From NCBI GenBank assembly GCA_029204225.1, contig CM055093.1, forward strand, positions 30,639,777-30,703,776: a DNA stretch of 64,000 nt, in the 5' to 3' direction. The DNA comes from Diphasiastrum complanatum. Its lineage: Eukaryota > Streptophyta > Lycopodiopsida > Lycopodiales > Lycopodiaceae. Numbering within the stretch: the first letter of the stretch is position 1; every line of letters begins with the position of its first letter. The notes under the pieces are model-generated. The model worked only from the letters and a program-made list of their open reading frames with translations. It was not told the DNA's origin and made no database searches. Position numbers and translations under genes: made by a program. Below are positions 1 through 64,000 of this stretch, piece after piece.

Positions 1-434
1 TAACTTCATGCTGGAAAGAATCATATAACCAATCTGATGTCTATATTCAAGAAATTACTAAGAAGTAAAGGATTAATTAAGAAAGTGAGAAATAGATTTG
101 AGGGCCTCTGATTTTGTAAATAATGAAATACCACATTGGGATCTAGATTAAACCTCAAAATTTCCCAAAATACCCCACATTTGATCGAATGGTTTTCTTT
201 TTTCCCATATCGCAACTAGGTACCAAAACAACCATTGACCATCAGATCTTTACAGTCCTAGAATTCCCTTTTCAAAATTACTGATGTCCCATACCATCAG
301 CTTTTCCTTCCAGAAAATCCTTAACCGCCTTATCTGATATTCTAGAGATCCACTGATCTTCTAGCTGTCCTATAATCACTATAGGATATTATCTCTTGTT
401 CCCAAATATTGGAGAATCTATTTTATTTGGATGA
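1..434. other. AT-rich spacer, no gene seen
   Basis: No coding region, RNA gene or repeat that I can support. The last bases form the unduplicated left flank of the tandem duplication that begins near 435. Confidence 0.5.
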
Positions 435-2464
<2,030 letters not shown>

Positions 2465-2582
2465 GAACAGTATTGAATCGTTACACTGCTGTGAATAGGA
2501 TCATCGTAATATATAATATCGGGCCACATGGCACCAAAATGGAGTACAATGATGTTCCATGAACATAATGAAAACTACACAA

Positions 2583-3068
2583 CTAAGGCTCGTCAAAGTC
2601 ATGGTAGGAACCATCATCTGAATCTGTGCCTGACTGCAGATCCCAAGGGTCTGTAGATAAATCAGAACTGGAGGGAGCCATATGTCGTGGTGTGGCCCTG
2701 GTTCTGCCGCGTGCTCTCTCTCTGCTGCGTGCTCTGGCTCTGGATCCCCCCCCTGCCTCTACCTCTGCCTCTGCCTTTCTCCCCTCCTCTGCCCCCCCTC
2801 TGCCTGCCCCCACCCCTGTGTCTACCCCTGCGTTTCTGTGTGTCAGGTGGCTGTGATCCAACGCCCTGGGATGGCCCTACCCACTGTGATGATGCCTGGC
2901 CGACAACTGCCTGTGATGCTCCACTCCTGTCTACAAAAAGCGAACTCAGCCCCCCCCCTCCCAGAACCTCTAGGTCTCCCCCTAGGCCTACGTGTAGGAA
3001 TGGCTGGCTCCTCCTCTGTATCCGAATCAGGGTCCACCAGAAAGTCAACAAGGCCATCCCCCCTGTGT
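2583..3068 (-). pseudogene. Frameshifted acidic/RG-rich protein tail inside the hAT-like element
   Basis: On the minus strand three overlapping frames give parts of one plausible C-terminus. First comes an acidic stretch with DPDSDTEEEP and an AT-hook-like RRPRGRPRGSGRGG. A frame shift at the G run near 2950 leads to a long Arg/Gly-rich block. A second shift near the G run at about 2745 leads to an Arg-rich, then Asp/Ser-rich end (SDDGSYHDFDEP) with a stop just before 2586. Both shifts fall on G homopolymers, so they could be true decay or base-call errors. The segment is clearly richer in GC than its surroundings. The position inside the transposon suggests the transposase C-terminus, but no transposase catalytic or dimerisation domain is visible, so this is only a guess. 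Confidence 0.4.
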
Positions 3069-3089
3069 CTATGAGTCCAGTGCAGGCCT

Positions 3090-3791
3090 AAACCACGCTA
3101 CTGGCGGATGCTTGCACGATGCTCTAACCCTAAACCCTAAAAAACATGGAATTAGGGCAACAAAATTGAAATTTGTGCTACGGACGTAGACGGGCAGAAC
3201 GGAGGTCACAAGAGTCTGTGCGGGCATGTGGAAATGCATTCTAGGCTCAGACACCACCTGAATCGGTTGCCCAGAAGCCATTTTCTGAAAATGGCAAAAA
3301 AGAACAAGCATTTGGATTGTGGTGTTCAAATCTCGCAAGGTGTGCCGTAATGGTTGAAACTGACCCCGTAGGAATCACCGTGGGCATGAAGAAAGGTGGT
3401 CTAGAGCCAAACTGCACTTGATTTGGTTGCCTACAGTTCAATGTCAACACTTGCAAAAAAACAAGCCTACACTTACCAAAAATCGAAAACTGATCGTTTC
3501 GATCTTCACGAAGCTCAGATCCCCCTGGCACCGTGCACACCACCTCTGTATCGCTGAGTAGATGCCTGTCGACTATCCACACGCCAAGATCCGATGCCTA
3601 CAGCTCAAAACAAAAAAAATTAACACCTCCACGACTGGTGCGATTCTGGCCGTGAAGAGGTGTTCCAAAATTTTTATTTGTTATTTTTTTTGAACAACGT
3701 TTCTGGAACGATTCTGGGCTGAGAATCGCGTTTCTCATAAACGCGATTTCCGAAACGCTCAGCCCCAGAATCGCGTTTCGGTGCAACTATG
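3090..3791 (-). other. Right part of the hAT-like element, no recognised coding
   Basis: An open minus-strand frame at 3247-3582 (111 codons) matches nothing I recognise. A short telomere-like stretch (TAACCCTAAACCCTAAA, 3124-3140) lies here. The last 100 bases hold several GAAACGCG/CGCGTTTC subterminal repeats. Confidence 0.4.
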
Positions 3792-3799
3792 CTTCTGAC

Positions 3800-5400
3800 A
3801 TCACAATTGACATCCAAAACTGCAGATAACTCAACGGTTACAAAGATATTAGTTATGAATTCAACTAAATGAATTCTATTCAAGAAATTAATAACCAGTA
3901 TTAAGCAATTATTTACTGGGATTTACCTAAAATCCTAACTGCGAAATACGTTTTCCGATCACACTTACTACCCCTGATGTCCACTCTTCTTTCCTCATTG
4001 TAATTTTCAGTTCTCTGAAAATCTTTCAGCTAAGGTATCAAGAAGACATAATGACATTAGTAAATGTAAAAAAAAATGAATTACTGTAGGAAAAAAGTTT
4101 GAAACAATTTCATCTCTATCCTATACCTGGGTAGAAATATCGATATACAAACCACCATAGGATTTTAACTGGAAATGAAATCAGTTTTACTTTTGATCAG
4201 TTCCTATTATTACAATTTTTCCAAAAAAATTGGACTGTTCCCTCTTTTTATTTACTGGCTTAAGAATTACTTAGTTAGAATTATCTATATTTAATGGGAA
4301 ATAAGATTTCGATTCGGGTATTTTCTCCACTGTATTCACCCCAAATAATATTGTTGAATAAAGAAATACCTCCAAATACAATGAATTTCCACCATTAATT
4401 ATTTAACAAGTATCTCAAAAGCTTTGGTTTGTTCAATTTTAATGACCTAAATCATCAAAACCACAATAACCAACTGATCGGTGTTCGACCGAAATTTAAC
4501 TCCATTTACTGGGAGTAATCTTACTCCAGAGTTAAATCGATAAAAAGCACAGTAACAAGGACCCAAAATTCCCACTAACCGAGTATTTGCCTGGAGAACC
4601 AAACCACAACCATTATTTTGTCAAGATCGGTTTAATAAATATTAACCGATTAGTATCGCTTGACACAAAAACAACAGTATTAAGTTCTCAAAATACTAGG
4701 CTTACAGGGTAACTATCAAGTTGATATGGACTTTATACATGCATATTGTCCACAGAGAAGGAAAAAACCAAATTCTTTCTACCTCTTATCGGAAAAAAAT
4801 ATCCGAAACCGAGTTTACTGCATTGACACACATGCCCAAAGGAATCAAAATTCCTCTCACTGGAGGCTAGTAACTCAAATTTCCTGAGTTCCCAAAATCA
4901 CTTTTGGAACCATTTTTGAAGTCACTACACGTCAAGCTCTTAAAAACCTCGGTTGACTAGCATGCACACACATGCAATTTTAAAAATTGCGGTCCCTCAA
5001 CTCCAAAATACCCAACCCAAGCACGAAAGGGAAAAGGCTTCTCAAAACTTAAAATTTTTTAGGTATTGATCTTTTCCAGCCGTCATCACACATGAAAGAG
5101 TGGCTGCCCAAGCGCGCAAGAGAGATCCTTCAAGCAGGTCCTGAAGGAGAGAGGTCTTTCTAACAGGTCGCGCATTTTCAGGTTCATCCAAGACGCTCTA
5201 CGCACGTCGGATTCACCATAGCTACCATCGGCTGCCTTCTACAGCACGAATCAGCCTTTCCAATCTCTCTTTCATCCACTGCTCTCCTTGCACCTCAGAA
5301 AGCTTCAAGAAGGCAAGAAAAACACCCTCTGCTGCCTCCACACTTCTCAAGGAAAACAACGCACTAGTGTTTCTTTCCGGAAAGCGTTTCTCTTCCAACT
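3800..5400. other. AT-rich spacer, no gene seen
   Basis: Strongly AT-rich, with stops in all frames and no mobile-element signature until the PBS-like site at 5405. A minus-strand open frame at 5222-5416 (Glu/Lys-rich) directly follows the PBS-like site and is most likely the leader of a retroelement or chance. Confidence 0.45.
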
Positions 5401-5404
5401 TCTT

Positions 5405-5760
5405 GCTCTGATACCATGTTAGAAATCCATAAATCATAATATGGATAAACAGAGTAGGATTCGAACCCAGGACCTCCCTCATACCGGATGGGATGCTCTA
5501 CCACTGAGCTATCCGCCCTGTTTGATAGTTCTCTCTAGAGTGTGGATTGATATTCCAACAGCCCCCCCTCAAGCCACACTTGGTTGGGGTCCTAGCTGTC
5601 ACCTGCCCCACAACTTGGGCCACCTAACCATGGCTTTGACACCATGAACTGTTAGGTCTAACTTGGCTCTGATACCATGTATAAAGACCACAAAGGGACA
5701 ACCCCTAAGATGAGGATAGGAGAACACAACCTAGATCTAGTCCACAAGCCATTCGTTAGT
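5405..5760 (-). mobile_element. TRIM-like small LTR retroelement unit, tandem arrangement
   Basis: Read on the minus strand: an LTR end (...TTTATACA) at 5678 is followed directly by TGGTATCAGAGCC, the initiator-Met-tRNA primer site. Next come about 115 bp of internal DNA ending in a purine tract (TTGAGGGGGGGC, 5561-5572), then a short LTR of 144 bp (5417-5560) that starts TGTTGGAA and ends TTCTAACA. That LTR is followed immediately by a second TGGTATCAGAGC (5405-5416). An LTR with a purine tract upstream and a PBS downstream is expected only in tandem copies sharing an LTR. No coding capacity fits the internal region, as in TRIM elements. The upstream LTR is cut by a gypsy fragment near 5760, so full LTR identity cannot be shown. 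Confidence 0.55.
5440..5527 (-). other. tRNA-like sequence with pol III A and B boxes inside the small LTR
   Basis: On the minus strand TAGCTCAGTGGTAGAGC (5511-5495) is a perfect tRNA A box and GGTTCGAATCC (5467-5457) a perfect B box, 27 bp apart. The flanks AAACAGGG and CTCTGTTT can pair as an 8-bp closing stem with one wobble. The anticodon arm is imperfect (U33 replaced, mismatches in the stem) and the T stem is poor, so a working tRNA gene is unlikely. It resembles the tRNA-derived head of a SINE captured in an LTR. Confidence 0.6.
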
Positions 5761-5762
5761 TA

Positions 5763-6668
5763 CAGTCTTTCCTAGGCTTTTGTAAGTTCTACCGACGATT
5801 CGTTATGAACTATTCCAGAGTAGCTGCTCCTTTAACGAATCAATTACAGAATAACAACACTGTGGTTTGCTGGAATGCTGAGGCTCAACATAGTTTTGAC
5901 AACTTGAAGGAGGCTGTTGCGACAGCTCCAGTACTCAAGATTGTTGATACCTAGAAACCTTTCGACCTAGAGACGGATGCTAGCGTGGGTGCAGTAAACC
6001 TTTCGACCTAGAGACGGATGCTAGCGTGGGTGCAGTATTGAGTCAGGAAGGTAGACCTGTAGCCTTTGAAAGTAAGAAATTGATGCCTGCACAATAGAAA
6101 TATCCCACACATGAGCAAGAGCTGTATGCGATTATACATGCACTCAAGGTGTGGCGATATTATCTGTATGGCGCCAAATTTTATGTGTATACTGACCATC
6201 ATACTTTGAGGTACTTTTGCACTCAGCCGTATTGGAAAAGCCGCTAGGCTCGGTGGGCCGAGCTGATGCAAGAATTTCATTTGGAAATTTGCTTCCAAAG
6301 GGGGAAGGAAAATGTGGTTGCTCTTGGTGGAAGGTCTAGTACCTCTAGAGGAGAAATAGACCATAAGTTATGGTCCAGAAAGAGTCCTATATCGGAGGAA
6401 GTGAGGAATTGTCTCCTCCAGGAGTATCTAGTGGCTTGTAAAGGGCATCTTTTATCGGATGCTACTTGGGAGACTCGCCAGGGCGTTGCGGAAGTCTTGC
6501 CCAGAGTTTATCATCGAGGATCGATGACTCGTCAGAAGAGGGAAGGATTGTTAGACGCGAGTCGTGTTCTAGCACAATTCCGCGATTGGGTGGATCATTC
6601 CTCACACCGGCCATCTGAGTTTAGAGAGCTCCTGGAGATGGGAGTGCAACATAGTTGGTGCATTGGTT
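5763..6668 (+). pseudogene. Ty3/gypsy pol fragment (RT end, RNase H, start of integrase region)
   Basis: Plus-strand translation shows the Ty3/gypsy RT-to-RNase H transition. FLGFCKFYRRFVMNYS lies near 5770-5815, then a connection region, then RNase H signatures ETDASVGAV (near 5970 and again near 6010), YPTHEQELYAIIHALKVWRYYL (near 6100) and YTDHHTLRYF (near 6190). Stops interrupt it near 5953, 6097 and 6247. A 41-bp direct duplication (5955-5995 and 5996-6036) repeats the RNase H catalytic-Asp region. The fragment ends around 6600, where an opposite-strand gypsy fragment starts. It is dead. Confidence 0.8.
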
Positions 6669-8500
6669 AGTCCAAACAACATAACCAAAAATTCATAATG
6701 ACCAAGACAAGTTTGGAAGGTCGTCTTTGTCTCGAATTTGTATTTGATGATACCCAGTTTTGAGATCTTACTTAAAAAGGTTGCACCTTGCCATGCATCC
6801 AGCAGATCGTCACTCCCGGGGATTAGATACTTGTGCTTTATAGCGATTTTATTTGATTTTCTATAATCAATGCACCTCCTAAAACTACCATCCTTTTGTT
6901 TAACAAGCAAAGTAGGAGAGGCAAAGGGTGAATAACTACGACAAACATACCCCAACTTGAGGTACTCCTCCAACATCCTCCTCATTTGCTCCTCCTCTGC
7001 AGGCTCATCCTATAAGGAGGCCTACATACCCGACTCGCCCCTGGGATGAGCTCAATCTAGGCGACATTCCCTTTTAGCATGATGCATGTGCCATAGAAGA
7101 TGCAAATATAGATGAAGCTGCTTGTGGATTATTACTAATCAAAACTAGAATCAACATTCACTTAACATAACCATAAATATTGCACGTCCATCTTCTTTAT
7201 TTGCATAGAGTTAATAAGAGGTGAATAGATGGTGTTTGCCCCTTTAAGACATGAGACATATCCTCATGTCTTAACTTATACACATGCGTAAGAAAATCCA
7301 TGCCGAGTTGTTTACTTGCATGTGATTGCTTGCCTAAAACTATGTCAAACTTGGCTAATATGGTTATATGAAAGTGTAACTTCTCAGAATATGTCCAAAT
7401 AAAGATGGCTGAGAGACTCTCTTGTCTCAAGCTTTTGTGCCCTTACCATCTGGCATCTCAACTATATATTGGTAATTTGAAGGCATATTAGTCGAGTGAA
7501 GTTTCTTTAGTACATGTTATAACATCATGCGAGGAACTGGTGTCGAATGAGATGATAACATCACGACCTTCCAGCTTGTCCCTCATGCGTATTAGCTTTT
7601 GATATGGAAACTGATAGCCTTCACGTGCCTTGGTGGATAGAAAACAAACTGGTTTCTTTCGAACTATCTTCCACACCAAAATAGTCATGACACGCTTGGT
7701 GTCATCATTGTCATCGTCAATGAGTAAATCATCCGAATTTTCCTCATCCTTGTTCTCACCTTGATGCTACTGTAAAACATGGAGAGCTTCTTGCCTGTTT
7801 GTTGAGGACGGTCTTTGAAAAGATTCTTGCCAAGAGACAAAAAGCATAATCCGTCTTTCTTGGCCTTATCTCTTTACTTAAGAATCAGGGGAGACCTCTC
7901 GTATGCTCAAGGAGTCATAGGAGATGTTGACTTGCGCATCTGCTACATCTAGATAGAATCCTTCTGTGGGAAGTCCAGGGTCCTTTTGACTAGCTTGGCT
8001 TGACTTTTGAGAGCCGCTATTTTGGGGCCAATTCTCACCCCCAAATTCAGCCATGTTGTGCACATTACCTTTGAAGTTGAGTGTTGTTGCAATTGCATCT
8101 TCTAGCCTCTTGCAGCTCTCACGGAGAACATGAGGCCTCAACTTTTCATGAAGGCAAAAAGTAAACATGTGTACCACAAGCCACTTTGCAATCTCCTCTT
8201 TTGATAAGCACCTCTTTATACCTAGTAGCATATTCTTGCACATTGTACTACCTTTGACGATACAAAAACCATGCAACAAACAAGTAGGGTCAATATCTTT
8301 ATCATGATAATGTGCTAGTTAGATAGGTCGTGCAAAGGAAGATAAGAATTGTGATGGATATGGTGGAGGATACTAAGATGATGATGTATAATCAGTCGTC
8401 ACAGATAGAGCATCATTCATAAATCTGTCATGGTCTTCTCCATACTATCCATGCGAGCTTGCATGGATGGAGTACCAACAGGGTGAACTTGCCCTAGTTG
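6602..8500 (-). pseudogene. Ty3/gypsy gag-protease-RT fragment, reverse orientation
   Basis: Read from 8500 down: a gag start with MQARMDSMEK (near 8490), a gag domain with a basic, Gln/Ser-rich end (8279-7878), a degraded protease region (about 7690-7200) and an RT N-terminal half (6985-6602). The RT part shows SPFASPTLLVKQKDGSFR, CIDYRKSNK and GHYEFLVMLFGLTNAPTM, diagnostic of Ty3/gypsy RT. The YxDD active site lies beyond the break at 6602, where a plus-strand gypsy fragment abuts. Multiple stops and shifts separate the parts, so it is inactive. Confidence 0.75.
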
Positions 8501-8716
8501 TACTTGGATAACGGCTAGACACAGGGAAGTAAAACTAAAAGATTTCTTAGTTAACTTTTCTTGCATATAATTTTTTTCCATCTTCCACATGTCAGTGACA
8601 TGCTAAATTCTAGAAAGCAAGATCAAGTATCTCAAAACATAGTTTGAATTGTTGGGGTTTTTCTAGGGCATATCAAATCTACACAATAGATGGGGTTATC
8701 TGCATTGTCTGGTATT

Positions 8717-9126
8717 TGTTGCACCCCGCATCATTGTCATATCATTATTTGTCTATATCATGACATAGGCAATGTTACGAGCTCGTAACCAGTGCCGAAC
8801 CCTAGAGAACACGGATAGGTCAGATACCACAGTCAGGGTCGTGTCCAGCGTACACGACCAACAGGGCAAGACAATGTGAGTAGTGTGCCCCAGCACGGTC
8901 CATAGCCATGGCGGGCCTAACACAGTCTAGGGACCCTGTCAGCAAGACAGGGCCCCCAGTTGGGTCCCGACGTGCAGTCACGTCAGTGACACATGGCCGA
9001 CACTTGGCAGTTGCATGCTACCAGTCCTCACACTGGGCTAGGAGGGGCTTACTCTATATCAGGGAGTAGGCAAGGTTGGGTGGATCAGTTAGTGTTTGCC
9101 CTACTGTGGTATTAGGATCTATTACA
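8717..9126 (+). mobile_element. 5' LTR of a Ty3/gypsy element
   Basis: The LTR is inferred to start at TGTTGCACCCC (8717) and end in ATTACA (9126), giving TG...CA ends, and is followed one base later by the PBS. The left boundary is chosen from the TGTTG start only; there is no second LTR in the window to compare. The matching 3' part of the element is missing. Confidence 0.45.
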
Positions 9127-9127
9127 C

Positions 9128-9140
9128 TGGTATCAGAGCC
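9128..9140 (+). other. Primer-binding site (initiator Met tRNA type)
   Basis: TGGTATCAGAGCC directly follows the LTR end. This is the common plant LTR-retrotransposon primer site complementary to the 3' end of initiator Met tRNA. It fixes the orientation of the element as plus. Confidence 0.85.
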
Positions 9141-9559
9141 ATCTCCATCTTTGGGAGCTAAATAGCAGCAGGGAGAAAGTAGAGAGAGTGCTCAGAATCT
9201 CTTAAAAACTTTGGTAAATAAGAGAGACAGATCCAGCGCTGGAGGAGTAGCTTTCTACTGTGAAAATCTCCGTTGAATCATCTTCCTTACAGTTGGAATA
9301 TGAGTTAGATTTCTGAGACGGATCCATCGCTGTAGAGACAGCTATCTGACAAGGCAATTTCAGTATAATTCTGAGTCATATGAGCGGAACTTCAAGGGGA
9401 AAGGATGGGCAGATCCCTCGCTGTGTAGCTAGCCCTCAGATCTGAAATTGGTAGCAAGTTCTGAGTAGATTAGAGTAAGTTCTAATCAGAAATAAAGTAG
9501 CAGGGTCAGCGCTGGACAGGGAGGTGAAAAAGTGAATTTTCATCCCTGATTTTTGGGAT

Positions 9560-9655
9560 TTCTCAGTAGTTTGAACTTCAAACTAGTTTGCCACAGACTA
9601 GTTTGAACTTCAGTAGTTTGAACCTCAGTAGGTTGAACTTCAAACTAGTTTCCCT
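9560..9655. repeat. Short repeats of AGTTTGAACTTCA in the gag leader
   Basis: The motif AGTTTGAACTTCA and variants (AGTTTGAACCTCA, GGTTGAACTTCAAACTAG) recur about five times, several followed by an inverted half (CAAACTAGTTTG). It is a small, partly palindromic array just before gag. Confidence 0.7.
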
Positions 9656-10491
9656 CCACTTCTCAGTTGTCCCCTTCTCCACTTCCATCAGTTTCGGGTG
9701 AGACTTTATGGACTCACCCCAGTGTCTTTAAAGATTTAAAGCCTCCTACTTTCAATGGGGAAGAGAAGGATAGAAATGCAGACATTCTACAAACCTTCCT
9801 CAGCAAATGGAAAAACATTCATGCTCTTAAACAGACCCCTGACCATTTGCAAGCTATTGAGGCCAGTCTTTCCTTAGGGCCCATGGCCTATAAGTGGTGG
9901 TTAAATCTCCAGGAGACTGGGCAGACTCCCCGGTCATGGAAAGCTTTTGAAGAAGCCTTCCTAAGAGAATTCCTACCTGAAAATGAACTTGATAGAGCCT
10001 GGGAAGCCTGGGAAAGAACAGTAATGGACAAGTCCCTCATCCAATATATCTCGCAGTATCGAGAAGCAATTTTAAAGATTAAAAATATGGATGATTATCA
10101 AAAAATCAGGGGATTTGTCCGTGGCCTCAAAGATGAATATAAAGTAGAGGTCCAAAGAAACTCGCATACTACCCTTGAGCAAGCTCTCAGATATGCTCAA
10201 ATCTATGATGATTCAGTGGGTAGGAAGAGGGCGAGACAGCAGCCACTTTCTGAGCAGCCTCCTCAGAAAGACTTTCAATTTAAAAAGAAATTTTTAAAAA
10301 GAAAGAATCAAGATAAATTTAAAAGTGAAGCTCCTCAGAAACGCCCTTCACTCATACAGCCCTTAAAACCAGATGATTTTGAGAAAGCCAAACAAGAATG
10401 TTTGTGCTTTGTGTGTATGGGCAAGGGACACACAGTCAGACAGTGTCCCAAGGGGCCTTTCACTAAAAAAGATAAGAAAGATAAGAAATAA
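9649..10491 (+). CDS. Ty3/gypsy Gag polyprotein (nearly intact, no AUG start)
   Basis: This is an uninterrupted frame of about 280 codons downstream of the LTR and PBS. The retrotransposon gag domain spans roughly residues 25-180 of the frame (WWLNLQE, WKAFEEAFLREFLPE, and a FVRGLKDEYK segment). A Lys/Gln-rich linker follows, then a CCHC zinc knuckle CFVCMGKGHTVRQC near the C-terminus and a poly-Lys tail. Gag coats element RNA and forms the virus-like particle. The frame opens after a TAG at 9646 without any ATG before residue 70; a TTG at 9667 is the only near-start. Either the initiator was mutated or gag began elsewhere. Protease follows in another frame, so the element is not autonomous as it stands. 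Confidence 0.8.
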   Translation, partial: FPSTSQLSPSPLPSVSGETLWTHPSVFKDLKPPTFNGEEKDRNADILQTFLSKWKNIHALKQTPDHLQAIEASLSLGPMAYKWWLNLQETGQTPRSWKAFEEAFLREFLPENELDRAWEAWERTVMDKSLIQYISQYREAILKIKNMDDYQKIRGFVRGLKDEYKVEVQRNSHTTLEQALRYAQIYDDSVGRKRARQQPLSEQPPQKDFQFKKKFLKRKNQDKFKSEAPQKRPSLIQPLKPDDFEKAKQECLCFVCMGKGHTVRQCPKGPFTKKDKKDKK

Positions 10492-10548
10492 GTTCATCTT
10501 GTTCAGACTGTATGTTTCCCCAGTGACTCGCCAGCTTCCGAGATCAAA

Positions 10549-10947
10549 GTGTATCATGAACATCATGAACATTGTTGCCAACTGACCTCTACAATGCTAG
10601 CGAGACCCTTCAACTTTGGGCCGCATGACCTAGTACGTATGCATGGGAAAGTTGGTAACCAGTCAGTAAGAGTTATGGTTGATGATGGGGCAACCCATAA
10701 TTTCATCAACTACACCCTGGTTAAAAAGCTTAAACTACCAGAAGTACCTAGTCAGCATAGGTACATAGTTTCATTAGCTAAGGGTGAAGATAAAAAAATA
10801 TGGGAAACTATGGTAAGTAATTTGAACCTTGGAATTAGTATTCACAGGTCGTCCGGGAGGGTGGAATTGGAAACTGTGGTGACATATGGAAAGGGAATTG
10901 CAACAGGTGCGACAAAGGATATTGAGAAGAAGACGCGTAATTTCTAG
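10549..10947 (+). pseudogene. Ty3/gypsy aspartic protease fragment
   Basis: Downstream of gag in a different frame, the peptide carries VMVDDGATHNFIN, the gypsy protease active site with Asp in place of the usual Ser (DDGATH for DSGATH). The domain is cut at about 10830, where a reverse-oriented gag fragment begins. No RT of this element remains nearby. Confidence 0.7.
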
Positions 10948-11154
10948 CAATGGAAGATAAAAAAGCACGCATCTCTGCCATGTTCCTCTCCATACTGTCC
11001 ATACGAACCTGCACGCGCAAAGGGACACTTGCAGGGGCGGACTCGTCATCACCGCACTGAAATTACGGTCAGGATCAGGACTGGCTTGTGGAGTTTGAAG
11101 GGAAACTAGTGGACTAGTAGGGATATCTACTCTATCATCAGCCATGATGACCAA
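10835..11154 (-). pseudogene. Ty3/gypsy gag N-terminal fragment, reverse orientation
   Basis: Minus-strand peptides include MVIMADDRVDIPTSP at the start, then in another frame MRVQVRMDSMERNMAEM and a Ser/Pro/Gln-rich stretch. The RMDSME segment and the following composition match the gag start of the fragment at 6602-8500, so both come from related families. It ends where the plus-strand protease fragment begins. Confidence 0.55.
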
Positions 11155-12097
11155 TAGAAGTACAAGAACACAACGTACTTAGCAGGAAAGTGAAACAAAG
11201 GAAAGGCTGAAAATTATACAGGAAAAGGAAATGACATTGTTCTTTCTAGTACTGCTACTAGCTGGAAACTACAAGGAAAAGATAACTCCCTGAAAAATAA
11301 CAGTGCGTTGGGGCTGTAGATAGGTGCAATGGATCTGCCTAGGAAAACTGTGCCGGAAATCGCCTTGAAAAACAAAACTGTCAATTTTTTTTCTTCCCAA
11401 AAAGTGAAAAAAACAGCAGTGGACAGCCGAGTTTTTTGATTTGCAGATGGGCAGGAGGTATAGCTGAGGTAGGTCACCCTCCAATTAGGATTCTTCGTCT
11501 CAAATTTCAGGTAAAACAGACAAGAAACAAGAAAGTTGTGATACTTCATCTGCAACAGCCCAAAAAATGGTGCAAAATCTGACTTTTTGGCAGCAGCAAA
11601 GATTTTTGTTGTGGGCTAGAGCCTTCTTGGGCAGCGATTCAGTACCCACAATGACCTGTCAAAATCTTAGCACAATCCGACACCTGTAAGAAAAGCTATG
11701 TGCAACTGAAGTGCTGTTTTTTCCCCTTTCTAGGCAGCGATGGACCTATAGAACATTTTTTTAAAATTTCGCTCCCCAAACAGCAAATCGGTCGCTCTTG
11801 GGCTGGAGCAGCAGCGCTGGAGGTTCTCTACTACTCCTCTTTGCTGTCTCCCTCACTTTCCTCCCTCAATCCTTCAAGAATCCTGCAAAATCAGAGTTTT
11901 TTTTGCAGTTTCTCTCTCTAGAACGGGGCATTCTCTCTCTAGAATGAGGCTTTGATACCAAAATGTTGCACTCCCATCTCTAGGAGCTCTCCAAACTCAG
12001 ATGGCTGGTGTGGGGAGTGATCCACCCAACCGTAGGTGCTGCCCTCGAGTCTCTCTGCTGCTATTTTGGGCCTGGGACACCTAGCTGCCATGCAGGG
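11155..12097 (-). mobile_element. Leader and LTR end of a reverse gypsy element
   Basis: At 11945-11962 the minus strand reads TTTTGGTATCAAAGCCTC, a variant primer site, directly after an LTR-like end GAGTGCAACA (from 11963 up). This orients a minus-strand element whose gag start is at about 11154. The stretch between has no recognisable gene; two open frames at 11214-11555 are probably leader sequence. Confidence 0.45.
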
Positions 12098-12349
12098 TGA
12101 TCAGTCCTCATGGTTCAAAAAAATCCCTTACCCGCAAACAGTGCATGACTCTGAGGTACCCCCCCAAGCCCCGTCATGGACCTGTGACACTAATGGTCAC
12201 CCCAGCTAATTGTCGGCTAGTTGCTCGTCCAAAAGAAGCATCTCCACTGCTGACGACTAGGATCCATGCGGCCATAACTCCACCAACTGACATCCTATCT
12301 GGCGGTCACACCGGGTCACTGCCCAAACCATATTTGGCAAGTTACAAGC

Positions 12350-12482
12350 TTTTGCTTTGTATGCCAATGCTCAAAAGACTGAAGTTGTGTAAGACTCGTG
12401 TCGAGTACCTTGGTCACCTTGTGACAAGGAAGGGTACTTCATTTGACCCAGGCAAGGTGGCCGTGGTTAGGAAGTGGCCCAG
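12350..12482 (+). pseudogene. Ty3/gypsy RT fragment
   Basis: The plus-strand peptide TRVEYLGHLVTRKGTSFDP, then GKVAVVRKWPS, is the typical segment at the RT-RNase H junction of Ty3/gypsy elements. It is cut precisely at 12482/12483, where a copia LTR begins. Upstream to about 12098 the same frame is open but unrecognised. Confidence 0.65.
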
Positions 12483-12836
12483 TGTTGGAATTTGTCGCTT
12501 AATTCCTAGAATAAAGATACTAATCAAACTAGCACTGACAACCAACCAAGCATAGCTCACTACAATGGAATAATGGGGGTGGGGCGCCAGCCCTTTTTAT
12601 ATAGACTTGCATAGCCTTAGCAAAAGCTAAAAGCAAAAAAGCAAAAATAGATCCTATATCAGGTAAATGTCCCGACTTATTACTAAAACCACAAGGCAAT
12701 GCTTCTTCAACTAGGAGTTCAAACTTTGGTCCTTCACTAGTATCTTTAACTTTGATTAAATGACATAGGCCCCTATAATAGCACGCAGGCATGGCCTAAT
12801 CAACAATAGGAGTACAAATAAACATTATTTCTAACA
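12483..12836 (-). mobile_element. 3' LTR of a Ty1/copia element
   Basis: On the minus strand a purine tract AAGAGGGAG is followed by TGTTAGAAATAATG (start at 12836), and the block ends ...AATTCCAACA at 12483. That gives a 354-bp LTR with TG...CA ends, placed correctly behind the copia coding remnant at 12837-13110. It interrupts a gypsy RT fragment. Confidence 0.6.
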
Positions 12837-13110
12837 CTCCCTCTTACTATTTACTTTGTTGTCTACTACTCCTAGAAGTTCTCTAAACTTTTCTTTGCTA
12901 AGTCCTTCAATAAAGATATCTAAACTTGTTCTTTTGTAGGGGAATTCGACATACCCCTACAACTCCAACACATCTTGACTTCCATAAGATCCCAAATCCT
13001 AATGTACCTTTGACAAACCTTAGTACTCTCTTCACAGCTTTCCAATGCACTTGCTTAGGCTTAGCCATAAACTGACTAACCATACTAACAACATATGCAA
13101 CCTTTGGTCA
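12837..13110 (-). pseudogene. Ty1/copia pol C-terminal remnant
   Basis: The minus strand encodes VSQFMAKPKQVHWKAVKRVL then RFVKGTLGFGI, the well-known copia segment between RT and RNase H. Immediate decay follows, and RNase H is largely deleted before the LTR. No function expected. Confidence 0.75.
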
Positions 13111-13454
13111 TGAGGTTAGCCAAGTAGCATATGCTACAGGTACCCTTGGGATGCAAGGTGCATCCAGTGTTTCACGTTAGCAAACTCAAGCAATGTGATT
13201 GGGTATATCTACTAGTCCCTCCCAAGTAGGTGAGGAAGTGTGCAAAAAATCTCCTGGTGGACCATGGCTAATCTAGTTTAAAACTGATATTTCATGCATA
13301 GACAGGTTTTTTCTAGAAAGTCTTGTAGCATATGTTAAAATCTAAGTCTAGCTAATTAAAGCTCAAAAAAGTATGTTTCCTAGATTCCGAATTTTAAATA
13401 AAAACTACTTGCATGAAACAGTTGCTCTCAATGAGCAAATGTTTCTCGTTGTTT

Positions 13455-14500
13455 TTGGATTCAAAAGGTTGTCACAATATTGATGTAGCTTTTGATAATC
13501 TTGATACAAACCAGCCATAAAATCCAATTTGTCAATTTATTGTATTGGGAGGAATTGGATTCTTGCCCGAAACTACCAGTTGTGCATCTGCTTGAAGTCA
13601 GTTTCACTCCCAACCATATTTTCAATTGTTTTAAACAGATCCTTAACAGTGCCAAGAGTTTATAATGGGCTAGATGAGTAGATATCTCAAAACGGATTTA
13701 GATTCGGTCTCAAAACAGGCTAATAATGACAAATAGTGTTTTTGCGATTTCAGTTTCCTACCTCAAATATACCGACAAAGTTAATTCTTGCAGCTATGAG
13801 CTTGCATGACAGAGCAGTTAATCTGCTTGAATATTGCAGTTGTCTGTATTCCTCTTGAGAGATCAAGTGGCAGGAAATCTGCAAGAATAAGTCATTCTTA
13901 CCTTTTCACTAAGAAACTCGCTCCCTGATTAACCACGCATTCATGACTCAGCAACCATAATTCTAAAGAATTCTAAAGCTGCAGCTTTCATTAGGAAGAC
14001 CACGAATTTTGGAAATGATTTACACTCTGGCAGTGAGCTTCTGAGACTCAAGTTTGCAAAATTGCTTGTGACATCAATTGAGAAACTAATTCAGCAGCTG
14101 ACCATAAAGCTTCCAGCTGCTGATCTCTACGGTGAGATTCGAAAGACTAACAGCTCATGGAAAGCTTAAATTCTTCCTTGATTCCAGTATCTTTCCTGAA
14201 TAGGAAATGGGAAAAATACAACTCTCTCAGGAAACTTTCTCAAGCATCAATCTGTGTGTAAAGCTCGCAAATTCGCACTCCAGATTTTGGGTTTTAATTT
14301 CTTGATTTTGCCCTGGTTGGGACCCTCGCATATCAGAGGCACACTGGATATTTGACCACGGCTGCCTCCAAGCCACAAGTTCCTGTCCTCTCTCACAAGA
14401 CCTTGTGCTTTTTTGTCCTTCGTTGCCCCCCATTAACCTCACTTTAGTGGCCAGGAGGGTGCCCCGAGCCAGGCCCAAAAGCCTGGATGCCTCCAAGAGC
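13455..14500 (-). other. Unassigned exon-like segments
   Basis: No family recognised. The best piece is 13762-13878: 117 nt, exactly 39 open codons, flanked by a good acceptor (TTATTCTTGCAG) and a donor-like GTAGG, phase 0 at both ends. Its peptide contains ISQEEYRQLQ, then an LTALSCKLIAARINF stretch. Other open pieces are a Gln/Leu-rich segment near 13985-14140 (DQQLEALWSAAEL), DLFKTIENMVGSETDFKQ near 13560-13640, and an open frame at 14227-14496. They could be exons of one minus-strand gene or of the WDR75-like gene's large introns, or chance. Confidence 0.25.
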
Positions 14501-14685
14501 CGTCGGGGTGGGACATAGCAGTTTATTATTGAACTGGCTTAGGAATCCATAAATCTCCTAGCAGTTTATTATTGTGAACAAACTTATTAAAAACGGTTGC
14601 TCGTTGCTCAAGTCATCATAGAATGCAAAAAGTGGTATGAAATAGTAATAATAAGCACACAAGCACATCATTTCATTCTACATAC

Positions 14686-15100
14686 CATTGATTTTATGGG
14701 CATGCCTACATTCACACATTTGATTTGCACTCCAGAGCTGAAATTCCAAAGGCGTACAGTTCCATCCATGGATGAAGTCCAAGCATGAGTCAACAAAGAC
14801 TTCACATTTCTAGGAAATGGTACAACAACAATGCTTGTAACCTGGTCGCTGTGTCCCTCCAATTTGGTTACCTGCTCAAAATGCATACGAGGTTAATGGA
14901 TGTAATCTTCCTTAACAATAAACTAGTATTCAGCTGGTATCAACAAATCAAATAGATAGAAAAGCTTGCAAACTTGGTACCAGGAGTCCTGTGGCAACAC
15001 TAAGAACACGGATGGAGCAGCCAGAACAGATAAGCATGAATTTCCCATCAGAAGAGAAAACCGGCCTAAGCTGCACCAGATTTGCTCCTCCTTTAATCAT
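14686..15100 (-). CDS. WDR75: WDR75/NAN1-like WD-repeat protein, first two exons
   Basis: Exon 1 (15100-14981) encodes 40 residues starting MIKGGANLVQLRPVFSSDGK and ending before a GTACC donor. Exon 2 (14871-14686) starts after TTGAGCAG, encodes 62 residues and ends at a GTATGT donor. Both are phase 0, so the join reads ATGLL-VTKLEGHSDQVTS. From memory the start, the ATG..LEGH join and the WTSSMDGTVRLWNF WD unit resemble plant and animal WDR75, the nucleolar U3/SSU-processome subunit needed for pre-rRNA transcription and processing. Only the first WD repeat is present. The expected following exons (the family has many more repeats) were not found down to position 1, so the gene either has very long TE-filled introns leaving the window or is a broken copy. 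Confidence 0.65.
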
Positions 15101-15124
15101 TGTTTTTGCACAGCTCTCTCTTAC

Positions 15125-15971
15125 AAACCCTAGTTTGCTTTAGCCTGAATGAGCAACGTCATAACCCACCACTGCTTGCAGTAGGGTTGTGTGTTTTGTA
15201 GCGTGCATTGATGATGTTTTCCTTCTTCTTTTGTCGTGAGTAGCAAGAGGATTTAGGGTTTGCTTATTTTAGGGCTTGAAGGATGATGGCCTAAAGGTGA
15301 CCTTAAAAGGAGGTCTCAACATCCATTTGGTCCTCAATCCCTCCGTCCATGGTCTTCCACTTATAGTGCAACCTGCTGAGGTCAGCTGGTTCCGCCCAGG
15401 AACTCGGCAAGCCCAGTCCTTTCCTTAGAGCTACCCCGCTTGCTATTGGCTATCAGCTCCAAGTTTTACAACCTGATTAGTGCATCCACTACCTTACAAC
15501 CTGTTTAGCCCTCTACAGAAAATAAACAAAAATGCTTAAGACAACCTCAAGAAGAAGACAACCATGACAGAACACAATATATTATATGTCCTCTGTTTCT
15601 GGTGAAACGGTTTCGCGTTACGATCTAATCAATGCCATAACTCCAAAACAATCCGCTAGCCACAGTTTCACATCAGAGATCTGAAAGAATGGTCATTACA
15701 CTCATTATCCAAAACCCTGACTGAGCACTCTAAAGAAACGAGGCTGAAAACCCTCATCAACAACCACAATCCAACTTCACAAAAATAAAAAGGGGATTCA
15801 CAAAAAAATACAGCGATTGTTAGTCAATCCTCCGAAAGGATCATCCGCAAGCCGCAACTGAACCTATAATTTGACAAGAGTAACAACAGCTTGTCAAAGG
15901 ATTCATGGCTATGGCGGAAGTAGAGAAAGAGAGAAAGCGATAGGAGGAAAAGGTTTTAGGGTTTAGGGTTT
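15125..15971 (-). promoter_or_regulatory. Telo-box motifs upstream of the WDR75-like start
   Basis: AAACCCTA-type motifs occur at 15125-15133, 15252-15261 (as TTTAGGGTTT) and in a double copy at 15954-15971 (TTTTAGGGTTTAGGGTTT). Telo-boxes are established promoter elements of plant ribosome-biogenesis and translation genes, which fits a WDR75 role. The region between 15100 and 15971 otherwise shows no coding sequence and probably holds the 5' UTR and promoter. The transcription start is not determined. Confidence 0.45.
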
Positions 15972-16797
15972 AAGATCATTGGGCAATTTAGTATGGTCCC
16001 ATAGCCTCCACCACTATGGTACTTTTTAATACCCTTCACGGGCTATTTTTTCACATGAGCTATTGTGACATGTGCAAAATCTTATTGTCGCCGAAGGTTA
16101 AATTTCTCCCTGTCGATAAGCAACAACGCCCATTGACAGTCTGACATCCATCCATGATCCGGAAGTTGGAATAGGTAAGTCGCATGCCAAACGGCAAGTT
16201 TTGACCCTTGTCGTTGCAATTTTCCCATTTGAAATTTCCACACGTGCGTGTGTCGTGTTTGGGCTCGCCCACCCACGATCCCATGGGTGGAGAATGCCAA
16301 AAAGTTTTTTTTCCCCTAGACACGATGAAACAAAATCCATTGACAGCATCACCCCCCCCCCCTCCTACATCCACCGATCAAGTTTTGCAATGTTGTATCG
16401 CATGTTATGATTTCATGCACACTCTACCTCAAGGCAACATGCACAACCAATCACGACATTCATGATTAATGCACAATGGTTTTTGGGAACGTGCCTTACC
16501 TAATTCCACATCTGGCAATCCCTTCCACTCAAGAGTGTCATCGTGTTGAGAGCATGTAACTTTCTATATGACCCTCAACACCCCCATAAAGATCACTAAA
16601 AAGACCATCCCCCTATGCATAAAGAATTCCCTCAAATCATAAAATTCCATAGTCATGAATCTACACGTGCCCTTCAAAATTTGTTTCCCTACAAGTAAAA
16701 ATTTTGAAATCATGCAATCAATTTATTTTTTTCAAAGAATAATGCCCAAATCAAATTTACATCACACTTGACAATCATGTTGGTCAATGCATCTTGG
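15972..16797. other. Spacer, no gene seen
   Basis: Open frames at 16060-16465 on both strands overlap each other and match no family I know. A C-run lies at about 16351-16361. No mobile-element termini recognised. Confidence 0.4.
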
Positions 16798-16867
16798 TTT
16801 CCAAGGGGGCCCTTGAACTTGGGACCAAAGAAACTTTGGATGCCAAGCTAAACAACTCAGCCAACCC
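16798..16867 (-). repeat. Degenerate tRNA-like retroposed sequence, copy 1
   Basis: The minus strand contains TTGGCTGAGTTGTTTAGC (A-box-like) and a degraded B box (AAGTTCAAGG) in the same order and spacing as copy 2 at 17788-17863, with about 5 extra bases. No clear target duplication is visible. Confidence 0.55.
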
Positions 16868-17094
16868 TCGGATGATTTGTGTTGGGTAATGGAAATGGTC
16901 TTTCTGGAGATCTTTATGGTGTAATTTTTCAGAGTTATTTCACACCCTCATAGACTTGCCATTACTTCTCCCCATACTACCATGATAGGTAGAAAGACCA
17001 CCTTCCCATACACAAAGAATCAAGAAACAACTAATGTATGGTCAAAGATGGCGACTTACTTTTAGCAAATGCACCAATTATTTGTTAGCTCCAT

Positions 17095-17285
17095 TATGCA
17101 CAAGAACATGGTATTGACTATAAGGAGACCTTTGCACCCGTGGCAAAGATGGTAAGCATTAGAGTCATCATATCACTTGCTACTAGGATCTATGAAAATT
17201 GGACATTACAAATGCATTCTTGAATGGGGATCTTGAGGAGGAGGTTTTTATGGAGCAACCCGAGGGCTACATTCCACATGGAAAA
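17095..17285 (+). pseudogene. Ty1/copia RT fragment
   Basis: The plus strand encodes HGIDYKETFAPVAKMVSIRV, then after a shift NAFLNGDLEEEVFMEQPEGY, the copia RT landmarks around the first catalytic Asp motif. Only about 60 codons remain, with a frameshift between the two blocks. Confidence 0.75.
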
Positions 17286-17772
17286 GGAACACTTCGAAAA
17301 AGAAGAAATTGACAAACATAGATGTAACCTTAAACAATTGTTGCTTGAAAATCATATCTTGGATCTGTACACACATCACCTTATTATGAATGTCAACTTT
17401 GTGCAAATATAATTGCAATGATGAGGCAACTTGGTCCAACACCTATTTAATGTCACATTAACTTATGCAAAACACGAACGACTTGATGTTTGCAAAAACT
17501 AAATTTAAACATATCACAATAAATTAGCAACAAAAGTGATCAATTAATAGGCACGACCCCACAATGTGTGCAAAGTATAACACAATGAAAGTCAATGCTT
17601 GAATAGCTTTGATACTTTAAAATGCAAATATATTAGGCAAAATCGTTGGAAGTCAATATGATCGTGGTATGATATGGATTGACAATTTGCCAAAATATGA
17701 TATGGATTGACAATGTGCCAACATATCGAAGACATTTTGATATTTAAATTGCACAATATATTGATTTGTACA

Positions 17773-17878
17773 TCAGTTGTGATAATGTTTCCAAGGGGAG
17801 ACTCGAACCTGGGACCAAAGAGGATGCCAAGCTAACCAGCTGAGCCAACCCCGTTCGGTAGGTTCAGTTGTGATAATG
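17773..17878 (-). mobile_element. Retroposed tRNA-like sequence with 15-bp target duplication, copy 2
   Basis: A 76-bp insert (17788-17863) is flanked by perfect direct repeats TCAGTTGTGATAATG (17773-17787 and 17864-17878). On the minus strand the insert carries TGGCTCAGCTGGTTAGC (A box) and GGTTCGAGTCTCC (B box), tRNA-like in order and size. A related, unoccupied sequence without the insert (GTACATCATTTGTGATAATG) occurs about 0.2 kb downstream, at 17965-17984. This is the structure expected of a SINE or retroposed tRNA copied by a LINE-type machinery. It is not a credible functional tRNA: the length between the boxes and the stems is imperfect. Confidence 0.75.
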
Positions 17879-18480
17879 CAAAGCCTTATATACAAAATGC
17901 ATATATTCAAACTCGTTGACATAAGAGCAACATTTTGATATTGATATTGCACAATATACTGATTTGTACATCATTTGTGATAATGCAAAGCTTAATATAC
18001 AAAATGCATATATTCAAACTCGTTGACATGAGAGTAACATTTTAAAAGAACAAAAAACATTGCGTAAGATTGATTTTATTATCAATGACTGCCAAGGCCT
18101 ATGTTGTGATTTAGCATCTGTATCCTTAAGGAGAAAAAAAAAAAACTATACACAATATTACATTGTACTCTCAAAGACAAAATTGATTGTGTTGACACAT
18201 CTAAACATACCATTTTCTTTTCCATGGATTGACAAAATACAATTATCAATTTTTGGACTTAGATCTTTTGATAATTAGCATCTAAAAAAAACATTATTCC
18301 TTTAATGCCATCGAAAATATATAAATGCAACAATTCAAATGTAAGCAAACTTTGACATGCAACCATCAATATCCAATAGATCATAGACTTGTATATGGTA
18401 AATTGATATTTTTCTCTAACAATGTTTGAAACATGCATTGACATATTCTTTGCACAACAACATGGACACATTTACAAGAT
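17879..18480. other. AT-rich spacer with local duplications
   Basis: A segment of about 120 bp (GCACAATATAYTGATTTGTA ... CTCGTTGACAT) is present twice, at about 17750-17930 (carrying the tRNA-like insert) and 17948-18029. No gene seen. Confidence 0.6.
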
Positions 18481-18485
18481 AGATA

Positions 18486-18615
<130 letters not shown>

Positions 18616-20080
18616 CTCGATTTAATATACACAACAAGTGAACGCAAGACTTGCACCATCTACTGTTATATCACTATAATTACATGCTTGTACAAGAATA
18701 TTCACATTTATCAACACAATTTTGAAATCAACAAGAGTGTTTGTCCTTGATAACAAAATCAAACCTACAATTCTTTGATGTCTCATAGTCATATGTTATT
18801 CAACCAAAATTGAAAAATATATATCTTGATTCTCAACCTACTGGATTTTAAACATCTATTTAACATAATTTTTTTGGTATATTGAATATGATCATCACAC
18901 ATACACAAACATTGAAAAACCCATATCATTAGATATGTGCATCAAAATAAGCCTAAATCTTGAAAGTCTCAAAGTGAAACTTACTTATGTACTAGCTTGT
19001 AAATTATAGAGGCAAAAAAATGCCCAAGAAATAAGGACTATCCCATCTTCCATTCATTTTGTTTTGCATAACTAATTTAACTAAGATATGATCTCATATT
19101 TGAATATTAGATAAGTTTGATTACTCAAAAGAATTGAGTGCGTGTGCAGGTATTACTACCTAGAGATGAGAAGTTCATGAAACTATGATTTATCCTAATA
19201 GCTTGTGATGATGTACAGGTTCTATTAGTAGAATCTAAGGATCTAAGAACTTAAAATATTATATGATGAACCATTTCTAAATGGTAAGATTTCACATCTA
19301 ACCTTTTTTTAAGGGTTCATGCAGGTATGTGAAGAAATACTTGAGGAACAAGAACAAGAATTTAAAAGCTTATTAATGGTACCTTTAGAAGGCTTTTCCA
19401 AGTCTATAATAAAGGCTTTTCCATACGTCTACAATGAAGTCTCAAGGGAGTTTATAAAAAACTGGGGATGAGATAAGGGACCGATCACCCCTTTGGATCT
19501 TCTCCGCCATGATTGGGGATGGGCAACCCCTAGAAAAAAGAGCCTAGGAATTGATGATTTGTATGCAAGATAAGATGGACATATACTAGAACCCCTTCCC
19601 TAGAAAGTTTGCACTTGAGGTGAATTCCCAAGTTGTAATATAGAAAATTAAACTTACTCATGGCTAACATTAAATGTTGAGCCAACCACGTTCCTTGCTT
19701 GACCAATTATAACTCCCATGCAACCCTCCCTCACCTCCACACATCATTCTGTCACTCCACTTACCCTTACTCCACTATAAGACTTCCCCACATATCACAC
19801 ACTTAAATTTGACACATCATCACTCTTGGCAAGCCTCCAAATCCCTATAAAAGGAGTAGTGCGCCCTCCACCATTCCCTAATTCCAGTTAATGAATAGTT
19901 TGTTTGCTTGTATGTGTAGGTGCTTGGAGAAGGTGATTTTAGAGCTATGGCTCAGGGAGACCATTCCAAATTGATAAGAGCCCTTGGATGATCCACCATC
20001 TTCAACACACACACTTTGCCTCTTCTCTTTCTTCTCTTTCTCACCAAAAATGCTAATTCTCTCTCTTGCATCAACACCAA
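18616..20080. other. AT-rich spacer, no gene seen
   Basis: No gene, RNA or element boundary supported. It is dense in stops, with short low-complexity stretches. Confidence 0.45.
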
Positions 20081-20081
20081 C

Positions 20082-20222
<141 letters not shown>

Positions 20223-20294
20223 AGAATTGAAAAAGATTATCTATGTTAGATATAGGGGTCTTATGTTTTTTACATCAAGCATCTAGGTGTAGGA

Positions 20295-20954
20295 TGTTGA
20301 TAGGAATAAATTTGGCATAGATGGCAAATTATTCATTTCCACTTGTAATGCCACTATTGAGCCAAAATAGAGTAAGAGGCTAAACACGTGCCAATTAGAG
20401 TGTCGACAAGTGTAAATCTTGTGTTTGATGAATTCCAAGAGGTCCAATAGGATTTATAGGTGGAACCTTGTGAGGTCCAATAGGAAATTGAGGTGTGCTT
20501 GAATATAGTTCAATAGAATTTAGAGGTGCATGGATCAATGATCCAATAGGATCAAGAGGTGACAAAGTATGGTCCAATCATAGTTAAGAATAGTGGTAGC
20601 TCGTGGATCTACTAGTATCATTGTACTCCTCATTTTGGATCTAATTGATTTGGTGATTTCATGGATTTTGTGAGTTATTGAATTTCTAGCTTTCTCTCTC
20701 TACCCGAGAGCTCATGATGTTTTTTCTCTCTCTACCCGAGGAGAGCAGCTTGTTTTTACTTAGATTATTTTTTGAATACTTCCCACACGTGTGAGTTAGA
20801 GTTGGAAGTGATTGAATGCATGTAGTAGTGTGTTGTTGCCATAGAATCAAAGATAGATCTTGAATCTTAATCTAGTCTTGATCTTGGTGCATCTACACAC
20901 CTTAGGAGATCAAAAGTACATGTAGTGGACAATCCACACGTGTGAAATTCAACA
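20295..20954 (+). mobile_element. 5' LTR of a Ty1/copia element
   Basis: The LTR is bounded on the right by TTCAACA at 20954, directly before the PBS. The left end is inferred at TGTTGATAGG (20295), matching the inverted end TGTTGA. Length is about 660 bp. No 3' LTR is present to confirm it. Confidence 0.5.
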
Positions 20955-20967
20955 TGGTATCAGAGCC
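20955..20967 (+). other. Primer-binding site of the copia element
   Basis: TGGTATCAGAGCC immediately follows the LTR end, complementary to the initiator Met tRNA 3' end. Confidence 0.9.
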
Positions 20968-21708
20968 TACCTAAGGTTACCATGCATTTTGATCCATCTA
21001 AGTGAAAAAATTTCATCAATCTTGAGCTAGAAGTTGTCAAGGCCCATTTTCCTAGCTATCTTGTTCAATCTTGGATCAAAAGAGATCAAAAGGACATTGA
21101 CTGGGTCTGACCTGGTAGTACGGAATCAAGTGCTCAGACACGTGTGAGGAACATCCAATTTCAGTTTGGAAGTTCTCTCTCATGCTTGATCCATTTATCT
21201 TGCTTGATAGCTTGTTTTGAAGCTATTTTTGTCTAGTTTTTGATGCAATCAGTTTCATTCCATTTGGTTGAGCCAATCAGAAGTTATAAGCTTTTGAAGA
21301 GGGTAAGGTAGGGCACCTAGACCTGGTTGGACACATTTGGTTTGGTCAAGAGATTGCTTGGTTGATCCAAAATCACAGTTGTATGCTTGCCAATCTCATT
21401 TATATGTGATCTAGGCACTGTTTTGAGATCTTAGCCATTTTGTTTCATGCAATATCATTGTATTTGAGTCAAATTTGGTTTCTTAGAGTACTTCACACGT
21501 GCTAAGAGTGTTTGATCCTAACTTTGGCTATACTCCATCATTTGATGTGAAACAAATCTTGTTTTAGAGAGATTTGTGTAGCTAGTGAGAATCAATTCAC
21601 AAATAGTTGCAAGATCTTTCATAGGAGGAGATTGTACTCTCTTATTGGATACTATTGAGAGTGTGTAGCAACATTTATTGTTCATCATTTGAGTTTTCTT
21701 CACTTCAA

Positions 21709-22600
21709 ATGTCTTCAATGGGTTCATCCTTGTTGGAATCAAGTGAAAGATTGACCACTTCAAACTATTAAATTTGGAAAATGAGGATGGAGTCCATCTT
21801 GATCCTTCAAGACGTGATGGACATAGTTCTTGGCCTTGAAGAAGAACCAGAAGTTCTTCAAGAGGTTCAAAAATACAAAAAGAGAGCTAGGATGGCTCTC
21901 CACTACATTAAGATGAATGTCTCTAATGAGATATTGAGGGAGATAGGTACTTGTACAACAACCAAAGAAGCTTGGGATTGTCTCAAGACTATCTATGAGG
22001 CTAAGAATACCTCTAGGCTTCTCACTCTTAGGAATCAAATCTTTCAAAGTACCCAAAAGAGTGATGAGAGTGCATCTAGTTATGTTTTGAGAGTAAAAGA
22101 TATTCATAGAGAACTTGCTTGTATTGGTGATTCCATCAATCAAAATGAGCTAGTTCAAGTCATTCTCAATGGCTTGAAAAGTGAATTTGATAACCTTGTC
22201 CAATCCTATGCCATTAAGAGGAGCTACCAAGTTTGGAGGCTCTCCAAAGTGTACTAATTTCGGAAGAATCAAGACAAGAGTACAAGCTCTTGAGGATGGA
22301 CAAGCTTTCTCTCTCACAATGATGGCAAAGCTCTCTTTGCCAAGGATAAGCACAAAGGGAGGAGCAAGAACCAACATCAACAATCCTCAAGCAAGGACAA
22401 AGTCAAATCCAAAGACAAAGATGAGGAGGAAGATAGTTCCTCTAATGCTTCATCATCCAAGCTCAAGAAGAAAAAGATCAAGTGCTTTTATTGTGGCAAG
22501 AAAGGTCATTATGCCACCAATTGCTTCAAGAAGAAGAATCAACTCAAGCAAGCCAACATTACCAATGAGAAGGAAGACACTATTGCAAGTGATGGAGAGA
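21709..22600 (+). pseudogene. Ty1/copia gag
   Basis: The likely start is ATG at 21709, but an in-frame TAA at 21769 follows residue 20. The frame is then open from 21772 to 22254 through the UBN2-type gag domain (WKMRMESILILQDVMDIV; ARMALHYIKMNVSNEILREI; DIHRELACIGDSI). A frame disturbance at about 22200-22310 separates this from a Lys/Ser-rich tail and the zinc knuckle CFYCGKKGHYATNC (near 22485), which is again in the original frame. Gag binds element RNA and builds the particle. This copy cannot make an intact Gag. Confidence 0.8.
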
Positions 22601-23572
22601 GATCTCTTATGGTCTCTAGTTTCTCATCTACTCCTTTCAAGAAGGACGGCCTATGGTATATTGAAAGTGGAGCCTCTTCACATATGTGTAGCTCCAAGGA
22701 CTCTTTCTCTTCTATTGCACCTTATGATGGAGTCAAGAAATCAATATACACTGCAAATGATTTTGAATGTCCTATTGAAGGCATAGGGAACATTCCCTTG
22801 AAGCTTGCATCCTCTAAAGTTCTTTCTCTCTCTAAAGTTCTTTATGTACCTAAGCTTACCAAGAATCTTATTAGTGTTGGCCAATTGCTTGATAATGGCC
22901 TTGATGTAAAATTCAATGTTGATACTTGCACTATCAAGAAGAATGATGAGATACTTGCATTAGGATCTAGATCTAGTGGCATCTATAAACTAGATCCAAA
23001 TGAGTATGTGAATGCTTGTAATGTTGCTCTTGTGAACAAGCTCTCTATGGAGGAATTATGGCATAGGAGGTTGGGACATCCCAACTACAAATCCATGCTC
23101 TCTATGATCAAAGAAGCCAAAGCTATTGGCTTGCCAAAGTCACTCTCCAAGAAGATCAAGCCTTGTGAGGCTTGTGCTTTGCTAAATCTCACAAAAAGCC
23201 ATGTACAAGATCTTCTATCAAAAGCAAGCATCCTTTGGAGTTAATCCACTCGGATGTGCATTTCTCATCAACTACAAGCAAGGGAGGAGCCACTTGTTTT
23301 GTTACTTTCATTGATGATTAAACAAGATTCACTTGGATATATCTTCTTGCTTCTAAATCTATGGTGTTTGATCATTTTCTTATTTTCAAAGCTTATGTAG
23401 AGAAGCAATTCTCATTCAAGATTAAAGCTCTTAGAAGTGATGGAGGTGGTGAATATATCTCCAATAAATTTCAAGATTTTTGTGAGCTTGACGACATTAA
23501 AAGAGAGCTTTCTTGAGACTACTCTCCATCTCAAAATGGAGTGGCCGAGAGAAAGAATAGATCTCTATGTGA
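22600..23572 (+). pseudogene. Ty1/copia protease and integrase N-terminal part
   Basis: The protease region starts GLWYIESGASSHMC, where ESGAS replaces the usual DSGAS/DTGAT, so the catalytic Asp appears lost. The integrase zinc-finger region follows (LWHRRLGHPNYKSM, then CEACA). A shift near 23185 breaks the frame. The integrase core continues in another frame with LIHSDVHF, FVTFIDD, then a stop, and RSDGGGEYISNKFQDFC. A tandem 74-bp duplication at 23520-23664 disrupts the core again. Dead. Confidence 0.8.
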
Positions 23573-23664
23573 ATGTGCAAAATCTATGAGGCCTACTCTC
23601 CATCTCAAAATGGAGTGGCCGAGAGAAAGAATAGATCTCTATGTGAATGTGCAAAATCTATGAG
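23520..23664 (+). repeat. 74-bp tandem duplication inside copia integrase
   Basis: TACTCTCCATCTCAAAATGG and the following 50 bases occur at 23520 and again at 23594. The length is not a multiple of three, so it shifts the integrase frame; the second copy restores the reading frame into the long pol ORF. Confidence 0.9.
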
Positions 23665-25075
23665 AATTGAGGCATCTTTGCCCAAAGATTTTTGGGGAGA
23701 AGCCATTAATTGTGCAAATTATCTTTGCAATAGGCTCCCACGTATAGCTCTTGGAGGAAAGTCACCATATGAAATCTTATTTTTAAAGAAGCCTAAGGTT
23801 GATCACCTTAGAGTTTTTGGATGCTTATGCTTTGTCCATATTCCCTTGGAAACAAGGAAGAAGGAAGATCCTAGTGCATGCAAAGGGATCATGGTTGGAT
23901 ACTCATCCACCAAGAAGGCCTATAAAGTCTTTATACTCTCTACTTCTCAAGTTATTGAAAGTAGAGATGTTGTCTTTCATGAAGATCAACACTCATCTTT
24001 TGAAGAGGCCAAGATCAAGAAATCTATGGATGCATCATCAATTATTGATTTTGAAGACAATCATGATGTGATGGGGTCGAGATTTGAAGAAGACTCTCCT
24101 CGGATTTTCTCACCAAGAAGATCCATGAGAGATAGATCCGAGCCTAAGAGGCTCTCATATGTTGACAAAGGCAAACAAGTGGATCTTGATTCCACTAATT
24201 ATGTTTTTTATGTCTCTCATGAAGAGCCAAAGAATGTACAAGAGGCACTCAATACCAAGGAGTGGTATGATGCCATGAAGCAAGAGTATGATGCATTGAT
24301 CACCAACAATACTTGGGAGCTTGTGGATCCTCCATCCAACAAGCATGTGATTGGTTGCAAGTGGGTATTTCGGATCAAGTTCAATCATGATGGCACCATC
24401 AACAAGCATAAAGCAAGATTATGTGCCAAAGGATTTGCTCAAATCCATGGTCTTGATTATGAGGAGACCTTTGCACCCGTTGCAAAGATGGTGACAATAA
24501 GAATTCTTATTTCTCTTGCTTGTTTTTTCAAGTGGAAGGTGTTCCAATTAGATGTATCCAATGCTTTTCTAAATGGTTATCTTGAGGAGGAGATCTATAT
24601 GGAACAACCTCAAGGATTCATCAAGGATGAGTCCAAAGTGTGCTTGCTCTTCAAAAGTCTTTATGGACTCAAACAAGCACCAAGATCATGGTATTCAAGA
24701 CTTAATTCTTTTCTTATCTCACTAGGATTTACTCTTAGTGACTATGATCCTTCGATGTATCTAAAGTTTGTTGATAGCAATATTGTCATTCTTCTAATTT
24801 ATGTTGATGACATTATTCTTTGTGGAAGTTGTATCAAGCTAGTTGATGAAACCAAGCTAGCACTTGGATGTGAGTTTAAAATGCAAGATCTAGGAGAGAT
24901 GCATTACATCCTAGGCCTAGAAATTGATTTTTATGAAAATCATGTCTTTATATGCCAACCTAGATATGCTCACTCTATGTTGAAAAAATTCCATATGGAG
25001 AATTCTAAGAGCATAGATACTCCAATGGAGCAAATTGTAAAAGATCTTAATAAAGGTGATGAAAGATCCTTTGAG
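23594..25075 (+). pseudogene. Ty1/copia pol: integrase C-terminal part and complete RT core
   Basis: This is the in-frame continuation for about 500 codons. It shows SPSQNGVAERKNRSLCE and DFWGEAINCANYLCNRLP (integrase end), the linker, then RT with NTWELVDPPSNKHVIGCKWV, YEETFAPVAKMVTIRIL, QLDVSNAFLNGYLEEEIY, SLYGLKQAPRSWY, LLIYVDDIIL and LGEMHYILGLEI. All catalytic RT Asp residues (QLD and YVDD) are present. Homology stops at about 25085 (EITLFRSL), before RNase H. Lacking RNase H, intact integrase and a 3' LTR, it is a truncated element, although the RT part looks fairly young. Confidence 0.85.
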
Positions 25076-25089
25076 GAAATCACACTTTT

Positions 25090-25505
25090 TAGGAGTCTTC
25101 TTGCAGTCCCTTACAATCTTCTGGACCGCAAGAAGGCTCCTTGTTGTCCCTTGGGGTGGGATTCTTATGGTTCATTGGGTTGGGTACCCTAAACCCAAAA
25201 CCTTCATCGTGAGGGACCACAAAGAGCCTTCTTGCGGTGGTTTGGACCACAAGGGACTACGAGGAGGATCCTTGCGGTCCGTTGCGGTTGCGTAAGGGAC
25301 CGCAAGAAGCCTCCTTGCGATGGGCTGGACCACAAAAAGGGTCCTTGCAGTGCTTTGGACCACTTCAAGGGATCACAAGGAGGCTCCTTCGGTCTAGCCC
25401 ATCGCAGGGGACCGCAAGAAGGCTCCTTGCAGTTTCCTGTAGTGGCTTAACCGCATGGAACCACAAGGAGCCTTCTTGTGGTTTCTTGCATTCATAGCCC
25501 TCTTG
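25090..25505. repeat. Palindromic minisatellite
   Basis: At least eight degenerate units of a core like ACCGCAAGAAGGCTCCTTGC or its reverse complement, separated by 15-30 bp, with GGACCACAAGG variants. Each core is nearly self-complementary (GCAAGRAG...CTCCTTGC), so single strands could form hairpins. It replaces the RNase H end and 3' LTR of the copia element and is richer in GC than its surroundings. Confidence 0.75.
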
Positions 25506-28500
25506 CGCTTTACCTGGCCATGAGATTGGACCTAACTAATGCATCAGGCCCTATCCCTGGACTTGGTCCTCCCAGAAGTCCCAGTAGCCACATTTGCTAG
25601 CATGCCATGTGCTATGAAATTTTGCAAGCAAGATACGAAGAAAATTTGCAAAACTCACAGATGATTTACTCATAGAGTGTCAAAACCCCAATGAAGCTAC
25701 CATCATTTTAGATCCATTCCTAAGCTTCCATGCTCAAGAAACTTCCTTTTTTGGACCAAGAATCACAAAACTGATTTCATGCATGCATTCCCACCTCCTA
25801 AGACTTTGCATGTCATCATTCTTCGTGGTAATACTATTGCATGCATAAGATCTCCATTCCTTTCCACTTGCATGCCTTTTTTATTCCTTCACCTTTGCAT
25901 GTAAGCAAAACCAATGATTATGTGTCTAGTTTTTGTGTTTTGAAAGTTTAGCTTTGATATTTTCAAATTTTGGATCAAGAAAAGATTGTTTCGGGAATCT
26001 CATATTAATTTGTTCACTTTTAAAAATTACCATGTCTCAAAAAATGTTTGAGAACACTTCAATGATGTATATGTAATTGGATCTTGCGAATTGATCTTGC
26101 ATAAGTAAAGATTCTTCCTTCGGGGGAGGGGGGTCCCATCTTAACCCCTCATCATGACTCATGTGGATGCTTGATGTGAATGAATGACTTTTTACTTTCT
26201 TCATTTGTATTTGATTTTTAAAAGTTTCTACGAATCCAATTCACCTTTCAAAAAAATAATTAACATTGCAAGTTAAGTTCATGTTTTGTGAAATTTAATC
26301 TACAAGGAACCTTCCCTTGGAGTTCACATAGCCCTACCACATATTGAAACACAGTCATTGATATTACAAAGACACTTGGGATGCATAAAACACGCCATGA
26401 CACTACCCCCAGCTAGACATTATTGCAATGAGCCATATGCTTGCTTTTAAGTATAATCTTGGCAATAATTCACATTGTTACAATGTCTAGAGTGGAGGCA
26501 TTTGGAATAATCAATAATGGCATAGGATTTAATTTTCAAGGATCTTTAATCCAGAAACCTGCTTTATATATTAGTCAACATATCAACTCATTGTTTACTG
26601 TCTATTTTGGTTTATTGGAGTTATTCTTTTGTTTTACTGGAGTTATGTTTCTTCTTCATTGAGATGTATGGGCTACATTGTACTGGAAAAATGCCACCTT
26701 TAATAGAGGGTGATGTCAACAATCTTGATCCCACAATGTGCATGAGAGCGACCATTTCTTACACATGGTGGTTTGGAACTAAGCCTTTATTTGTATCAAT
26801 TCATAGTAGTAACATTTTGTTAAAGTTACGGAGTGGTTCTTGATCCCATGGTATATAATGTGGATCAAGTGATTTGCATGCAAGGAAATACGTAGACACT
26901 ATGTTCCAATGGACAACAATAAGCCCTTAATGCATCTCAAAAGCTCGACACGAGGGTGGGTGGGAGCGGAGCCGAATAGAGCAGAGCGGAGGATATGGAG
27001 GACTCGTGGGATCATAAAGAAGCTTTTCAGCCATAGTGTCGAGCAAACCTAAAATGATTATTCGAGGGTTACCAAATAACGACTTCATTTAGATTTGGTT
27101 GAGGAGTCTTATCCATTACATATTTCGGGTCTAATCCCTTATCTCCATGTCGCATATGCCAGGCAGATGACGTTGCATTCCATTAGGGCTGTGTCATCAA
27201 CAACTATACATAGGTCAGTAGATTAATTCATTCAGATCAGTTCAAGTTCAGAAGTAGTCACTCTTCTTCTTCTTACAATCAAACTATCATTGTCGAATAT
27301 TTATTCGACTCATATGCAGCTTATTTTCTAACAGCAACAACATTCACAAGATAATGGTTCTCATCAGCACAAGATAATCATAACTTTCTCAAGGGAAGAT
27401 AACTTTCAAACTCATGACACACAAACATATCTTCCACAAAAGGTACACATAAAGATGTAGCACGTTTTTGGAAAATGGCTCATGTCTCTTATAGTGTTTC
27501 CCTGTTCACCCTTCATTTGGACTTTTTCATGGCCTAGAGAGCCTTTCAAAAGTTTCAAATGTGTAGCTGACTTCATTTTCAATGCAAAACTTCTCTTTAA
27601 GTAGGTTAACCAATGCAACATTCCTTTTAAAACCTTATGAGCAATGATGTCAACCAAGAGCCCTCAAAATTGAGTAAAGTTTTTTATATGAAACCTTATA
27701 GGCAAGGTTAATTTCCATTTCCAAGTAAGTGCCATAGACCAAAATTTCTTTTGGGTGGAAGTCAGTTGTGTTGGTTTGCATGGATTTGTGTGCTTGCATC
27801 TTACCTTGTCATGGGAGTCTAGATCATTATGCATATGCTAATTCAAGAACAAAGTAGTCATTTGAAATGTTCAATGACTTGTTAATTATCTCTCTTAGCT
27901 ATTTATTTGGTGACAATATAGTCTTATGGGGGCAATAAGATTTCCTCCGATTGGTCGCTCATTGATGTCAGCTTTACATGTCTGTGCTTGTAAGTGTCTA
28001 ATAGGATGTAAGCCTAGCTAGCTGGAAGATGATAGTCTCATGGTAGCAGTGAGATTTCCTTAGTTTGAATCATGTCACTCATGTAGGTCCACTTATGTGC
28101 AAGTCAAAATGGAAACAGATTTGTGGTTTTACGTGAGCATTGTGTTTGCGTGAAACTTTGTGTTGTCAAACCTGAACTTGAGTGTGTATGTCAAGTGGTT
28201 TCTTGGTGTGCTTGAGTGTGAGTCAAGTACGTAGTAGCAAGAAAACACATAACATTTTCTGGACACTCCAGACATTGTTACAACTTATTGTTTTTCACTT
28301 TTATCACATTTGAGTTCAAGAGAGTGTTAGAAATTAGATTGATTTTAGATAAACTTCAAATGTGTAACAATTGGATAAGTGCCAATTTAGTTAGCTGACA
28401 CTTGTCTAGCCCATGCAGTTTGGGGCTTTTGCTATATGTCTAGTGTTTCTTTGTTATCCAATAAATTTTGTTTTACCATCTTTGAGAGCTTAAGGTGCTT

Positions 28501-29227
28501 GGAGCTATGGTGATTGTTGTGTGATCTGCATGTTGCACTAGTTCCGATACTTTTTGGATTTAAAAACATTGACAATCATGTCAACTTTTTAATATCCCTC
28601 ATGTAGCCTGCAAGAAGTAGACATTAAAAAACTGGGTAAGCCAAAGGGAACTAATAATTTTAAAGATGACATATCAAAGATCCCCAAGTAAATGGGGCGT
28701 ACAACACCTCTGTTCAAATCTTCCTCTACTAACCCATAATTTGAATCTTCTTGCTCCTAATGATGAGTGTTACCTCCGATTTCTTGCTCCATGTGTTTAA
28801 TTTGACAAGCTGTTCTGTATCAAATCTATTTCTAGGCATGTGACTTCTATGGCTTGTTCAATGCTCGATGCTTACAGAAATGAAGTGTGACATATTAGAT
28901 ATTACTCAATAATTGAAGATTTGGTAGTCAAACTGGTTGATGTGTGATCTTTTAGAATGGACATAAGCTACTTTCCAAACTAAGTTCCAATGAAATGGCC
29001 ATTTGTTTGCAATGCATCTAACAACATAAAACCAATACAGGTGATTATTCTTAGACTTTTATGACCTGCATTTCTTGAAACTTGCTTACATTAATTACGA
29101 AGTCAAACATGGAAATTACATTGTTCCAATCTAACTTTAAACCCTTTACAATTTCTTTTCTGCAAATGGGAAAGTACAAAAGATATTGGACATTGAATTG
29201 TACTGAAACCACATTGGAGTTGGAGTA
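25506..29227. other. AT-rich spacer, no gene seen
   Basis: About 3.7 kb with stops in all frames. The few open frames (for example 26441-26843, 27412-27657, 29051-29251) match nothing and show no splice-supported exons. A GC-rich patch lies at about 26945-27000. No element termini recognised. Confidence 0.45.
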
Positions 29228-29244
29228 AGGTATTTCAGTTACCG

Positions 29245-29992
29245 TCACCAATCATGCCCACAGGGAATAAAGCAATCCTTAAAATGGTGGACTCAATTTG
29301 CATCTTTGAAATGATCTCACATCTGACAAATTTCTATATGATCTTGGTGGCACTGCAAACACGAAGATTCTTCTTGATGCAGATGGCTGTCCCAGGTGCT
29401 TCAAACACGAAGATTCTTCTTGATGCAGATGGCTGTCCCAGGTGCTTCAGCATGAAAGCAATTGCTAGCTTCTCACTGTATTCACAAAGATTTCTCCTTC
29501 CCTCCCCTCATCCTCCACATCATGCAGAAGGAATGTTAGATCAGGCATATGCCTTGTCTCCTTACTCAACCCCAGCAATCTATATAGCTCAACCCAAATC
29601 TCCTTGCTTTGTCAATGAGTTGCATTGTTTAGAACAAAATCATTCATCTGATTGTCAGCTTCAATCCAGCTGCATCAGACTTTTTTTTCACACCTTTATT
29701 TCCTTATCTGTGGTAACTCATCCATCCTGTCGGCTGCTGCGTAGATGTTTGATAGCAACACATAAGCTGCAGCATTTTCTGGTTCCAACTTCATAAGACA
29801 ATCAAAGGCTCGTCTTCCTATTTCCACATGGCCATGGTTTCTAGCAGCACCAAGCAAGGTTCTCCAAACCACAGCATCTGGCTGCATTGGCATTTTGTTA
29901 ATTAAATCCTCAGCGTCAGCCAGGAACCCTGAGCGGCCCAAAAGATCAACCATGCAGGCATAGTGATCCATGGTGGGTAGGGACACCATGCT
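29245..29992 (-). pseudogene. Decayed E/E+/DYW C-terminus of the PPR gene
   Basis: This continues the PPR array after a one-base shift at about 29990. One frame (29990-29696) holds the last PPR/E motif (MDHYACMVDLLGRSG, AAYVLLSNIYAAADRMDEL) and stops at IRK. Further on, in changing frames, come an E+ remnant (IEADNQMNDFVLNNATH, SKEIWVELYRLLGLS, HDVEDEGREGE) and a DYW-domain remnant (SEKLAIAF with Tyr for the Zn-binding His, CIKKNLRVC, SATKII without the usual NDCH, and a final CGHDW stop at 29245). A 46-bp tandem duplication (29356-29447) repeats the CIKKNLRV segment. The Zn-binding and catalytic residues of the DYW cytidine deaminase are thus partly gone, so C-to-U editing activity from this tail is not expected. 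Confidence 0.8.
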
Positions 29993-32109
29993 CTTTACAC
30001 ATGGAATCAAAGAGGTGACGACCTTCATCTACTAAACCACAATGGCTGCATGCAGAGAGAATACTAACATACGTGACATCATTAGGCTTCGTGCCTTCCC
30101 TTTGCATTTGCTCCAAAAGTGTGATAGCCTCCTTGCCAAGCCCTTGCTGTGCATATCCCGCTAACATCGCATTCCAAGACACCACATCCCGTTCATATAT
30201 GTTATTGAACACCTGACGTGCATGCTCCATGCTCCCACATTTTGCGTACATGTTAACAAGGGAACTGTTCACAGTCACATTCAGCTCAAACCCACTTTTT
30301 ATGATGTGGGCATGGAGCTGCTTGCCCTGTTCCAGGGCTGCAATGCTAGCACATGCTTTTAGGAGAAGAATATATGTGACATCATCTGGCTTCACACCTT
30401 CCTGTTTCATTTGCTCATACAGAGCCAGAGCCGGCTTGCCAAGCCCTAGATGTGCATATCCTGCAATCATTGCATTCCACGAAACCACGTCTCGCTCTCT
30501 CGTTTTGTTGAACACCCAACGAGCATGCTCTAGGCACCCACACTTCGCATACATGTCAACAAGGGTGTTCCCTATAACCACATCTAACTGGTAGCCACTT
30601 TTGATGATCTCGGAATGAAGCTGCTGACCCTGTTCCAGAGCTGCAACAGTGGCACATGCTTTGAGGAGACTAACATATGTGACCTTGTCTGGCTGCACAT
30701 CTTCCTGTTTCATTTGTTCATACAGAGCAAGGGCCTCCCTTCCAAGTCCATGCTGTGTGTATCCTGCAATCATCCCATTCCATGACACCAGATCTCGCTT
30801 GTTCATGTTGTTGAATACTTCACGCGCCTCCTCTATGCAACCACATCTCGCATACATGTCAACAAGGGCACTACCCAAAATTACATCTGACTCAAAGCCA
30901 CTCTTGATGATGTGGGAATGGAGCTGCTTGCCCTTTTCCAGGGCTGCAATGCTGGCACATGCTTTTAAGAGACCAACAAAAGTGACATCATCTGTTCTCA
31001 TGCCTTCCTGTTTCATTTGCTCATAAAGAGCAAGGGCCTCCTTTCCAAGCCCCTGCTGTGCATATCCTGCAATCATCGCATTCCATGACACCACATCTCG
31101 TTCATTCATCTCATTAAAAATTTCTCGTGCATCCTCTATGCACCCCCATTTCACATATCCGGCAATCATTGAATTCCATGAAACCACATCTCGTTTACTC
31201 ATTTTGTCGAACACCTCACGTGCACGTTGTATGCACCCGCATTTTGCATACATGTCAAGAAGGGTGTTCCGTACAATCACATCTGACTCAAAGCCACTTC
31301 TGATGATGTCGAAATGAAGCTGCTTGCCCCATTCCAGGGCTGCAATGCTGGTACATGCTTTTAGGAGAATAACATATGTGACATTGTCTGGATGCACACC
31401 TTCCTGTGTCATTTGCTCATACAGAGCAAGGGCCTCTTTTACAAGCCCATTCTGCCCATATCCTGCAATCATTGCACTCCATGAAACCACATCTCGTTCG
31501 CTCATTTTGTCGAATACCTGACGTGCGTGCTCTATGCAACCGCATTTTGCATACATGTGAACAAGGGTGTTCCCTATAACCACATCTGACTCAAAGCCAC
31601 TTGTAATGATGTCGGAGTGAAGCTGTTTGCCCTGTTCCAGAGCTGCCACCCTTGCACAAGCATTTAGGACAACAACAAACGCAACCTTGTCTGGTACTAT
31701 GCCTGCTGTCTGTTGCATTTGCTGAAATAATTTGATAGCCTCCTCACATTGTCCATTATTGGCATATGCTGAGATGATAGCAGTCCAGGAGAATATATTG
31801 TGTTCAGTCATCGTGTCAAATACTTTGCGGGCATCCAATACACTACCGCACTTGGCGTACATGTCAACAAGGGATTTTCCTAGGAAAATGTCTGACTCAA
31901 GTCCGCTTTGGACTATGAGGGCATGCACTCGATTGCCCTCCGTCAAGTCTTTCCTTCTGGCACACGCCTTCAAAAGGCAAATATAGGCATTGATTGGAGC
32001 TTGAATATTTCGCTGGACCATAAGCTCCACCATATCCACTGCCTCTTTCAATTGTCCTTCCTGACAGAGCTTGTTCACATTATCGATATTGCAAAAGGAG
32101 TTGGGCAAC
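29946..32109 (-). CDS. PLS-class PPR array (large 3' exon of an OSB-PPR gene)
   Basis: An unbroken 720-codon frame without an ATG start; it begins right after a strong acceptor (CTGAATCTTGCAG, 32110). It encodes about six and a half P-L-S triplets of about 101 residues, highly alike (VVSWNAMIAGY, GKEALALYEQMKQEG, DVTYVLLLKACA-type, GKQLHSHIIKSGFESDV, LVDMYAKCGCIEEAREVF). One triplet is compressed near 31080-31230, where two S/P motifs follow each other (CGCIQRAREVF, then KWGCIEDAREIF). PLS-PPR proteins bind organelle RNA one base per repeat, usually to direct editing. The frame shifts near 29990 and ends with LCLHG, just before the E domain. Whether a truncated protein is made is unknown; the uninterrupted array suggests recent decay or a base-call error. 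Confidence 0.85.
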
Positions 32110-32231
32110 CTGCAAGATTCAGATCATAATTTTTGAAAAAAAATGAAAAAGCATCAAATTTGAAAGACCAGCAACAAAGTGTATTCTGAGCCCTGAGGGC
32201 TCCACAGTCCACACTGGGATTAAAACTATAC

Positions 32232-34511
32232 CATCCTCCAAATCCACCGCCAGATTGTATTTGACCGAATGCCATAGGTGCCATCTTTTCCTTAACCCAA
32301 GAAGGGTTCAGCCAACCTTCAATCCATAGGCCCTCATGTGTACTCTTATGTCTAAAGTCTGGGTACTTAGGACTTTTCTACACAAAAGTACACAGATCAG
32401 CAGATACAGCTTCAATTGGAGAAACTGACGACAATAACCACTCAGCCTCATATACCAAAGCAGAGTCAACAAAAAAATCCAGTGGGCAACATCAAAATTG
32501 ATAAGCTAAAGCAACTGAACCCTGAAATAAATCCAAAACCATCCTCACAGCATCACTTTACAGGTAATCTTCGATGGTCGTTAAGATGGATAGCCATACC
32601 TTGATAAATCTGTTGTCCCACCACTGCGATGGATCTGAGAAAAACTCTTGCCACAGCTGTTCCGTTCTAACGGCTCTGCCTACATGCTCTCAACCAGTAT
32701 ACATCAGAACTTTGGCAATTATGAGTGAGAAGGTCGATGTGCCTATAAACATCTCTGCAGATTCAACGAGATCTCTTCTTGGCCAAGGCAATGCTGGTGA
32801 AAAAAGGAAATTGAACCATACCGGAGACTTCAGGTGTTGGAAAAAAGGATTCTCGCTGTTCTTGATATTGTACCATGGCAGCTAGCCTGGCATGTACCCA
32901 TGGAGGATTAGACCTATTGCCAATCCATAGGGCCTTCTTTGAAATCTTATGTTTGAAGTCAGGAAATCGCGGATTTCTCTGAAAATAAATACAAAGCATG
33001 CAACCTGAGCAGCCATCAATTGAAGCAAATCTACTAGAATGATCAAAAATCGTGGAATGGAGTACACTGCAATTATCAAAGCTTCACAAGGTACTAGAAT
33101 GAGCACAGCTGTTAAAATAAGGTAGATTGCTATGATCAAAGCAAGGACGGACCCCTTGAACCAGCAATTCCAATAGATGCTAACAAAAAGGCCTATTGAT
33201 CTATGACACCATTCTAAGCAACCAAAGCCCTAGCCCCAGTAAAAGTACGATGGGGTGTGCGCAATGGATTGAAAGAGAAATTTTCAATCCTCCTCAGATC
33301 CAAAAACGTTTGAACAAATGAATGCCACAGGGTACTGGCAGTTTCACCTTATCATTCCTAGTGTCCCACCATTGTGAAGGATCTGAGAAAAACTCCTCCC
33401 AAAGTTCTGTTGTTCTCGATCCTTGGCCTGCATGACAGAAACACAGAGAGTAAGGACTAAGAGAATCAGACTATTCTGACAGGTTGGGCTGGGTGAGTGC
33501 CAGTAGCTCAAAGTGATTGAGAAATGTAAGTGCAATACAGGTGTGACCAAAGATTTCTGCTTCCCCGCTGCATTCAATTGACGACGAAGAAGAAGATGAT
33601 GATGATGATTGCTGTGGATTAAGAGTAGCAAGCTTTGCTCGTAGCCAAGAGGGGCTAAACCTATCAGCAACCCATAATGCCTTCTTAGTAGTTTTATGTT
33701 CGAAGTCCGGAGCTTCAGGATTTCCCTGTGAAAAACGGGCATCAAGCCAAGCTAAGCTAGTGAGAGCCACGACCTAAAGCATCTTTCCAAACTGAACATC
33801 ACTCCATACAACGTGTAAGTAATAAAACCTGCACTTCTTGCCGAACCCACAACTGGGCAAAAGCAAAACTACATAATAGAACTTATATCACAAAGTAAAG
33901 AGCCAATTCATTTAGTATCTCACCTTGTCAAACCTTCTGTCCCACCATTGCGAAGGATCCGAGAAAAACTGTTGCCAGAGACGCTCTACTCTGGCTACTG
34001 AACCTGCAAGCCCATCCCATCCCATCCCAGCAATAGCCAACCATCAATCATCACATCAAAGCAACAGACTAGCACAACACACAGGCACATCAGTAAACCA
34101 CCACACCTTAATAGCTAACTCTAAAACACAAGAAGAAGAAGAAGAAGAAGAAGAAGAAAATCAAAAGCAGAGCACAGCTAAACCCTCACCTTCTTCCTTC
34201 GAGGTAATTACTATAGAAATTTCTGCTGCCATGGGTGAATGACGACTAGATGAAGATGAAGATAAAGAAGGAAAAGGAGTACAATTGAGGGAAGTAGAAG
34301 ATGAGGAAAAAAGGGTGAATTCATTTGGGATCATGAGGGTGATTCTGATTCTGATCGTTAAGGGGGAGCACAGAAGGATTGAAGATCGAGGAAGAGCAGG
34401 AGAATTATCAGAATAGAATAAGAATTGATGATAATGATTTGGTTTGCAACAAAGGCCTGCTGCTGCTGCTGCCATGCTCATGCTTGTGCTTTGTGCTTTG
34501 TTTAGGATCAC
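32232..34511 (-). CDS. OSB-like N-terminal part: targeting peptide plus three PDF-motif modules
   Basis: Seven exons with consistent GT/AG sites and phases: 34511-34190, 34003-33924, 33725-33539, 33427-33348, 32978-32822, 32679-32600 and 32377-32232 (351 codons with the first base of the next exon). Exon 1 is Ser/Ala-rich with Arg and few acids, like a plastid or mitochondrial presequence. Three modules follow, each made of LW(Q/E)EFFSDPSQWWD...K joined to NPR(F/Y)PDFKHK..KKALWI...NPPWV, the PDF motif of OSB organellar ssDNA-binding proteins. Exons 2, 4 and 6 are each exactly 80 nt. The OB-fold of OSB proteins is not visible. The last exon can splice at GGATG/GTATAG (32232) across a 122-nt intron with a T-rich tract and CTGAATC branch-like site into the PPR exon, in phase. 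Unspliced, the frame would run on to a stop at 32075. Confidence 0.75.
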
Positions 34512-34684
34512 AAAAGTTGTGGATGGAGTTTGAAGGTGCTATTCTGTTGAGACCAAGCCAAAAAAAATTTATAGGAAAATAATGAAAATTTTATGTGGTG
34601 GGTTTTCGTGGTTCTGCACCAAGGAATCCACCTCCTGCACTCTCACTCACTCTTGTTTCACCATAAGTTATTGTAACAAGTCTA

Positions 34685-34920
34685 GTGAACCACTTTGAGT
34701 GTGACCCAACTTGTTCCCTCCCTGCTTGATGTTCCCAATATGCTCGCATGAGAAGTTAGTATAGCATGGGTTGCTTTTTGGTTATGATTGGCTCTCATAG
34801 GTGAACAACTTTCAGTGTGACCCAACTCGTTCCTGCTTGATGTTCCCAATTTGCTTCAAGAGCATGAGAAGTTACTATAGCATGGGTTGTTTGTTGGTTA
34901 TGATTGGCTGTCATAGGTGA
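34685..34920. repeat. 116-bp tandem duplication upstream of the OSB-PPR gene
   Basis: The block starting GTGAACCACTTTGAGTGTGA (34685) recurs as GTGAACAACTTTCAGTGTGA (34801), with the start of a third copy at about 34917. Each copy includes CTGCTTGATGTTCCCAAT and TAGCATGGGTTG. It lies 170-400 bp upstream of the gene's first ATG, in the presumed promoter. Confidence 0.8.
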
Positions 34921-35696
34921 ACAATGAACGAAGAACACACTCCTTGGTAGATTCTCTATTTTTAGGATGTACACCATGAACTACATAAAGTGGGTAAGTA
35001 TGCATCCTTCCAACTCAACCCATTCTTTGTGTGATGTCAAGCTCCAATCACAAGTCGACATGGAAAGAACCCCTTAGGGTGATTTTATATGAGAGTACCA
35101 TGCAAGTTTGTCATTCAAAATGGGGACCTGCCATTGGTCCATTTGGAAAAAGAGGGACACCCCCCTCCCCCACTTTCAGACTTAGTTTGAGTCGTGACCA
35201 TGTGACAAATGAGGTAGAGAAGCCCTTTGCCACATAAGGGCGAGTGAAAATGGTTTTTATGTTGAGAGGCATTGCCCAACATGTTGAGTTGACTTATGAA
35301 AAATGGACTGATGAGTTTACAATAATTTGAACAAGCCAATCATGTCACTGTGATATGTTTAAGCTTATCATCCAAGTTCAAAAGAAGGGTGGTTCATTTC
35401 CTAGGATCTCCAATGATTAAGATTGGTATTGTTGTCACTTTTTTTAAGCAACTCAAAACTATTGTTCATATCCTCTGTCCACACCACTAGTGGACTCTTA
35501 GCTCTCCAACTAAGTTTCTTAAAGCCTTTCAAAGCTTGAGTGAGGGAGGTACATGTCCAAAACGAGTTCGAAAACCCGTCTTAGGTATATCCTCTACCTT
35601 AATGCGAATCTGATGATACCTTGATCTTAGATCTATCTTGGTAAAGTACCTTGAACCACCAAGATAATCTATTTAGTCATCCGTGGTAGTGGATAT

Positions 35697-36960
35697 CTAA
35701 CTAATCTTAATTGTAACCTTGTTCATTAATTTTTTATAGTCCATGCAAAACCTTATAGTCCCATCCTTCTTGGCAACCAGAATCACTGGTGATGCCCAAG
35801 GAGACTTACTAGGTTTAACCCACCCTTTCTCTAGATACTCACTTAATTGCCTTTGTACCTTAGCCTCTTCCAATGCACTCATCCTATAAGGGTGTTGTGC
35901 AATTGGAATTGAACCAGGCATAAGGTTAATCTTGTGATCTACAGACCTTTCAGGTGGTAAAAAACCTACAAAAAGGTCTAGAATTCATGCCTAAGTGCTT
36001 CAAATTTAGGAGTGTTCTCACTAGGTATGTTCATGACATTAAGTTTACGAATCTCATCATTGCAATAAATTAAGTCTTTGTGAAAACATAAATAGACTTT
36101 ATACTCTATGTTCTTTATTAAATAATTAAGTTCATGCTTAGAGTAAGGTTTAATACGATGTACACTTAAACTAACACTAATCTTTATTAAAGAACAATCA
36201 TGCATAAAAGTTAAAGATTTTTCAACAAAATCAATTTTCAATGAATGATTATTACCATAATGTCTTGTTTCCCAAGAACGACATCCACATTTGCTGAACC
36301 AATAACACGGAATTCTAGTTTTTCAGCATAATCATGTGTGTGCAATGGTACATTAGGAACCACATAATCCAAGGGTTCGGAATTACACCCAGATGCCACA
36401 CAATACTTCTTCTCACTTCTTTTGAGGGGGGGATTTAGCATCTGCACCAAATTTGCATTTATAAAATTATGTGTGGATCCCGTGTCAAAAAGTTCATTAA
36501 CAAGATGACCTCCAATTTTACCCTTATTAATGCAAATTAAGTCATTAGGTCCATAAAGCACTGAACTAAAAAAACAAAAAAAAATATCCATCTCATTACT
36601 TTGAGATATAATACCTGAGGACGTTGAGACTTTGTTTTTTGACCATCTCCATTGCACTTGAAGCAAAGATTCTTCTTTCGAGCTTCCGCTAGGTCCTTCT
36701 TGCCACCTTGATGATTTTTAGGGTGGTGTTTGGGTTTCTTAGAATTAGGATTGGAAGATGCCTCATTGGTAACTTCCTTATCCTTCCTTTTAAGTTGAAA
36801 ACCCTTCTTTTCTCATTATGATGACTATTATGTGGCTTAGGAATATCATCATAAAACTTTGCAACCCTACTATCATCTTCTAAGGTGTTGGGATGGTTCA
36901 TTCGAACATCCACTTGATTGTCCTTAGGTAAACCATCAATGAACATGAGCATATGTATCT
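35697..36960 (-). pseudogene. Ty3/gypsy gag-protease-RT fragment, reverse orientation
   Basis: From high to low coordinates: a gag end with degraded zinc knuckle (CFKCNGDGQ, near 36660), a protease frame with the active site LFDTGSTHNFINANLVQML (36666-36238), and the start of RT with [20 protein letters not shown] and [20 protein letters not shown], then MDYKKL (35921-35697). It ends before the RT catalytic motif. The three parts are in different frames. Confidence 0.8.
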
Positions 36961-37826
36961 TTGGAGGTATTTCACTATAAAGTCTTGAATAAAGTCTTTG
37001 GAGATACTCATGGAAGTCTTGAATAAATGGCTCACTATATTTTTTTAAGAGGGGTCTACTTGCATTTTTTTCAAATGCCTAGAAATACTAACTCTTACAT
37101 GGTCATTCCATTTCTTTTGGGATTCACCACAAGGCTCACATAATATCTTCCTATCATTTTTAGGTAGCATTTCTCGGCTCTCATTCGTCTATGTAAAAAC
37201 TTCCCTTATAAAAAGCACAATTTTCAGTGTATCTTTCTTAATCCAAAGTTAGAATAGATAAAAAATCAGATTTGAAGGCCACTGAAGTTCTGCGAAAAAA
37301 TAGAAAACTAGAATGAAAGGTAGTTTAGTTTATGATGGGTTGTTTACTCCCTTCACTACTTCATAGTGTATGTGCAACACCAACCTTCTTAAACTTCATT
37401 TACATTTGGCAACTTGAATTTCGGCACGAACAAAACTTTGAAAGAACTTTTGAGATTTGGATTTGCGCACCTTTTTGCTAGGCCCACAGATTTGCGACAA
37501 CTCACAAAAAGCCAAACTTTCACTTCTCTACTTCAAAAGAAAAACTCCAACCTTCATTTACATGAAAAACTATTGATATCAACCTACTTTTCAACTTGCA
37601 AACACTTCTACCTATCAAAATGAAGATGTGTACTTGTTGGCCACTCTATTTTAAACTTAGAAATCCATTCAAAATTAGAAAAACCAGCCCCTATTGAAAC
37701 TCACACAAATTTCTATAAGCAATAAATTAATGCTATTTCAACAACATCTTCTTAACAATCGTTGATGACAGTTTTTATGCAACTTGAAAAAAAGTTTAGA
37801 ATTTATCATTCCCCACTTTGGAAGTT
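36961..37826 (-). other. gag N-terminal remnant and leader, no intact gene
   Basis: AT-rich, with stops in all frames; by position it is the gag start and leader of the reverse gypsy element whose primer site lies at 37827-37838. No further domain is recognisable. Confidence 0.4.
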
Positions 37827-38830
37827 GCTATGATACCACTTTTACAACAAGGAAAGACTACCCTCCAAGCTTTTGGGCTGATGTCCGCCAATGCCTTCAA
37901 AGAGCCCTCCAAGGTGCCTAATGTCCCTAAGATCCTTCCAAAGTAGACAATCAAATGGCCTCAAGAAATCACCACCCAACCATAGCTAGATCCATGCACA
38001 AGCAAGCCAATCTAGAACCCCATTTCTACACCACAATCAATCACATAGCTACCATCACAAGCAAACATACTCAAGATCCCACCCCCATCTAAGTCCCATA
38101 GCAAAGATGGAGATCCTCACAAGAGTTTGCTAGCAAAAGATACTCTCTACACTCTAGTCTCATACTAGTGAATAGAAACAAGCAACAACACAAGAATTTC
38201 CCCCTCCCTATGGGCGCCCTCACCCTCTCTTATAGATTGGAAAAGACGCACTTCAAAACACTACAGAGTATCCTCCCAAGCCAATGAGAAGAGGGGAGGC
38301 AAAGGAGAGGTCAAGAGTCCCATAAGCTAGTGGAAGGTCAAGAGACTCTTTCCATAACTCATGTTTCTTTAATAACCAATTATTGGATGCTTTGGGGATA
38401 TCAAGGGTTCATAGTAGGTGCGCCCTCCTACTAGGTCCCAATGACCCATATGGATGGCAAACTTTGGCCCAAGGCCAATTATGTGATCACACAAAGAAGA
38501 GCTTATCTACTCTGCATAAATACACATGCTTATCTATCTTGTTTAAATATATAGGCTTATCTACTCTTCCTAAACATGAACAAGAGCTTATCTACCCTAC
38601 ATATATACATGTTTTCCTTTGTCTTGTTTACAAACAACATGAGCTTATTTGTCTTGTTTAAACATAGGGGCGTATATGCCATGTCTATATACATGGACTT
38701 ATTTGCCTTGTTCACACACAAGAGTCTAATAATGCCTTTGCTCTCATAAACATGACCCTAAACTAACCTTCACAAGTGCATTACCTACTATATACACCTC
38801 CCGTTAACACAAATACAAATATCCCATCAT
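37827..38830 (-). mobile_element. Primer site and LTR-like block of the reverse gypsy element
   Basis: The minus strand reads TGGTATCATAGC at 37838-37827, a variant primer site. The sequence above it (about 37860-38500) is, in reverse complement, clearly similar to 42340-42800 (shared GGGACCTAGTAGGAGGGCGC, CTATGGTTGGGTGGTGA, CTTGAGGCC). This suggests both are LTRs of one family in opposite orientation. Exact LTR ends are not resolved. Confidence 0.5.
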
Positions 38831-39037
38831 ACAAATAAAACCATAACACATCAGTGCAGTAAAACTAAGAAAATGCTCACAAGTCCATCATGCATTGTTG
38901 ATAATTTTCTTAGATTACTTCTTCCAATGACATTACAAAACCCTGACCCAAATGCATACTATCAACCAAGAAAAGTGACTCAAATACTTCAATCTTTATG
39001 TCATTGATGTGGGTGTAAACCATGCTAGAAACATGAA

Positions 39038-39293
39038 CCCTATGTTTGTATAATGGAGTATTCTTCATCATCATATCTGTTACAATCGATAAAAATTTCT
39101 CACATCATGTCCATCACTCTTCCTCACTCTTAATGTTACTATAACGACGCATAAAAACTTGATTGCCCTATGTTTGTATGATGGAGTATTCTTCACCATC
39201 ATATCCGTTACAATCAATAAAAATTTCTCACATCATGTCCATTACTCTTCCTCACTCTTAATGTTACTATAACGACGCATAAAAACTTGATTG
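39038..39293. repeat. 128-bp tandem duplication
   Basis: CCCTATGTTTGTATAATGGA (39038) recurs at 39166 with a few changes, through ATAACGACGCATAAAAACTT. No gene nearby. Confidence 0.9.
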
Positions 39294-40035
39294 AAATAAA
39301 CTATGAAAATGACTATTCACAACTACTAGACACAAAATAAAAAAATTGGTTTCTCCACAAAATGGGGACAAAATGCAAGCTTCAATCTTCTCCTTTAAGT
39401 TCCAGCCTACATGAAACGATCGCAAATGATGAAACAAGCTCTAATATTCATCTAACATTGCCAAGCTTCATGCAATACCCAACTACAAAGAGGAGAATTA
39501 GAGCAAGAGAGCAAAAATGACACCATTGGGTACTAAGCTAAGATAAACCTACAAAATTGGAAAATAAAATGGTTTAAGTATAATTACTATAAAATCTTGG
39601 TAAATAAATTACTATGCACTACTCCTACCACCTACAAGATGATGGTCGTAGATGCACAAAATGGCGTTTTGTGCACAAGCTAGTTAAAACTAGTAGAGGC
39701 GATAATGCTTTAGAAATTCAATGTTTCTTCACTAAAAGTTGGAACTTGTCATGCCATAATGGAAGACACATGTCACCAACTATGTGACTTTATGAATGAG
39801 ATACAACTATGTGAATAGATAACGAGAGATAAAATGACAAGAACAAATAGAACATGGAGACAAAATGGAATCAAACACATGTAAATGTAAAAAAAAAGAT
39901 TTGTATCATAAAAAGAGGTCACATGAATTTGTGAAAAAGAAAATTGTTAAACGAAAAAAAAAATGATAAAAGAAAAACGAAAATCATATCTCAGTCGTAA
40001 CTTGTTTTGAAAACAAGGAGGTTTCCTTTATATAA
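39294..40035. other. AT-rich spacer, no gene seen
   Basis: No coding or element boundary supported; it leads into the LINE relic. Confidence 0.4.
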
Positions 40036-41110
40036 TTGTTTCAATGCGTTGAAGGAAATATCAATGAAATGAACATGGAGTCAATAATAAATCAAGACCA
40101 AGGAAATGAAGATAAACTCAAAGGAATTTGTAAGGTTTTCTTTGAATATTACCATGAATTGTTTTTTAATGGACATGATGACCAAGACATACATTCAAGA
40201 TTGTACAAACAAACACAATACAGTCACAAAAAATTTGGACATCATTCATAGAATTTAAATAACAAGATTGAAAATATTATGGACAAGGATATACTAAGGT
40301 TCTCCAATACTACATTGAAAAGGTCTCTTTTGCCCCAAATAATTCATAACTAGATATTTTGAAATAGGGTTATTCTAACTAATATTAAAAGTTCCCTTCC
40401 TATGACGTGAAAGAGGTTACTAACTATTTTGCATGTCTCATATAAATTAGTAGCTAAGATGATATCAAAGGGACTAGCAGCAATTGTTCAAAAGGTGGTG
40501 GACAAGAAATAGTTTGGTTTGACAAGTATAGATGTATCATAGATAATGTACTTGCAAGTGATCAACCACTTATTTGTACAATATAAGCTGTGCTTTTATA
40601 AAAAGCATTTGGAAAAATTGGGACATTTTTTATTTTATATGTGCGAGGCTAGGTATCCATACTAGCTCTTTGTATGTTACAACAATTTCATACAAAGAAA
40701 TGTGAGGGACTCAAAGAGGGATTCCTAGTTGCACCTCTTCGGTTTGCAATAGGTAGTATTCAACTTCAAGTTAAATTTGCTCATAGACAAGGACTATGCA
40801 AAGAATAACGACATATAGCATGGAGATTCTCCATCATTTATATGTCAATGATACCGACTTATAAATTAAGGATTGCTTGATCAAGTTGTATGAAAAGGAT
40901 CAAACATTTGTTATGTTGGACACAATATTGCATGTTGGGAGTTTGATGAAAGTTTAAGTTTGATTCAACAAGGTATGAGAAAACGGAAGCTATTTTGGTA
41001 GGGAATAAGACAAAATGCTAAGTTGCAATGGCACCCTATGGGAATTTAAAGACCAAAAAAATTCTAAATTTGGAACAAGAAGGAATACATTATTGGCTTG
41101 ACCTCTATGA
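40036..41110 (+). pseudogene. LINE reverse-transcriptase relic
   Basis: The plus strand in broken frames shows the order expected for plant LINE RT: a pre-RT segment (GICKVFFEYYHELF, near 40120), the RT core SYKLVAKMISKGLAAI then VVDKKQFGLTS (40437-40530), a region near 40560-40740, a degraded Asp-Asp region near 40840-40860, and EAILVGNKTKCQ-like sequence near 40985-41030. Stops and shifts are frequent. No endonuclease domain or poly-A tail could be placed. Confidence 0.6.
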
Positions 41111-42130
41111 TATGAGCATGCTTTATGCTTTATAAAGAACTTACCCTAAGTGATTTTTTGAGATCTTTCAAAGGTGCTCCACTCACACTAAATAGTTTTT
41201 CTTGAAATACCTCAAGAACTAATCCATGTATGCCCAAAAAAACCTCTCAAGAAAATCTTCTACATATGATGAGAATGCAAATAAAAAATTCTTGTAATGT
41301 CCCAAATGCAAGCAATGGTAACTACCCTTTATCATCTTTTATGAAATGCTCAAAGATATCAAATAAAGTGAGAATGCAAAGTCAAACTTTTCATACTATG
41401 TCGATCTAGATTAAAAATGTTGTACTGAAGGATGAAAATCAAGAAAACCAAATTTTTGTCTTTGCAAGATTCTTCAAAAGAGACAACCAATGAGAGTTGA
41501 ATAAACCATTTTGCATTTATTCATTGAATGTTATTCGAAGAACCAAAATGTATACTTTTATTATCTTATAAAGAGAATCAAATGAGTCATATATAAGCTA
41601 GATAAAATGCTAATACCCTCCTCAGAATGATACACCTTCAAATTTGGCAAACATCCACATAATCTAGAAAAGCAAGGAATTGCAAGACCTACCTACTAGC
41701 ATGAAACATTGAGCATTATATAGAGAATTCAAAAGCAATGTAATTTGAACTGGTAGCCAACCAAATCGTTGACTAAAATGAAAGGAATGGTAAATGACTC
41801 GCTAGACATGGCTAGTGATCTACTAACTTGCACTTATGTATCTTATATTTACTTTTGAGTTTATTATGAGTTGCACCTTGTGTAGCAAAATTAAGCCTAT
41901 ACATTACAACTATGTAATACGTGTTACATTTCATGCATAGTTATAATAGTCTTTAATGAAAAATAATAAAATTCTTGCCATATAATAATACAATATAAAA
42001 AAGTTGGCAGGTCTTTTCATCATGGGAAAGCTAAAAGCCTTCTTGACACTTTGCCAAACTACTTATGTGTGAAGGCCTACCTCATTAATCCCCAACGATA
42101 TAACAAAACTAGGGCTATGTTACATACCTA
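41111..42130. other. AT-rich spacer, no gene seen
   Basis: Possibly the decayed 3' part of the LINE; nothing specific recognised. Confidence 0.35.
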
Positions 42131-42980
42131 TGTAACTAGCAGTACTTCAGTGACCCCTATATGTCCATTTTTTGTTGGGGGCTAAATGGCAAGTTACCCT
42201 TGGATAAGGGGTACCCTTAAGATTAAGGGTATGTGCCTTTTGATTAAGGTACTGGTGTCCTTGGATAAGGGCAGGTAGGTGTCTATGCCTTGGTCGGAGG
42301 TATGGACCTAGTGAGGTGTTAGAAAGTCATTACCATGGGTGTTTTGGCTATTTTTTTAGACCTTGGGCCTCAACCTTGAACCATATCACTTTATTGGTCT
42401 TGGACCAAAGTATACAAGCACAACTTGGGCAATGGGACCTAGTAGGAGGGCGCACTTCTAAGGTGTGTCTATTGAGTTCCCAACGCCCACAAAAAAGGCA
42501 TTCAAAGAGTCATAGGTTATGGAAGAAGTCTCTTAACCTTCCATAAGCCTATGAAGGTTCTTTAACTCCCCGCTCTAGTGTGGCTACTTGTGTATAGAGT
42601 GTTTTCTTGTGTGTAGTATGCTTAGGGTTTGGATCTTGCTTATGGTATGGGACATAACTAGGATTTGGATCTTGAATATGCTATGGTTTGTGGTGGTAAT
42701 TAGTTATTGGTTAGCAAGGGGATGCTAGATTAGCCAAGTTGCAGGATTGCATGTGCTAGCTAGCTATGGTTGGGTGGTGAATACTTGAGGCCACTTGTTA
42801 TCTACCTTTGTGATTAAGATTAGGGACACAGGTGGATGAGAGATCCATGGAGGCTTGAAGATCCTTACTTGCAGGTGGAGGCATCCCAGCTTGGAATTGG
42901 GGAGCATCTTGGAGCTTGCAGGTTACTTGGAGGACCTTTGGAGGCAGTACCTTTGGATTAGGAAGACTTCTTGACTTCAT
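42130..42980 (+). mobile_element. LTR-like block, inverted relative of 37860-38500
   Basis: Shared with the reverse complement of the left block, in order: a TTGG(G/A)CCAAAGT stretch, GGGACCTAGTAGGAGGGCGC, TTATGGAA(A/G)AGTCTCTTAACCTTCCA-like text and CTATGGTTGGGTGGTGA followed by CTTGAGGCC. No PBS or internal domain follows, so it may be a solo or truncated LTR. Confidence 0.5.
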
Positions 42981-45359
42981 TTGTAAAAGGCTATATCATT
43001 AATCCACAACAAAATAGTTGAAATGATTCTAATGTTTTGAAGTATTTTGAATAGACATTCAGTTTATTTTCTATTTCCCCTTAGGTTTGCATTGAACAAT
43101 TTCATTTATCTTGCTTGGTAAAGTCCAATGAGGTCCAAAGTAAGGTCCAATGACCAAAAAAACATTTTGGTGAATTCAAGATGGACATGTAGAGAGAGAC
43201 AAGCATGCAATTTCAAATGAATTGCCTCCCTTAGAGGAGAAACAATGTGAATGTGATATGCACACTAAAACTTAAAAATCATGAAAAGTCCATCATCGTA
43301 GCACGATGTCTGGGTAGAGTTGTTGACTGTGACCAACAAGGCACATGCTCAAAACCCAACCGATGTGCAGTGACATCTTTGGAGCTTGCTCCTAACCTGG
43401 TGTTGCCCACATGGTGCTGCCAGGTTGTATATGTTATATATAGCTACTAGTTGTGTAACTCTGTATACAAAAGAAAAAGTTATGAAAAAGAGTGGGTGGA
43501 ATACTTGACAAAGAATATTGACTTTCATTGGCTATTAATCAACACATGTCTAGGAAAGATTCCTAAAATGAACAAGCAGCTAAAGTTGTGTAATCCTTGA
43601 ATCTAACATCCAAGATGGAAAGTAAGGAAAATTACTTTCTTCGTTGTCAAGCCATTAACTAGTATAGAACATGATTCTATATGGTTAGTGGAAATGTCGT
43701 TTGTAAGCACTCTGGAATCCCAACCAAGAAGTGAAGCTTACACACTAGCTCAAATGAAGTTATTAAGCCTTCTAAGATTTGTAAGATGCATAACAAGATT
43801 TCACTAGATAATGTTGGAATTATTTTTTAGAATGAAATTATAGTTGATTTTCACTTTGAAGGATCATTTGGAGATAAATGGTTTATTTGGTAGAGACGCT
43901 CAAATGTTGGAAGATATGTGGAGGTATACATTCTCTAGGGCTGAAATAAAGGAAATAAATAGAGACGCTTTTCCATTACTAGAATGTGAACGTAGCAATC
44001 TGTCATTTGAAGCATAAGCAAGCACCTGTGATCAAAAAATACACATGCCATGTCTACTGTAACATGCTCCCAAATCTTAGGGTCCAGGACTCTGGAACAT
44101 GCGAAATTGTCTCGCATTTCTATTTGACAAGTTGCCAAAGATATGCACGAATTTCTAGTGGCAAGACTCAGCTTTGTGAGTTATGTATTCTGAGTGATCC
44201 AAGATCGGGGCAATCTGGGCATGCTGGATTCTGTGCCTAAATTTCAGATATCCTTGGAATTTGAGAGCAGGCATACCCCACACAAAGCTCACTTGGCTGT
44301 GCACCGCATCACTGACCAGGTGCCCATTATGACCACTTCAAATAATTAGCCAGTTTAACAAGTCGCAAGATTGTCATTAGCAATATATACTTGACACATG
44401 TTCCTGTGGATCTAATGGCATATAAATATAAAATTTTCCCAGATCTAGTGGCAATTAATAACACATGCAAGAATTCCCCAGAAGAAATCAACAGCTTTTA
44501 TAAGCATAGATCATTATTCTTGTGGCATGTAGTGTGAGATTATGACTTCACCGATGAAGCCAAACTAGAAATAACTGCAAAGCACTTGTGTGACGATGGT
44601 CGCTTTCTTTTATCATCTTAAGTAGTAATGCTTTGGGCTAATGTCAAAATTCCGTAACATTCAACTGCCATTAGCCACCAACATAAAGGATATACAGGCT
44701 TCTATTCCATCACACCCATCAAAAAGATATTAAGGGCTAAGCTATGTCTTTCTAAAATATCCAAAAACTTTGTTGGAACTTCATAAGAGGCAATACCATT
44801 GAGCAAAATTAGTGCCTCCGGCATATGGAGGGAGAATTTTTAATAGCTCATTGATCTGTAGTGCCCACTGAAACTTTCAGTGACAGAAAGATCCATATCC
44901 ATTTTGGTGCAAATTATAACTAGATGATGGAAACTGCTAACCACTGCAAATTGTCCTACTGCCATGCATATTATCACAGCATCTTCTTGTATGCCAGTTT
45001 ATCATTAATACGCCCATAATTTAACAATATATAAAGGACAGAATAGTCTGATATAACATCCTTAAGCGCATGCTTGATAACCTTACTAGAAAGGCACATA
45101 CATTACAGTGTGCATCAGCTGCCTTTCCAGGAATGTACATGTACAACTCTGGATAGCAGCCCTTCAGTAGCAGCCCCCAATGAAGCACAGATTACTATGC
45201 TCATAAAAATACTTGAAGCAGTAAAATCACGGGTTTCTATGCTCATAGAAACACTTTGAGACCCCATTTCACGGCCCCACCAACAATACCAAGGTAAAGA
45301 ATTTATCCACCTATATGTGCCTTCTCTTGAAGGAAAAATATCCTGTCTTTGAATAGTCA
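42981..45359. other. Spacer and presumed 3' flank of the phosphatase gene
   Basis: No gene recognised. The part nearest 45359 must contain the 3' UTR and poly-A site of the minus-strand phosphatase gene; AATAAA-type signals are too common here to choose one. Confidence 0.4.
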
Positions 45360-45926
45360 TTAAGATGAGTTTTGCTCTAGTGAACTTCTCAATTTCCACT
45401 TCACTAGGGATTGTAAAAACGCCATAACCTGTACATCAAGATGGAATTTGAAGTTACATATGGCATATAACTAGAAAAGATAGCTAACTATAAGTCTGAA
45501 TGGAAAAAAATCAAATACCTCGGAAGGGTCTCGCAGCGAAAACGACGCATTGGTTCTTTTGGCAACATTGGAGACCAGAATGCTATATCCATTATGTTTC
45601 TCGTTCAACACCTGTAAGGCTTAGCCGAAAATGACTTCAGCAAATTTTGCGCTTTTTCCGATGTGCCAGCAGTGAAATGAGAGACTCAATTCAAAATGTG
45701 TACCCTATTTGAATGGGGAAGCAGCTATTTTGTATGATGAACGTAAGGGATTGCTATTGCATATCAGATATTCAGACTATAGATGGATCATACCTTGAAT
45801 GCATCTTCGTCAGTTTGATCGTCTCCAATGTACACTGGAAGAACATCGTCACTAAAACCCAGCCCTGCCATATTCATTTTTTTTGTAAGTGAGAGAATTT
45901 TGTTAGCAGTTCTATCAAATCAAGTG

Positions 45927-46019
<93 letters not shown>

Positions 46020-48442
46020 CATATGCGTGCACACATCCCTGACACATCTGTCTTGATCCTTAGAATTTAGAAACTTTTTGAGTCTCTTAGCAGAGCTAAA
46101 AACTACTCAAGCCCAAAAATGTTTCTTTGCATCTTCAATAGAAAGCAAGGATCTCGCTATTAAGCTCCCCTACTTACCTAGTGCCTTCATGAGATATTCC
46201 ACAGCCTTTCCTTTGTCCCATGCAATAGAAGGCCGAAGTTCCAATACCTGTCAAAATTCAAATTATGTTATGTTGTACATAAGTTGGAAAATGCTATAAA
46301 TCCAGAACGAAAAAATATGCCTTCTATAAAAAATGAAACCACCATTGAACTATCTTTTATTCTGCTACTACCCTTATCATCTGAATGCACATCAGGTGCT
46401 TGCTCTGGGTGTACGCTTACTTTTCGTCCTTGTGTCAAGAAAAGTTTCGGGTAATTCTTCAGAACCTTTTGGACTTCTTCTGCAAGGGCTTGCCAATTCT
46501 GAAACAAGTTGAACATTAAATCACAGATATTCACTTCAGAAAGGGAATACCGTACTGAAATAGAATGAATAACACCTCATTTAAGCACAACCTAATTTCA
46601 GTAAAGTACCATTCAGGTAGATAGAGATGCACAGAGGCTCAACATTAGAAGCTTAATCTGATGGATCCAGTTTGTCTGAATAGATGGTAATTTTGAGGAT
46701 AATTTGACCCTACTGATGTTGAATGGTGTCAGTATTGAATCTTGATGTATAGAGACCAAAAGTACTCAAACAATTGCATACTGCAACAACCATCATAATA
46801 AGGTGATTCATCGAATGAATTTCAAGCACTATGCAACAAGAAATACAGGCATTTCATTGATACGAAGGAGGCAGATGCCACTATCACCATGCTTAGAAAG
46901 CACTTATTACATAGACTTAATTAAAAACTTAATAAATTAAGTTGGCATGCAGAATACAACCTAATCGACAATTCTGCTCAACCAATTTTTTATACAGCTG
47001 TTTCAGCCACTTTATTCCAAAAGTTCTTTTCAAAAAGAAAAGGAAACAAATTTATTTATACAAATAAGAAAAAGGATTTCTAACTAATGCCAATTTAGGT
47101 AAGGACACAAAACAACAGACAAGAAGATGTACATAATCCACTTCGTGCGTAAAAAGAAAGCCAAACAACAAAGAAAAAGCCTATTCAACTCTTAGTAACA
47201 CCTGGGTAGGAAATATAAAGACTACTTCTAAAGGTAAAATATCACCAAGGTATCTCTTTGATTGATGCTTATGTCTAAGGCAAAACAAAGATCCAGGGCG
47301 GTTCTCGTTGTCCCCAAAGACTGTCATCATCCAATGGCGAGCATTCAGGGGAAAGTACCAATGCCAGCTCTCACTTGAGATTTGTTTTTCCTAATACCTT
47401 TCAAATCACAGTTTTGACTGAAGGCAAAATCACAAAGCACTTCATCTCAAACTGCTTTTTCAAGCGGAGCTCCACAATTTATCCAAAAGTCCTAGCTTCA
47501 ATTTCAGAAACAGCCATAGGTCGATTTTACCTTCAGTTTAAGACCAAACACAAACTGAAAGTATGAAACATGCTGTTGGCCATTTAGATGACTCTGGTTC
47601 ATGGCTAAAGGAAGATTATACCTTCATCTTAGCACCCTCTTTAAGTGCAAACAGAAAGTATGAAACATACTGTTGGCCATTGAGAACTGACTGTGATAAA
47701 GATTACGTTGGTTCCTTTCCTGAAAAATCGCAGCGCATAGTTTAAAGTCAGGGCATACCTCCTCCTTGACTCGTCTAAAATGCATTGATACACAATATTT
47801 ATTGTGCTCAATTTTTGCTCCTTGAATGTTCTTCGATCTTTGCTCCAATGCTTTACAGACCTACAATTGCATTTAACAAAATAAATAGGCAATCAAACCT
47901 GCTAGAAAATGTAAAACTGAAATATATATGTGTGTATCATAATTGCATGGCATGTTCTGGGAAATCCCATTAGAGTTTCCTGGAATACTGCTGTTTTTTA
48001 TTTTGTTTTTTGATTTTTTATGGTTTCATTGGTTCTACTCCTTGTAAATTTTTTAAGGTTCAATTTTTTTTTTAATGACTTAATTTTGATTTAGATTTTT
48101 TTTTAAAAAGTTAGCAAAAAAGGTTAAAAGTTAAAACATTAAAAAGCTCGTTCTGGAATGCAGATGCGGCGGAATGCATTCCGCGGCATTCTGCTGTATC
48201 TGTGGTGTGTATGTACACCCCTTAGAAACCAGTTCCAACTCAAAACAGTCAGAACATACAGTTACGTTCCGTACAGTACGTTCTGGAACATATTGGGTCG
48301 GAACGTGGTACTAAATAAGATAATTTATTTTTCCTTTGTTGAATAATTACGAATTCTTCTTTTTGTTTTGGCCACGTTCCGGAATGGAACTCGTTCTGAG
48401 TTCCAGAACGCATTCCATTCCAGAACGGGCAACTATGGTACA

Positions 48443-48484
<42 letters not shown>

Positions 48485-51400
48485 AGAAACGGACACACAT
48501 GTACACGTACATACACAAATCTGAATTGATATGCACTATACAGGCCTAATAGAAAAGTACTCAAGAAATTTATGGTTTAGAAAATGTACAAGAATTTACA
48601 TTGGTAATTCTTGGATGGTATACACAACTGATAACACTAGAAATCGCAGATTGAAGAGTGCTATCTGAGGTAAACATTAAAAAACACTAGGAATTCTAAT
48701 AGACTTCACACACTTTAAAAATAATTAAACTTCCTGGGGATAAACAAATTATTTCTAGCCTTGATTCTCCAGCAGATAAAAGAATTGAAGAATATTAAAC
48801 ATCAGCAAAAATATTATGTCCCACTTTTGGGTCAAACTTTCCATTGGGGTTTGGTTGTGGATGAAACATAGAGAAGCAGCATCAAGTGAAACCCAAGTAG
48901 ATTCTGCATGAGTTTGATAATGCATCAGTGCAGGTGATGCAGGACCTTGCTAGAAAACAGAATCTGCAACATAATAATGGAAGATACCTCATTCATCATT
49001 GGCAAAAACTCACTAGCAGGTTGGAAAAAAACAATTTCATTTCCCTGCAATCCACCAACAATTAAAACTAGTCACCACAGAGATTTTCAGACATTATAAA
49101 ATAGCAGTTGAAAGAAAAATTATCATATTAGACAAAAATGGCAATGTCTTCAAAAAATCTGAGTACTTGGATTGAACCCTGTAACAATTTTCTTCAGCGG
49201 TTCCATATTAACCTTGTGGATTTTCAGATTCAGACTTTGCAGCTGATCAACTGGATGGGAAACCCCTAAGAGATTATGCTATTTGTAAAGAGTCAAAAAC
49301 CTCACACCCCAGGAGTCGAAAGTGTACCAGTTTCCCTTCTCCCTATCTCAATTCTTTTGCAAAAACCTTACCATTAATCATTTTCAGAGTATCAACCATG
49401 GTAGTTGCATCTATACCCTTTTCTGACAACCTGGCACACCATCTCGCGCTCTTCCCCTCATTCTGTATGGGTACATGCATGTGTAGTTGTACATATGACA
49501 GAACAGAGTTTTGTGTCTGGTTAAAAGTTCTTTAATTGTAGTTTCTTTGCATTTATAGGGAGTAAAAGAGAAGCTTGCATGTTTGCATAGGTGGATGTTT
49601 CACTAGCTTATAGTGATTATACTGAAAAGATCTCATGGGACACAACTCAACTCTGTGCTTATACCAGCATGGCTTAGTTGGAAACTTCTGACAAATTTAT
49701 TGAAAATACATTATAAATCCCTTCGAGCAAGAGCCGGCAGGCATTGGGCAGGAATACTGAAAAACCACAATCAACCCCCTCTTGTATGCCTGCTGTGTGA
49801 CGTTTGAAAAAGTTTTGACTTAAGCTTTTCAGATTTCCAATTAAATATGTAAAGCACAACAATGATGATGACCAATAACAAGTATCGCTTAGAGCTTAAA
49901 ATCAGCAAGACATAGCTAACATTTCTTGAGAAAATGCTGCACAGCAGGTTAATGGTAACAAAGACGAAATAAACGCATTTCATTGAAAAATATGTTAAAG
50001 GATTCAAAGATGATGGAAGTCTGCATGCTCACAGGCATCCAAAGTTCAAGAAGCATTCCCAGGTGAAGAACATGAGCTACCTGAGCAGCCGATTGATAAG
50101 TGAAGACTTGAGATGCTGGTGGTAATACAAACCTGTTCATCCATGCCTCTAGTGCCATCAACCTTCACACCATGGTAGCCCTCTGCAGGTCCCATAATAT
50201 CCATACCATGGCTACCAGCATAAAAAAGTTCTGCTAATTGCACAAACTCATACACCTGACAAAACATGAGTTTTAACCATGAAAGTGAATATTTAAAAAC
50301 TCAACTACTGAAAGGACACTGACATTGACCACCCAAACAAACAGACACACAGTGTACATGTAATTATACCGAACTTTCAAATCAGCCTTGCTGTAATTCT
50401 TGTTACAAAGTGAAGAATGATTCTACCATTGAACGTCCCTGCAAACCAATTGTTAGTAATCCCTTCCAACCAAGAAGCAAAACCTATCAAGTCACTCCAC
50501 AGGCTCGATTGAGATGAACTTCCTTGACCTTGTGATTCTTGCATGACCACTCAATTCTTGGCCTTGTGATTCTTGCATGACCACTCTTTATCAAGAACCA
50601 GGGTTACAATTTCAATCTTTTTTTCTCGATTATGTTTGCTAGGGAAAAACATCCGCAACAAGGTTTTTCATTGCATTGACATTTTACCAAAGAGATTGTG
50701 ATATGCAAATCATCTCCATGATAACTCTACTTTCAATGACAATCTGCGGAAGAAATTGTAGTGTGCAGATTACCTAATGATAGCTCTAAACCATACAATT
50801 GAAAACTTTTTGACAATCAAAAGCCTCGAGAGTGATTTCAATTGAGGACAATGTTCGCTCATATACTTCCAAACAAACTAGATGCTGATCTTGTACAGTT
50901 ACACTTACGTACCTTTGGGCTTGCTGCTTTTAGCCAACAATGAGAAACTAGACCTCTTACAAATACCAAATTCAAATTACCAAGAAAGAATACTAGACTT
51001 TAGCTCTTGATCTGTAAGCCATCCGATTGGTTACCAAGGAATCTTCATGGAATGCTCCAAGGAGTAACCATTAAAAATAGAGATGCACTAACCTTGTCTC
51101 TGCTTCTTCCACTAATAATGGCTGTTGGGAAATGTGTTGCAACTTCTTTAACAGTAGTGCGCATCTGATTGAGAGGCAATTTGAACCAAAGGGTCATGAC
51201 ATAGTAGTGCCAATGTTATGAATAACAATTATGCATAAAAGATAATCAATAAATTTCAAGTCAAGAAACGGTCGCAGGGAAGTCTTACATGACAGCAGAG
51301 ATTTCAAGAGCACAAAGTATGTGGTCATTATTAGTAAAGTGAATGACAAAACATTCTGAGGGGATTACAGCTGGAAAAAATGGTCATATAAACCTAGAGT

Positions 51401-52197
51401 TTGCTCTGAATGAAAGAAATTGTAATGTCACATACCGCATCCGACATGAATGCACGATCTGGATCTTCTACTATAGGAGACAAAGTACCGTCATAATCGA
51501 GGAAAAGCACCAATTGCTTTCCTTTTCCAGCCTCCACCATTTTCTCAAAAGTAGCCAATGCTGATGGGTGTTTAGCCTACAGAACACGTATGACTTCATG
51601 TTGGCAAGTCCAAGGCCCAGCAATGAATAGATCTTGGACAGGTTGATATCATTTCATGGTGCATAAATTAACATACGAGAAAATTGGCTTGCTCAACTCT
51701 AAATTTGTTATAGAAATTATTTTGAATTTCCAGATAAGATACCAAAAAGTTTGACTTGGTCTGCCAGATTATGGGACCTTCAGGCGGAAATAACAAAAAA
51801 ACCAGACACCAATAAATCTGATTTAAATTTTGATCTCAAGTACTACTGTAAGAAGAATACTTACAACCCAATCAACGTACTGAGCTTCCTCCACAGACTG
51901 TCCCGATGCATTGAAATTAGCACCTTTCAAAGTTGCTGCACGAGGAGGGGATGCTGCTTTCATAGCCTCAAGCCAACCAACGACAATCGCATGATCGCTC
52001 TGACGTGTACGTGGCTTTCTTTGAGAAGAGACTGACATAGAGGTGTGTAAAGCTGGACTACTTCTTGGTGACTTGGCTGAACGGTAGGAGTAAAGGGGAG
52101 AAGACGCAGCCAAAGATGACAAAGATGCGGACGAAATTTTCGAATAAGTAGGTGCTGCATCTTTATGTATGCCTGTTTGCTTGGAATTCAAAGCCAT
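45360..52197 (-). CDS. TPP: Trehalose-6-phosphate phosphatase, 11 exons, 402 codons
   Basis: Exons: 52197-51865, 51576-51436, 51164-51093, 50255-50133, 49044-48988, 47860-47759, 46498-46421, 46247-46178, 45864-45794, 45611-45519 and 45428-45360; all have GT/AG sites and matching phases. The enzyme removes phosphate from trehalose 6-phosphate, the sugar-status signal of plants. HAD motif [11 protein letters not shown] sits near residue 138 (catalytic Asp), SGRSRDK at 176, [11 protein letters not shown] near 195 and the metal-binding [10 protein letters not shown] at 339. Residues 1-70 are Ser-rich and variable, as in plant TPPs; organelle targeting is possible but not shown. The end [12 protein letters not shown] is typical. 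Length fits plant TPPs (about 370-390). No break was found. Introns hold a hAT-like insert (intron 5), CT/CA repeats (intron 8) and a small duplication (intron 6). Confidence 0.9.
45930..46019. repeat. CT then CA microsatellite in TPP intron 8
   Basis: Two CT tracts separated by a single A, followed by about 14 CA units, between exons 9 and 8 of the phosphatase gene. Confidence 0.95.
47540..47690. repeat. Local duplication in TPP intron 6
   Basis: CTGAAAGTATGAAACATGCT then GTTGGCCATT (about 47555-47587) recurs as CAGAAAGTATGAAACATACT then GTTGGCCATT (about 47650-47682), roughly 96 bp apart. Confidence 0.75.
47938..48437. mobile_element. hAT-like non-autonomous element in TPP intron 5
   Basis: The right end reads GGGCAACTATG (48427-48437), so the inward terminus is CATAGTTGCCCGTTCTGG, beginning with the same nine bases as the 646-3791 element. 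The candidate left end is CATAATTGCATGG (47938), followed by GTTCTGG. The inside is packed with GTTCTGGAA, GGAATGCATTCC and GTTCCGGAA palindromes, typical of subterminal transposase sites. About 500 bp, no coding. Flanking octamers (GTGTGTAT and GTACACGC) do not match, so the left border or the target duplication is uncertain; the right flank is a CA microsatellite. Confidence 0.5.
48443..48481. repeat. CA microsatellite
   Basis: CGCG(CA) repeat directly beside the right end of the hAT-like element in TPP intron 5. Confidence 0.95.
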
Positions 52198-54733
52198 TCA
52201 CTGCCGATCTCTGACTTCCTCTCGCTGAGTTTGTGTGGGCTGAATGCGTCTGGATCTCCTCCTCTAAAATCTGGGGTATTATTTAGAGAAATTCTAAAAT
52301 TGCAGTAGAATCAAATATGGGTGCTACAAGCGAGCTTCTTCGGTCAATAATGAAGTGGTTCGAGAGGCAGAACTCCTTCTTGTATCCTGAACTCTCAACA
52401 CAATCAGCAATCTACTTTAGAATTCGTCCAAGAGACTTACTTGTTATTTTAAAGGCACTACGACAACAACTCAGAAGGTTTTTATTCACAAGTAAGAAAA
52501 CATGGCTACTGAGCATACTTGCGACAACCTTCAAGCCCGTCCGGACAATAACTTTCACGTATTACAGTTTCCACAGCTTTTTCCCATGCAAGACTTTTAA
52601 GGAAATTCTTAAGTCTCATAATTCTAGAACAGATCGACATTTTGCAAGGTAAGTACAATCTTCTGAACACATAATATGATTGGCTAGGCGTCACTAATAA
52701 GAAAGACTTGGATTTCTTCTACAACGACTAGATGAAAGAGACCTTTTTTGTCTGCATTTCACAAAATTTCGTTGCCTGCAGTTCATATTCCCCACAACTA
52801 CCAACAAAGATGTATAATCGCTAAGGATCTGCAGAGTGATATGATACAATGATGTCACAGCACTCAGAAGACCCATGTGACATCATATCCAACTCACTTA
52901 AGTTGCATGATTGTGCTATAGAGATTGTAACTTGAGGACAAGGTCTCGTCACGCTCAACAAAAAATACTCAAGAATGCTTATAAATCTGTTACGTGGCTC
53001 CGTATCTGTGATGATGAGGCAAAGCGTGTTACACTACACTAAAAGTATGTTCGTATTGGTTATCCCTTGGCAGTACGCTATGACTTGTTTGTGAATCTGG
53101 GTGTAGGAAAGTGCCGCCGGTTAGTCTCAGAAAGAGAATAAAAGTATTTTTTAGCTTTGAGAAAATTAGTCCACCTCAAGTGCTACAACGTAGGAACGCC
53201 TTCGCATAGAATACCCACTTCTACGAAGAGTACAACCATTTATAAATTATTTACATATATCATGCTTCGCGAGGGCCCTGGAAGAATCTCGGGATCTGCA
53301 TTCTATGCATTTTATCTGTTCACAATCAGACTATAAACCCATTAAAAAAGAGACTAATCTCACTCTTTGCCAGCAGGTACTTCTTTGCACTCGTTAAGAT
53401 AGTCTTCGCATGGAAAGTATTTGCAGAGTCGCCCCACGATGACTTCTGTTCTGGCCACTCTCTCTGGTAGTGGTGCTATACCAATATTTGTAGTGTAGTG
53501 AAAGTCTGCAACCATTGCCAGACAAGTCAAAAGTGAAAAAATCATCTCTGAAAAATCCTTGCAAGTCGAAGAACCGCAATGGTGATAACTAGAGCTGAAT
53601 GTGTAAATTATGCCATACAGATTACAAAGGGCCTTATTACAAACGTGGTCAGGCGGATGTTCATGATATTGAGACGTAGAATGAAAAGCAACAGAGAACA
53701 GGTATAGCAGCACTACATTCTTGAAATTCAGGAATAATTTACAAAGATGACGGAAACTGCGTAAGAAAAAAGTTGCTCGGTTCAAACAAATTAGACGACA
53801 GGACTTCGTCAGCCTCGCATTGGAGGAGAACGAAACAGCGTCCCTCAAGTCAATTTTCGGTGGCAATCCCACATCCGAGGGACAAAAAAAAACCCTCCTA
53901 ACCTTCTCTTTGCAAAACATGCATTGACTATCAAATCAATATGGCAAAATGTGACATCCAATCAAGAAACAGAAGAGAACATATGCTGTCAAACGCACTC
54001 GAAGTTGAATTACAAGCTCCGACATTTCTGGTTATGGTGAATAAATATGTAACGAACAGGTTGTTTCTGTTACGAGTGCATGAAAATTGCGACAAATTGA
54101 GCCCTAACTAAGACCAAAATTGCGAGAATGATTCATCTGCAATAGGGATTAAGCCAGCTATCCCTTACTACGAAGAACTGTCAAAAGCAGCAGAAGCCGG
54201 CAGATTCGGTGGGGTTGCAGCAGAGCATTGGATTGCTCAGGCCGACCACCAAAACGCAAAACTCAGAGCCACCCAACAACAAGCGGAGCCAAATCCCAGA
54301 CACCCAACACGAAATTCAGCTTCCGCAACCAAAACAGAATCAATGGCACAACACAAAAATCTAATCTAACAACAACCTCAGCAATCAGGCACCAAATCAG
54401 AGGCCGCAAAGCCAGAGAATCGCCTCACAGATTGCACAATCTCTTCAACCACACAGCACAGAGCCTATTCTTCCCTCCATGCATGGATCAGCAGGTGCAA
54501 CCCGATCACTCCCCACCTATCAGAAACAGCTCCCGGCAACGATCGATCGATCGATCGACAGCGAGAAACCAGAACCCAAAAGGCCTTCGCCACAGAGCAA
54601 CAGCGAAGAGACAGGAGGAAGAAAAGGGGGCATAGAGCTCGTCTTCCCTTAACTGGCAATATAACACGTTTCACTGGTTGCGGAGGGAGGGAGCAACAGC
54701 CCAATAAACGCCCATTTCCGAACCACCCTCCCA
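52198..54733 (-). other. Upstream region of TPP, possible 5' UTR with intron
   Basis: There is no recognised protein; open frames at 53360-53920 (minus) and 54228-54635 (plus) match nothing and look compositional. The part from 54200 to 54730 is richer in GC than the spacers, as in many plant 5' UTRs, and lies downstream of a TATA candidate. Whether the transcript starts there, with a 5' UTR intron, or close to 52250 cannot be decided from sequence. Confidence 0.35.
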
Positions 54734-54734
54734 C

Positions 54735-54745
54735 GCTTTTATATT
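54735..54745 (-). promoter_or_regulatory. TATA-box candidate for the TPP transcript
   Basis: The minus strand reads GGGAATATAAAAGCGTGGG in a GC-rich setting that ends the AT-rich spacer; a second candidate, CTCTATAAAAGCTCC, lies at about 54834-54848. C-rich tracts (54760-54785) sit next to it. Confidence 0.35.
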
Positions 54746-55070
54746 CCCTCCCAAGCCCTGCCGCCCCCTCCCCCTCCCCCCCCCACCAACACTAAAAAAA
54801 ATTAAATTATTCTGTTCACACCAACTATAATCGGAGCTTTTATAGAGCGGTTGGGGCAGCAGCTCTTGTGCTGCCCTTTCCTTGCGCTTTCGCACCTCCG
54901 AATAAAGGGAAAATGTAGGGTTGCTGTTCATACGTACTTGGCCAGCCTGGGGTGGGGTATACACACACGCCAACTGCTGAAGTTACAGCAGCCTTCAAGA
55001 GCATGATTACGTCCCCCATAAATTAATTTTTTTTTTCTATTTTGAGAAGAATAATTTATTTCATTCTTGG

Positions 55071-55088
55071 GGGGGGGGGGGGGGGGGG
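55071..55088. repeat. G homopolymer
   Basis: A run of about 18 G bases after an AT-rich stretch; likely a slippage and base-calling hotspot. Confidence 0.95.
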
Positions 55089-55099
55089 CACTGGGGTTT

Positions 55100-58000
55100 C
55101 TAGGCCTTGGGGTGGTGGCATTTTACTCGGTGGTGGTGCTCGGGAAACCTTTTTCAACTTATCCCCAAACAATCTACAATCTTGAAACCTTCTCGATTTA
55201 TGAGGACTCCTACTCTTATATGCATGTACAGAAAATCGTCAAATTTTTTTATGATACTGGTTAAGAAAATTGTGCCGATTCCATTCCTCTGCTTTGTTGC
55301 CTCTCCGAGCGCTTGCATTTTCTTTTTTTGTCTTGGCTATCCTAGCACTTGCATTTTTCTTTTGTCCGCAATGCTCTTAAAAAAAAGATTGGGATTCTTT
55401 TTGGAATTTAGGGTCCCCATTATGATGCATGGAAAACCTTTTTCGGTTATCCTTAAAAAAACCCTCTATTTTTGCATTTGGCGGATTGTGAACCCATCAA
55501 TTGTTGAGCCTCACATTATTAACTTTGGAAGTGACCTCACATTGATTTCTTTGCATATTATGGAATTTGATAGTGGACCTCACCTATTTTTCTTTGGCAT
55601 GTTATGAAATCTAAAGTCATTTGAAAATTTTTGACATGAACATTGAGCCCATAAAAATGTCATGAAAAGATTTGCATGACATTATGACTTATACAAACGC
55701 ATAAGCGAGACTAGTAAACAAATTTCAGCCATGAAAAGAGGTCTTACTCACCTTCGTTCACGCTTGCTGGAGATTTTTTTAGTGACCTTTACACCTGGTT
55801 CAAAGACCGTTCAATCATGGTGAGGCCTCGCCATAATTTTACGTCCGTTTTGCCCGAAGCGAAGGTCACTAAAAAGACTATTCCTCGATACGAAAGGGCT
55901 TGCTAAATGTGCTAAAAGCTAACGAGGATAAGATTTTTGAATTTGAGCACTTAGATGCTATTTTTTAGCTTTGTTGCCATAGTAGTAATTTGTTACGATG
56001 ATTTGTTAAAAGTCAAGATGTTGCTATCACGATGGTTTTTTAAAAGTCAAGGTGTTTGTCTCCCCATGTTGATGGGTTCTTTTCAATCTTTAGATCTTTA
56101 TTGATTGAAATCTTTGTTCTTTCATTTTTAATAAATTGAATTTTTTTTTTCAGTCTACAATTCTATATCAAAGCTTCTCATGATTATATTTTGTGGCACC
56201 TTGATGTTAATCTCTTTTGTTGTCCAACTATTGAATGCTTATTTACCTTTGAGCATCATAAGGGCAGAGCTTGTTGTGATCTTTTGGACCACCTTGTTAA
56301 CATCAAACCTTAATATGTTTAGCTGAATTTTTTTTCTCAAAAAGTTGAGGAGACCTCATTGCTGAGCCCATATTGCTCCATGCAACAAAAGGAGTTGAAG
56401 TCCCAGCATATTGAAATTCTTGGAGGCCCTGGAATAATAATTACTTGTAATCTCAGATCCAAGTATTGTCGTCCATGAAAATCAAACCTTAGCCCATATT
56501 GCTCCATGCAACAAAAGGAGTTGAAGTCCCAACATATTCAAATTCTTGGAGGCCCTGGAATAATAATAACTTGTAATCTCAGATCCAAGTATTGTCGTTC
56601 ATGAAAATTAATCCTAAATATGTGTACCTGAAATCTTACAAGATGGGACGGTGAGACTGAGTTTGGGGCCATCATCCACTATAATATTTTCCATGGATTC
56701 TATAAACCTTAATATGTGGTTGCTAAAATTTTAGAAGATTGGATGGTGGAGATTGAGTTTGAGGAACCCCATTATCCACTATAATATTCGACATCAATTA
56801 TTTCCTTGCAATGTGATTGTTTGTAATTTCAACGTGCTTAAAATAAGCCGCACTCGTAGATGGAATCTTTTGACCTCTCTTGAGGTGTAGTATTGGGTAG
56901 ATATTTTTGCAACATGTGTTAAGCTTCATAATGTGTGTTTAGCTATACATTAGGAGAAGCGTGGCTTGTCCTCTCGTCAAGCTGATTCATTTGCCAATCA
57001 TATCTAGAATATGCTTCTAAGTGATTTCTTATAGCTGGTAAAAATCTGGAATGCTTGAAAGTTTCTAACAACACATTTTAGGGTATTTTTTATTTGGATA
57101 CAATTTGTGTGAAATATTTGCTCAACCTTTAATGGAGGAATGGACTTCAAATTATATTGGTGGTTTGGGTAACTTTTGAAATTTGGTCTTGTCTTAAGCG
57201 TTTTTCATGACTTTCAAAGTGACCCTTACCATTAGTCAAGGTCATTAGAGAAAGTATTGCCTTTTTTGTAATGCCAAGTGCTCATTTTCCCTTTGTATTT
57301 TGCACCCATCTTAAATAGCAGAATTTACCTCTACATGTCCCAAACTCAAACCTTCTAACAAAACTTTCACGTGACATTTAGTGACAAAATGAGGGCTCTT
57401 GCAAAAGCTTTCAAATGAACAACCGATGACATAATGACAAAAGGTCCAGTCGCTCTATGTTTACATGAAAGTTCCAACATAATGTTTGACTTTCTAGAAA
57501 CATCTCTGACAAAAACAAAGTAGCATATAGGAACATAGAAACCTTACATTCAGTTTAACATGTAGGAGAAGGCCAAAGGGCTTCCCTTGTTGTTAGGGCC
57601 TTGCCCTTAATCAATGGCCTTCTCACAATGGAAGCCCCAAGCTTAATACTTTTCCCTCATTGAGGATTTGTTGGGCATTCTACTTCATTGTAGTGTACAG
57701 GTTTCAACTTTTCTAAGTAAGAAATGGCATCGTAAGTCAATCATGCTATTAAATTTAAAAGCTGTTAAAGGTCGCACTTTGTTGGGGTAAGTCAGGTGCA
57801 ATTTGTGAAGATTCTAATGTTGTATCAATGATTCCAAAAAAGCGTACACTCAAGGCCTTAAGAACTACAAGGTTGTCTGTAAGCAATAGGGCATTTTCTG
57901 TATTCTTACTATGGCCAAAAACAAATGTCCTGGGAATATTCTTGCTTATAACAATGTAATTTGAAGATCATGACAGACGTTGTCGTACACTTGCATGCTC

Positions 58001-61000
58001 AAAGTTAAAGAAGCATTCAATTGTTGAAAATGACCAACACAAATTGGTTGTAATTTGAACCCTTATTTTTTTTTTACATTATCGTGCTCAAACTCACAAA
58101 GGTGGCTTACCTTTTAACATTGCAATATCTTACAACTTTGTGCCATAGCTACAAAGTCTGTGAAGAAGTTTCATAAAGAGATGACAACTCATCAAAAGGC
58201 TCAATGAAATTTGTAGTCATAGAAGGGGGTGTGCCTCAATATCCTACATGCTTGAGAGAATAATCTTTAATGACCTTTCCGTTTGGTAAAACTATTGTAT
58301 ATTGTGGTGACACCATTGAAGTTCAACCACTGCTCTTTTATGGGTAGGCTTATGGCCTTGCCATAAATTTACCTTACCATGGTACAGATGCCACTAGAGA
58401 ATCCATTTTGCAATATAAAAATATTTCATGGAATTTTTTTTGTAAAAGTCTATAAGCTATGAAATTTTGTTTTTATCTATGTATTGTGCACTACCAACAT
58501 AATGTACGATATACCTCCCATCATAGTTGAACCGGATAAGAGTTTTTCCTATGCCAACGAAGGCCTAGGCTTTTAACTCTGTTGTGCAGTGATAATAAAC
58601 ATCAATAAGTTTATGTTCTATAGCTATGTGGACATCAACTTAGAACCCGTATTATGTGTGGTAAATGACTTTGTCGTGTTTGCAAAACGTACATGGTCAA
58701 CACCTTCCACCTCCTTATCAACAAGAAAAAATAAAAAGTATGCGACATCATTGACTTTCCCCATGAACATAATTTGGTCTTACTTGATTTAAACATAATA
58801 TATTTGCCTCAACCTTGTGGATACCAAGTACATTTTTTATAATGAATAGTACAAAGCGGGTCCTTCTAGTACTAAAGAAACAACATTATGTACAAAGTTT
58901 ACACAATGCATACCCGTCTACGCTTAACCAATTGTAAAATATGAGGCTCTAGATGACTCTTTTGACATCGCACATGCTGAGATTCAAAGCTAGCTATTTG
59001 TGGACCCAACAACCAATCTTATTCGACGTAGTTGTGATTGGGAACAAAAAGTCGCATTATTCGTCACAATTCAACTTTGAATGATCCATATATTTTTTTA
59101 CCAATCACTGAAAAAAATGTTATTCTCAATAAAAGAGAGCTTTGTGCCATTTTTAATTATTGAAGAATAAGGCGACGAGATGGATCTAAGAGGGGGTGTA
59201 CTCCTCGTGGAACTCAACAAAATAGTGATCCAAACCACATGGCATTTAGAGCATTGGAAGACACATTCAATCAAGGTATTGATAACATAAATGCATATAT
59301 TGACCTATGGACGACATAAGTCTCCATTAACATGTTCATGAAAATGAGAACAAACTATCATATGTACTGTTTGACTATCTTCTATTTACTTTTGTGATCG
59401 AGATCACAAGGTCCACTATTTGTTCCCACTCCACCTTTGTGCCCTGGATTGTAAATTCCATCTAATGTTGCAGCTCCACTGCCCGGGCTCGATAAGTTTA
59501 TTTACACATTTCACAACTAGTTGAGCAAGCTAACGTGCTCTCTTAAACACGATTGAATCATATTTCTCAATAATCATACAATATGACAGAGGCATGGCGG
59601 TCCGCCCATATCAATGCTAGAATGAAATTGATAGATTTGATGTCAAACCAAAGGAGACAAAGGAATTTGTAGTTGGAGCAAAATGTTATGTCATTTGAGA
59701 TAGATGCCTTTCCACAATGCTAAGAAAGATGGTTTGGATCATCATTGTGAAAAACTCAGACCCAAAAGTGATCTAAGATCCAAGATCATTGGCTTGAGTA
59801 ATTGCACAATACACCTACTTGATCTAGAATTGACAATTCACTCTGAACGAGCTACTTTGATGAAAATCTTCAACAAAAACACATAGAACTTCAACAAAAT
59901 AATCAAGCCTTGTGGTATAGTCCACCAGTCCATACATCAACAAAAATGCTATTTTATTCAACCCTAAGATCATCCAAAACAAGGTACTACTACACCAATG
60001 TAGAGAAGAGAGAAGAATAGAAGTTAAATGACAAATGTAGCTTTCCAGTGCTGAACCTATTATTTATGGAGTGATGACTCTCTCTCCTCTCCCAAGAGTC
60101 ATTTTCCCTAACTTAGCCACCACTTGGCCAAAACTAGCTATATTGGCCAAAATTGCCAAGTAACTATAAAAATGAACTATGTGTTTGTACAAGTGACCAA
60201 ATGAGCTTGGACCCGACTAAAATTAGTTATGCACTCTGATTTCACATGTATGAAAAAACCATTTGAACCTTATTCACAATATTGGCCTCTAAAATGCTAA
60301 AATGACCAAAACTAGTTAAGTATAAGTTGAGAAATTTTCACATAACCTAGTTCTTAGGGAAGGTATCTCAAGGGCTAGGAAGATTACTAAAATTTGAGCA
60401 CTAGAAGAAGAGTAACGGTAAGCAAGGTACAATATTAATGACACATATCTCATCTTCTTTTTTATTGTGTGAGTACAGACCTCACGAGGTATAAAATGGG
60501 GTTATAGATGCCACTTCCATTTACGGGTCTATTTGAAGCATTTTTGACAAAAAGAAAATTGAGTTTGAATGCCCTTGAATATTTTTTCATAGAAGATAGA
60601 AATAATGGACACAAAATTCACCTCTTTTCTTATTTTCCGTCTTGTAAGGAAGCTGATATTGTCATGAATTCAAGACAATACAATCATTTAATATAAGTGG
60701 TTTATTCAATGAAGTAAGCTGAAAACTTCTCTTTGAATCCACTCCCATTTTTGACATCCACTCCCCATTTTTCACTCTTGACTACATTTGAATCTATTAT
60801 AAAAAATTAGCTTGAATTATTGGGTACTGTCGTACAATGATGAATGAGTCTATTAGACCTCTCTTCATTCACAACATATATCACATCGAAATTATCAAAC
60901 ATCCCCTTTGAACATATGGAAATAAAGACAAAATGAAATTGCTCTATGAGGACTTTGACAATGTTGGCACTGAATATTGGTGTAGTTCATTGAAATTTAT

Positions 61001-61440
61001 TGTATATATGTTCCTTCTTTGTGGATAAACAACTATTGATACATTATATAGGTAGTCATAGAGGAAGACCGTGCATCCTCTTTGATTAGAATCTATTACA
61101 TGTACAAAGAAGCCACATTACGCATTTCTAAATAGCATAAAAGTGCTACCAAAATTGATCAAATAAAAGGAATCTCATCCTCAAGGGTGGGAATCTACAA
61201 TAGAAAATAGAGGCTATTTTCTTTAGCATTGATTAAAATGATTACAAGGTCTTTCTCTCCTTCAAGGTTTTTGCAAAATGGCCAAAAAGTCATTGCAACC
61301 CTAGCAACCATCATTGCCATAAAAAACCAAGCAATCAGCGTTGTCATTTCAGCCATGCCCTTTTGAAAAAAATTTAGTCGTCACTCTCTTATTCATAATG
61401 AACTTTGATTGGCTGCCACTGTGGTGATTCTACCAAGGAT
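55100..61440. other. AT-rich spacer, no gene seen
   Basis: About 6 kb without a supported gene; open frames such as 55107-55607 (Phe/Leu-rich), 58589-58792 and 60508-60696 match nothing. It contains the tandem duplication at 56365-56616 and a weaker repeat at about 56630-56780. No element termini recognised. Confidence 0.45.
56365..56616. repeat. 126-bp tandem duplication
   Basis: AGCCCATATTGCTCCATGCA (56365) recurs at 56491; copies differ at only a few positions through GTATTGTCGTYCATGAAAAT. Confidence 0.9.
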
Positions 61441-61528
61441 GTTAAATGTTCTTGCAAGCTTCTATGTATATTTATTGTGTGGATCGTTGGCAGAATCGAT
61501 TCTCCCATCGAGTCTCCCTAGCTCGTGA

Positions 61529-61735
<207 letters not shown>

Positions 61736-62259
61736 GTGGGGGATGAAAGTTAGATTTTGTTTTTGAAAGATGCATTGCTCTTTAAAATGAATGGTCTTGA
61801 GGTCTTGAATGGGGCCAAAGGTACAAAGGTATCAATGAAGAATTTTCATTGACAAATTTCATTTTGAAATGGAGTGAAGGAGTCCACCATGCTAAAGGTG
61901 CACTTCAAGAGGAGACTTCATTTGAAATTTCAGTTCATTTTTTTAGAATTTTTGAAATGGGTACCTACCCTATTAACCCAAATTTAAAGGCAAGTGATTT
62001 TATACCACTATCTTGACAATACAAATAGATAAATAGATCACTCCAAAGTGGGAAAATGTCATAAACCATAATGAAGTTGACATCAAATGTGATGCTTTGA
62101 TCTATTGTGATAAACGACGGACTAATTAGATGTTGTAAAAGCCTACTGAAATCAAATATGTTGATTAGTGCAAAAAATGAATTACAAGTATCATTCTAAT
62201 AATATAGTCCCATCATAATTGCTCATAGGTGCTAAATTGTAGAGAATGAACATGAATAT

Positions 62260-62577
62260 AGATGGCGTCATTTTCATAGGAGTAAATTGGATGGAAAGAA
62301 TTTTCTAGTGTGCAAAAGTCAAAGTGAGAATTTGCTTGTGCTGAAAAAATTGTGGGACGTTATAGTTAGTTTTGTAAAAAGACCCGATTATGATGAAGAG
62401 AGATTTCTCAGTGCGAGACAATTGCAATTTGATAAAAAAACATTGTGCGTTAGCATTATGTTAGTAAACAATAGTTTGATATCCCAAATTCATGTCACTA
62501 CATCACCAATGCAAACATGGAATATGCTTCAAGGGATATTTCAAATGATGTCATCTATTGGACTGCTATATTTGAAG
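62260..62577 (+). pseudogene. Ty1/copia gag fragment
   Basis: The plus-strand peptide KLDGKNFLVCKSQSENLLVL, then LWDVIVSFVKRPD, LCVSIMLVNNSLISQI, TSPMQTWNMLQGIFQ and a final GLLYLK follows the copia gag (UBN2) pattern. Only the N-terminal third is present, and stops follow at once. No LTR or PBS found next to it. Confidence 0.7.
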
Positions 62578-64000
62578 TAACAATTTCACATATTAAGATA
62601 AGCTATGGGAAATGAATGAAAAGGGGAGATATTAAATTGAGTCTTTTTAATACCTTTTTGAGCTCCTTGTCACTTTTTTTTCTTCTCCCCATCCCTAAGT
62701 TAGCTCTTGCATGTGCTGCGGCACGCTTATTGATCATTGATTTAGGGTCAGATGAAACCTACTTTGGTTCTATGTCTGCTCATCTGATACCTGCAGGAAT
62801 CATAGAACTCAGATAGCCGAACTATTTGAAGAACGACTACATTGGGCTTCCAGCTGATCTTATCCATCAATGGATCAAAATTAAAGGGTAACCAATCCTA
62901 TTGTTTTTTAGTTTTACATGTTAAGTCTGAATTATCTGAAGATCATTGAAGACTTGGCCATCTTCAACAACTTCCACAAATTGGCATTTTGAACAAGTCT
63001 GCAGATATGATCTAATTGTCGCACAATTTGCATTTTTGCGACTCCCAAAAAATGCAACAATTTCCTGATAATAACTTCTCTTCAAGTATTTCGAAGAAGT
63101 ACACTCTTTGTCGGCTTTTTTGCATTTTTCCAAAAATGCGACAATACAGTCACTTCAAGAAATGAATTGTTTTTCAACACCTTTGGGCTTTTTGCTAAAA
63201 TGCTAAGTGAGAGAAAAATACGAAGGGTGCCTATTTCTATAACTATTGTGTTGGAAGAGACTTTGGAATAATTCCCATATTTCATAAGCTATGTGTTGGA
63301 CCATACACTCCAAGATTTTTTAATGATTATGGCAAATCCAAGTGAATTATGATTGATGAATCATAAGATTCTAAACATCTATGGTTAATGGATCATAAAT
63401 AGGAATTTAAAAATTATCTAAGAATTACAAGATTTGATCAAAACCAACTATCTCACTCTCTTAGGGACCTGAGAAGAATCACACTTTGATTTCTCAATAA
63501 GATCTATGATGATCTTGAGCTTGATCAAGCTTCTAGATCCAAAACTATCAAAACTAGTCTCCTCCTTGATCCAAACTTTACAAGAAGGGTGAATCAACCT
63601 ATACTAAACCAAAAGCACCTTAGAGCATACAAATAGCTCACAAATAAATCCCTCTTAATGTAGGTTGAATCACTTTGACACAATCAATCTCAAACCTATC
63701 AAAATATGAGCTCAATACTAATGCAAATTTGACGAGATTTGCATTATACAATCAAGATCAATCAAATTCCTTCTACTAGAGCTAAAAAGAGCCTAGGAAG
63801 ACCTAAAAAAAGGCCAAGAAAGACCTATTTATACTCCAAGAAGGCTAATCCAAGTTCCATTTGAGTGGTGGCAATCAATTCCTTAAGAAATCTCTACTAG
63901 GTGAGTTGTACTCCAAGATGCAAATCACCAAGACTTTCTAATATGGTCTACTTAAATGGAAATTAATCAATATCAGTTTCCGAAGTTATAACTTAGCAAA
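62578..64000. other. AT-rich spacer, no gene seen
   Basis: Short open frames on both strands (62616-62816, 62921-63285) match nothing. No splice-supported exons seen. Confidence 0.4.

Follow-up and report, generated by a model that had tools for sequence, protein, structure and literature searches.

The analysed window, 64,000 nucleotides of chromosome 2 of the club-moss Diphasiastrum complanatum, carries on its minus strand a single gene in which three PDF modules are joined to a PPR array of the PLS type, the central claim of the preliminary description of this DNA. The annotated protein P0081 (O6H91_02G056300) of this locus, all 18 gap-free paralogous loci and proteins of other land plants support this claim. 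With a probability of roughly 55%, judged from sequence, this gene would encode a spliced, organelle-targeted PDF-PLS-E specificity factor of RNA editing which has lost its own deaminase. A spliced transcript would then be translated into one protein, predicted to enter chloroplasts or mitochondria, whose PPR array would select the RNA site, while the three PDF modules would likely strengthen the grip on single-stranded nucleic acid, the binding reported for PDF motifs being to ssDNA. The PDF-PPR family is likely to consist of RNA-editing factors because some relatives keep an intact DYW deaminase; with its E/DYW end broken, the window protein would thus recognise RNA and need a DYW partner acting in trans.

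Anatomy of the gene

The following features, all on the minus strand, make up the gene and its remains.

34190..34481, minus: exon 1, serine-rich leader, predicted organelle-targeting peptide (open frame and donor)
33924..34003, minus: exon 2 (80 nt), N-terminal half of PDF module 1
33539..33725 (or from 33548), minus: exon 3, C-terminal half of PDF module 1, alternative donors 33539/33548
33348..33427, minus: exon 4 (80 nt), N-terminal half of PDF module 2
32822..32978, minus: exon 5, C-terminal half of PDF module 2
32600..32679, minus: exon 6 (80 nt), N-terminal half of PDF module 3
32232..32377, minus: exon 7, C-terminal half of PDF module 3 plus linker
32110..32231, minus: junction intron between PDF exons and PPR exon, 122 nt, phase 2 (paralog conservation, join in P0081)
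29946..32109, minus: PPR exon, PLS array, open to a frameshift stop (Pfam PPR_2, 4.3e-134)
29696..29995, minus: final PPR motif with the E motif, both read in a different frame (Pfam E_motif, 1.4e-10; alignment to P0079)
29248..29695, minus: degraded remnant of the E+/DYW part, interrupted by stops and shifts of frame
29356..29449, minus: perfect 46-nt tandem duplication within the DYW remnant

The seven small exons ahead of the PPR exon, already recognised in the preliminary description, are intact, with GT..AG at all borders and phases of 1, 0, 1, 0, 1, 0 and 2 in order, and encode the leader and one PDF module per exon pair (2 and 3, 4 and 5, 6 and 7), the first exon of each pair having the same length. 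A profile built from 20 PDF modules, the window gene's three among them, scores these three at 91-99 bits. For exon 3, the donor at 33539 (GTATTG), 9 nt beyond that at 33548, is favoured by the full-length relative P0078, whose N-terminus is also matched by exon 1 in an alignment made by eye. PDF module 1 starts at residue 105, behind the leader, which may direct the protein to an organelle; residues 1-60 of the joined protein contain 2 D/E, 4 K/R and 8 S.

Tandem P-L-S motifs are found in the PPR exon, with Pfam PPR matches, a tandem period of 303 nt and both P and S motifs. In the predicted structure, compact PDF modules are followed by a loose linker and then by the PPR solenoid, each module being modelled as helix, short strands and helix, with pLDDT block means from 67 to 97.

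The paralogous family and the selection acting on it

Paralogous loci were chosen by their PPR part; of the 20 found, two were dropped, L009 because it contains a run of N and L025 because N covers its PDF part, and all 18 retained loci consist of PDF exons, a short intron and a PPR exon. Among the 150 best PDF-exon sites of the whole assembly, a PPR start lies 170-286 nt downstream in 99, so that the D. complanatum assembly holds about a hundred PDF+PPR sites, a lower bound of family size. A protein of this kind had been supposed to be unusual and undescribed. Searches of an open-access library turned up no paper on the PDF-PPR architecture, but the gene belongs to a large family and is not a one-off.

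Against the 18 paralogs, dN/dS of the window gene is 0.12-0.32 in PDF module 3, which is under purifying selection across the family, and 0.23-0.55 at the start of the PPR array; over the whole array it is 0.30-0.44 against 15 paralogs. L011, L014 and L018 were additionally left out of the whole-array comparisons and of the counts of window-only codon changes, and the loci include the near-identical pairs L010/L011 and L013/L014.

Decay of the E/DYW end

The preliminary description had the gene end at 29946. The PPR frame is indeed open to this point, but the stop there results from a frameshift, the frame being broken near 29983, and E and DYW homology, which had been overlooked, continues in other frames to 29248. 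The E motif thus lies in a different frame from the array (29696-29995), and of the DYW deaminase domain the window gene retains a remnant only. Evidently the gene formerly ended in E and DYW domains, now disrupted by the frameshift, stops and the 46-nt duplication.

These lesions are an argument for the main rival explanation, which accepts the fusion family as real and takes the window copy as a decaying pseudogene without protein function, a serious contender, if clearly the less probable. It would also fit the window-only changes seen over PPR codons 1-120, of which 10 are nonsynonymous and 3 synonymous, a ratio that looks like relaxed constraint. On the other hand, the array is open over 708 codons, the seven exons are undamaged, the dN/dS of the array between window and L010 is 0.32 and resembles that of four other pairs (0.25-0.32), and window-only changes in PDF modules 1-3 amount to 17 nonsynonymous and 19 synonymous, one of the four module-1 comparators (L022) being out of frame. 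As an intact DYW end is missing in 14 of the 16 copies read, its loss alone does not set the window copy apart; 38 of the 110 listed D. complanatum fusion proteins have a C-terminal DYW or a close variant.

A second sequence, C8, was rejected as an independent paralog, since it agrees at 98.9% with window positions 32329 to 27627 and adjoins a run of N. The two differ by 30 gaps and 20 substitutions per 2164 nt in the PPR exon and by 4 gaps and 5 substitutions per 2319 nt downstream of it, mainly within repeats and in many cases by short indels, which suggests that C8 is a poorly polished assembly duplicate; it was not used for the selection estimates. So far as their comparison shows, the two copies share the 46-nt duplication. 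C8 lacks the base at 29983, and therefore an assembly error is possible in either copy.

Relatives in other land plants

The same order of domains, for which a check in the proteins of other plants had been proposed, was found by word-based searches in bryophytes (peat mosses and a liverwort) and in ferns, with proteins of Sphagnum, Calypogeia, Ceratopteris and Adiantum among the matches listed. The fusion is probably older than the split of bryophytes and lycophytes. Membership of the window gene in this family is indicated by a PDF module directly ahead of the PPR array and by a junction colinear with that of its relatives. In an unrooted tree, in which P0195 was assigned to the ferns by likeness, the PDF modules of the fusions separate from those of OSB proteins with a bootstrap of 83. 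A competing tree was obtained by a fast search, and its p value may accordingly be too low. An intact DYW domain is present in lycophyte, Sphagnum and liverwort relatives, and Pfam detects the deaminase in P0079, P0017 and P0051.

Relation to OSB proteins and to editing factors

The usual picture of PPR editing factors is one of repeats and a deaminase, and there are E-type factors that use a DYW partner in trans. With the PLS class, the window gene shares the PLS triplets, the E motif and the DYW remnant, the DYW domain being intact in relatives, but in its family a linker at the N-terminal side carries between one and four PDF modules, and in the window copy the DYW domain is broken. PPR56, a PPR-DYW protein, is reported to be a C-to-U editing factor (PMC10482289). 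Like the E-type factors, the window gene combines an array and an E motif with no working deaminase of its own and would need a partner; unlike them, it carries PDF modules, and in the assembled sequence its E part has left the reading frame.

The label 'OSB-like' holds for the PDF modules, which follow the pattern W..WWD.R..K..PDFKHK..LW as in OSB proteins and, at three, lie within the one to three PDF motifs of that group. It fails for the remainder: OSB proteins have an N-terminal OB-fold (SSB) domain, whereas the window gene has a PPR array after its PDF modules, and Pfam found no SSB/OB fold, nor any family at all, in the 389-aa PDF part at E 0.1. The control P0031 gave SSB at 3.6e-18, yet Pfam is also silent on some OSB-like proteins (P0009, P0044). 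Since an OB fold was not found, the window protein is not regarded as an OSB protein. Matches of Foldseek and VIA-align to the P0012 model fall, where ranges are given, in its OB part, and a PDB sequence search with an OSB alignment returned SSB/OB-type chains over matched positions 66-179, again the OB part.

The PDF motif of AtOSB1 is reported to suffice for ssDNA binding (PMC6963530). This kinship lends itself to a role in genome upkeep instead of editing, in which the PDF modules would bind single-stranded organelle DNA and the protein would be guided by its PPR array to transcribed or R-loop regions, and many copies have lost the deaminase end. Such a role is decidedly unlikely, given that the intact DYW domains of lycophyte, Sphagnum and liverwort relatives suggest editing and that the OB fold was not detected.

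If the window gene indeed encodes an RNA-editing specificity factor, an N-terminal nucleic-acid-binding module would be an extra part of the editing machinery and would link two organelle systems studied separately, the OSB proteins of DNA upkeep and the PPR proteins of RNA editing. The pairing occurs in a lycophyte and ferns as well as in peat mosses and a liverwort, purifying selection having been seen in the lycophyte; because the PDF part has no Pfam match, the fusions are catalogued as PPR or hypothetical proteins. A bolder and rather unlikely proposal would be that the fusions form an old and so far nameless class of organelle editing factors of land plants, whose PDF part, derived from an ssDNA-binding lineage, clamps a PPR-DYW protein to nascent transcripts or R-loops at the nucleoid and couples editing to transcription or DNA upkeep; in club-mosses the class would have spread to a hundred or so sites and lost its deaminase repeatedly, with PDF-PLS-E proteins borrowing a DYW partner.

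The PDF-PPR junction

The in-phase junction of exon 7 and the PPR exon, predicted beforehand, is confirmed in the sequence: joining 32232 to 32110 keeps the reading frame, and P0081, by annotation the one record of the joined product at the window locus itself, agrees with the window letter for letter across the junction. The acceptor CAG is conserved in 18/18 gap-free paralogous loci and the donor GT at its aligned place in 17/18; being kept in all 18, the junction is more than a coincidence of phase. That the PPR exon has no ATG of its own is correct ahead of the first repeat, but in-frame ATGs follow further on, the first at 32033 (codon 26).

The frame of exon 7 runs open across the intron to a stop at 32075, so that intron retention would yield a short PDF-only protein, but the corresponding idea of two adjacent genes, a PDF gene with this read-through end and a separate PPR gene, is highly improbable and was dismissed on the conserved junction and the annotated join in P0081, with PDF+PPR proteins known from other plants and no ATG preceding the first repeat. 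A retrocopy of a PPR gene inserted behind a PDF gene in the window only was rejected because the 18 gap-free paralogs carry the same intron at the junction and have their PDF part divided over several exons. A single long open frame (at least 500 aa) occurs in 19 of 150 loci; for the two that were read, L029 and L030, intron loss was rejected, the intron being present but open and in frame.

Gene structure and conservation of the junction

The predicted fusion of PDF modules, a type known from OSB organelle ssDNA-binding proteins, to a PPR array is borne out by conservation of its junction among related sequences. On the minus strand, seven exons (34481..32232) were rebuilt, all with GT..AG borders and with phases 1,0,1,0,1,0,2:

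Exons 2, 4 and 6, minus strand, 80 nt each: WWD half of the PDF module
Exons 3, 5 and 7, minus strand: PDFKHK..LW half of the PDF module
32231-32110, minus strand: junction intron, 122 nt
32109..29946, minus strand: PPR exon

A PDF profile derived from 20 modules, the gene's own three among them, detects three modules in the joined protein, in agreement with the preliminary description, which had proposed seven small exons with three such modules. Pfam recognises the PPR array (PPR_2, 4.3e-134) and gave no match to the PDF part at E 0.1. The in-phase join claimed there likewise holds: a GTATAG donor directly after 32232 and a CAG acceptor directly before 32109 connect in phase 2, and the same junction occurs in the annotated protein of the locus, P0081 (O6H91_02G056300), which is identical through modules 2 and 3, over the junction and up to the same stop. 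Its annotated start lies in another frame of exon 3, omitting exon 1 and PDF module 1, while the longer relatives P0078 and P0079, with a leader and three modules, match the rebuilt model.

The window was located in the whole genome at C2:30639777-30703776. Strong hits to the PPR part served to pick 20 genome stretches, which were therefore not selected for the presence of PDF modules. After two stretches in which N runs cover the relevant region (L009, L025) had been left out, exons 6 and 7, the short intron and the PPR exon were present in all 18 remaining loci (about 16 distinct ones, as two near-identical pairs are included). All 18 retain the acceptor CAG, and 17 of 18 have the donor GT at the corresponding position; in L023 it is displaced by one base. 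The exon-intron-exon order recurs in two further loci, L029 and L030; in these two, which were read individually, the junction intron is open and in frame, so that intron retention would still yield a PDF-PPR protein. Exon 7 lies inside one open frame of at least 500 aa in 19 of the 150 best-scored PDF-site rows, L029 and L030 included.

Extent and age of the fusion family

When the best 150 of 933 exon 7-like PDF candidate sites and the best 150 of 2690 PPR-start candidates were scored, 99 of the 150 PDF sites were followed on their own strand by a scored PPR start at a distance of 170-286 nt (median 200), and no opposite-strand pair within 1.5 kb was found among these sites. Further paired sites are likely, because only the best 150 of each list were scored. 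Since small contigs carry 23 of the 150 PDF sites and several rows are paired with equal scores, the 99 are assembly sites rather than genes.

A protein search defined by the PDF region as query and by joined-protein length yielded 187 proteins; of the 120 that were listed, 107 bear the name Diphasiastrum complanatum, as counted from the listing. The same domain order, which the preliminary description had proposed to look for in fern, lycophyte and moss proteomes, was found among the matches listed in several species of Sphagnum, Calypogeia fissa, Ceratopteris richardii and Adiantum capillus-veneris; no seed-plant PDF+PPR protein is named among the matches listed, some of which come from word-based searches. 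Of 110 D. complanatum proteins, 109 have all their PDF modules ahead of the repeats; the exception, P0085, may be two genes annotated as one. P0084 from the dinoflagellate Effrenium voratum and P0086 have nine tandem PDF modules each with no PPR listed, hence PDF modules are not limited to land plants or OSB-type proteins.

A tree was built from 99 modules of selected proteins, among them 18 of the 110 D. complanatum proteins and the window. In it, 70 fusion modules separate from 29 OSB and algal modules (ultrafast bootstrap 83), and 23 bryophyte-type and unnamed modules group with four D. complanatum modules (ultrafast bootstrap 97). A topology that keeps bryophyte-type modules and D. complanatum modules in two distinct groups was rejected (AU p 0.0016, with the caveat of a fast search). 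Three of the four D. complanatum proteins concerned, P0168, P0172 and P0179, resemble Sphagnum and Calypogeia in showing PG..Q...FSWN, exactly or almost, across the linker and first repeat; the fourth, P0173, departs from it at some places. The simplest reading of these relationships would be that the fusion predates the split of bryophytes and lycophytes. Ferns may represent a separate fusion event, as their linkers differ and their tree placement is weak (bootstrap 65).

No description of PDF modules fused to PPR arrays was recognised in the open-access literature, to which the survey was largely confined; PMC6963530, as far as its available text goes, uses 'pentatricopeptide', 'OSB' and 'PDF motif' together for separate proteins.

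Predicted function and fate of the window copy

In the P0081 model (mean pLDDT 88.4), the two PDF modules are compact and are joined to a PPR solenoid by a loose linker, with residues 150-168 below pLDDT 50. The modules thus modelled look like flexible appendages ahead of the array, for which an extra grip would fit better than membership of the RNA-reading groove. Because PPR-DYW proteins are described as organelle editing factors (PMC10482289), and the PDF motif of AtOSB1 is reportedly enough for ssDNA binding (PMC6963530), we infer that the family may edit organelle RNA, with the PDF modules strengthening the hold on single-stranded nucleic acid.

P0079 comprises three PDF modules, PPR, E and DYW. 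Its alignment with the window extends as far as 29248 and crosses a frameshift near 29983, stop codons and a perfect duplication of 46 nt; judged from this alignment, the ancestor of the window gene was a PDF-PLS-E-DYW protein, and its deaminase end has since decayed. Such loss is common in the D. complanatum family: when the window and 15 of the 18 loci were read (16 copies), only L013 and L017 had an intact DYW end, and of 110 listed fusion proteins, which include isoforms of single genes, 38 have one. Assembly errors may account for some stops in the copies. Relative to the window, the C8 sequence misses the base at 29983 but carries one more at 29901 and differs by many further indels, so that it is no guide to the window frame; from 29900 to 29301 the two are without differences. 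This C8 copy, L009 (G000:C8:26914000-26923500), matches the PPR half at window 32329-27627 with 98.9% identity and adjoins an N run; with differences concentrated within repeats, it looks like a poorly polished assembly duplicate.

We favour the reading that the window copy would act as a PDF-PLS-E recognition factor with a DYW partner supplied in trans; the main rival is that it is decaying as a pseudogene. By codon comparison the family is under constraint, PDF modules included. For PDF module 3 (61 codons), dN/dS is 0.12-0.32 between the window and 18 paralogs, and the median over 169 usable of 171 pairs is 0.28 (maximum 0.82); the first 120 PPR codons give 0.23-0.55 (median 0.32, 18 comparisons). 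Over the whole array, values are 0.30-0.44 for the window against 15 of the 18 paralogs (0.32 against L010) and 0.25-0.32 for four pairs among other copies. For the window copy's own recent past, the signs of constraint are mixed, with 27 nonsynonymous, 22 synonymous and two unclear window-only codon changes, and 10 nonsynonymous versus three synonymous within the PPR start.

Other features of the window

21772-25189, 35697-36717 and 6605-7009: retrotransposon polyprotein-like open frames, recognised by eye
23519-23664: perfect 74-nt tandem duplication
5446-5518, minus strand: tRNA-Thr (GGT) gene
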